Positions 1 to 36,483 of a stretch of 36,483 bases of DNA are shown here, in pieces. Both the position numbers and the translations under genes were made by a program. This stretch comes from Clostridiales bacterium. GTDB taxonomy: Bacteria; Bacillota; Clostridia; Lachnospirales; Lachnospiraceae. Location: NCBI GenBank assembly GCA_029100885.1, contig JAQXPY010000176.1, positions 1 through 36,483 of the forward strand, written 5' to 3'. Each line of letters opens with the position of its first letter. Positions within the stretch are counted from its first letter, which is position 1. The notes below the pieces were generated by a model. It saw only the letters and a program-made list of their open reading frames with translations, did not search any database and was not told the origin of the DNA.

Positions 1-1
1 C

Positions 2-7
2 ACCTCC
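2..7 (-). promoter_or_regulatory. Ribosome-binding site of a gene lying off the left edge
   Basis: Read on the minus strand this is GGAGGT, a near-perfect Shine-Dalgarno sequence. The start codon it serves would lie just left of base 1, so a leftward gene probably begins outside the window. An extended -10 like string (TGCTATACT on the minus strand, 13-21) lies so close that it would leave almost no leader, so it may not be the promoter used. Confidence 0.4.
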
Positions 8-250
8 GGTGAAGTATAGCATATGCAAATCTTCGGCTGTTACAAATACGTTGTCATTTCTGTTTTTCAAGCGTTTGGTCAATTTTACATTTTTTGACGC
101 AGCGCTATGTTGTACATATTACGTCAAAGGTCTTAAATAAAGGCTCATCCTGAGAAGTATAAGCGATAATCTTCCTTTAAAGAGGTCGATGCGATGTTGA
201 ACCGTCTATCGGGACTAAACCCGGGCGTATTTTCTTTTTTGCGAACGTCT

Positions 251-2119
251 TTATTCTACTGTGACGCTCTTGGCAAGGTTCCTCGGCTTGTCCACATCCA
301 GACCTCTGGAGACAGATACATAGTATCCCAGCAGCTGGAGCGGAATTACTGCAAGAGAAGCTGTAAAGTGTGGATCGATCTTCGGAATATAGGTAACGAA
401 GTCGGCTGTATCCTCACTCTCGTAATGGCCGTAGGTGGTGAGTGCCATCAGGTAGGCACCGCGGCTCTTGCACTCGACCATATTGGAAACAGTTTTTTCA
501 TAGAGTGCATTCTGAGTCAGAACGCCGATAACCAGAGTTCCGTCCTCAATAAGAGAGATCGTGCCGTGCTTCAGCTCTCCTGCGGCATAGGCTTCACTGT
601 GAATGTATGAGATCTCCTTCATTTTCAGGCTTCCCTCAAGGGATACGGCATAGTCGATGCCTCTGCCGATAAAGAAGATGTCATGCACGTTTGCAAACTT
701 TGCCGCAAACCACTGCAGTCTCTCCTTATCATCCATGATGCGCTGTATCTTTTCCGGCAGTGTCATGAGCTCATCTATATAATGACTGCATGCTTCATCG
801 GAAATGAGCCCTCTTACCATACCGAATCGAATAGCCAGCGTATACATGGCGATAAGCTGTGCGGAATAAGCCTTTGTCGTTGCCACTGCTATCTCGGGAC
901 CGGCGAGAGTATAGAACACATGATCGGCTTCGCGCGCGATAGACGAACCTACAACATTTACAACAGCAAGAGTTTTGACACCGAGCTTCTTTGCCTCTCT
1001 GAGAGCCGCAAGACTGTCTGCAGTCTCTCCGCTCTGGCTGATGACTATGACCAGACTGTTCCTGTCAAGGATCGGGCTGCGGTATCTGAACTCCGAAGCA
1101 AGCTCCACCCTTACCGGGATACGTGCCATATCCTCGATGACATACTGGGAAACCATGCCGACATGCCATGCGGAGCCGCAGGCAACGATATGAATACCGG
1201 AGATCTCAGCAATATCCTCATCGGAGAGACCAACATTGCCAAGGTCAACGGTTCCGTTATGGATCACCGAGTTGAGGGTGTCCTGAACCACCTTAGGCTG
1301 TTCATGGATCTCCTTCATCATGAAATGCTCAAAGCCGCCCTTTTCGGCAGCCTCGGCAGAATATGTGATCTCAACAGGCTCCTTTTCAACCTCGTCGCCG
1401 TCAAGATTATAAAATACAGCCTTGCCTGGTGTGAGCCTTGCCATCTCCAGATTGTTGATGTAATAAACGCTTCTGGTGTATTTAAGAATGGCAGGAACAT
1501 CTGACGCTACATAGGTCTGTCCGCCGGAGATACCGATGATCATAGGACTTTCATTTCTTGCCACCCATATCTCGCCTGGATAGTCCTTAAACATGAGCTC
1601 AAGCGCATATGAACCGCGCATGCGGACCATTGCTTTAGCTATGGCGTCAACAGGACCGATCTTGTATTTTTTATAGTAATAATCTACGAGCTTGACAGCT
1701 ACCTCCGTATCGGTCTGACTGTAAAAGCGATAGCCGTGCTTGAAAAGCTTGTCCTTAAGCTCCTGATAATTCTCTATAATTCCGTTGTGTACTCCGACCA
1801 CCTCGGACTCAACAGGTCCGGAGCCTGAGCCCGTGCAGTTTCCGGAGACATGCGGATGGGCGTTGGTCTGGGACGGAACTCCGTGAGTAGCCCACCTGGT
1901 GTGACCGATACCGCAGGTGCCCGGCAGAGCATGACCTCCGTCGGTTTTTTCATAAAGATTCTTTAGCTTTCCTGTACACTTGATGACCTCTGCAAGGGAA
2001 TCACCGTTGCGAACGGCAACCCCGGCAGAATCATAGCCTCTGTATTCCAGCTTGCTCAGACTGTCCAGCAGTATAGGAGCAGCCTGCTCTGTGCCGGTAA
2101 ATCCAACTATTCCGCACAT
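251..2119 (-). CDS. glmS: Glutamine--fructose-6-phosphate aminotransferase (isomerizing)
   Basis: GlmS makes glucosamine-6-phosphate from fructose-6-phosphate and glutamine, the first step toward UDP-GlcNAc for peptidoglycan; it is cytoplasmic. The 622 residues match the usual bacterial length of about 600-620. The protein begins MCGIVGF, so Cys2 becomes the N-terminal nucleophile of the class II glutaminase domain (about 1-230). Two SIS sugar-isomerase domains follow (about 290-440 and 460-600), and the C-terminus KPRNLAKSVTVE is the typical GlmS tail that forms the ammonia channel gate. The start at 2119 is preceded by a good Shine-Dalgarno (GGAAGGAAG). I see no glmS ribozyme core in the 2120-2435 leader. 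It is a lone leftward gene. Identity is very secure. Confidence 0.98.
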   Translation of the reverse strand: MCGIVGFTGTEQAAPILLDSLSKLEYRGYDSAGVAVRNGDSLAEVIKCTGKLKNLYEKTDGGHALPGTCGIGHTRWATHGVPSQTNAHPHVSGNCTGSGSGPVESEVVGVHNGIIENYQELKDKLFKHGYRFYSQTDTEVAVKLVDYYYKKYKIGPVDAIAKAMVRMRGSYALELMFKDYPGEIWVARNESPMIIGISGGQTYVASDVPAILKYTRSVYYINNLEMARLTPGKAVFYNLDGDEVEKEPVEITYSAEAAEKGGFEHFMMKEIHEQPKVVQDTLNSVIHNGTVDLGNVGLSDEDIAEISGIHIVACGSAWHVGMVSQYVIEDMARIPVRVELASEFRYRSPILDRNSLVIVISQSGETADSLAALREAKKLGVKTLAVVNVVGSSIAREADHVFYTLAGPEIAVATTKAYSAQLIAMYTLAIRFGMVRGLISDEACSHYIDELMTLPEKIQRIMDDKERLQWFAAKFANVHDIFFIGRGIDYAVSLEGSLKMKEISYIHSEAYAAGELKHGTISLIEDGTLVIGVLTQNALYEKTVSNMVECKSRGAYLMALTTYGHYESEDTADFVTYIPKIDPHFTASLAVIPLQLLGYYVSVSRGLDVDKPRNLAKSVTVE

Positions 2120-2262
2120 ATATAATACTTCCTTCCAAAGACTTGCTTTCTGTTGATTTCAGGCGTCTGAAGATAAAACCGTAAATAAATCGTTCAAATT
2201 AGTCTGTATCATGCCGATCCGTGCGACTTAAGATAAAGCAGCTTCATTTTTCGGATTCAGGT

Positions 2263-2291
2263 ATTATAGCATACGTATTAGGCAATTGGCA
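2263..2291 (-). promoter_or_regulatory. Probable glmS promoter (extended -10)
   Basis: On the minus strand 2263-2268 reads TATAAT and is preceded by TGC, giving the extended -10 TGCTATAAT. The -35 position (2286-2291, TGCCAA) is poor, as is often tolerated with an extended -10. It would give a leader of roughly 135 nt before the glmS start. Confidence 0.55.
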
Positions 2292-2302
2292 TAATTAAAA
2301 GG

Positions 2303-2404
2303 TCTTCTTTTTATAAAAATGCAGAAAACAGGATAAAATGCACCTGTATGCTTTTGTCTGTAAAAAACAAAAAGTTCTTCACTTATAAAAATGCAGAAAC
2401 AGGA
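2303..2404. repeat. Two diverged direct copies of a ~30-bp sequence
   Basis: The stretch around 2303-2333 and the stretch at 2375-2404 share a core of TATAAAAATGCAGAAA followed by ACAGGA, preceded in both by TTCTTC. They lie about 71 bp apart in the non-coding DNA between glmS and the inserted element. No function is evident. This is one of many short intergenic duplications in the window. Confidence 0.6.
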
Positions 2405-2435
2405 AGGAAATAATGGTATTATACTTAAAAGGCTT

Positions 2436-2600
2436 GTAACTATTCAGCACCCGTCATGATCTCAGGCGGAAAAATATGCTTGCATATTTTTCCGGATGAG
2501 ATCGTGACGAGTCTGAGGAGCAGACGGCAAACATATGAGCAAGTAATGAGCCGAAGGCGAATGGATTGCGAATATTCTTTGACGGGTGCTGAATAGTTAC
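2436..2600 (+). mobile_element. GTAA-ended MITE-like element, copy A
   Basis: This 165-bp unit begins GTAACTATTCAGCACC and ends with the exact reverse complement GGTGCTGAATAGTTAC. It is flanked on both sides by the 8-bp direct repeat AAAGGCTT (2428-2435 and 2601-2608), which is the signature of an insertion. It contains no ORF. Inside are a long hairpin (2452-2509), a small conserved hairpin GTCTG-AGGAG-CAGAC (2511-2525) and a third stem-loop centred on GAGCCGAAGGCGA (2548-2560). A second copy in opposite orientation sits at 32720-32882. IS66-family insertion sequences are known for GTAA ends and 8-bp target duplications, so this may be an IS66-derived non-autonomous element. It separates the NCS2 permease from whatever promoter lay upstream. 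Confidence 0.85.
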
Positions 2601-2661
2601 AAAGGCTTTATAACCGGTCTGCAAAGGAAAGGATCGGCAGGAGAAAGGAAAGGGGAGAGCT

Positions 2662-4017
2662 ATGCTGGAAAGATTCTTCAGACTCAGTGATAATCATACT
2701 GATGTCAGAACAGAAGTAAGAGGCGGAATCGTTACTTTCATGACCATGGCTTATATACTGGCGGTAAATCCGAGTGTGCTCTCTTCAACGGGAATGAACC
2801 CGGATGCCGTACTTATCGCTACTGCGGTATCCTCATTTGCAGCCTGCCTGATCATGGGGCTTGTGTCAAACTATCCGATGGCTCTGGCTCCCGCCATGGG
2901 ACTCAATGCTTACATGGCTTATACGGTATGCGGCAGTATGGGCTTCAGCTGGCAGGCTGCGCTGTTTGCGGTATTTCTGGAGGGAATCATTTTTATAATA
3001 CTGTCCCTTACAAATGTCCGGGAGATGATGTTCAATGCCATTCCGCTGAGCCTCAAGAAAGGCATATCCGCAGGCATAGGGCTGTTTATTGCATTTATCG
3101 GACTTCAGAATGCTGGAATAGTGCAGGACAACACATCCACCCTTGTTGCTATTGTGGACTTCAGCGCTTCCATACATTCTACCGGAATATGCGCGGCACT
3201 TGCAATAATCGGAGTAGCGGTGATCGCGGTACTCAGCAGCAAAAACGTTAAGGGAGCTATTCTGATAGGTATTCTGACCACATGGGGACTGGGTATACTG
3301 TGTCAGATGACAGGAGTCTATCTCATAGACGCGGAAAACGGCTTCGGCTCCCTGATCCCGGAGCTTCGCACTGTAAATATCGGGGCAATCAGGGAAACCT
3401 TCGGAGCCTGCTTCAGAATCGGAAGAAATATCAGCATTCCGGATCTGATAGCTATAATGTGCGCGTTTCTGTTTGTGGATCTGTTTGATACACTGGGAAC
3501 ACTGATCGCTGTTGCCGGAAAAGCCGGACTTCTTGATAAAGAGGGAAGGCTGCCTAATATCAAAAAAGCGCTGTTTGCCGATGCTATCGGCACTACTGTG
3601 GGCGCTGTTATGGGAACCTCCACGGTATCGACCTATGTGGAGAGCTCTTCGGGAGTTTCTGAGGGAGCGAGAACAGGACTCGCCTCGGTTGTAACGGGAA
3701 TCATGTTTCTGCTGTCTGTTTTTCTGGCTCCGCTTTTTGTCGCGGTTCCGGGCTTCGCAACAGCACCGGCGCTTATTTATGTGGGCTTTCTCATGATCGG
3801 AACGGTGAAGGACCTTGATTTTGATGATCTGGCAGACAGTATCCCCGCATATCTGACGATCATTTTCATGCCGCTCACCTACAGCATCTCGGACGGAATA
3901 GCAGCGGGAGTGATATTCTATACGATCCTGAATATGATGTCGGGAAAAAGGGAAAGAGTCTCCCCTATGCTGTGTGTGCTTACGGTTTTGTTTATTTTGA
4001 AGTTCGCGCTGATGTGA
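2662..4017 (+). CDS. NCS2-family guanine/hypoxanthine permease (AzgA/PbuG-like)
   Basis: This is a proton-coupled purine base importer of the inner membrane. At 451 residues it has the usual length for the AzgA branch of NCS2. The N-terminus (about 20-75) carries the branch hallmark of TFMTMAYIL followed by NPSVLSSTGM. MALAPAMGLNAY lies near 73-84 and FVDLFDTLGTLIAV near 273-286, a conserved acidic NCS2 segment; GTSTVSTYVESSSGV near 319-333 lines the binding site in this family. Hydrophobic segments are consistent with 12-14 TM helices. GGGGAG precedes the ATG at good distance. No purine riboswitch is visible upstream; instead the MITE-like element ends 61 bp before the start. Substrate specificity among adenine, guanine and hypoxanthine cannot be decided from sequence. 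Confidence 0.93.
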   Translation: MLERFFRLSDNHTDVRTEVRGGIVTFMTMAYILAVNPSVLSSTGMNPDAVLIATAVSSFAACLIMGLVSNYPMALAPAMGLNAYMAYTVCGSMGFSWQAALFAVFLEGIIFIILSLTNVREMMFNAIPLSLKKGISAGIGLFIAFIGLQNAGIVQDNTSTLVAIVDFSASIHSTGICAALAIIGVAVIAVLSSKNVKGAILIGILTTWGLGILCQMTGVYLIDAENGFGSLIPELRTVNIGAIRETFGACFRIGRNISIPDLIAIMCAFLFVDLFDTLGTLIAVAGKAGLLDKEGRLPNIKKALFADAIGTTVGAVMGTSTVSTYVESSSGVSEGARTGLASVVTGIMFLLSVFLAPLFVAVPGFATAPALIYVGFLMIGTVKDLDFDDLADSIPAYLTIIFMPLTYSISDGIAAGVIFYTILNMMSGKRERVSPMLCVLTVLFILKFALM

Positions 4018-4029
4018 CAGGAAAAGCAG

Positions 4030-4058
4030 TTGACATCAGAAAAACACGATGATATCAT
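4030..4058 (+). promoter_or_regulatory. Promoter of the aromatic operon
   Basis: TTGACA at 4030-4035 is followed after exactly 17 bp by TATCAT at 4053-4058, close to the sigma-A consensus. The -10 lies inside a perfect 12-bp palindrome GATGATATCATC (4048-4059), which could be an operator. Transcription would start near 4065 and leave a leader of about 200 nt before the first gene. Confidence 0.7.
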
Positions 4059-4086
4059 CACTTTAAAACGTTAAATCATTAAATAA

Positions 4087-4149
4087 AAACGGGCTGATGT
4101 GATGCATCCGCTCGTTTATTCATTGGAGCAGCATAAGAAGCGGATGCAT
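4087..4149 (+). promoter_or_regulatory. Aromatic-operon leader with two mutually exclusive hairpins
   Basis: Hairpin 1 pairs AAACGGGC (4087-4094) with GCTCGTTT (4110-4117), including one G-U pair, and is followed by ATT. Hairpin 2 pairs ATGCATCCGCT (4102-4112) perfectly with AGCGGATGCAT (4139-4149). The two share 4110-4112 and cannot form together, as in an attenuator or terminator/antiterminator switch. I find no T-box motif, and no run of Phe, Tyr or Trp codons. The U-run after hairpin 1 is short, so termination is uncertain. Confidence 0.45.
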
Positions 4150-4254
4150 ATTAAGGAATGTATACCGGTGAGAGAAAACGAAACGCAGCCGGCTGCAGCA
4201 GCCGACCGGGAGCGCGTAGATTGCCGCAGACGCGCAGAACGAAGCAGACGTTAA
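4102..4254 (+). CDS. Possible 50-aa leader ORF before the aromatic operon
   Basis: An ORF of 50 codons beginning MHPLVYSLEQ and ending in an Arg-rich tail (CRRRAERSRR) occupies most of the operon leader and stops 13 nt before the first aro gene. It has no good Shine-Dalgarno sequence and I recognise no family. Its start codon lies inside both alternative leader hairpins, so translation, if it occurs, would influence their folding. It may equally be a chance ORF. Confidence 0.2.
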   Translation: MHPLVYSLEQHKKRMHIKECIPVRENETQPAAAADRERVDCRRRAERSRR

Positions 4255-4267
4255 GAGGAGATTTGGA

Positions 4268-5269
4268 ATGATAGTAGTATTAAGACCCGATACAAGCAGG
4301 GAGCAGAGAGATCAGCTTATAGGATGGCTCAAGGCACAGAACGTTGATGTCCATATTTCGGAAGGAAAGGTATATACGGTCCTCGGACTCGTCGGAAATA
4401 CCGGAAATATCGACGAGGAGCTGGTTGAAAGCCTCAGCATCGTAGATTCGGTCAAGCATGTTTCGGAACCGTTTAAGAAAAGCAACAGGAAGTTTCACCC
4501 TGAAAATACAGTTGTCAGAGTCGGAAATGCGGTATTCGGTGACGGCGCCTGCACTCTTATAGCGGGACCGTGCGCTCCTGGCAATCCGGATGAGATGACA
4601 GCTCTGGCAAAGAAGCTTAAGAAAGCCGGAGCTGCGGTATTTAAAGCAGATATGTTTGCCCATACCATGTCCCCTTATGACAGCGGGAACAGATTAGGCA
4701 GCTGCGTCGAGGTCTTGTCGGAGGTAAAAAAAGCGACCGGGCTTGCGATTGCCGCCGAGGTAATGGATGCCGCACAGATAGAGAGAGCGGACTGTGCGGA
4801 CATCCTGATGGTCGGCAGAAGAAACATGGGTAATTTAGAATTGCTCAGAGAGCTCGGAAGATCAGACAGACCGGTCATACTCAGAAGAGACAGGTCAGCC
4901 GAGCTTAAGGAGCTGCTGATGAGCGCGGAGTATATCATGGCAGGAGGAAATGAAAATGTCATCCTCTGCGAGAGCGGTATCAGAACCTTCGAATCCTACA
5001 CGAGAAACACCATGGATATGTCGGCGCTGCCTCTGCTGCATGAGCTGTCTCACCTTCCTGTGATAGCCGAACCGTGCAGAGCAACAGGCTTATCCAGACT
5101 GACATATTCCATGTCAATGGCGGCAGCAGCCTGCGGAGCAGACGGAATCATGCTGGATGTCTGCGAGGATCCGATGAAGGCTCCTTATGACGGCGGACAG
5201 ATGATAACCACAGAGCAGTTTGAAAAAACAGCTTTCGGGATCAGAAGCATCAGAGAGGTAATGAGATGA
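4268..5269 (+). CDS. DAHP synthase-like protein (type I-beta fold) with altered active site
   Basis: The family joins PEP and erythrose-4-phosphate to start the shikimate pathway. The 333 residues show an N-terminal ferredoxin-like regulatory domain (about 1-70) and a KDO8P/DAHP synthase barrel (about 80-333). The fold signatures are clear: AGPC at 99-102, EVMD at 164-167, EYIM at 221-224, CESGIRTFE at 234-242 and TRNTMDMSALP at 245-255. Several catalytic hallmarks are changed. The family's GGAFKPRTSPY is here ADMFAHTMSPY (127-137), QIGARNMQN is MVGRRNMGN (181-189), LKRG is LRRD (205-208), and the DPSHATG metal-site His is Arg271 in EPCRATG. The Cys102 and Asp308 ligands remain. It heads the aro operon and overlaps tyrA by 4 bp. 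It may be a divergent enzyme, a changed-substrate enzyme or a non-catalytic regulatory paralogue. Confidence 0.8.
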   Translation: MIVVLRPDTSREQRDQLIGWLKAQNVDVHISEGKVYTVLGLVGNTGNIDEELVESLSIVDSVKHVSEPFKKSNRKFHPENTVVRVGNAVFGDGACTLIAGPCAPGNPDEMTALAKKLKKAGAAVFKADMFAHTMSPYDSGNRLGSCVEVLSEVKKATGLAIAAEVMDAAQIERADCADILMVGRRNMGNLELLRELGRSDRPVILRRDRSAELKELLMSAEYIMAGGNENVILCESGIRTFESYTRNTMDMSALPLLHELSHLPVIAEPCRATGLSRLTYSMSMAAAACGADGIMLDVCEDPMKAPYDGGQMITTEQFEKTAFGIRSIREVMR

Positions 5270-6096
5270 TACTGGGGGTTGCCGGACTCGGACTCATAGG
5301 AGGCTCCTTTGCGAGGGCATACAAGGAAGCGGGACATACTGTATATGCACATGATACCGACAGCACCATACTCGGGTATGCGATGCTGAACGGTACTGTT
5401 GACAAGGCACTGACCTTTGATAACATAAAGGAGTGCGATCTGCTGCTGATATGCACATATATCAAGGCGGCAGCTGAGTATTTTCAGGAGGCAGCGCCGC
5501 ATATTGACAGACATACGGTGGTGATAGACTGTCTCGGAGTGAAAAAGAACATCTGCAGACTGGGCTTTGCTCTGGCCGAGAAATACGGCTTTACCTATGT
5601 GGGCGGACATCCGATGGCAGGTACCCAGTATTCGGGCTTTAAGCATTCGAGAGCAAATCTTTTTCATAATGCTCCGATGGTACTGGTTCCGCCGAAATAT
5701 GATGATATAGAGTTTCTGGACGGAATCAAGAAGCTGCTCGAGCCTGCGGGCTTCGGAAAGCTGTCTGTGACCACAGCTGAGGAGCACGACAGGATGATAG
5801 GCTTTACATCGCAGATGGCGCATATCGTATCGAATGCATATATCAAGAGTCCGACTGCCGGAAGTCATAAGGGCTTTTCCGCAGGCAGCTATAAGGACCT
5901 TACCAGAGTCGCAAGGCTCAATCCTAAGATGTGGGCAGAGCTCTTTATGGACAATAAGGAGTATGTGCTTCAGGAACTGGACTGGATGATAGGCTATCTG
6001 GATGAGTATCGTCAGGCGATACTGGCAGATGACGAAGAGGAGCTGACGAGGATACTTAAGGAAGGCAGCGACAGAAAGATAAGCATTGACGGCTGA
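5266..6096 (+). CDS. tyrA: Prephenate dehydrogenase
   Basis: TyrA oxidatively decarboxylates prephenate to 4-hydroxyphenylpyruvate, the precursor of tyrosine. The 276-residue protein opens with a Rossmann dinucleotide site, GVAGLGLIGGSFARA, ending in an acidic residue at VYAHD that favours NAD over NADP. GGHPMAGTQYSGF (about 115-127) carries the catalytic-region His that is conserved in prephenate dehydrogenases. The C-terminal half is the all-helical dimerisation domain. There is no fused chorismate mutase and no ACT domain, so feedback control by tyrosine is not evident from sequence. Its ATG overlaps the stop of the upstream gene (ATGA), implying translational coupling. A 74-bp gap with a direct repeat separates it from aroB. 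Confidence 0.93.
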   Translation: MILGVAGLGLIGGSFARAYKEAGHTVYAHDTDSTILGYAMLNGTVDKALTFDNIKECDLLLICTYIKAAAEYFQEAAPHIDRHTVVIDCLGVKKNICRLGFALAEKYGFTYVGGHPMAGTQYSGFKHSRANLFHNAPMVLVPPKYDDIEFLDGIKKLLEPAGFGKLSVTTAEEHDRMIGFTSQMAHIVSNAYIKSPTAGSHKGFSAGSYKDLTRVARLNPKMWAELFMDNKEYVLQELDWMIGYLDEYRQAILADDEEELTRILKEGSDRKISIDG

Positions 6097-6109
6097 GCCT
6101 TCAAAATTA

Positions 6110-6150
6110 TTAATAATACACATAACTGTTCAGTACAGTTAATAATACAC
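6110..6150. repeat. Short direct repeat with a MITE-end-like core between tyrA and aroB
   Basis: TTAATAATACAC occurs at 6110-6121 and again at 6139-6150. Between them TAACTGTTCAG (6123-6133) exactly matches the end of MITE-like copy B, and CAGTTA follows (6136-6141). It could be a decayed remnant or solo end of that element, or a chance match within a tandem duplication. Confidence 0.4.
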
Positions 6151-6170
6151 CATACTTCAAGAGGATATAA

Positions 6171-7319
6171 ATGAGAGAAACAGATATAAACACCTCGCAT
6201 CCCTATAAGGTGCTGATAGAAAGAGGCATTTTAGGAAGCTGCGGGCAGCTGATAAGGAAATACTGCAAGGCAGCGGAAAAGGCGGAAACGGCTGTGATCA
6301 TCACAGACGATAATGTTGCTGCGCTTTATGGCGGCCGCGCGGCGGCTTCTCTGGAGGAGGAGGGCTTCAGGACACTTGTTTACACCGTTCCGAACGGAGA
6401 AGCATCCAAGAACATTTCTGTCTATGGAGAGATTCTTGAATATATGGCCCGGGAGCATGTAACAAGAAGCGATATGATCGTGGATCTCGGGGGAGGCATG
6501 ACAGGCGATATGGCAGGCTTTGCCGCAGCCACATTTTTAAGGGGAATTCCTTTTGTTCAGATACCGACGACTCTGCTGGCACAGGTGGACTCTTCGGTTG
6601 GCGGCAAGACAGGTATCGATCTGAAGGCCGGAAAGAATCTTGCCGGAGCCTTCTGTCAGCCGGAGCTGGTAATATGCGATCCCGATACGCTGGATACCCT
6701 CTCCGACAGGGTATTTGCCGAGGGCTGTGCAGAGGTCGTAAAATACGGTGTACTGGGTGATGAAAAGCTGTTTTCCCATCTGGAACAGACCGTGAAGGAC
6801 TTTGACAGGGAATACACTATCTCCAGATGTATAGAGATGAAGAGAGATATCGTAACGGTGGATGAATTTGATACCGGGCTTAGACAGCTGCTGAATCTGG
6901 GACACACTCTCGGACATGCGGCGGAGCTGCTCAGTGATTTTTCTCTGTATCACGGAGAAGCTGTATCCATCGGAATGACTGTGGTCTCAAGGGCTGCCGC
7001 CAGGGCGGGAATCTGCTCTGAGGAATGTGCCGCAAGAACGGAAGCTCTGCTGAAGCGGTTCGGTCTTCCGACAGAATGCAGCTTTTCTCCAAAGGAGCTA
7101 TTTGAGGTAATGAGGTCGGACAAGAAACGAAAGGGCAGCAGTATTTCACTGGTCATTCCGAAGAGCATAGGAGAGTGCGAGATCAGAAAAATGAGTCTTT
7201 CGGAAATGCAGATATTTATGGAAGCGGGGCTTGAAGAACTGCCGGAGGATAACGGAGACGTGGGAACAGCTGTCCGGGCAGAAGATATCGGAACCGGGGA
7301 TTTGGGAGCAAAAGCATGA
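6171..7319 (+). CDS. aroB: 3-dehydroquinate synthase
   Basis: AroB converts DAHP to 3-dehydroquinate, using NAD and a divalent metal. At 382 residues it is a little longer than the usual 350-365 because of a C-terminal tail (about 360-382) rich in Gly, Asp and Glu. Signatures include the NAD-binding DLGGGMTGDMAGF (105-117), the substrate loop TTLLAQVDSSVGGKTGID (133-150), the metal-ligand region FAEGCAEVVKYG (about 181-192) and NLGHTLGHA (about 242-250) with its ligand His residues. AGAGGA lies before the ATG. It overlaps aroA by 4 bp, so the two are translationally coupled. All recognisable catalytic motifs look intact, unlike the first gene of the operon. Confidence 0.96.
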   Translation: MRETDINTSHPYKVLIERGILGSCGQLIRKYCKAAEKAETAVIITDDNVAALYGGRAAASLEEEGFRTLVYTVPNGEASKNISVYGEILEYMAREHVTRSDMIVDLGGGMTGDMAGFAAATFLRGIPFVQIPTTLLAQVDSSVGGKTGIDLKAGKNLAGAFCQPELVICDPDTLDTLSDRVFAEGCAEVVKYGVLGDEKLFSHLEQTVKDFDREYTISRCIEMKRDIVTVDEFDTGLRQLLNLGHTLGHAAELLSDFSLYHGEAVSIGMTVVSRAAARAGICSEECAARTEALLKRFGLPTECSFSPKELFEVMRSDKKRKGSSISLVIPKSIGECEIRKMSLSEMQIFMEAGLEELPEDNGDVGTAVRAEDIGTGDLGAKA

Positions 7320-8659
7320 GGGTAACAATAGAGCCGTCTCAGCCGGGCGGCAGTATCAAGGCAATAGCATCAAAATCACAGGCGCACAGAATGCTGATCT
7401 GCGCGGCGTTTGCTGACAGACCCACAGATATCGTTTGCAGGGAGCTCTCTCAGGATATTGAAGCCACAGCGGAATGCCTGAGGGCTATGGGCAGCGGCAT
7501 TTCCTATGACAAGGAAAAGGGTCTGTTCAGGGTCGTCCCTGTGAATTGTGAACCGGATCGTAAATCCGGCTCTGCCGGAGAAGGACTCCGGAACAGAACG
7601 CAGATTGATGTGGGAGAGAGCGGCTCCACTCTGAGGTTTCTGCTTCCGGTGGTATGTGCGCTGGCGATCGATACCCATATTGTGATGCACGGCAGGCTTC
7701 CCCAGAGACCGCTTTCGCCTCTGTGGGAAGAGCTGGAGAGGCACGGCGCGGTGCTTTCAAGAAATGCCGACGGCAGCGTGGATACATCGGGTGCATTGAA
7801 GGGGACGGAGTTTTCTGTTGCGGCGGATGTTTCGTCCCAGTTTATCAGCGGACTGCTTTTTGCCCTGCCGATAATGGCTCGTAAATACGATATAATAGAG
7901 GAAATGAGTATCAGACTCACCGGAAAGACAGAATCTGAAAATTATATTCTGATGACGATAGATGCTTTAAAGCGCTTCGGAGTAGATATAAGAAGGGAAG
8001 CAGACAGGCTGATCATGAGAGCGGGATCACGGTACAGCTCGCCCGGAACAGCCGAGGTCGAGGGCGACTGGTCCAACGGGGCCTTCTGGCTCTGTGCTGC
8101 GGCAATGAGCCGCAGGGAGCTCAATGTCAGCGGGCTGGATGCGGCCTCCTCCCAGGGAGACAGGGCGGTCACGGAGCTGATCAGGCAGATCATAGCGGCA
8201 GATAGTGAGAAAACAGTAATAGATGCCGGAAATGTTCCTGACCTTGTGCCTGTTCTGTCGGTGCTGGCAGCGTCTGTCAAAAAGGAAACGGTATTTATTC
8301 ATGCGGAACGTCTCCGGATAAAGGAGAGCGACAGGATCAAGAGCACTGTAGAGCTCATCAGGGGACTGGGAGGCGATGCCGGGGAGACGGAGGACGGTCT
8401 CAGGGTGAACGGAAGCGGAAGGCTGAAGGGCGGAACGGTCGACAGCTGCAACGATCACAGAATAGCAATGAGCGCTGCTGTGGCGTCGATCATCTGTGAG
8501 GAGGCTGTTACAGTCACTAATGCTCAGGCGGTCAGAAAATCCTATCCGGTTTTCTGGAAGGATCTTGAGAGCCTCGGAGTACGGGTCGATATATCTGATC
8601 CGTCGGTACAGGAGGAACCCGGAGCACGAGCTGTTGCATCTGTTACGGCGGCTAAGTGA
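7316..8659 (+). CDS. aroA: 3-phosphoshikimate 1-carboxyvinyltransferase (EPSP synthase)
   Basis: AroA transfers the enolpyruvyl group of PEP to shikimate-3-phosphate. The 447 residues form the usual two-domain inside-out barrel. Visible motifs are SKSQAHRML near the N-terminus (substrate-binding Lys and Arg), GESGSTLRFLLPV (about 100-112), the LPQRPL loop (about 128-133), DVSSQFISG (about 170-178), RIKESDRI (about 329-336) with the PEP-binding residues, and NDHRIAMSAA (about 380-389). The motif region reads GESGSTLRF, where many enzymes have a GNAGT-type loop, which suggests a class II-like enzyme. It starts 4 bp inside the end of aroB and is followed by a 45-bp gap before aroC. Confidence 0.96.
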   Translation: MRVTIEPSQPGGSIKAIASKSQAHRMLICAAFADRPTDIVCRELSQDIEATAECLRAMGSGISYDKEKGLFRVVPVNCEPDRKSGSAGEGLRNRTQIDVGESGSTLRFLLPVVCALAIDTHIVMHGRLPQRPLSPLWEELERHGAVLSRNADGSVDTSGALKGTEFSVAADVSSQFISGLLFALPIMARKYDIIEEMSIRLTGKTESENYILMTIDALKRFGVDIRREADRLIMRAGSRYSSPGTAEVEGDWSNGAFWLCAAAMSRRELNVSGLDAASSQGDRAVTELIRQIIAADSEKTVIDAGNVPDLVPVLSVLAASVKKETVFIHAERLRIKESDRIKSTVELIRGLGGDAGETEDGLRVNGSGRLKGGTVDSCNDHRIAMSAAVASIICEEAVTVTNAQAVRKSYPVFWKDLESLGVRVDISDPSVQEEPGARAVASVTAAK

Positions 8660-8704
8660 TATTTTGGAATAAACAGAAAAAAATACAGGGAGGAAACAGG
8701 CCGT

Positions 8705-9718
8705 ATGGCAAACTCCGTAGGAAATATATATAAATTTACTGTCTGGGGACAGTCGCATGCTCCGCAGATCGGAGTAACGATAGAGGGGCTTCCGGCAGGA
8801 ACCTACATAGATCAGGAAAGGCTGCAGAGCTTTCTGGACAGAAGAAGACCGGGGCAGAACAAGTATTCTACAACGAGAAAGGAATCTGATACGGCGGTGT
8901 TTGCTGCCGGACTGAACGATGCCTCAGTGACGGTGGGAGCGCCTGTCACGGCGTATATCGTCAATTCAAATACAAGATCCTCGGATTACGAGGAGCTGAA
9001 ATATGTACCGCGTCCCGGTCATGCGGATTATCCTGCAATGGCAAGATTCGGTGAAGCCAGAGATTTTGCAGGAGGAGGACAGTTTTCGGGAAGACTTACC
9101 GCTCCGATATGTATAGCCGGGGGGATCGCGCTCCAGATTCTGGAAAAGAGAGGGATCACCGTTACGGCAAGGCCTGTAATGATAGGCGGAGAGACCGAAG
9201 AGAAAAAAATGCTTGAAGCGATAGAGAAGGCCAGATCCGAATGCGATTCCGTAGGCGGGATAGTTGAGTGCGTGATAGAGGGAATGCCTGCCGGGGTGGG
9301 AGAGCCGATGTTTGACGGCATAGAAAACCGTATTGCCCAGCTTGTATTCGGGATCCCTGCCGTAAAGGGCATAGAATTCGGAAACGGTTTTAGATGCGCG
9401 GCATTGCGCGGAAGCGAAAATAATGACCCGTTCGTGATTTCCGACGGAAGAGTGAGCACTCTTTCCAATAATCACGGGGGCATTCTCGGAGGAATGACCT
9501 CTTCAATGCCGATAGTATTCAGAGCGGCCTTTAAGCCGACGCCGTCCATTGCCTCAGAGCAGCGGAGCGTGAACATAAAAACAGGAGAAAACGTGAGTCT
9601 GAGGATAAGAGGACGACATGATCCATGCATAGTGCTGAGAGCCGTTCCCGTGGTGGAGGCAGCCGCAGCCGCGGCATTGCTGGATGAGCTGTATATGTGC
9701 GGGAACTGCAGACTCTGA
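8705..9718 (+). CDS. aroC: Chorismate synthase
   Basis: AroC performs the anti-1,4 elimination of phosphate from EPSP to give chorismate and needs reduced FMN as cofactor. The protein is 337 residues, slightly shorter than the common 350-390. Motifs seen are WGQSHAPQIG with the first catalytic His near residue 17, YVPRPGHADYP with the second conserved His (about 100-110), FAGGGQFSGRLTA (about 120-132) and SNNHGGILGGMTSSMPI (about 253-269), which contacts flavin and substrate. RGRHDPC follows near 300. A GGAGG lies upstream of the ATG. A flavin reductase-like gene sits at the distal end of the same operon and could supply reduced FMN. Confidence 0.96.
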   Translation: MANSVGNIYKFTVWGQSHAPQIGVTIEGLPAGTYIDQERLQSFLDRRRPGQNKYSTTRKESDTAVFAAGLNDASVTVGAPVTAYIVNSNTRSSDYEELKYVPRPGHADYPAMARFGEARDFAGGGQFSGRLTAPICIAGGIALQILEKRGITVTARPVMIGGETEEKKMLEAIEKARSECDSVGGIVECVIEGMPAGVGEPMFDGIENRIAQLVFGIPAVKGIEFGNGFRCAALRGSENNDPFVISDGRVSTLSNNHGGILGGMTSSMPIVFRAAFKPTPSIASEQRSVNIKTGENVSLRIRGRHDPCIVLRAVPVVEAAAAAALLDELYMCGNCRL

Positions 9719-9736
9719 AAATGAGGAATAAACAAA

Positions 9737-10885
9737 ATGGAACTTGATGAACTTAGAATAAAGATAGATGAGATAGACAAAAGACTTGTGGAGGATGTCA
9801 GGGAAAGAATGAAGGTATCGGCCGAGATAGGCAGATACAAGAGAGAACAGGGAATTCCCGTATTTGATCCTAAGCGTGAAAGAGAGGTGCTTCAGAAGAT
9901 CGTGGATCTGGCGGGAGACCCGGAGCTCAGCTCGTACTACAGAGTATTGTATTCCCTGCTGTTTGAGCTTAGCAGATCCTACCAGAACAGACTGATCAAT
10001 GATAATGATGAGGAACTCAGGGAGATCCAGCATGCCATTGAAAATACACCGAAAATGTTCCCAAAGACTGCGAGAGTCGCATGCCAGGGAGTGGAAGGGG
10101 CGTATTCGACGATAGCCTGCGAGAAGCTCTTCAAATCGCCTAATATCATGTATCTGGGAAATTTTGAGGGAGTGTTCAGCTCGGTGGAAAACGGGCTCTG
10201 TGATTACGGCATTCTCCCTATAGAGAACAGTACTGCGGGCTCGGTAAAAAAGGTATACGATCTGATGCTGTCACATAAGTTCCGTATAGTCCGCAGTACG
10301 AGGATCAAGGTCAATCACTGCCTTATTGCCAGGCAGGGAACGGAAATAAAGCATATCAGAGAGATTTTTTCTCATGAACAGGCCATCAACCAGTGCAGAG
10401 AATTTCTTAAGGAGCTGGGCTCGAATGTGAAGATAACAGAGGTGGAAAATACTGCTGTTGCGGCATCCATGGTGGCGCAGTCCGGAAGAGACGATGTGGC
10501 TGCGATATCCTCATACAGATGTGCCGAGCTCTACGGACTCAAATGTCTTGAAGCAAATATTCAGGATAACGGCAACAATCATACAAGGTTCATCTGCATT
10601 TCCAAAAACACCGAGGTCTATCCGGGAGCGAACAAGACCTCGATCATGATGGTGCTCAATCACAGACCGGGAGCTCTGTACAAGATGCTGGCGAGATTCT
10701 ATGCTCTCGATATAAACGTTGTCAAGCTGGAGAGCCGTCCGATGCCGGACAGAGACTTTGAGTTCATGTTCTATTTCGATATAGAGACCTCGGTTTATTC
10801 CGAAGAGTTTGCGCAGCTGATAAAGGAGCTGAGTGACGGAGCCGAGGAGTTTTACTATCTCGGAAGCTATAACGAGGTGATCTGA
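9737..10885 (+). CDS. pheA: Bifunctional chorismate mutase / prephenate dehydratase (P-protein)
   Basis: PheA converts chorismate to prephenate and then to phenylpyruvate on the way to phenylalanine. The 382 residues contain three domains in order. An AroQ-type chorismate mutase lies at about 1-90 (LDELRIKIDEIDKRL, then AEIGRYKRE). Prephenate dehydratase spans about 105-285, with GVEGAYS, PIENSTAGSV and the NNHTRF catalytic segment. A C-terminal ACT domain spans about 295-380, with NHRPGALYKML and KLESRP, the paired GAL/ESRP motifs that bind phenylalanine for feedback inhibition in this family. Because tyrA here has no mutase domain, this protein probably supplies prephenate for both branches. 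It sits 18 bp after aroC and 2 bp before aroE-aroK. Confidence 0.95.
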   Translation: MELDELRIKIDEIDKRLVEDVRERMKVSAEIGRYKREQGIPVFDPKREREVLQKIVDLAGDPELSSYYRVLYSLLFELSRSYQNRLINDNDEELREIQHAIENTPKMFPKTARVACQGVEGAYSTIACEKLFKSPNIMYLGNFEGVFSSVENGLCDYGILPIENSTAGSVKKVYDLMLSHKFRIVRSTRIKVNHCLIARQGTEIKHIREIFSHEQAINQCREFLKELGSNVKITEVENTAVAASMVAQSGRDDVAAISSYRCAELYGLKCLEANIQDNGNNHTRFICISKNTEVYPGANKTSIMMVLNHRPGALYKMLARFYALDINVVKLESRPMPDRDFEFMFYFDIETSVYSEEFAQLIKELSDGAEEFYYLGSYNEVI

Positions 10886-10887
10886 GT

Positions 10888-12117
10888 ATGGAAGGAAGAT
10901 TCGGTCTGCTTGGTGAAAAGCTGGGACACAGCTATTCGCCTCGGATACATTCAGAGCTTGCGGGATATGAATACAGGCTGTATGAGGTCGAGAGGGACAA
11001 AGTAGCGGCATTTCTTGAGACAACGGAGCTGTCAGGCATGAATGTGACGATCCCGTATAAAAAGACGGTGATGGAGGCATGTGTATTTCTGTCCGATACG
11101 GCACGCAAGATGGGCTGCGTAAACACTCTTGTGAAAAGAGCCGATGGCTGGCACGGATACAATACGGACTACTTCGGCTTCTGCAGTCTGGTCAGTGTAA
11201 GCGGCATTGAACCAAGGGGAAAAAAGGTTCTGGTACTCGGAAGCGGAGGTGCTTCAAATACAGTGTGCAGAGCCCTGGAGGACCTCGGAGCCTCAGAGGT
11301 GATCGTAATTTCCAGAAGCGGTGAGAATAATTATGACAATATAGACAGACACCGGGATGCCGGGATGATCGTGAACACCACACCCGTCGGAATGTATCCG
11401 TCAAACGGAAAAAGTCCTGTGGAGCTGAAGGCGTTTCCGATGCTGGAGGGTGTCCTTGATGTGATCTACAATCCGGCAAGGACGGCACTGCTGCTCGAGG
11501 CGGAGGAGCTTGGAATAAAGAATGCCGGGGGTCTGTATATGCTGACAGCCCAGGCAAAGAAAAGCTCGGAGCTGTTTACGGGAAAAGCTATAAATGATGA
11601 TGTGATCGCTGAAATAACGGACAGGCTGGACAAAGAAAGTGAAAATATCGTTCTTATCGGCATGCCGGGCTCCGGAAAGAGCAGTATCGGCAGAGAGACG
11701 GCAAAGCTTCTTGGAAGACCCTTTGCCGATGCCGATGAGGAAATAGTAAAGGCTGCCGGAAAGCCGATTCCGGAGATATTTGAAGAAGGCGGAGAAGAAA
11801 GCTTCAGGAGAATCGAGACAGAGGTCCTGAAGGAACTGGGAAAGCGCTCCGGAACCGTGATAGCGACCGGAGGCGGCTGTGTTACCAGAAGGGAAAACTA
11901 TCCTCTGCTTCACCAGAACGGAAGGATATTCTGGATAAGGAGAGCACTGGACAGACTGCCTGTTGACGGACGTCCTGTATCCATGAGCAACTCTCTTGAG
12001 AAGCTGTATGAACAGAGAAAAGCCGCATATGAATCATTTTCCGACTATGTCGTTGAAAATGACAGTCATGTGCGGGCAGCAGCAAAAAAAATAGTCAGAA
12101 TACTGGAGGACGACTGA
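10888..12117 (+). CDS. aroE-aroK: Shikimate dehydrogenase - shikimate kinase fusion
   Basis: One 409-residue chain carries two consecutive pathway activities. The AroE half (about 1-245) has LGHSYSPRIHS at 12-22 for shikimate binding, NVTIPYKK at 52-59 with the catalytic Lys58, NTD with Asp94, the NADP site VLGSGGASN at 116-124 and NTTPVGM at 163-169. The AroK half (about 252-409) has the P-loop GMPGSGKS at 258-265, DAD at 281-283, FRRIE at 306-310, ATGGG at 326-330 and the lid region around DGRPVS. All expected residues of both enzymes are present. The stop codon overlaps the next start by one base. No linker domain is evident, so this is a direct head-to-tail fusion that may channel shikimate. 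Confidence 0.95.
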   Translation: MEGRFGLLGEKLGHSYSPRIHSELAGYEYRLYEVERDKVAAFLETTELSGMNVTIPYKKTVMEACVFLSDTARKMGCVNTLVKRADGWHGYNTDYFGFCSLVSVSGIEPRGKKVLVLGSGGASNTVCRALEDLGASEVIVISRSGENNYDNIDRHRDAGMIVNTTPVGMYPSNGKSPVELKAFPMLEGVLDVIYNPARTALLLEAEELGIKNAGGLYMLTAQAKKSSELFTGKAINDDVIAEITDRLDKESENIVLIGMPGSGKSSIGRETAKLLGRPFADADEEIVKAAGKPIPEIFEEGGEESFRRIETEVLKELGKRSGTVIATGGGCVTRRENYPLLHQNGRIFWIRRALDRLPVDGRPVSMSNSLEKLYEQRKAAYESFSDYVVENDSHVRAAAKKIVRILEDD

Positions 12118-12692
12118 TGTCAAGGCAGACCTGGAAGCCGGGAAACATGATATACCCTGTGCCTGCAGTGCTGGTAAGCGTCGGGGACAGCAAGGGAAGG
12201 ACAAACATATTCACTGTGGCATGGACAGGGAATATCTGCACTAATCCGCCGATGGTGTATATCTCGGTCAGACCGGAGAGATATTCCTATGGGTTTATTG
12301 AGGACAGCGGAGAATTTGTGATCAACCTTACAACAAAGGAGCTGGCGTTTGCCGCGGATCTTTGCGGGGTGAGATCGGGACGGGACATCGATAAATGGAA
12401 GAAATGCAGGCTCACGCCTCTCAAGGCAGAAAAGCTTCAGTATGCTCCTCTTATTGCCGAAAGCCCTGTCTGCATCGAATGCCGTGTGAAGGACAGGCTG
12501 AAGCTTGGAAGTCACGACATGTTTATTGCGGAGGTTCTTTCTGTAAATGTTGACGATTCGGTCATGGATGAGACGGGAAGGGCGGATCTTGCGGCAGCCG
12601 GGCTTATCGCATACTCCCATGGAGAATATACTGCTTTAGGGGAAGTGCTTGGGAGCTTCGGATACTCAGTGAGGAAGAAGGGAAAACGCTGA
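12117..12692 (+). CDS. Flavin reductase-like FMN-binding split-barrel protein
   Basis: The 191 residues resemble the flavin reductase-like / flavoredoxin group, which bind FMN in a split beta-barrel and pass electrons from NAD(P)H or other donors. Typical features are YPVPAVLVSVGD near the start, NIFTVAWTGNICTNPPMVYISVRPERYS (about 30-57), EFVINLTT (about 65-72) and a DKWKKCRLTP segment near 97. There is no signal peptide or membrane segment. It overlaps the aroE-aroK stop by one base, so it is co-translated with the aromatic operon. That position suggests a job with chorismate synthase, which needs reduced FMN, but this is inference from context. The physiological donor and acceptor cannot be read from the sequence. 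Confidence 0.85.
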   Translation: MSRQTWKPGNMIYPVPAVLVSVGDSKGRTNIFTVAWTGNICTNPPMVYISVRPERYSYGFIEDSGEFVINLTTKELAFAADLCGVRSGRDIDKWKKCRLTPLKAEKLQYAPLIAESPVCIECRVKDRLKLGSHDMFIAEVLSVNVDDSVMDETGRADLAAAGLIAYSHGEYTALGEVLGSFGYSVRKKGKR

Positions 12693-12799
12693 TTACTGAA
12701 TTACCTGATGACGTTCCCGAAGGCTGTGTTTGCTGTCAGTACGGGGAACAGGTACTGAACAGCTGCCGCAGACAATAAAAAATGAAAGGATCTGACATA

Positions 12800-13036
12800 A
12801 TGTTTGACAATATATCAGCAATGATGAAAATACGAAGCGCATGGGCTAAGTTTGCCTCAAATCACCCGAAATTTGCGGCATTTCTGAATGAAGTCGGAAG
12901 AAGCGGGGCTCCGGAGGGTACTATACTTGAGATACATATGGAGTATCCGGACGGCAGAAGGATCAGCTCCAATATGCGCATAACCGCGTCTGATATCGAA
13001 CTGATCGAAGAACTGAAGCAGCTTGGGCGAAAATAA
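12800..13036 (+). CDS. Small protein of unknown function at the end of the aromatic operon
   Basis: I do not recognise a family. The start chosen is the ATG at 12800 (MFDNISAMMKIRS), because AAAGGA at 12785-12790 sits at ideal distance; an ATG at 12782 would have no ribosome-binding site. The 78-residue protein is soluble, with an amphipathic N-terminal helix (about 1-35), a short beta-like stretch (EGTILEIHMEYPDGRRIS, with a charged turn) and a C-terminal helix ending LIEELKQLGRK. No Cys pairs, membrane segment or signal peptide are present. It follows the flavin reductase gene by about 107 bp that contain a GTTCCC/GGGAAC inverted repeat (12713-12749), so it may be a semi-independent member of the operon. 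Small proteins of this general shape are common in clostridia and mostly uncharacterised. Confidence 0.65.
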   Translation: MFDNISAMMKIRSAWAKFASNHPKFAAFLNEVGRSGAPEGTILEIHMEYPDGRRISSNMRITASDIELIEELKQLGRK

Positions 13037-13075
13037 GCTGAAGCTGTGACTGTGAGCACGGAGTTTTATGATATG

Positions 13076-13096
13076 ACATAGAATCTATGTTATAAT
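13076..13096 (+). promoter_or_regulatory. Palindromic operator candidate joined to an extended -10 promoter
   Basis: ACATAGA-A-TCTATGT (13076-13090) is a perfect palindrome with 7-bp arms and a 1-bp centre. It runs directly into TATAAT at 13091-13096, preceded by TGT, an extended -10. A regulator bound here would cover the promoter. It would drive the kinase-pdxA2 pair with a leader of about 185 nt that holds two further hairpins (13204-13223 and 13249-13265). Confidence 0.5.
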
Positions 13097-13288
13097 TTTC
13101 ACAAAATTTTCCGCAAATTTTATCGAGTTTTTGTCATTTTTTCAGTTTATACTTTATATAATCTTCAAGAAATGGTAAAATATGTGTAATAATCTATCAA
13201 AACTCCTGTAAGAGCTATCAGGAATCCGAGACAGATTTATATTATTACATCCGGCGATGCCGGATATGTTTGTGTGAGGGTTGTGAAA

Positions 13289-14509
13289 ATGATAAAGATT
13301 CTGATTATAGCGGACGATTTTACCGGTGCACTTGATACCGGAGTAAAGTTTGCTGAGGCAGGTGCGAAAACCAAGGTAATGACGAAATGGGATGAGAGCT
13401 TTGTGAATGATCCATCCGAGGTTCTGGTTTTATGCGTTCCTACCCGACACGACAATCCTCTTGATGCATACAGGAGAGTCCGCAAGGTCGTTGAAATCGC
13501 AGACGGCAAGGTGGGCTGCATTTTCAAGAAGACAGATTCGGCTTTGAGAGGCAATATCGGTGCAGAGCTTACTGCGGTTGTCGAGGGTTCAAAGGCCAAC
13601 AATCTTTATTTCATACCGGCGCTTCCTTCGATGAACAGATTCACACAGGGCGGCGTTCATTATATCGACGGAGTCGTTGTAAGAGACAGTGTATTCGGAC
13701 GCGATCCTTTCGAGCCGGTAACAGAGAGCTATATCCCTGAGCTTATGCGTAAGCAGTGCTCCACCAGGATCAAGTCGATCTGGGCAGAGGATGCCATAAG
13801 AGAAACTCCGCATTGTGATAAAAATGCGATCCTGGTATATGACTGTGAATCTGCGGCAGATATGGAAGCAGAGGTGGCTACGCTGTGCAGAGACGGAGTG
13901 CCTCCGCTTCTGGCGGGCTGCTCGGGTCTGGCACAGGTGCTCTCATCATATCTCGGTCTCGAAAAGAATATCGAAGCGCCTAAGAAGGCTGGCACTCTTG
14001 TGGTAGTCTGCGGCAGCGTTAATCCGATATCCTCCAAGCAGATGAAATACGCTGAGGAAAACGGCTTCAGCCGTATCCACCTTACAGGAGCCCAGCTTCT
14101 GGATGATGAGACTAAGTTCGGACCTATGGCTCAGGGTCTTGTTATGATAAGCGAAGCAGGAAACGGTCTTGTTATTGATACTCTTAACGCGAAAAAGGGT
14201 CTGCTGGAGGATATGAGTGACGAGGAGAGAGAGGAGCTCAGGTCAAGAATATCCGGAAGAGCGGGAATGCTTATCAGGGATATGTGCGATGCGGGACTGG
14301 ATTCGAGACTGATGATTGTCGGCGGTGATACGCTGCTGGCTTTTGCAAATGCCATAAACTGCAATGAGTATTATCCTATCTGCGAGGTGGAGCCGGGAGT
14401 AGTTCTGTTTACGGTAAGTTACAACGGAAAGGATTATGAGATCATATCCAAGTCAGGCGGCTTCGGTGATGAGGATCTGCTGGTGAAGATCGTTAACGGA
14501 GATGTATGA
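13289..14509 (+). CDS. Four-carbon acid sugar kinase family protein (DUF1537; DtnK/OtnK-like)
   Basis: Members phosphorylate D-threonate, D- or L-erythronate or 3-oxo-tetronates in sugar-acid catabolism. The 406-residue protein has the two-domain architecture. The N-terminal part opens IKILIIADDFTGALDTGVKFAEAG, whose ADDFTGA motif defines the family. It continues with KKTDSALRGNIGAEL (about 76-90) and PALPSMNRFTQGG (about 110-122). The C-terminal nucleotide-binding part has VVCGSVNPISSKQ and IVGGDTLLAFANA. The start at 13289 is preferred over an in-frame GTG at 13274 because GAGGG lies 8 bases upstream. A pdxA2-type gene follows 27 bp later, the pairing known from D-threonate and D-erythronate pathways. 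The exact acid substrate is not determinable. Confidence 0.9.
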   Translation: MIKILIIADDFTGALDTGVKFAEAGAKTKVMTKWDESFVNDPSEVLVLCVPTRHDNPLDAYRRVRKVVEIADGKVGCIFKKTDSALRGNIGAELTAVVEGSKANNLYFIPALPSMNRFTQGGVHYIDGVVVRDSVFGRDPFEPVTESYIPELMRKQCSTRIKSIWAEDAIRETPHCDKNAILVYDCESAADMEAEVATLCRDGVPPLLAGCSGLAQVLSSYLGLEKNIEAPKKAGTLVVVCGSVNPISSKQMKYAEENGFSRIHLTGAQLLDDETKFGPMAQGLVMISEAGNGLVIDTLNAKKGLLEDMSDEEREELRSRISGRAGMLIRDMCDAGLDSRLMIVGGDTLLAFANAINCNEYYPICEVEPGVVLFTVSYNGKDYEIISKSGGFGDEDLLVKIVNGDV

Positions 14510-14536
14510 GATTACACTTAGGAAGGGGTACATAAT

Positions 14537-15625
14537 ATGAGTACATTACCTATTTTAGGAATAACAATGGGAGATCCGTTCGGAAACGGACCTGAGATCT
14601 CTGTCAAGGCGCTGATGGATCCGGAGCTCAGCAAGCGCTGCCGTCCTCTTATCGTTGGTGATTATACCAGCATGGACTATGCGGCGAAGGTTGCGGCAAA
14701 GGTCTCCGGTCTTGACGTTAAGCTCAACCCGATCAAGTCGGTCTCCGAGGCGAAGTTTGAGTACGGAACCATCGATGTCCTCGATATGGGGATCGTTCCT
14801 GCGGAAAGTATTCCTAACACACTGGATCTTGATGCTCCTAAGCCTTTCAAGATCGGTGCCAGCAAGCTCGGCGGCGAGGCAGCCTTCAACTATGTCAGGA
14901 AGGTGATCGAGCTGGCTATGGCAGGTGAGATCGATGCTACAGTTACAAATGCGCTGAGCAAGGAAGCCATCAACATGGCAGACCACCATTTCTCCGGACA
15001 TACAGAGATTTATGCTCATTATACAAATACCTCCAAGTATACGATGATGCTGGCTCACGAGAATCTCAGAGTCGTTCATGTATCGACACATGTTTCTCTC
15101 AGAGAGGCATGCGACAGAGTCAAGAAGGATAGAGTGCTCGAGTGCATCCGTATCGCAAACGAAGGCTGCAAGGCTCTCGGCATCAAGGAGCCAAAGGTAG
15201 GCGTTGCGGGACTCAATCCTCACTGCGGAGAGAACGGAATGTTCGGAACAGAGGAGATCGAGGAGATCCAGCCTGCTATCGATGCAGCACTGGCAGAGGG
15301 AATCAACATTCCTGAGAAGGCGCCTACTCCTCCTGACACGGTATTCTCCAAGGCGCTCGGCGGATGGTATGACATCGTCGTTGTTATGTACCATGATCAG
15401 GGACATATTCCGTTAAAGGTCAAGGGCTTTGTTTACAACCACGAGAAGAAGGCCTGGGATGCGGTTGCGGGAATCAATGTTACTCTCGGACTTCCTATTA
15501 TCCGTGCCAGCGTAGACCACGGAACAGGCTTTGGACATGCCGGAGACGGACATGCCAACGAGCTCAGCCTTACCAATGCCATTGATTATGCGATTCTTCT
15601 TGCAAACGCAAAGAAGGAAGGCTGA
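14537..15625 (+). CDS. pdxA2: PdxA-family 4-phospho-threonate/erythronate dehydrogenase (PdxA2-like)
   Basis: PdxA-family enzymes oxidise and decarboxylate 4-phosphohydroxy-threonine (vitamin B6 synthesis) or, in the PdxA2 branch, 4-phospho-D-threonate or erythronate to dihydroxyacetone phosphate. The 362 residues begin LPILGITMGDPFGNGPEI, the family signature. SGHTEIYAHYT (about 152-162) and VVHVSTHVSLREA supply a metal-site His region, GLNPHCGENGMFGTEE (about 224-239) is the phosphate/metal loop, and YHDQGHIPLKV plus DHGTGFGHAG complete the active site. Coupling to the DUF1537 kinase, rather than to B6 genes, favours the catabolic role. Codons ending in C or G for Ile, Asn and Phe are more frequent than in the aro operon, suggesting high expression. 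A strong terminator follows. Confidence 0.88.
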   Translation: MSTLPILGITMGDPFGNGPEISVKALMDPELSKRCRPLIVGDYTSMDYAAKVAAKVSGLDVKLNPIKSVSEAKFEYGTIDVLDMGIVPAESIPNTLDLDAPKPFKIGASKLGGEAAFNYVRKVIELAMAGEIDATVTNALSKEAINMADHHFSGHTEIYAHYTNTSKYTMMLAHENLRVVHVSTHVSLREACDRVKKDRVLECIRIANEGCKALGIKEPKVGVAGLNPHCGENGMFGTEEIEEIQPAIDAALAEGINIPEKAPTPPDTVFSKALGGWYDIVVVMYHDQGHIPLKVKGFVYNHEKKAWDAVAGINVTLGLPIIRASVDHGTGFGHAGDGHANELSLTNAIDYAILLANAKKEG

Positions 15626-15650
15626 CAAACAGATAAAGCTTAGAATTAAA

Positions 15651-15691
15651 GCCGGTGGAGCAGCAGTTCGATGCTTCACCGGCTGCTTTTT
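15651..15691 (+). terminator. Rho-independent terminator after the kinase-pdxA2 operon
   Basis: GCCGGTGGAGCA (15651-15662) pairs with TGCTTCACCGGC (15672-15683) with one G-U pair and a 9-nt loop, followed by TGC and five T residues. The 15692-15960 stretch after it holds no convincing gene. Confidence 0.9.
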
Positions 15692-15972
15692 CATTATCGG
15701 AAAGCGTTTTGTTATCGCAGCATGGAATAATGGGTAAGTCTGCCTGTGTTTTATGGGGACATATCCCTGCGGCAGAGTATATAAAGGTGATCGTTGGTTT
15801 AATCTTCCTTCTTTACATTTCCAGTGCTTTTGAAAAAAGATATGTGACTATTCAGGAACATAGAGCGTGCTTTTATGAGTTGCAAGCAACATTTAGATGG
15901 GATTCTTAGTTTTGGAAAATGAGCTGAATGCGCAACAACCGTGAAACAGGAGCAAAAGCACATAAAATATAC

Positions 15973-16001
15973 TTGAAAAGCACTTGTTTTAATTATATAC
16001 T
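15973..16001 (+). promoter_or_regulatory. Promoter of the antitoxin gene
   Basis: TTGAAA (15973-15978) and TATACT (15996-16001) are separated by 17 bp, and the start codon lies 23 bp beyond. This gives the antitoxin-toxin pair its own transcription unit. Confidence 0.65.
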
Positions 16002-16024
16002 CGAGGCGAAAGAAGGTGATAGTT

Positions 16025-16291
16025 ATGGCATCGACGACGGAAATGACCAACTTTACTTTTAAGATGGACAAGACAACAAGACAGCAGTACAACAACCTGT
16101 GCGATAAACTGGGGTTGACAATGTCTGCGGCTACACTGGCGCTTGTTAAACAGGCTATTCGTACACAGAGCATGAGCTTTTCATTAAGAGACGAAAATGG
16201 ATTTCTGCCTGAAGAAGCCTCTGAACTTCGTCGGAGAGCAATTGATGTAAAGAGGGATAATGTAATCTGCCATGATCTTCTGGAGGATTGA
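16025..16291 (+). CDS. RelB/DinJ-family antitoxin
   Basis: The 88-residue protein has the RelB/DinJ layout: an N-terminal ribbon-helix-helix region (TNFTFKMDKTTRQQYNNLCDK, then LGLTMSAATLALVKQAI, about 7-45) that dimerises and binds operator DNA, and a charged C-terminal tail (about 55-88) that in intact systems wraps the toxin. The ATG at 16025 is chosen over a GTG nine bases earlier because AGAAGG sits 8 bases before it. In type II systems the antitoxin neutralises the partner nuclease and represses its own promoter. Here the partner gene, 3 bp downstream, is truncated, so this is an orphan that may still act as a repressor or cross-neutralise a toxin elsewhere. Confidence 0.85.
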   Translation: MASTTEMTNFTFKMDKTTRQQYNNLCDKLGLTMSAATLALVKQAIRTQSMSFSLRDENGFLPEEASELRRRAIDVKRDNVICHDLLED

Positions 16292-16294
16292 CAT

Positions 16295-16408
16295 ATGCGT
16301 AATCTATATTGGCAGGCTGATGCCTGGCAGGAATATGTCGATCTGCAGTCTGACAAGGCTATGATCAAAAAGATTAACAATCTTCTCAAAGACATTATGA
16401 GAATCTGA
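16295..16408 (+). pseudogene. Truncated YoeB/Txe-like toxin
   Basis: This reading frame has 37 codons, preceded by TGGAGG at good distance. The peptide, which includes NLYWQADAWQEYVDL and KKINNLLKDIMR, matches the N-terminal third of YoeB/Txe mRNA interferases (normally about 84-90 residues). The rest of the family sequence, including the GKPEPL segment and the catalytic Arg/His/Tyr region, is missing in all three forward frames. The loss is therefore a deletion or replacement near 16402, not a simple frameshift. The product should be inactive as a nuclease. Confidence 0.75.
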
Positions 16409-16504
16409 CTGCTGCCGGGAGCCGCAACAGTTCAGACGGCTCTGTCAGCTCGGAAACCGTATCCCCGGAGCCTGTGCAAAACTTTATGCATGACGACAGT
16501 GCGA

Positions 16505-16533
16505 TTGACAAAGAGGATCGATTGGAGTAGAAT
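16505..16533 (+). promoter_or_regulatory. Consensus promoter upstream of the CoA-transferase leader
   Basis: TTGACA (16505-16510), a 17-bp spacer and TAGAAT (16528-16533) form a near-consensus sigma-A promoter. Transcription would start near 16540, only about 10 nt before a terminator-like hairpin. Confidence 0.7.
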
Positions 16534-16549
16534 TTTCTGCGATATAGAC

Positions 16550-16606
16550 AAGGATGTTTATGTTCAGGGGATATCCCTGTATTAAGGCATCCTTTCTTTT
16601 ATTTTT
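16550..16606 (+). terminator. Compound terminator hairpin close behind a promoter (attenuator or sRNA end)
   Basis: AAGGATG (16550-16556) pairs with CATCCTT (16588-16594), and inside it CAGGG (16565-16569) pairs with CCCTG (16575-16579). A T-rich run (TCTTTTATTTTT) follows. It could terminate read-through from the toxin-antitoxin unit, attenuate transcription into the CoA transferase, or end a short RNA of about 65 nt. The stretch 16607-16792 before the gene shows no other structure I can support. Confidence 0.65.
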
Positions 16607-16792
16607 CAGAGTATCTCTGTATGCCTGTGACCTGATCGCAAGCTGTACCTTGCATATGTAAGGGTTCATCGATCAGTATTAAAACAGCGAAACATGCAGA
16701 GCAGCCGGATAGTAAGTCAATGGCTGATCAAAGCAGACAGCAGGGAAGAACATCAAAAAATGTCATACAGGACATAAGGAGGATATTTAGAA

Positions 16793-17989
16793 ATGAGCGC
16801 AAACAAGGGACCTCTGTCAGGCATCCGCGTACTGGATCTTGGAAGACATGTATCATGCCCGATCTGTGCACAGACACTCGGTGATCTCGGAGCAGAGGTC
16901 ATCAAGCTTGAGAAGACAGGCTGGGGAGACGATACCCGCCACAGCGGAAAATTCCTCGGCGAGCAGAGCATGTACTTCTGGTCAAACAACCGCAACAAGA
17001 AGAGCGTATCCGTAAACTTCCGTACAGATGAGGGAAAGCAGCTGCTTCATGATCTTATCGAGAAGTCGGATATCATCCTCGAGAACTTCCGTCCGGGCAC
17101 AATGGAGAAGATGGGCTTCGGCTGGGAGAAGGTACATGAGATCAACCCAAGGATCATCATGGGCTCCATCAGCGGCTACGGAGCAGGCAGCCCTTATCAG
17201 AACAGACCGGGCTTTGACTCAATGATCTCCGCACAGTCGGGAATCATGGATATCAACAAGTCTGAATCGGACGGACCTAAGATCACCGGAGGAATCTGGT
17301 TCATCGATATCCTTGCGGGCATGTGGACAACTATCGGAGTGCTTTCAGCGCTTCACCGCCGTGAGACAACAGGCGTCGGAGAGTATATCGATACAGCCAT
17401 GTACGACAGCGCGCTGTTCGTAATGAACCAGCTGCTGCCATACGCAGAGAAGACAGGAGAGATATCACGCTCAAGCCTTAAGAACGCATATGACTGTCCT
17501 GCAGGCCGTTACAGATCAAAGGACGGTTATGTTATCTGTCTTGCTGGAAGCGACGGACTGTTCCAGAGACTTCTTTCTATCACAGACGATCCGTTCCTGC
17601 ATGATCCGAAGTTTGCGGATCATGACACAAGACTTCTTCCTGAGTATTATGACGCCATCAATGAGCATGTAGAGCAGCTTATGATGACAAAGACAGGAGA
17701 CGAGTGGGATGAGATCTTTGACAAGACAGGAATCACAGGAGGCAAGATCAAGGACCTCAATGATGTGCTGAAGGATCCTGCATCACACTCAAGAAACGCA
17801 ACAGTAAAGCTGGAGGTACCGGGCTTCGGACCTGTATCCTTCTCAGGCTTCCCGATCAACATGTCGGGAGAGGAGTTCGGCTTCACACCTGCACCTGCAC
17901 AGGTCGGACAGGACACCGACGAGGTGCTCAGCACAGTTCTTGGCAGAACAGCTGAGGAGATCGCAGCTTACAAGGCTTCAGGCAATTGA
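16793..17989 (+). CDS. Class III CoA transferase (CaiB/BaiF/formyl-CoA transferase family)
   Basis: Class III transferases move CoA between carboxylic acids through an aspartyl-CoA intermediate. The 398 residues show the family pattern: GPLSGIRVLDLGRHVSCPICAQTLGDLGAEVIKLE split across 6-40, NRNKKSVSVN at 66-75, ENFRPGTMEKMGFGW at 97-111, RPGFD at 138-142 and GGIWFIDILAG at 166-176, where Asp172 is the expected catalytic aspartate. AAGGAGG precedes the ATG. Asn, Ile and Phe codons are almost all the C-ending forms, marking a highly expressed gene. Neighbours are a sugar-acid catabolic operon and a defective toxin-antitoxin locus. The acyl donor and acceptor cannot be inferred. Confidence 0.9.
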   Translation: MSANKGPLSGIRVLDLGRHVSCPICAQTLGDLGAEVIKLEKTGWGDDTRHSGKFLGEQSMYFWSNNRNKKSVSVNFRTDEGKQLLHDLIEKSDIILENFRPGTMEKMGFGWEKVHEINPRIIMGSISGYGAGSPYQNRPGFDSMISAQSGIMDINKSESDGPKITGGIWFIDILAGMWTTIGVLSALHRRETTGVGEYIDTAMYDSALFVMNQLLPYAEKTGEISRSSLKNAYDCPAGRYRSKDGYVICLAGSDGLFQRLLSITDDPFLHDPKFADHDTRLLPEYYDAINEHVEQLMMTKTGDEWDEIFDKTGITGGKIKDLNDVLKDPASHSRNATVKLEVPGFGPVSFSGFPINMSGEEFGFTPAPAQVGQDTDEVLSTVLGRTAEEIAAYKASGN

Positions 17990-18084
17990 TCCGTGCTGAC
18001 CGTTGTTCAGGCATAAGGCTTCGCAGCGACTCTGCCGGGTGCCGGACAGCGAAAGATCATCAATAATAAATACCTCAATAAATG

Positions 18085-18121
18085 AACAGGCTGTATGCGG
18101 TTTTGCCGTGTACAGCCTGTT
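18085..18121. terminator. Long hairpin between the CoA transferase and the convergent GT8 gene
   Basis: AACAGGCTGTA (18085-18095) pairs perfectly with TACAGCCTGTT (18111-18121), and the loop itself contains a CGG/CCG stem around TTTT. It lies between convergent genes and is probably a bidirectional terminator, although T-runs on either side are weak. Confidence 0.55.
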
Positions 18122-18127
18122 CAGCGT

Positions 18128-18223
18128 TTATTCTTCGAAGCGCTTATCCTTCAAGCGTCTGTCCTTCGAAGCGCCTGTCCTTCAAAGAATCTGTTCTTTC
18201 AAGAATTTATCCTTTTAAGCAAC
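18128..18223. repeat. Six tandem copies of a 15-16-bp unit
   Basis: The unit is roughly TGTCCTTCGAAGCGCC, repeated about six times with increasing divergence toward the right (units begin near 18128, 18144, 18159, 18175, 18191 and 18207). The period is not a multiple of three in register with any gene and it lies just beyond the 3' end of the GT8 gene. On the minus strand it would form part of that gene's 3' untranslated region. Confidence 0.7.
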
Positions 18224-18238
18224 TTTTCTTTTATGCGC

Positions 18239-19420
18239 TTACTGCCGGGAAAGCCTGCGTTTGAGTTCTGCTTCGGCATTGTCATAGAATATTCCGAGCT
18301 TTCCTATGTATCCCGGCTTCCATGGCTTGTTTCTTCCGCAGTAGTGAATTATTACAGAATGCTTCCTGACCCAGTCCACATCCAGCCATGTCTTTGCCTC
18401 AATATGAAGCGCAAACAGTCTCTCGGTCATATTGTATCTGTAAGAGTCTATCAGCTTGATATCCGGACCGTAAAGCGCGCTGATGATATCCTGATCGGGA
18501 AGAATGAGACGATTTCTGTTCTCCTCTATGTATCTGAATACTCTGTCTCTGTCCTGACGTTCCCTCAGCGCTTTAAGATTCATAAGCATCACGCCTGAAT
18601 TGATATACGGAGTGCGTTCGTTTGAAGCATTAAGCCGTACGGAATTGATAAGAGTCATGAAGTTTCCCACATGGGATGCAGCAGCAAAAAGTGCTCCGTC
18701 AAAGGGCGTTTCATAAAGCCCCGAGATACTGCCGTTTACAACAAGGTCCGGGTCGAGGTAAAGTATCCTGTCTAAACTTTCCGGAAGATACTTTGCGGCA
18801 AAAATACGGTAATACATCTCTGAAGGGTACCGGTCGGTGGTAGGTGCATCCGAAAAATCATTCTTGTCTATCCTTACGGAATGAACGGTGCCATGATCAC
18901 CCAGAACCGCTCCTGCCTGTGCCAGCTCCTCCTCGGAAAGAGATGAATGCACCACATACAGCCGGATAAGCATATCCGGGTTGCTCTGTACCAGCGAGGT
19001 AAGCATGACGCAAAGCTGATGCAGATAGCCGCTGTTAAGCGTGACCATAATGTTGGCGCTTTTGTTCCGCTTCGAGCCTCCGATCTCCAAAAGGCGATCC
19101 AGAAGCTCGGCAAGCTGCCGTATACCGCGGCATTCCGGATTCAGGCTTATCATAGATTCACTTCCCAGATAACACTGCTTAATGATTCCGGCTCTTGTCA
19201 TTGAGTCCAGGTATCCTGATATACGGTTGGGACTGATGCCGGTATTGTCGGAAATGAATGATCTGGAGAGTTCATCCGGCTCATTGTCCGCAAGGAGTCT
19301 GAGTATATCGATCGATTCCCTGCTTCCCAGCGCGGAGGCTGTCCTTCCGATCTGAAGCTCCTCGACTATTTCCTCTCTTATTTCATCGTTTATCACATTG
19401 TTTATTCTATTATTGTTCAT
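18239..19420 (-). CDS. GT8-family glycosyltransferase with N-terminal winged-helix-like region
   Basis: The C-terminal part (about 125-385 of 393) is a glycosyltransferase family 8 catalytic domain. It has NIMVTLNSGYLHQLCVMLTSL at the start of the Rossmann core, the metal-binding DxD as DPD (223-225), INSGVMLMNL (273-282), PDQDIISALYG (308-318) and the HYCGRNKPW motif (359-367). GT8 enzymes transfer glucose or galactose from UDP-sugars. The first 120 residues are not part of a normal GT8. Residues 35-95 look like a winged helix-turn-helix, with SIDILRLLADN, ISDNTGISPNRISGYLDSM as the recognition helix, and AGIIKQ leading into a wing. No signal peptide or membrane segment is present. It may be a sensor or regulator fused to an enzyme, or the helices may serve protein binding. 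Confidence 0.82.
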   Translation of the reverse strand: MNNNRINNVINDEIREEIVEELQIGRTASALGSRESIDILRLLADNEPDELSRSFISDNTGISPNRISGYLDSMTRAGIIKQCYLGSESMISLNPECRGIRQLAELLDRLLEIGGSKRNKSANIMVTLNSGYLHQLCVMLTSLVQSNPDMLIRLYVVHSSLSEEELAQAGAVLGDHGTVHSVRIDKNDFSDAPTTDRYPSEMYYRIFAAKYLPESLDRILYLDPDLVVNGSISGLYETPFDGALFAAASHVGNFMTLINSVRLNASNERTPYINSGVMLMNLKALRERQDRDRVFRYIEENRNRLILPDQDIISALYGPDIKLIDSYRYNMTERLFALHIEAKTWLDVDWVRKHSVIIHYCGRNKPWKPGYIGKLGIFYDNAEAELKRRLSRQ

Positions 19421-19451
19421 AGAGCTCCCTCACAGTGCTGTGAAATCAGTG

Positions 19452-19503
19452 TGTATGTCTTTTTAGGTATTGTTTGGTATATGTCTTTTCAGGTATTGTT
19501 TGG
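19452..19503. repeat. Two tandem 26-bp copies upstream of the GT8 gene
   Basis: Copies at 19452-19477 and 19478-19503 differ at only three positions (core ATGTCTTTT, then AGGTATTGTTTGG). A partial third copy (TGTATGTATTATG) follows. They lie 32-83 bp upstream of the GT8 start on its minus strand, so they are in its promoter or leader. The remaining 19504-19822 gap holds a possible minus-strand TATAAT (19528-19533) and a possible plus-strand TATAAT (19789-19794) for dapF, both without a good -35. Confidence 0.75.
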
Positions 19504-19822
19504 TGTATGTATTATGCAGTTTTGTTTATTATAATTACCTGAAGGATAGCATGAAAAGATGTTAATACAATGTATGCAAACTGAAAAAAGTATAAAAATT
19601 TGTGAAATTATTTATAAAGAACAAGTCTGACATCTTGTTATTTAGGGGCTGAACCAGTATTCTCTTGGTATGAGATGCACAAAACATCAAAATCGAACTG
19701 AAGCACAGCATCAGAATCAGTCTGTACAAAAAAGGAGGAAAGAGCTGGGAAAAGCACGGCAGCTTTCATATCTGACAGTATTTCAATGTATAATAATGTC
19801 AGACAGCTTATGATAAAAGAAT

Positions 19823-20719
19823 ATGAAATTCTGGAAGATGAACGGAGCAGGAAACGATTTTATTATTATCAATAATCTGATAGAGAAGATACCTGCCGAC
19901 AGGCTCCCTGTGATAGCAAAAACACTCTGTGAGCGCCATATGTCGATAGGAGCCGACGGCTTTATGGCAGTGGGCGAGCCGACGGAGGGAAGCGGAGCCG
20001 ATTGCCGCATGCTGTTTTTTAATTCCGACGGAAGCATAGGAGAGATGTGCGGAAACGGAGCCAGATGCATTTCCCGCTATTGTCTTGAAAACGGGATAGG
20101 TCATGACGGGCTGGTGACGCTTGAGACGACTGCAGGAATCGTAACAGGAAAAAGGATCACAGAGAGACTGTTCAGGATCCGTCTTAACGATCCGAGCATT
20201 ATTGAAACAGAAAAGCTTCTGAGTGTTGACGGAAAGGATATCAGGTGCTCCTATGTGGTTCTTGGGGATCCGGGCATTCCTCATCTGGCTGTTAACTATA
20301 CAGAGGAGCTGCGTGATCTGTGCGGCGGAGCCGATCACCTGATGGATGCCGACCGCAGCATACTGTTTGATATAGGCAGAAAGCTTCGTTTCCATGAGGC
20401 TTTGCCAAAGGGAGCAAATGTCAATTTTTATGAGCTCACAGGGGAAAATGAACTGGATGAGCTGACGTATGAGAGGGGTGTGGAGGACTTTACCTATGCC
20501 TGCGGTACGGGAACCGGGGCTGTGGTCGCTGCCCTTACTCTTACTGACAGAGTGAACGGAGATAATGTCAGAGTCAATGTTACCGGCGGCACACTGTATA
20601 TCGATGTGGAAGAGATCGACGAGGAAAATGCTTCCGTTTCCGTTCACGGTCTGTTCCTTACAGGACCTACAAATATAGTCTGCAAGGGTGAAGTAACGGA
20701 TGAGGATCTGGTTCTGTAA
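19823..20719 (+). CDS. dapF: Diaminopimelate epimerase
   Basis: DapF interconverts LL- and meso-diaminopimelate for lysine and peptidoglycan synthesis, without a cofactor, using two cysteines. The 298 residues include KMNGAGNDF at 5-13, MCGNGARC (about 74-81) with the first catalytic Cys, and FTYACGTGTGAVVAA (about 226-240) with the second. GANVNFYEL, near 196-204, is also typical. The length is normal to slightly long; the family is usually 270-290. The ribosome-binding site is weak (GATAAAAGA), so initiation may be inefficient or depend on other features. It stands alone, divergent from the GT8 gene and convergent with the cyclophilin. A tandem duplication covers its last codons. Confidence 0.96.
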   Translation: MKFWKMNGAGNDFIIINNLIEKIPADRLPVIAKTLCERHMSIGADGFMAVGEPTEGSGADCRMLFFNSDGSIGEMCGNGARCISRYCLENGIGHDGLVTLETTAGIVTGKRITERLFRIRLNDPSIIETEKLLSVDGKDIRCSYVVLGDPGIPHLAVNYTEELRDLCGGADHLMDADRSILFDIGRKLRFHEALPKGANVNFYELTGENELDELTYERGVEDFTYACGTGTGAVVAALTLTDRVNGDNVRVNVTGGTLYIDVEEIDEENASVSVHGLFLTGPTNIVCKGEVTDEDLVL

Positions 20720-20770
20720 GCTGTCCGGGTCGCAGGATGAGCTGGTTCTGTGAGCTGTCCGAGCCGCATG
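20699..20770. repeat. Tandem duplication of the dapF 3' end
   Basis: The last 21 bases of dapF plus 16 bases beyond (20699-20735) are repeated, with small differences, at 20736-20770. Both copies contain CTGGTTCTGT followed by AGCTGTCC. The second copy lies entirely in the 3' untranslated region and keeps an in-frame-looking TGA in place of TAA. Confidence 0.75.
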
Positions 20771-20834
20771 GCAAATCGTTTTTGTGAATCGACAGGATCA
20801 TTTAAACAGAAAATAATCAGGAACATAAACAGAA

Positions 20835-20878
20835 AATAACAGGAGGGTCGTCGTTTGTGACGATCCTCCTTTGTTATT
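20835..20878. terminator. Bidirectional terminator between dapF and the cyclophilin gene
   Basis: GGAGGGTCGTC (20842-20852) pairs with GACGATCCTCC (20859-20869) around a 6-nt loop, flanked by A-rich and T-rich arms that extend the pairing. It works in either direction and lies between two convergent genes. Confidence 0.9.
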
Positions 20879-20914
20879 ATTCATATTCCGGCGCATGCCT
20901 GATCCCGATCAGGA

Positions 20915-21400
20915 TCACTCCTCAATGATCATTGACTTTATGACCTGATCCTCATAAGGTCTGTCACTGCGGTCTGTCTTTGTTTCAGCGATCTTATCGA
21001 CAGCCTCTATTCCTTCGATCACCTTTCCGAAAGCGGCATACTGTCCGTCAAGATGCGGAGCGTTCTGGTGCATGATAAAGAACTGGCTTCCTGCAGAATC
21101 CGGTCTCATGGATCTTGCCATTGAGATGACGCCGCGCTCATGCTTCAGATCGTTGTTTACACCGTTCATGGCAAACTCACCCTTGATCTGATATCCCGGG
21201 CCTCCCATGCCTGTTCCTTCCGGATCTCCGCCCTGAATCATAAAGCCTCTGATCACCCTGTGGAAGATAAGACCGTCGTAAAAGCCCTTCTTAACAAGTG
21301 AAACAAAGTTGTCTACAGTGATCGGAGCCTTGTCCGGATAGAGCTCGAGTCTTATCACGGAGCCGTCGTTCATCGTCATTTTTACTATTGGGTTGCTCAT
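20915..21400 (-). CDS. Cyclophilin-type peptidyl-prolyl cis-trans isomerase
   Basis: The 161-residue protein is a single cyclophilin domain that speeds proline isomerisation during folding. It has no signal peptide or lipobox, so it is cytoplasmic. Motifs are APITVDNFVSLVKKGFYDG, then FHRVIRGFMIQGGDP (about 46-60) with the catalytic Arg, GVISMARSMRPDSAGSQFFI split near 91-110, and LDGQYAAFGKVIEG (about 118-131). The Trp or His seen at the drug-binding position of some cyclophilins is replaced within LDGQY, as in many bacterial forms. An AGGAGG sequence lies before the start. It may be co-transcribed with the hydroxyacid dehydrogenase 44 bp upstream. Confidence 0.95.
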   Translation of the reverse strand: MSNPIVKMTMNDGSVIRLELYPDKAPITVDNFVSLVKKGFYDGLIFHRVIRGFMIQGGDPEGTGMGGPGYQIKGEFAMNGVNNDLKHERGVISMARSMRPDSAGSQFFIMHQNAPHLDGQYAAFGKVIEGIEAVDKIAETKTDRSDRPYEDQVIKSMIIEE

Positions 21401-21444
21401 ATTTATAATCCTCCTGTTGTGTCGGTGCGTTGAGATAACCGGAA

Positions 21445-22398
21445 TTATCTCTTTCTGTTGATAAGCGGCTCGCCCGCAAGGTAATGCTTAAGATTTTCAA
21501 GTGCGATAGCCGCGACCTTGCTGAGTGTTGAATCCAGATGATCTCCTCCTGCGGAATGCGGTGTGATAGAGAGTCTTGGCTGCTTCCAGAGAGGATGCTC
21601 CTGAGGAAGCGGTTCCGGATCCACTGTATCAATGCCGGCTCCGAAGAGATGACCCTCCTCCAGAGCTCTGTACAGTCCCATGGTGTCAACTACAGGACCG
21701 CGTCCTGCGTTGAGAAATACTGCGTTCTGCTTCATTGACATAAAACGCTCGTAGCTGAAATATCCGATCATATCATCGGAATGAGGCAGAAGGGAACAAA
21801 CAACGTCGGCAGACTTTAAGAGTTCGTCAGCCTCATCCATACCGTGCATCTCATCGATACCGTCCGCAGGTCTGGACGGATCCCTTCGTATACCTATGGT
21901 ATGGGCTCCGAAGGCCTTGCAGTATCGTGCGAAGGTGGAGCCGAGATCTCCGGTTCCGAATATCAGAATATTCATCCCCTCAGGGCTGAGGGCATCACCC
22001 TGATCACGCCAGAGCGCGGCCCGCTGGTTGTCTCTGTACTGCGGCAGTCTCTTCATAATGCCGAGCATCTGTGCGAACACCTGCTCTGCAACGGATACAC
22101 CGTAGGCTCCGGTAGCCGAGGTGATGATAACATCCTCGCCCACCTTGCCCGGTTCAAGATAATTGTCTACACCCGAGGCTCTTGCCTGAAGCCACTTAAG
22201 CTTTTTTGCATATTTAAGCTCGCTTCTCTTTGGCTGTCCGATGATAACATCGGCATCGGCAAACAGCTCTCCACTGACGCTGGACACAAATTCACGCTTG
22301 CCGCTGTTGATAAAAACGATCTCGTTTTCTCCGGCAGCCTCACGAAATGCGGCCTTTTCTTCTTCATTTATTTCTAAAAGGCATACTATTTTCTGCAT
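21445..22398 (-). CDS. D-isomer-specific 2-hydroxyacid dehydrogenase
   Basis: The 317-residue protein has the two-domain NAD-dependent D-2-hydroxyacid dehydrogenase fold. The nucleotide site is ILIFGTGDLGSTFARY (about 146-161), followed by NAGRGPVVDTMGLYRALEEG (about 230-249), then DTVDPEPLPQEHPLWKQPRLSITPHSAG, which holds the conserved Glu and the catalytic His. It reduces 2-keto acids to D-2-hydroxy acids, or acts on a related substrate. The start at 22398 (MQKIVCLLEIN) is chosen because GGAGG lies 4 bases before it; a longer frame to 22437 has no such site. An upstream copy of the same ribosome-binding site and first codons exists at 22453-22488. Confidence 0.9.
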   Translation of the reverse strand: MQKIVCLLEINEEEKAAFREAAGENEIVFINSGKREFVSSVSGELFADADVIIGQPKRSELKYAKKLKWLQARASGVDNYLEPGKVGEDVIITSATGAYGVSVAEQVFAQMLGIMKRLPQYRDNQRAALWRDQGDALSPEGMNILIFGTGDLGSTFARYCKAFGAHTIGIRRDPSRPADGIDEMHGMDEADELLKSADVVCSLLPHSDDMIGYFSYERFMSMKQNAVFLNAGRGPVVDTMGLYRALEEGHLFGAGIDTVDPEPLPQEHPLWKQPRLSITPHSAGGDHLDSTLSKVAAIALENLKHYLAGEPLINRKR

Positions 22399-22452
22399 AT
22401 TACCTCCAAAATTTCTAAAAGGCATACTTGCTTTCACAGCATCTTCAATGTT

Positions 22453-22488
22453 TCAAAAAGGGGATACTGTTTTCTGCATATTACCTCC
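22453..22488 (-). promoter_or_regulatory. Duplicated ribosome-binding site and start, encoding an 8-aa mini-ORF
   Basis: On the minus strand the string GGAGGTAATATGCAGAAAA occurs here (ATG at 22479) and again at the real dehydrogenase start (22398). The upstream copy encodes MQKTVSPF and then a stop (22453-22479). A third partial copy, AGTATGCCTTTTAGAAAT, lies between them. The mini-ORF has an ideal ribosome-binding site and should be translated if it is on the transcript. It may be a leader peptide or simply the relic of a tandem duplication. Confidence 0.6.
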
Positions 22489-22548
22489 TGTACAGCTGAG
22501 GATATCATATCATATTTTTTTCATCGGGTGAATCCTTAAAGAAAAGCA

Positions 22549-22577
22549 TTGCAGTTTGAGAAAAAGAGTCGTACAAT
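22549..22577 (+). promoter_or_regulatory. Promoter of the thiamine-precursor operon
   Basis: TTGCAG (22549-22554) and TACAAT (22572-22577) are separated by 17 bp. They place the transcript start about 40 nt before the TPP riboswitch. Confidence 0.5.
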
Positions 22578-22622
22578 AAACGAACCGGGAAATTTACGGT
22601 AAGCACATATTCATAAGGATCA

Positions 22623-22712
22623 AGCCGGGGAGTTTCTGCAGAGAAGCTGAGAAAGGAATGATAGTCCTGACCCGTACACCTGATTTGGGTAATGCCAACG
22701 AAGGAAGTCTTT
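22623..22712 (+). promoter_or_regulatory. TPP riboswitch
   Basis: The sequence contains the thi-box elements in order: GGGGAGTTTC (from 22627), GCTGAGA (about 22646-22652), GACCC before ACCTGATTTGGGTAATGCCA (22678-22697) and ACGAAGGAAG. These match the thiamine pyrophosphate aptamer consensus CTGAGA...ACCTGATCTGGRTAATGCCAGCGNAGGGA with modest variation. It precedes thiD and an ABC importer and is followed directly by an intrinsic terminator, so TPP should shut the operon off by early termination. Confidence 0.93.
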
Positions 22713-22725
22713 TTAAGCAGCAGGC

Positions 22726-22755
22726 AAAGCACTTCGGCATTACGAAGTGCTTTTT
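22726..22755 (+). terminator. Riboswitch-controlled terminator
   Basis: AAAGCACTTCG (22726-22736) pairs perfectly with CGAAGTGCTTT (22743-22753) around a 6-nt loop, followed by a T-run. It lies 14 nt beyond the TPP aptamer and about 120 nt before thiD, as expected of the expression platform. Confidence 0.9.
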
Positions 22756-22876
22756 AATTGCACTGTTTACGGCAGCCGGATCGGCTGTCAAAGCGCAATG
22801 ATCATTAAGCGGTCGGTCGGGGGCACCACTTCGGATCGCTATATAAAAGCAATTGCTGGAAGAAAGGAGCAGAATA

Positions 22877-23668
22877 ATGCAGACAGCATTGACTATCGCA
22901 GGCAGTGATACCTGCGGAGGCGCCGGCATACAGGCCGACATAAAAACAATGACCGCCAACGGCGTTTACGCCATGAGTGCGATCACTGCGCTGACGGCGC
23001 AGAACACTACCGGAGTGACCGGTATCATGGATGTTACTCCGGATTTCTTAAGGCTCGAGCTGGATACAGTTATCACGGATATCCGTCCCGATGCAGTCAA
23101 GATCGGCATGGTCTCCTCATCGGAGCTCATTAAGGTCATCTCGGAAACTCTTATCAAATACGATCTCACAAATATTGTGGTGGATCCTGTCATGGTGGCA
23201 ACAAGCGGCGCCAGACTTATCAGTGACGACGCTATAGATGTCCTGAAGGAGGAGCTGCTGCCGATGGCAACGCTTATCACTCCTAATATTCCCGAGGCAG
23301 AGGTGCTGTCGGGAATGGAGATCAGATCTCCGGAGGATATGATAGAGGCCGCTCTTATCATCAACAAGAGGTACGGCTGTGCCGTGCTCTGCAAGGGCGG
23401 ACATAATATGAATGATGCCAACGACCTTTTGTACAGAGACAACAGCTACAGATGGTTTTACGGTGAAAGAATAGACAACCCGAACACCCACGGTACCGGC
23501 TGTACTCTTTCCAGTGCCATAGCTTCCAATCTTGCAAAGGGCTGTGATATGGATACCGCGGTAGAAAGCGCCAAGAGATATATCAGCGGAGCCCTCGGTG
23601 CGATGCTGGATCTCGGCAGCGGCAGAGGTCCTATGAATCATGCCTTTGCGATAGAAGGTGAATATTGA
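22877..23668 (+). CDS. thiD: Hydroxymethylpyrimidine / phosphomethylpyrimidine kinase
   Basis: ThiD phosphorylates 4-amino-5-hydroxymethyl-2-methylpyrimidine (HMP) twice, to HMP-PP, for thiamine synthesis or salvage. The 263 residues carry ALTIAGSDTCGGAGIQADIKTM at the N-terminus (substrate site), VKIGMVSS (about 75-82), VVDPVMVATSGARL (about 101-114), TPNIPEAEVLSG (about 135-146) and the nucleotide/catalytic loop NTHGTGCTLSSAIAS (about 206-220) with its conserved Cys. The start at 22877 follows AAAGGAGCAGAATA; an earlier in-frame start at 22853 has no ribosome-binding site. The closely related PdxK2-type pyridoxal kinases share the fold, but the TPP riboswitch and the transporter genes support ThiD. 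Confidence 0.95.
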   Translation: MQTALTIAGSDTCGGAGIQADIKTMTANGVYAMSAITALTAQNTTGVTGIMDVTPDFLRLELDTVITDIRPDAVKIGMVSSSELIKVISETLIKYDLTNIVVDPVMVATSGARLISDDAIDVLKEELLPMATLITPNIPEAEVLSGMEIRSPEDMIEAALIINKRYGCAVLCKGGHNMNDANDLLYRDNSYRWFYGERIDNPNTHGTGCTLSSAIASNLAKGCDMDTAVESAKRYISGALGAMLDLGSGRGPMNHAFAIEGEY

Positions 23669-23671
23669 TCG

Positions 23672-24424
23672 ATGCTTGAACTGAAAGATGTAAGCTTTAC
23701 ATATCAGGGTGCCGCGGAGCCGGTGCTTAAGGGTATTTCCATGAAAGCACGGGAGGGAAGCTTTGTCAGTATCATCGGAGCCAGCGGAAGCGGAAAGACC
23801 ACATTGTTCAGACTGCTGAACGGATTGGAGGAGCCTGATAGCGGAAGTATTCTTATAGACGGAAAGCCGCTCTCGGAGCACAGGAGCTATGCCTCCTACA
23901 TGCCTCAGCAGGATCTGCTCTTTCCGTGGCTTACGGTAGAAAAGAATGTCATGCTGCCGATGAGGATCAGACACTGCCCAAAGGAGGAATGCCGAAAACA
24001 GGCTCTGGAAATGCTCAGACAGGTGGGACTCTCAGAGTGGGCAGAACATTTTCCGAGGGAGCTGTCGGGAGGAATGAGACAGAGGGTATCCTTTGCCAGG
24101 ACCCTTTGTGCCGGAGGAAAGCTGATGCTGCTGGATGAGCCTTTTTCCGCGCTGGATTCTATCACAAGGCTATCACTGCAGGAATGGCTTCGCGAACAGT
24201 GGGCGGAGCTTGGCAGAACTATTCTTTTCATAACTCATGATGTGGAGGAGGCTCTGTTTCTGTCAGAAAAGATTCTGGTCCTGACAGGAAGTCCCGCAAA
24301 TGAACTGAAGGAGTTCGATGTTTTGCTTCCGCGGGAAAGGACACGGGAAATGCTGGACCTGCCCGGGGTGAATGCTCTTAAGGCAGAGCTTACCGGGCTG
24401 CTGAGAAAAGAGGCCTGTGTATGA
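23672..24424 (+). CDS. thiZ: ABC transporter ATP-binding protein, ThiZ-like (thiamine pyrimidine precursor)
   Basis: This is the ATPase of a NitT/TauT-type importer. The 250 residues contain Walker A GASGSGKTT (about 35-43), the Q-loop in YMPQQDLLFPWLTV, the ABC signature LSGGMRQRVSFAR (about 131-143), Walker B LMLLDEPFSALD (about 151-162) and the switch His in FITHDVEEAL. It follows thiD by 3 bp and overlaps the first permease by 4 bp, so it is co-translated. It is the only ATPase in the operon, and presumably forms a homodimer under the two permeases. Assignment to HMP or formylaminopyrimidine transport comes from the riboswitch and the THI5/NMT1-like binding protein. Confidence 0.9.
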   Translation: MLELKDVSFTYQGAAEPVLKGISMKAREGSFVSIIGASGSGKTTLFRLLNGLEEPDSGSILIDGKPLSEHRSYASYMPQQDLLFPWLTVEKNVMLPMRIRHCPKEECRKQALEMLRQVGLSEWAEHFPRELSGGMRQRVSFARTLCAGGKLMLLDEPFSALDSITRLSLQEWLREQWAELGRTILFITHDVEEALFLSEKILVLTGSPANELKEFDVLLPRERTREMLDLPGVNALKAELTGLLRKEACV

Positions 24425-25224
24425 GCGGGAAGAGAGGCTCAGGCACAAAATGTGAACTGACTGCGGCGCAGCGAAGATTCTTCGGGTGTCTGTCCCTTGT
24501 GCTGATCGCAGCAGTCTGGCAGCTTATGAGCATGAGAATAGGAAAGAGCTTTCTGCTTCCCTCACCTGCTGATGTGCTGGGCTGTCTGTGGGAAAACAGA
24601 GCGGAGATTTTTCTTGTGCATTTTCCTGCGACATTAGAGGTGATACTGAAGGGAGGAGTCCTTTCGGTGCTCATCGGTGCGGTATTTGCTGTACTGATGG
24701 ATAACAGCAGTATGCTCTGCAGAGCGCTCTATCCGATACTTACGGCTACTCAGACCGTGCCGATAATGTGTCTGTCGCCGATCTTTGTACTTTGGTTCGG
24801 ATATACAGTTAAAATGCGGGTCACGGCAGTCGTTCTCGTCAATTTCTTTTCGGTAACGGTGAATCTCTATGACGGTCTGGCATCGACCGACAGGAACAGG
24901 GAGGAGCTGATGAGAACCTTCGGAGCCGGCAGGCTGCAGATATTTACAATGCTGAAAATGCCTTCGGCGCTGCCCTATTTCTTTACGGCACTGCATGTCG
25001 TTGTGCCATGGAGCGTCATAACAGCGGCGGTGGCTGAATGGCTGGGAGCACAGAACGGACTCGGAACCTACAGCCGTGCCTGCATGCTGAAGCTGGATGC
25101 GGCGGGGCTTATAGCGCCTTTGATAGTATTGTCTGCATTTGCATTGATCATGAACGCAATATTGAATATGGCCGAAAGGCATTTTTTAAAACCCGTAAAC
25201 GGCGGGAGAGAGGTAAAGAAATAA
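24421..25224 (+). CDS. thiX: ABC transporter permease, ThiX-like (first of two)
   Basis: The 267-residue membrane protein is a BPD-type permease of the NitT/TauT/Thi group with about six TM helices. A soluble N-terminus (about 1-18) precedes the first helix. The EAA loop that docks on the ATPase is visible as LMRTFGAGRLQIFTMLKMPSALPY split across about 160-183, and AVAEWLGAQNGLGTY follows near 205-219, a hallmark of this subfamily. The QTVPIMCLSPIFVLWFG segment lies near 109-125. It overlaps thiZ by 4 bp at the start and the lipoprotein gene by 1 bp at the end. A clear paralogue follows at 26333-27124, so the importer probably has a heterodimeric membrane part. Confidence 0.9.
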   Translation: MSGKRGSGTKCELTAAQRRFFGCLSLVLIAAVWQLMSMRIGKSFLLPSPADVLGCLWENRAEIFLVHFPATLEVILKGGVLSVLIGAVFAVLMDNSSMLCRALYPILTATQTVPIMCLSPIFVLWFGYTVKMRVTAVVLVNFFSVTVNLYDGLASTDRNREELMRTFGAGRLQIFTMLKMPSALPYFFTALHVVVPWSVITAAVAEWLGAQNGLGTYSRACMLKLDAAGLIAPLIVLSAFALIMNAILNMAERHFLKPVNGGREVKK

Positions 25225-26336
25225 TGAAACTTAACAGATATACGGCACTTGCAATGAGCGTTTTTCTTGCGGCAGCAGTCATGACCGGCTGCGGCTCAAA
25301 GGATACCAATACAGCTGCTCAGACCCCTGCACAGTCACAGGCGGCAGAGACAAAGGAAGAAAAGGCTGCAGAGACGGAAAAGTCAGCAGAAACGGAGAAT
25401 GCCGATAAAGCTCAGAGCTCAGAGCTCAAAGAGTTCGATGTGGTTCTGGACTGGTATCCGAATGCGGTACATTCATTTATCTATGAAGCAATAGAGCATG
25501 GATATTTTGCCGAGGAGGGACTTAAGATCAATGTCATCAGCCCTGCGGAGAGTGTGGATGCCATGACCTTTGTGGCGGCCGAAAAGGCGCAGATAGGAAT
25601 CACATATCCTGTAGACGTTATCACAGCTGTAGCAAATGAAAAGATGCCTGTTGTTGCCATAGGTGCTCTGGTTCAGGAGGAGCTTAACTGCATGGCTTCC
25701 CTTGCTGAGACGGATATTACAGAGGACATGTCAACACTTAAGGGAAAGAAGATCGGACACTCCGGACCGGCAGTCCAGGTCGCAGCAGTAAAAACCATCA
25801 TGGCAAATGCCGGACTCACCGAAAATGATGCCGAGATAATTAATGTCGGCTTTGACCTTGTTTCATCACTTACAACAAAGAGCGTGGACATAGTTGCGGG
25901 TCCGTTCATCAACGATGAGATCATTACGATGAGAAATGCGGGATATGATATAAATGTCTGGAGATACCAGGATTACGGTGTTCCGTCGATGTACGGTCTT
26001 GTATTTGCAGCCAACAAGGATGCATATGCCGCAGATCCTGAGCTCTACAAGGGCTTTCTCAGAGCGTGTGCGAAGGGCTTTGAGGATATGAAGGCAGATG
26101 AGGAGCATGTGATCGGGCTTATTATGTCAGAGATGAATTCGGATGACAATCCGTTAGATGAAACACAGCAGAGAGGAAGCTATGAGACACTGATGCCGCT
26201 TATGGAAAAGGATGGCCAGCCTTTCCTGTCCATGACAGAGGAGACCTGGAAGAATGCTATGGAATGGATGCTCAAGTACGAGATCATATCTGAAGCATGC
26301 GATGTTTCTGAGTTCTTCATCGCTCCGGAGCTGTGA
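25224..26336 (+). CDS. thiY: THI5/NMT1-type substrate-binding lipoprotein (ThiY-like)
   Basis: The 370-residue protein begins with a lipoprotein signal peptide, including AMSVFLAAAVMTGCGS, whose lipobox cysteine is near residue 21. A low-complexity linker rich in Ala, Glu, Thr and Lys (about 25-68) tethers the periplasmic-type binding domain to the outer face of the membrane. The domain starts FDVVLDWYPNAVHSFIYEAIEHGYF, as in ThiY and the yeast THI5 family, which recognise HMP-type pyrimidines. GHSGPAVQVAAV and KSVDIVAGPFINDE are further family-like segments. The true start is 25224, where GAGGTAAAG precedes the ATG; the longer open frame from 25038 lies inside the permease gene. It sits between the two permease genes. 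Confidence 0.9.
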   Translation: MKLNRYTALAMSVFLAAAVMTGCGSKDTNTAAQTPAQSQAAETKEEKAAETEKSAETENADKAQSSELKEFDVVLDWYPNAVHSFIYEAIEHGYFAEEGLKINVISPAESVDAMTFVAAEKAQIGITYPVDVITAVANEKMPVVAIGALVQEELNCMASLAETDITEDMSTLKGKKIGHSGPAVQVAAVKTIMANAGLTENDAEIINVGFDLVSSLTTKSVDIVAGPFINDEIITMRNAGYDINVWRYQDYGVPSMYGLVFAANKDAYAADPELYKGFLRACAKGFEDMKADEEHVIGLIMSEMNSDDNPLDETQQRGSYETLMPLMEKDGQPFLSMTEETWKNAMEWMLKYEIISEACDVSEFFIAPEL

Positions 26337-27124
26337 CAGGGAAAGCATATAAACGGGATATGAAAATGATCGGCATGCTGAAAACAAAATACGGACCGGC
26401 TATGCTGCTGTGCCTTATTCTGCTGTTCATATGGCAGGCGGCGGCAGCGGCGGTCGGAAGGACCCATATCCTTCCCGGACCGATTCAGATACTGGTCAGA
26501 ACATGGGAGCTGAGAGATAGTCTGCTGCTGCATCATCTGCCTGCCACCTTGCTGACTATCGTGAGCGGATGGCTGCTTTCGGTGGGCATAGGCATTACGC
26601 TGGCGGTGATAATGAATGCAGACAGATATGCTGCGGCACTGCTGCACACGCCTCTGATAATGACCCAGACCATTCCTGTGATGTGTATTTCGCCGCTGTT
26701 TGTAGTCTGGTTTGGATATACACTTCCTGCCAGACTTACAGCTGTCGTGTTGTCGACATTTTTCGCCATTACTCTCAATACCTATGACGGTCTGCGCAGT
26801 GCGGATCCAAAGAAAAAAGAGCTGCTGCAGACCTTCGGGGCCGGAAGGCTGCAGATATTTCTTCAGCTGGAGGTACCTTCGGCTTTTCCGAGGCTGATGA
26901 CCGCATTGAAAATGACTGCCCCATGGGTGGTGATAGATGCGGCAGTGGCCGAATGGCTGGGAGCGACCGAGGGATTGGGATATTTTTCCAAGAGGATGAT
27001 CAGTAAAATGGACGGAGCCGCGGTATTTGCACCTCTCCTGATATTGTGTATAATAGCATTTACAGGAATGGCGCTGCTGCATTTCATCGAAAAGAAAACG
27101 GCAGGCTACAGAAACGAGCTTTGA
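26333..27124 (+). CDS. ABC transporter permease, ThiX-like (second of two)
   Basis: This is a paralogue of the permease at 24421-25224, with matching stretches such as QTIPVMCISPLFVVWFGYT, LNTYDGLRSADP, LLQTFGAGRLQIFLQLEVPS (the EAA loop) and DAAVAEWLGATEGLGYFS. It has about six TM helices. The frame opens with GTG at 26333, overlapping the lipoprotein stop, but an ATG at 26360 (MKMIGMLKTKYG) is a plausible alternative start; neither has a perfect ribosome-binding site. The two copies probably arose by tandem duplication and then diverged, so the importer likely uses one of each. It ends the thi operon; only 44 bp separate it from the next gene and I see no strong terminator there. Confidence 0.88.
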   Translation: MTGKAYKRDMKMIGMLKTKYGPAMLLCLILLFIWQAAAAAVGRTHILPGPIQILVRTWELRDSLLLHHLPATLLTIVSGWLLSVGIGITLAVIMNADRYAAALLHTPLIMTQTIPVMCISPLFVVWFGYTLPARLTAVVLSTFFAITLNTYDGLRSADPKKKELLQTFGAGRLQIFLQLEVPSAFPRLMTALKMTAPWVVIDAAVAEWLGATEGLGYFSKRMISKMDGAAVFAPLLILCIIAFTGMALLHFIEKKTAGYRNEL

Positions 27125-27140
27125 TCATTTTATTTCTGCA

Positions 27141-27162
27141 GCCGCCTATCGGGCGGCGGAGG
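27141..27162 (+). promoter_or_regulatory. Hairpin abutting the ribosome-binding site of the hydrolase gene
   Basis: GCCGCC (27141-27146) pairs with GGCGGC (27152-27157) around a 5-nt loop, and the Shine-Dalgarno GGAGG (27158-27162) begins at the very next base. Stacking or slight breathing of this GC-rich stem may affect initiation at the ATG at 27169. Confidence 0.4.
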
Positions 27163-27168
27163 TGAAAA

Positions 27169-28248
27169 ATGGCTGATCTATTTGATTATCTGAAGTGGAG
27201 AGGAGATTTACTGCTGTCACAGGCGGACTTCGGACCTGTGGACAACCTGATACTTGCAAGTCTGATATATGTGCCTTTTGAAAATGTTCTGGATACCGAT
27301 TCGGACGAGGCGGTGAGCATAGCCGAAGCGGCACGAAGATATGCCGGTCTGGATGAGGACGGCAGGGGACCGGTGCGCTCCGAAAAGGATGAGGAGCTGC
27401 TGATGGCAGCGGCAGGTACACCGAGATTTGCCGAGCTGAAGCTGACATTTTACAGAAACGAAATAGACACAGCAGCCGAGATGCAGTTTTGCGCGGCTGC
27501 TGTTTTGCTGAATGAGGAAACTGCTTATGTTGCCTACAGAGGAACAGATACCTCCATCGTCGGCTGGAGGGAGGATTTCAATATGAGCTTTATGGATTCG
27601 GTTCCCGCTCAGCGGGCGGCGCTAAAGTATCTTGTTGAATTCGGCAGAGGATTTAAAGGCAGAATAATGACAGGAGGACATTCCAAGGGAGGAAATCTGG
27701 CAGTATACGCTGCGGCAATGTGTCCGGAGGAGCTGAAGCAGCGCATAACGGCGGTGTACAACAATGACGGACCGGGATTCTCTGAAGCAGTCACCGGATC
27801 GGATGGGTATAAAGAAATGCTTCCGATGATCCGTACCTACCTGCCGGAATCCTCCATTGTCGGGATGCTTCTGGAGCACGATGAGCCGTATAATGTGGTA
27901 AAGAGCAGACAGATAGGCATTCTTCAGCATGATCCGTATTCCTGGGAGGTTATGGCCGGTGATTTCGTCAGAGCCGAGGGACTGAGCAGACACAGCCTGC
28001 GCACAGACAGAACGCTGAAAAGGTGGCTTTCGGGACTGAGTCTTGAGGAAAGAGAACTGATAACCGATACATTCTTCGACATTCTTAATGCCGGGGAGAT
28101 GAACAGGACAGAGGACATGATAAAGCCGGACAAGATATTCGCGGCACTTCGCAGTGTGAAAAATATTGATGAAGAAAAAAGAAAAAAGCTCGGACAGAGC
28201 ATGTTCGAGCTTGTACAGAGTGCGCTTGAGGTCAGAAGACAGCACTGA
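27169..28248 (+). CDS. Mbeg1-like (DUF2974) alpha/beta hydrolase
   Basis: The 359-residue cytoplasmic protein has the DUF2974/Mbeg1-like pattern common in Firmicutes. It opens with DLFDYLKWRGDLLLSQADFGPVDNLIL split across about 3-29, then AYVAYRGTDTSIVGWREDF (about 119-137) as in class 3 lipases, and the nucleophile elbow GHSKGG (170-175) with Ser172. YNNDGPGF (about 199-206) is another conserved segment. The remaining triad members are probably the Asp in this region and a His in LQHDPYSW. Substrate is unknown; lipid or ester hydrolysis is a reasonable guess from the fold. It follows the thi operon closely, with its own strong ribosome-binding site, and converges on the AEC gene with only 12 bp between stops. 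Confidence 0.85.
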   Translation: MADLFDYLKWRGDLLLSQADFGPVDNLILASLIYVPFENVLDTDSDEAVSIAEAARRYAGLDEDGRGPVRSEKDEELLMAAAGTPRFAELKLTFYRNEIDTAAEMQFCAAAVLLNEETAYVAYRGTDTSIVGWREDFNMSFMDSVPAQRAALKYLVEFGRGFKGRIMTGGHSKGGNLAVYAAAMCPEELKQRITAVYNNDGPGFSEAVTGSDGYKEMLPMIRTYLPESSIVGMLLEHDEPYNVVKSRQIGILQHDPYSWEVMAGDFVRAEGLSRHSLRTDRTLKRWLSGLSLEERELITDTFFDILNAGEMNRTEDMIKPDKIFAALRSVKNIDEEKRKKLGQSMFELVQSALEVRRQH

Positions 28249-28260
28249 GGCATAGACTTT

Positions 28261-29181
28261 TCAGTAGAACATGCTGACGACTAAAAACCATAACGGAATC
28301 GTCACGATGCTGAGAGCTGTGCTGACGGCCACGATAAGACTTCCGTATTCAACATCCTTGTGATATCTGGCGGCAAATACAGCAGTGATGCTGGCGCTTG
28401 GCATGGCGGCCATGAGAACACAGACGGAGCAGGTCATAAAGTCTGACCTGAACAGAAGACTCAGAAGCAAAGCGGCAGCGGGAGCAAGGATCAGTCTGAC
28501 AAATACAAATATCCATACATCGAAACGGAAAATATGCCTGACATCCATGCCGTACAGTACGCTGCCGATCAAAAGCATGCTTATAGCCATCAGGCAGTCA
28601 CTGAGATATTGTATGGATCTGGAAATAGTCGGAGGGAGCTGAATCTCAAAGATCATTATGACAACTCCGATCATCGCGGCCATCATGCACGGATTGAGCA
28701 GCAGCTTCTTCATTGTATCGCCGAAGCTCTTGCCTTTTCCGGTGAACAGACTCTGACCATAGCTCCAGGTAAAGCATCTTACAGGTATCATATAGAGGCT
28801 CTGGAGCATGGCTCCCTTCTCTCCGAGAAGGTTCATGATGACCGGAAAGCCTATAAACATGCTGTTGGAATTGACCATGCCGTATCTGGCAAGCAGAGCA
28901 GCCTCCGGCTTCATCCGTGAGAACAGCAGCTTGCCGAGCAGTATGAAGATGAGCATGGCTCCGACAGCTAACAATATGATCGGGGTAAATTCGAGCAGAA
29001 GGCTGATGCCGCCCTGACCCATGAAGCTGATAATAATATTGCATGGAACGATGATATCAATGACTATGCTTGTAAGACATTCGCGACCCTCGTCGGTTAT
29101 TTTTCCGATATGCCTGAGCAGCATTCCGAGAGCGATAAGAATGACCATGATCATTTCGAGATTCAGTATTTCGTTAAGCAT
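28261..29181 (-). CDS. AEC (auxin efflux carrier) family transporter
   Basis: The 306-residue protein is almost entirely hydrophobic with about ten TM helices, arranged as two repeats typical of the AEC family. It begins with MVILIALGMLLRHIGKITDEGRE, whose GxxLRxxGKI-type stretch is characteristic, followed by VIDIIVPCNIIISF. GMVNSNSMFIGFPVIMNLLGE (about 101-121) is the best family signature, and MAAMPSASITAVFAARYHKD near 260-279 is the matching segment in the second half. Bacterial members export or exchange malate, lactate or other small organic acids, but the substrate here is unknown. AAGGAAG precedes the ATG. The 5' region contains a tandem decamer repeat. Confidence 0.9.
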   Translation of the reverse strand: MLNEILNLEMIMVILIALGMLLRHIGKITDEGRECLTSIVIDIIVPCNIIISFMGQGGISLLLEFTPIILLAVGAMLIFILLGKLLFSRMKPEAALLARYGMVNSNSMFIGFPVIMNLLGEKGAMLQSLYMIPVRCFTWSYGQSLFTGKGKSFGDTMKKLLLNPCMMAAMIGVVIMIFEIQLPPTISRSIQYLSDCLMAISMLLIGSVLYGMDVRHIFRFDVWIFVFVRLILAPAAALLLSLLFRSDFMTCSVCVLMAAMPSASITAVFAARYHKDVEYGSLIVAVSTALSIVTIPLWFLVVSMFY

Positions 29182-29238
29182 ATATATCTTCCTTCATAAC
29201 GTGCTGTTTGAACATCTGTTGGCAGACTCTTTTCGTAT

Positions 29239-29283
29239 GCTCCTATGAGCTCCAATGAGTTCCTGCGAGCTTCTGTGAGGTTC
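29239..29283. repeat. Tandem 10-bp repeats upstream of the AEC gene
   Basis: Four decamers of the form GCTCCTATGA, GCTCCAATGA, GTTCCTGCGA and GCTTCTGTGA follow one another from 29239 to 29278, with a partial fifth. The 10-bp period equals one helical turn, so a protein could bind repeated faces. The region lies between the AEC gene (-) and the Cys-rich peptide (+). Confidence 0.65.
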
Positions 29284-29424
29284 CGCTGCGGCGCCCGGAT
29301 ATTCCTGCCGGGATGCGGAACGATCACAAACGAAGCTATTATAGCTATGCATATATACCAAAATAAAGACGAAAACTATTATGTTTCGCATAATGAACAT
29401 TTGACATGGAAAGGATGGAGGGAA

Positions 29425-29595
29425 ATGAGTTTCGGAGGAATGCTCCTGATAGCGCTGATAATTATTTTTGCTGTAATCATTGTGCTCGTGACTGACCAGA
29501 CAGGAAAAAGGGGCTGCGGACGAGGCTGCGCCACCTGCGGAAACAGAGAAATGTGTCATAAGAAGAGAGTGGAAAAACAGAGCAGGAAAAAATAA
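29425..29595 (+). CDS. FeoB-associated Cys-rich membrane protein-like peptide
   Basis: The 56-residue peptide has one N-terminal membrane helix (about 5-23, LLIALIIIFAVIIVLV) followed by a short basic, cysteine-rich tail with CGRGCATCG and a further Cys in REMCHKK. This layout matches the small FeoB-associated Cys-rich membrane proteins of Firmicutes, which are often found beside ferrous iron transporters and may bind iron or help the transporter. No feoA or feoB is present in the window, so it is an orphan here. The start at 29425 is chosen because GGAGGG lies just before it; the open frame reaches further upstream but without a ribosome-binding site. An ATTATG/CATAAT inverted repeat (29378-29394) precedes it. 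Confidence 0.7.
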   Translation: MSFGGMLLIALIIIFAVIIVLVTDQTGKRGCGRGCATCGNREMCHKKRVEKQSRKK

Positions 29596-29647
29596 AAGAG
29601 AGGCGATTCGGAAACGATCTGCAAGAACGGAAAGGACAGGAACCGTT

Positions 29648-29699
29648 CAGAAAAGGACTGAATTGAGTCGGAAAAGGGCTGAATTGATTCAGAAAAGGA
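29648..29699. repeat. Tandem 21-bp repeats after the Cys-rich peptide gene
   Basis: Copies at 29648-29668 and 29669-29689 share GAAAAGG, then CTGAATTGA, and a partial third copy (CAGAAAAGGA) follows at 29690-29699. The tract lies between two rightward genes with no evident coding potential. Confidence 0.7.
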
Positions 29700-29812
29700 G
29701 ATTAAGAAAAACCAAGGACAATATTAAGAACTTTGTAAGAAAGTTTTGCCAACTTTTATAAAACCGGGAAAGACTTTAATTTTGTGTAAGGTCTTGAGGG
29801 TGTTTTGTCCTG

Positions 29813-29818
29813 TATAAT
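29813..29818 (+). promoter_or_regulatory. Probable -10 element for the NlpC/P60 gene
   Basis: TATAAT occurs 52 bp before the start codon; the -35 region contains only weak candidates (GTCTTG at 29791-29796, 16-bp spacing). The 29600-29812 stretch otherwise holds tandem repeats and an AAAGTT/AACTTT stem. Confidence 0.45.
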
Positions 29819-29869
29819 ATTAACCGAAGATATTGCTTACGGGCAAAATTCTTTTCGGAGGTTGGTTTT

Positions 29870-30499
29870 TTGAAGGGTAATAAATTAGTAACAGGAATTT
29901 TTGTGTTGGCTGCATGTTTTTTATTCTCTGTACCGGTAATGGCAGACACGGTAAGAGAGACGGTTCCGGCTGTGATCTATACATCGGAGTCTGATGCAGA
30001 GGAGGCAACAGAGACTTCGGAGGATACAGCAGACAACGGAACGAAGGATGTTGCTGAGAGCATCGGCGATACTGATGCGGAAAACGCAGAAGATACGGAT
30101 AATACAGAAGATACAGCAGATACAGCAGATACGGCGGAGACCGAGGAGGTCGGCTTCACAGGCAAGATGGTGGTGAATTTTGCAAGACGCTTCCTTGGCG
30201 GCAAATATCGCTACGGCGGATCCAGCCTCACAAACGGAACCGACTGCTCCGGCTTTACGATGTCTGTATACAACAATTTCGGAGTTTCGCTTCCTCATTC
30301 GTCAAAATCACAGAGAAGCGTAGGAACAGCCGTTTCAAGTCTTGAAGAGGCAGAGGCGGGAGATCTTATCTGCTACAGCGGACATGTGGCACTGTACATC
30401 GGAGACGGACAGATAATACATGCGCTTAATGAGAGAAAGGGCATCATTATCTCCGATGCCAGATACAATAACATTCTAGCCATCAGGAGAGTACTGTAA
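29870..30499 (+). CDS. Secreted NlpC/P60-family peptidoglycan endopeptidase with acidic linker
   Basis: The 209-residue protein starts at a TTG codon, supported by GGAGG 8 bases upstream. A signal peptide (about 1-25, including LVTGIFVLAACFLFSVPVMA) directs export. Residues about 38-92 form a linker of Asp, Glu, Thr and Ala with repeated DTAD/ENTED-type units, which is extended and strongly negative. The NlpC/P60 domain (about 98-209) has the nucleophile in TDCSGF (about 124-129), the catalytic His in GHVALYIGDG and a third polar residue near IHAL. Such enzymes cut D-Glu-diaminopimelate bonds in stem peptides. No wall-binding domain is present, so the acidic linker may mediate localisation, or the enzyme may be free in the medium. 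Confidence 0.92.
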   Translation: MKGNKLVTGIFVLAACFLFSVPVMADTVRETVPAVIYTSESDAEEATETSEDTADNGTKDVAESIGDTDAENAEDTDNTEDTADTADTAETEEVGFTGKMVVNFARRFLGGKYRYGGSSLTNGTDCSGFTMSVYNNFGVSLPHSSKSQRSVGTAVSSLEEAEAGDLICYSGHVALYIGDGQIIHALNERKGIIISDARYNNILAIRRVL

Positions 30500-30593
30500 G
30501 GCAGATAAGATTCATTATGACCGGGCAGCTGCAGGCTCGTGATCATTAGGCTGCGGGCAGCTGACAACAACAGAATCAGATAATTAAAGTACA

Positions 30594-30643
30594 GGCGGTT
30601 TGATCCAAAGACATTAGTCGGGGGAACAAACCGCCGGTTTTTG
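30594..30643 (+). terminator. Terminator after the NlpC/P60 gene
   Basis: GGCGGTTTG (30594-30602) pairs perfectly with CAAACCGCC (30627-30635) around a 24-nt loop and is followed by GGTTTTTG. The loop is long but the stem is strong. Confidence 0.75.
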
Positions 30644-30734
30644 TTAACTGAAAGCCGATCTATCTGAACAAAGACAGACGCTGCTTCAGCTCGCTCATAG
30701 GAGGAAGAGTGCCGTATTCAGAAAACAAAAAGCA

Positions 30735-30805
30735 TCCGAAAACAAAAAGTCTGCTAAATCAAAAAAGTCTCCGAAAATAAAATGTCTGCTAAAACAAAAA
30801 AAGCC
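30735..30805. repeat. Two tandem ~35-bp copies derived from the tRNA-Cys terminator region
   Basis: Copies at 30735-30769 and 30770-30805 both begin TCCGAAAA and contain GTCTGCTAAA then an A-run. A third start, TCCGAAAACGGAGGC (from 30806), is the right half of the active terminator hairpin. The array therefore looks like repeated duplication of the terminator's downstream flank. Confidence 0.65.
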
Positions 30806-30820
30806 TCCGAAAACGGAGGC
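30794..30820 (-). terminator. Terminator of tRNA-Cys
   Basis: On the minus strand GCCTCCG-TTTT-CGGAGGC (30803-30820) is followed by a run of seven T residues. It lies just beyond the 3' end of tRNA-Cys. Confidence 0.9.
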
Positions 30821-30824
30821 AAAG

Positions 30825-30895
30825 AGGCGACAACCGGATTTGAACCGGTGATCAAGGTTTTGCAGACCTACGCCTTACCACTTGGCTATGTCGCC
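30825..30895 (-). tRNA. tRNA-Cys (GCA anticodon)
   Basis: The 71-nt minus-strand sequence folds as a cloverleaf. The acceptor stem is GGCGACA paired with TGTCGCC, with discriminator T (typical of tRNA-Cys). The D arm is GCCAAGTGGTAAGGC, the anticodon loop CTGCAAA presents GCA, and the T arm is CCGGTTCAAATCCGG. The 3' CCA is not encoded. It is a single-gene unit with its own promoter and terminator. Confidence 0.96.
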
Positions 30896-30911
30896 TTGAT
30901 TTAGCTTCGTT

Positions 30912-30940
30912 AGTATACAATAGATCCGGAAAAAGGTCAA
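30912..30940 (-). promoter_or_regulatory. Promoter of tRNA-Cys
   Basis: On the minus strand TTGACC (30935-30940) is followed after 17 bp by TATACT (30912-30917), a strong sigma-A promoter about 16 bp before the tRNA 5' end. Confidence 0.85.
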
Positions 30941-30996
30941 GTACATTTTTGTTGGCTGAAGTAATGTGCCGGAAACAAAAAATGATCATAGAAATG

Positions 30997-31029
30997 AAAA
31001 AGAGCCCGGTTCATTTCTGAACCGGGCTC
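30997..31029 (-). terminator. Terminator of the hsp20 gene
   Basis: On the minus strand GAGCCCGGTTC (31019-31029) pairs perfectly with GAACCGGGCTC (31002-31012), around a 6-nt loop, followed by five T residues. Confidence 0.92.
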
Positions 31030-31065
31030 GGGGTTGGGTTTTATATGGAGAGTAATGAATTGTTA

Positions 31066-31530
31066 TCAGCCTGTGATCTGGATAAAGCGATCAGCCTTCT
31101 GTTCGATCTTTGGCTGTTTTTTCGGAATGATGAGAGTCAGGATACCATGCTTGAATTCAGCCTTGATATCCTCCTGTTTGATCTCTTCGCCGATATAGAA
31201 GCTTCTCTGACATGCACCGGCATATCTTTCGCGGCGGATATATTTGCCGGTCTCTTTATTCTGCTCGTCATTATCAAGTCCCTTGGCTGCAGAAATCGTA
31301 AGATATCCGTTTTCAAGCTTTGCGGAGATTTCGTCCTTTGAGAAGCCCGGAAGATCGACTATCATCTCATAGCCGTCATCATTTTCCTTCACATCGACCG
31401 CCATCAGGTTCTTGGCATGATGGCCGTAAAGCTTCTTATCGATCTGATCCTCAGCTTTGCTGAAATCAGGAAATCCAAAATCAAAAAAGTCATCAAATAA
31501 ATTCTCTCCAAAAATACTAGGCATTAACAT
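31066..31530 (-). CDS. Small heat shock protein, Hsp20/alpha-crystallin family
   Basis: The 154-residue protein is a typical bacterial Hsp20, an ATP-independent holdase that binds unfolding proteins. The short N-terminal region MLMPSIFGENLFDDFFDFG is rich in Phe as usual. The alpha-crystallin domain (about 40-140) includes DVKENDDGYEMIVDLPGFSKDEIS in two parts and FKHGILTLIIPKK, the conserved end of the domain. The start at 31530 is chosen because GGAGT lies 8 bases upstream; the open frame begins three codons earlier at a GTG. A CIRCE operator overlaps its promoter about 210-236 bp upstream, implying HrcA repression. The leader of about 190 nt is long and contains no ORF I can support. Confidence 0.94.
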   Translation of the reverse strand: MLMPSIFGENLFDDFFDFGFPDFSKAEDQIDKKLYGHHAKNLMAVDVKENDDGYEMIVDLPGFSKDEISAKLENGYLTISAAKGLDNDEQNKETGKYIRRERYAGACQRSFYIGEEIKQEDIKAEFKHGILTLIIPKKQPKIEQKADRFIQITG

Positions 31531-31724
31531 AATAATCACTCCTTTTCAATGTCCTGCTGCCTGTCCGAAGCCCGGAGGAAACGGAACAGACGATCTGTAA
31601 AACGCCTTTTGGCTGCCTCTCAATAATTGGTGCTTATCAACTATCGATCCGCCTGCCGTTTGTTAGATTTGGAAGAGGGATGTTTGGGGAACTGTAAGGT
31701 TTCCTTTCCTTCGTTCTGACTATG

Positions 31725-31752
31725 ATTATACTCCGTTTGTTAGCACTGTCAA
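31725..31752 (-). promoter_or_regulatory. Promoter of hsp20
   Basis: On the minus strand TTGACA (31747-31752) and TATAAT (31725-31730) are both perfect consensus hexamers with a 16-bp spacer. The -35 lies inside the CIRCE element. Confidence 0.88.
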
Positions 31753-31766
31753 GCGATGAGTGCTAA
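31740..31766. promoter_or_regulatory. CIRCE operator (HrcA-binding site)
   Basis: TTAGCACTG-N9-GAGTGCTAA differs from the CIRCE consensus TTAGCACTC-N9-GAGTGCTAA at a single base (31748). It covers the -35 of the hsp20 promoter, so HrcA binding would block initiation until heat stress inactivates the repressor. Confidence 0.9.
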
Positions 31767-31928
31767 AGAAAGTGTTAAAAATAGTGAAATATTTATAAAT
31801 TTCTTAATGGTTAGGGAAAAGCTTTTTCTTGCGGCCTCCTCGGATACTGTTGCGGCTGAGGCAGCATCGATCGACGCAGAGACCGGAATAATTATTGAGT
31901 AAAAGATACAAGCCGCAGAAATTTAGAA

Positions 31929-31984
31929 TGAATTTAAAATTCACAAATATTTCATTTATAAAAGCATGTCATTTGGTGTATAAT
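31929..31984 (+). promoter_or_regulatory. Rubrerythrin promoter with an upstream 7-1-7 palindrome
   Basis: TATAAT at 31979-31984 is a good -10 (weak -35 TTATAA at 31956-31961). TGAATTT-A-AAATTCA (31929-31943) is a perfect palindrome with the 7-1-7 layout of Fur/PerR-family operators, though its bases do not match the PerR consensus well. The region 31807-31920 carries a short open frame but no recognisable gene. Confidence 0.4.
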
Positions 31985-32052
31985 ATCAGATAGCCGGATT
32001 CGGTGAATAATAAAACGGTTTTCGGAATTGTTCTTTTATGAGGTGAATTATT

Positions 32053-32589
32053 ATGGGAAAATATTCGGGAACACAGACAGAGAAGAATCTGATGGCAGCA
32101 TTTGCTGGTGAGTCGGAAGCACGCAACAAGTATACATACTTTGCATCTGTAGCAAAAAAAGAAGGATATGAGCAGATGTCGGCTCTTTTCCTGAAGACAG
32201 CGGATAATGAGAAGGAGCATGCAAAGCTCTGGTTCAAGGAACTCGAGGGTCTGGGAGATACTAAGGCCAACCTTATCTCCGCAGCTGAGGGTGAGAACTA
32301 TGAGTGGACGGATATGTATGCCGGCTTTGCAAAGACAGCAGAGGAGGAGGGCTTCCATGAGCTTGCTGCAAAGTTCCGTATGGTAGCAGAGATCGAGAAG
32401 CATCACGAGGAGAGATACCGTGCACTGCTTAAGAATCTTGAGACCGCACAGGTATTTGAGAAGAGCGAGGTCAAGGTATGGGAGTGCCGTAACTGCGGAC
32501 ATATCATGGTGGGCACAAAGGCACCTGAGATCTGCCCGGTATGCGCTCATCCGAAGAGCTTCTTTGAGGTTCATGCCGAGAACTACTGA
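32053..32589 (+). CDS. rbr: Rubrerythrin
   Basis: Rubrerythrin is a cytoplasmic non-heme diiron protein that reduces hydrogen peroxide in anaerobes. The 178 residues show the ferritin-like four-helix domain with ligands in [12 protein letters not shown] (Glu20), [10 protein letters not shown] (Glu53, His56) and [10 protein letters not shown] (about 113-122). A rubredoxin-like C-terminal domain follows, with CRNCGH (Cys145, Cys148) and CPVCAH (Cys161, Cys164) binding one iron. Length is normal. The codons are strongly biased to C-ending Asn and Ile codons and AAG Lys, as in the highly expressed genes of this window. GAGGTGA precedes the ATG. It has its own promoter and terminator. Confidence 0.97.
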
Positions 32590-32660
32590 TCTTGCAGGAG
32601 GAGCGGTCATATATTGATGCTGTCCGGCATTATTCGTTAACAACCGTATTTAAAGTATAA

Positions 32661-32712
32661 TATACACAGCCGGAGGTGGCAGCGGGAGCTGACACCGTCG
32701 GCTGTTTGTATA
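32661..32712 (+). terminator. Terminator after rubrerythrin
   Basis: TATACACAGCCG (32661-32672) pairs with CGGCTGTTTGTATA (32699-32712) with a bulge, and the interior forms GGTG/CACC and GCAGC/GCTG pairs. The T-run is embedded in the right arm. Confidence 0.6.
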
Positions 32713-32719
32713 TCAAATG

Positions 32720-32882
32720 ATAACTGTTCAGCACCCGGTAAGATTATTCGCAATCCGCTCGCCTTCGGCTCGCTTCTTGCTCATATTCTTACCGTCTGCT
32801 CCTCAGACCTTTCAGGATTTCATCAGGAAAAACATACAAGCATGTTTTTCCTGATATAATCCTTCAGGTGCTGAATAGTTAC
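32720..32882 (-). mobile_element. GTAA-ended MITE-like element, copy B (inverted)
   Basis: Read on the minus strand this 163-bp unit starts GTAACTATTCAGCACC like copy A and ends GGTGCTGAACAGTTAT, with two base changes in the right end. It is flanked by 8-bp direct repeats ATCAAATG (32712-32719) and ATTAAATG (32883-32890), 7 of 8 identical. The small hairpin GTCTG-AGGAG-CAGAC (32792-32808 with flank) and GAGCCGAAGGCGA (32759-32771) are identical to copy A. The long hairpin is kept as a 14-bp perfect stem (32822-32835 with 32842-32855), but its sequence differs from copy A by paired changes. No ORF is present. Confidence 0.85.
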
Positions 32883-32889
32883 ATTAAAT

Positions 32890-33045
32890 GATATATTGCA
32901 GCAAATCATATAGTATACTAAAAGATATATCGCAGTAAATGATATAATATAGTAAAATAAAATATCGCAGCAATGTGATTTGCTGCAGGAAAATGACGTA
33001 TCGCATTAAGATGATAGATCGCGGTAATGTGATACATCGCTGAAT
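32890..33045. repeat. AT-rich tandem repeats with period 34
   Basis: Copies at 32890-32923 and 32924-32957 are near-identical (GATATATTGCAGCAAAT versus GATATATCGCAGTAAAT, then CATATAGTATACTAAAA versus GATATAATATAGTAAAA). Diverged units with the core ATCGC follow to about 33045. A TATAAT-like string lies in the second copy. The tract abuts the right target duplication of MITE-like copy B and precedes the CxxC protein gene. Confidence 0.7.
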
Positions 33046-33075
33046 AGTGAAGCAGAATATATAAAACAATCGATC

Positions 33076-33510
33076 ATGGAGGAAATAGCTGGACCGAAGG
33101 CATTAATATTCCCGGAATTACAGGAGATGCAGTTGTTCAGCTTGTTGGCAGATATGGAAAAGCAATTCTTTATTGACAGAACGGAAACAATTATAAGAGC
33201 GGCATCGACATGCCCTGAGCTTAAGTCGGCAGCAGAAGCATGGATGGCTTCAATAGGCAGTGAGAATGAAAGAGCCATGGCAGAGGCTTATATAGCTGAG
33301 CTTGAGGAGGATGTAACACCTATTGAAAAGCTGATCGAGCTTCTTGAGTCGGAAAAGGGACCTCAGCTTTTCGGAGAGCTTCAGGCAAAAAGGATGCTGA
33401 AAAAAGCCCATGATGTTGATGATCTGGGCATGAAATACTGTATCTGTGCCTCCTGCAATGCGGGCGGAGCGATTCTTGACAACAAAGAGAAGTTTCTGGA
33501 GCTTATCTGA
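33076..33510 (+). CDS. Small soluble protein with a C-terminal CxxC, clostridial family of unknown role
   Basis: The predicted 144-residue protein is acidic and mostly helical. Recognisable features are CPELKSAAEAWMASIG (about 46-61), AYIAELEEDVTPIEKLIELLES split near 72-93 and a C-terminal KYCICASCNAGGAILDNK (about 121-138), where two Cys spaced CxxC could bind metal or be redox active. From memory it resembles a family of about 120-residue proteins in Lachnospiraceae whose C-terminus carries C-x-C-x-x-C followed by a helix; some databases label these Hsp90-like, although I see no Hsp90 ATPase domain. The start is uncertain: no good Shine-Dalgarno precedes 33076, and ATG codons at 33127 or 33154 would fit the family's length better. 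Confidence 0.7.
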   Translation: MEEIAGPKALIFPELQEMQLFSLLADMEKQFFIDRTETIIRAASTCPELKSAAEAWMASIGSENERAMAEAYIAELEEDVTPIEKLIELLESEKGPQLFGELQAKRMLKKAHDVDDLGMKYCICASCNAGGAILDNKEKFLELI

Positions 33511-33538
33511 GCCTGACCATGACCATGACGCAGACGGT

Positions 33539-34228
33539 TTATATCGGAACTATGCAGTCATATCTGACAGATTTGCCCGATATTGAATAGTCCGGTCTGC
33601 GTCCGGAAAGATACGGACCCTTGAGAGGCCTTTTTATAACTATCTTGTGGGGTCTTGCGGAGATTGCGGCATTTAACAGTCTTTCCTCATCAGAGCAGGG
33701 CATCTCCAACTGCTGAAGAAGCTGAAATTTCTTTTTTATCAGAGCGCTTTTTTCCCGTGCAGGGAACATTGGATCAAGCAGTATAACATCCGGCGGCTCG
33801 GTAAGAGCCGCCATGGCGGAAATACTGTCTCCGTAGATAAGCTTCATCCTTGATGTAATATCGCAGAGCTCAGAGACAGCGGTGCTTCTGTCAAGAGCAT
33901 CTCTGAGGAGTGCCGCAATAACGGAATCATATTCGTAGAGAATAACATTGAAGCCGGCTGCTGCCAGAAGCAGAGAATCCTCTCCCAATCCGGCGGTGGC
34001 GTCTATGGCTGTCAGGGGACGGTCAGACCTCTTGATGCGGGCTGCCCTGACTAACAGCTCGCTGCTCAGATTGTGGTGCCGCAGCCGTGGAAGCATATGA
34101 GTAAAATCAGCGTTCAGGGAAAGCCTGCCATCGGTAAGCACAAGACAGCTTTCAGTCCTTTCAAGCCTGAGACCTGCTCTTTCTGCTTCGTATATTGCTT
34201 TTTCGAAAATTTTGTTATCTGTATTCAT
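33539..34228 (-). CDS. rsmJ: RsmJ-like class I SAM-dependent methyltransferase
   Basis: RsmJ methylates G1516 of 16S rRNA in gamma-proteobacteria; this is a Firmicute relative. The 229 residues show LSLNADFTHMLPRLRHH (about 36-52), a counterpart of the RsmJ DF-T region, the SAM-binding motif I DATAGLGEDSLLLAAAGF (76-93), an acidic motif II YEYDSVIAALLRDAL, and the characteristic LLDPMFPAREKSALIKKKFQ (150-169), where RsmJ has DPMfPxrkKSAlvKKeM. VIKRPLKGPYLSG and GKSVRYD close the protein. There is no convincing Shine-Dalgarno before the ATG at 34228; the start codon lies inside a 23-bp tandem repeat array. Function in rRNA modification is inferred from homology. Confidence 0.85.
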   Translation of the reverse strand: MNTDNKIFEKAIYEAERAGLRLERTESCLVLTDGRLSLNADFTHMLPRLRHHNLSSELLVRAARIKRSDRPLTAIDATAGLGEDSLLLAAAGFNVILYEYDSVIAALLRDALDRSTAVSELCDITSRMKLIYGDSISAMAALTEPPDVILLDPMFPAREKSALIKKKFQLLQQLEMPCSDEERLLNAAISARPHKIVIKRPLKGPYLSGRRPDYSISGKSVRYDCIVPI

Positions 34229-34318
34229 AAGGCATAGATATCAGTATTGATAAGGCATAGATACCTGCGCTGATGAGGCATGGATATCCGTGTTGCTGAG
34301 GAATTGTCACCTGTATTT
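34227..34318. repeat. Tandem 23-bp repeats covering the rsmJ start
   Basis: Units begin at 34227, 34250 and 34273, with a degenerate fourth at 34296. The core is ATAAGGCATAGATA followed by three to five variable bases and a TTG or CTG end. The first unit touches the rsmJ start codon (34226-34228), and on the minus strand the first codons of rsmJ (ATGAATACAGATAAC) resemble the repeat's AATACTGATATC. The array extends away from the gene as its 5' flank. Confidence 0.75.
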
Positions 34319-34419
34319 ATCGGGCGTTTACACCTCGGTTTTCTTCGTAATTGTAATACAAACCGAAGAAAAAGGACAGACAATAAAGCTGAGGCATTCA
34401 GGATATACGCATTTGAAGT

Positions 34420-34463
34420 CAGGAAAAACAAGTCTGAACTCAGGATAAAAACAAGTCTGAACT
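34420..34463. repeat. Tandem ~22-bp repeats upstream of the lipoprotein gene
   Basis: Copies at 34420-34440 and 34441-34463 share CAGGA, an A-rich stretch and ACAAGTCTGAACT; a partial third (TAGGGATAAAACA) follows. The 34319-34564 gap otherwise contains only an upstream extension of the lipoprotein reading frame that lacks a ribosome-binding site. Confidence 0.65.
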
Positions 34464-34564
34464 TAGGGATAAAACACATTGCTGTTCAGGCAGCAAATAA
34501 ACTGACATTCAGAAAAAAAGCTCTTGATGTTCAGGGTGATAAAAATATGTCGGAAAGGAAAAAC

Positions 34565-35707
34565 ATGAAAAAGAATAATGCGGGAAGGTTATTGGTTCTG
34601 TCTGTTGCGGCCATGCTCTGTATTGCTTCGGCAGCCTGCGGAAAAAAATCGGAAAAGGGTCAGGCTCCTTCGACAGCGTCGGATACAGTGACGGAAAGCA
34701 TCAATGATCAGAAGCAAGAAGAGACATTGTCTTCTGATCAGGCAGGAGAACATTCCGATACTGAAGAAACAAGGATTACTGTGTATGAGAATAATGTATT
34801 CAGCGTCCGATTCATAGACGGGAGTTTTGAGATTGATGAAAGCAGGATAAATGAGGACACTGTAAGTTTTGTTTATTCCGGAGAATCCGAGCATCCTGTA
34901 TCGCTGACTGTGAGTTATGAAGACGGCAGAAATGAGTCGGAAATTGTTTCAGAGGCATTAATAATCACAGATGATTCAAGAATCATAGTTAATGATAAAA
35001 GCAATGTATCCTTCACAGAGCAGGAAGTGAGTCTCATTCAGAAGGAGACTATCGGAGCTGACGGGATAGCATGTTATTCTACTCTGTATGTATTTCCGTA
35101 TGCAAAAGGAAGCATCTGTATAGTAATAGAGGATTACTTTGAGGAAAACAATGATATTGCAATGAGCTTTTCCGGGGCAATGGAAATGCTTGTCAATACA
35201 CTTTCCTTTAAGGAGCCGGGAAACGGTATTGCGGACATGGACGGAGAGGCTGATGCAGCCGCTGCTGAAAGCACAGCAGCAGGAATTGCAAACCCGTGGA
35301 TAACGGGAACACAGACAGAGATAGAGACTGGGACAGGCCTGACACTTGCGGTACCAAAGACTGCCGAAAATGTCAGCTTCGCAATGCTTGAGGGAGAAAA
35401 AATGGAGCAGATGACCTTTGAGATCGAAGGTGTCAGCTACTGCGCCAGAGCAAAGGCAGGAGAAAACGAGGATATTTCAGGCATGTATTATGACTGGGAG
35501 CAGGAGGAGAACAGCATGGTTGCCTACTGCGACGCAGTGATAAAAACAGCCTTTGTCGGTGATGAAAAAGCCGAGGTCTGTATCTGGTACGATATGGTTC
35601 CGGGTGTGGCGTATTCTCTCAGCACATTGTGTAATAAGGATGAGAACTCAGACATTCGTGCAGTGGCAGAACAAGTTTTTGTGTCTCTTCAGGGGGATGC
35701 CGGCTGA
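34565..35707 (+). CDS. Secreted lipoprotein of unknown function
   Basis: The start at 34565 follows AAAGGA and opens with a lipoprotein signal, MKKNNAGRLLVLSVAAMLC then a hydrophobic stretch ending in the lipobox AACG. The longer frame upstream of this has no ribosome-binding site. The mature protein of about 355 residues begins with a Ser/Thr/Gln/Glu-rich linker (about 25-65) and then two beta-rich regions. The first (about 68-215, FSVRFIDGSFEID) and the second (about 240-378, LTLAVPKTAENVSFAML, then MTFEIEGVSYCARAKAG and VCIWYDMVPGVAYSLST) look like repeated domains. Similar two-part lipoproteins are common in clostridia but I cannot assign a function. It faces the ttcA-like gene across 41 bp. 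Confidence 0.75.
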   Translation: MKKNNAGRLLVLSVAAMLCIASAACGKKSEKGQAPSTASDTVTESINDQKQEETLSSDQAGEHSDTEETRITVYENNVFSVRFIDGSFEIDESRINEDTVSFVYSGESEHPVSLTVSYEDGRNESEIVSEALIITDDSRIIVNDKSNVSFTEQEVSLIQKETIGADGIACYSTLYVFPYAKGSICIVIEDYFEENNDIAMSFSGAMEMLVNTLSFKEPGNGIADMDGEADAAAAESTAAGIANPWITGTQTEIETGTGLTLAVPKTAENVSFAMLEGEKMEQMTFEIEGVSYCARAKAGENEDISGMYYDWEQEENSMVAYCDAVIKTAFVGDEKAEVCIWYDMVPGVAYSLSTLCNKDENSDIRAVAEQVFVSLQGDAG

Positions 35708-35748
35708 AGCTCTCTGAAATGCGTAACGGTGACGGTAATACCGACAGA

Positions 35749-36483
35749 TCAGTAGCTGTCGGTAAACCTGTGGACACCGTCACGATCCTTATAGGCGATG
35801 ACGGTTGAAAGATTGACATTTTCAACACTTCTGAAGATATTCTTCTCAACAAACGGATTGGTCTTTTTGAGCTCTGCGATAAGATGCTTGATCTCAAGCC
35901 TCTTGGATGCAGAGCTTCCGTCGTCTCTGCATTCGGAGCAGGTCTCGGTAAATCTGCAGGCGCATTGCAGAAAACGCAGATCGTTGTAATCTCTCCAGTG
36001 AATAATGTCCTCCTCGCGGATCAGATACATAGGGCGGATCAGCTCCATGCCTTCGAAATTAGTGCTGTGAAGCTTCGGCATCATAGTCTGTACCTGACCG
36101 CCGTACAGCATTCCCATCAGAATAGTCTCGATCACATCATCAAAATGGTGTCCCAAGGCGATCTTGTTGCATCCAAGCTTCCTTGCCTGACTGTACAGGT
36201 GCCCTCTGCGCATTCTGGCGCAAAGATAACAGGGCGATTTTTCTACCTCATAAACTGCGTCAAAGATGTCGGATTCGAATACCGTTATCGGAATGCCCAT
36301 CAGCGCTGCATTTGACTCTATAAGTCTGCGGTTGGGTTCAAGATATCCCGGATCCATTACAAGGAATTCCAGTTCAAACGGAAACTTATTGTGACGTTTA
36401 AGCTCCTGAAAGAGCTTGGCCATAAGCATGGAATCCTTACCTCCCGAAATGCATACCGCGATACGGTCTCCCTCGCGGAGCAT
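35749..36483 (-). CDS. TtcA-like tRNA sulfurtransferase PP-loop protein (5' end off the window)
   Basis: The visible 244 residues contain the PP-loop SGGKDS (13-18 of the visible part), which binds ATP for adenylation of a tRNA base, KSPCYLCARMRRGHLYSQARKLG with paired Cys residues, ALGHHFDDVIETILMGMLYGG and CACRFTETC. This is the TtcA/MesJ-like pattern in which the three conserved Cys positions hold an Fe-S cluster used for 2-thiolation of cytidine 32 in tRNA. The ATG at 36481-36483 is exactly at the window edge, and family members usually have 25-40 residues before the PP-loop, so the true start is probably beyond the window. Assignment to TtcA itself, rather than another TtcA/TuaA subgroup, is not certain. 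Confidence 0.85.
   Translation of the reverse strand: MLREGDRIAVCISGGKDSMLMAKLFQELKRHNKFPFELEFLVMDPGYLEPNRRLIESNAALMGIPITVFESDIFDAVYEVEKSPCYLCARMRRGHLYSQARKLGCNKIALGHHFDDVIETILMGMLYGGQVQTMMPKLHSTNFEGMELIRPMYLIREEDIIHWRDYNDLRFLQCACRFTETCSECRDDGSSASKRLEIKHLIAELKKTNPFVEKNIFRSVENVNLSTVIAYKDRDGVHRFTDSY

Follow-up and report, generated by a model that had tools for sequence, protein, structure and literature searches.

Correia, ERIC, BOX and RUP sequences are short, foldable bacterial repeats that carry no transposase gene. Elements of the IS66 family produce 8-bp repeats and have inverted repeats starting with GTAAGCG (PMC11946415), and the table rows for ISPpa5a and ISPpa7 show an 8 (PMC3281130). 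The Clostridiales-1 motif (Rfam RF01699) was published in 2010 and is listed in Table 1 of that report as "probably" an RNA and as not cis-regulatory (PMC2864571). We analyzed a 36,483-nucleotide stretch of DNA from a Clostridiales bacterium of the Lachnospiraceae, referred to here as the window, which contains two miniature inverted-repeat transposable elements (MITEs), copies A and B. Like the Correia, ERIC, BOX and RUP repeats, they are short and foldable and lack a transposase, but here, unlike in those repeats, one type of core is combined with ends of two unrelated kinds and with duplications of two lengths. With the IS66-family insertion sequences (IS) of the ~1.8-kb kind, represented by an element on a viral contig (locus L325), they share the terminal sequence, the GTAA start and the 8-bp duplication, but they possess no transposase gene and have only the terminal 17 bp in common with L325, and their ends are of the form GTAACTATTCAG in contrast to the published GTAAGCG. 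Copies A and B are very probably non-autonomous MITEs with IS66-type ends, which were moved in trans and carry a Clostridiales-1-type core as shared cargo.

The positions of the two elements are listed in the table. The preliminary description had located both copies, with 8-bp direct repeats on either side that were exact for A, and this was confirmed, with the flanks of B agreeing at 7 of 8 positions. It had also assigned 16-bp inverted repeats starting with GTAA to both copies; these are present, but the repeat of A (GTAACTATTCAGCACCCGTCA) is perfect over 21 bp, whereas the ends of B agree at 14 of 16 bases and one of them starts with ATAA. The inverted ends of both copies are of the GTAACTATTCAGCACC type. 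When the window was searched with the 16-bp end, allowing up to three mismatches, five matches were found against 0.22 expected, four of which correspond to the termini of the two copies. Alignment of A with B gave 81% identity (E 9e-37). As for the absence of an open reading frame, nothing of transposase size was found, but short frames do exist, the longest being 56 amino acids touching A and 45 amino acids touching B.

Table. Features of copies A and B and of the gene next to copy A (positions in the window)
Feature	Position	Strand	Remarks
Copy A, complete 165-bp MITE with a Clostridiales-1-like core	2436..2600	+	RF01699, 40.3 bits, full model
Copy A, left target-site duplication	2428..2435	.	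AAAGGCTT
Copy A, right target-site duplication	2601..2608	.	AAAGGCTT, 8/8
Copy A, left terminal inverted repeat	2436..2456	+	21 bp, perfect
Copy A, right terminal inverted repeat	2580..2600	-	
Copy A, long hairpin (P2)	2453..2508	+	GCTTGC apex; predicted folds
Copy A, core stem (P3)	2528..2581	+	conserved columns of the 33-sequence alignment
Copy B, 163-bp element	32720..32882	-	RF01699, 47.1 bits
Copy B, target-site duplication	32883..32890	.	CATTTAAT, minus-strand reading
Copy B, target-site duplication	32712..32719	.	CATTTGAT, minus-strand reading, 7/8
Permease gene (PF00860)	2662..4017	+	same strand as A, with its start 61 bp downstream

The preliminary description had counted two copies in 30 kb and had proposed a search of the whole genome for others. 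Such a search of the source genome, a draft of 183 contigs with a completeness of 92.8%, gave 58 BLAST matches that merged into 47 stretches, or 40 sites when pieces up to 150 bp apart were joined. A and B are thus real, but the earlier count understated the family, which has ~40 sites in this genome. When the search was extended to the genus, three of the 24 other genomes matched the element, all of them only in part and none over its full length, so that close relatives are poor in it.

Target-site duplications were examined in 17 full-length copies. Among flank lengths of 3 to 12 bp, only 8 bp stood out: 75 of 136 positions matched against 43.9 expected (z 5.57), none of 5000 shuffles scored as high, and in registers displaced by 1 to 3 bases the sum of matches fell to 34-45. 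At least 6 of 8 positions agreed in seven of the 17 copies (8/8 in two, 7/8 in three and 6/8 in two), compared with 2 of 272 mispaired flanks. The flanks of the remaining 10 copies matched at four or fewer positions, for which old age is one explanation only. The 17 copies come from 28 pairings of ends, after removal of eight that were nested or alternative, two weak and distant ones (L105 and L109) and a 113-bp one (L019); copies cut by contig ends (L011-L013) allowed no pairing.

We searched for a mobile element with the same ends by a pattern scan of viral contigs, which yielded 45 stretches. One of them, from IMGVR_UViG_3300006217_000018 (L325), contains two ends 1,796 bp apart, the left one (GTAACTATTCAGCACC) identical to the end in the window and the right one being GTAACTATTCAGAACC, and the element is flanked on both sides by CTATGGCA, an exact 8-bp duplication. 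Its main inner frame encodes an IS66 transposase (PF03050, E 2.9e-39). At positions 983-2417 of this locus the transposase is found in two overlapping frames, and this copy may be frameshifted, since the upstream frame overlaps the main one. The left end of the L325 element is identical to the first 17 bases of the left terminal inverted repeat of copy A, after which the two sequences part. Since the likeness is confined to these terminal bases and does not extend into the subterminal sequence, the MITE did not arise by deletion of the middle of that IS, the one IS that was compared base by base. The expectation in the preliminary description that matching ends would be found on an IS66 transposase gene was thus borne out by L325, over 17 bases.

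Relatives of the L325 transposase were detected by protein search in 33 of 397 genomes of the same family. We surveyed 41 loci, 31 of which gave a hit. Among relatives that are at least 43% identical and aligned to residue 437 or beyond, all eight carry the motif at the stop codon, as does L325; in these nine loci it has 0-2 mismatches in 12 and starts at a distance of 8-11 nt from the stop codon's first base. In a relative aligned to residue 427 (L393, 48% identical) the motif, with a single mismatch, overlaps the stop codon, and another relative, aligned to residue 434 (L400, 44%), is without it, which lowered our high confidence in the main reading by a trace. Relatives of 24-31% identity, in which looser motifs lie further away, were left uncounted. 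Only L325 and L376 have both ends available; in the latter (58% identical), 18 of 20 end bases match and the flanks agree at 2 of 8 positions, giving no clear duplication. The ends and the 8-bp duplication of L325, its PF03050 frame and the eight of eight relatives support the earlier proposal that the MITEs are non-autonomous IS66 derivatives.

The interior of the element was compared with known structured RNAs. RF01699 matches A over its whole length, but the score of A lies below the gathering score of 48. The source genome contains 19 matches, the best scoring 49.7 and 48.8, and 17 of the 19, including B, fall below 48. Across the order, matches were found in 57 of 295 genomes, the source genome included, 42 of them above the gathering score, and 14 control genomes gave no match. 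The resemblance to Clostridiales-1 thus consists of a covariance match across the full model, the GCTTGC hairpin and the TGAG...CGAAT stem. In the 33-sequence alignment, P3 contains a near-invariant TGAG (2536-2539) and CGAAT (2569-2573), which we read as a putative tandem G-A motif. The copies in the source genome differ from Clostridiales-1 in having IS66 ends and in lacking its last hairpin, which is absent from all three of them that are in the same alignment. The element had been thought to be undescribed, which does not hold for its interior, and we consider this resemblance the more interesting half of the result. We found no description of RF01699 as mobile under its name or accession, among other papers by title and in the 2010 report apart from its Additional File 1, and searches for IS66 with MITE, Lachnospiraceae with MITE and MITE with structured RNA returned, in titles and the starts of abstracts, nothing on this element.

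Near-identical copies of RF01699 elements were present in three other genomes (G146, G282 and G313), and ends of a second kind were counted in G282 and G313. In these two genomes the elements begin with TGACGTAAGGGTCAAAAG; 16 of 17 are 190 bp long and have an inverted TGAGGTAGGTGTCAAAAG-type repeat at their other end, and the remaining one measures 159 bp. Exact 5-bp duplications flank 14 of these 17 copies (z 6.34; shuffling predicts 2.6), and 6-bp duplications, also exact, flank the remaining three; among lengths of 2 to 10 bp, 5 bp is the only one that stands out. This count covers 18 loci with L226 omitted. Similar ends with mostly 5-bp repeats were seen by eye, uncounted, in G146. The part matched by RF01699 ends before the right transposon end, by 35 bp in G282 and G313 and by 28 bp, as judged by eye, in G146. 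Together the three genomes hold 115 counted ends of the TGA...GTGTCAAAAG type, and in the 30 loci that were read the elements range from 39 to 473 bp, with 14 of the 30 having no second end that the pattern could find. A viral scan for these ends gave one match, whose second end was not found. Two elements of 39 and 49 bp in G282 (L433 and L421) consist of little beyond two terminal repeats and have short flanking duplications.

The GTAACTATTCAG ends are likewise found with other contents. In the elements read from G080 they surround a different interior, and among six distinct complete pairings the flanks agree at 8 of 8 positions in three, at 6 of 8 in one, and at three and one positions in the others. 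Three loci of this genome (L292, L294 and L361) have GTAACTATTCAG ends with 8-bp duplications, and the interior of L292 and L294 is quite different, with TGTCATTGCGAGG-type repeats. G322 contains a 75-bp element with the same ends and an exact 8-bp repeat that comprises little beyond the TGAG...CGAAT stem. These elements indicate that the same ends occur with different contents, and similar contents with different ends. Since the core has other ends and 5-bp duplications in two genomes, a single folded core travels in two transposon systems or more. In this larger picture, mobile elements whose ends are of at least two kinds have Clostridiales-1 as their folded core.

We suggest that the terminal repeats of A and B belong to a small IS66-family clade within the same bacterial family, whose transposase, acting in trans, would cut and insert MITEs of this type and leave the 8-bp duplications. 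Between the ends lies a folded core of the Clostridiales-1 type, composed of the long hairpin and the TGAG...CGAAT stem, which is cargo common to at least two transposition systems, given the different ends and 5-bp duplications in two related genomes. The ends, the duplications, an IS66 element with matching ends, the core match (in part below the Rfam threshold) and the second kind of end were observed directly, while movement in trans, the joining of the ends to the core and any function that the core may have are inferred.

The ends could in principle derive from another transposase family that leaves duplications of 8 bp, for example IS256, ISL3 or IS6, with the likeness to IS66 due to chance. 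Consistent with this, searches of the source genome, at its 92.8% completeness, detected neither a PF03050 match nor a transposase of the L325 type. A MITE does not strictly require a transposase in the same genome. The 17-base identity to the terminus of an IS66 element that has its own 8-bp duplication, together with the conserved motif position in eight of eight relatives, makes such an origin highly improbable. Among 27 chosen genomes, seven had PF03050 matches, and in the 10 loci that were read GTAACTATTCAG never occurred with fewer than two mismatches; viral contigs scanned with the transposase returned only the contig of L325; and the plasmid and phage collections gave no match. A question about the core rather than the ends is whether Clostridiales-1 truly functions as an RNA, regulatory or acting in trans, that was selected in 5' leaders, the transposon ends having merely dispersed it. 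The fold is strong, with z values for the whole element against shuffles of -12.7 (DNA parameters) and -11.3 (RNA parameters), and the "probably" RNA entry in Table 1 of the 2010 report points the same way. So does orientation: of the 30 top-scoring elements, one per genome, 20 have a gene start on the same strand within 250 nt downstream, compared with 3 on the other side, although top-scoring elements may be atypical and a simple rule based on Shine-Dalgarno sequences and open reading frames was used to call gene starts. Over 60 loci from ten genomes the corresponding counts were 33 and 13, in a set that contains near-identical copies and loci also present among the 30. Against this, orientation was balanced in G146 (3 and 3) and G313 (5 and 5), both of which have clear transposon copies, and the lean in the source genome was weak and not significant (6 versus 3 of 16, that is, of the 17 full-length copies with L198 omitted).

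Mismatches within the helices bear on the same question, since selection at the RNA level should favor G-U pairs. G-T and A-C mismatches were scored at equal cost, and 54 of 106 elements were dropped as short or more than 85% alike. In the internal helices of 43 non-redundant elements from other genomes we counted 24 G-T and 25 A-C, alongside 1789 Watson-Crick pairs and 112 mismatches of other kinds, the 95% interval of the G-T share being 0.34 to 0.64. By helix, G-T versus A-C was 17 versus 22 in the long hairpin, 7 versus 2 in the outer part of the core stem, 0 versus 0 in its inner part, 0 versus 1 in the last hairpin and 8 versus 7 in the end repeats. The outer core stem thus speaks for an RNA, as does the long hairpin of the source genome's own copies (22 versus 4 in nine copies), but the G-T pairs of the latter probably stem in part from shared descent. 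In 17 tRNAs from the fetched loci the same count gave 15 G-T and no A-C, although this control follows the stems chosen by ARAGORN itself. Other versions of the strand test gave 33 versus 7 in own copies and 30 versus 16 in other genomes (initial version), and, for the long hairpin with one element per genome, 8 versus 11 in 29 elements and 36 versus 7 in 14 own copies; the latter version omits L085 and two own copies, whose apex was not recognized. The lack of a G-U excess in other genomes weakens the RNA label, and we regard dispersal of a genuine RNA as rather unlikely. The pairing might instead be kept at the DNA level, by a cruciform or single-strand hairpin that aids transposition or replication, or by palindrome correction. 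The absence of strand asymmetry in other genomes fits such a role, and the arms of the hairpin vary between genomes while nearly perfect pairing is kept; on the other hand, the sense bias near genes is left unexplained, and the own copies have their G-T excess, so that a DNA role too seems doubtful. A further account, which we put forward tentatively as less likely than not, is that Clostridiales-1, rather than being an RNA gene in its own right, is a folded, portable module taken up by unrelated transposons (the IS66 clade with 8-bp duplications and the TGA...GTGTCAAAAG elements with 5-bp duplications), which either was kept preferentially in the sense direction just upstream of genes as a mobile leader switch or has a DNA fold exploited by both transposases.

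As the core of mobile elements, RF01699, an orphan Rfam family, gains a physical identity. This would account for the many copies of the family, and a conserved RNA function need not follow from its covariation. This also carries a warning for covariation screens, in that terminal inverted repeats can mimic the closing helix of an RNA. With the IS66 ends and transposase named, mobilization of the MITEs by that transposase becomes directly testable, and the question is raised of why two different transposition systems share one folded core.

For an empty-site comparison at copy A we collected loci that have a related permease. Eighty loci were kept (54-63% identical), and 16 more (49-56% identical in protein) came from a genus-wide DNA search that matched 9 of 25 genomes, the source genome included. 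None of the 96 has the glmS neighbor, so they offered no site for comparison. Many of the permease relatives carry the name Lachnospiraceae.

In several places the right half of the element, consisting of the core stem and the right end (~80 bp), is repeated in tandem two or three times (L198 163-482, L008, L017 and G024:C52:47143-47380). One copy of the source genome lies within a cluster of tRNAs, two of which stand on either side of it (L017 1293-1995, contig C41). The window itself also contains a TPP riboswitch (RF00059, 59.2 bits) at 22616-22723 on the plus strand and a tRNA at 30825-30895 on the minus strand.
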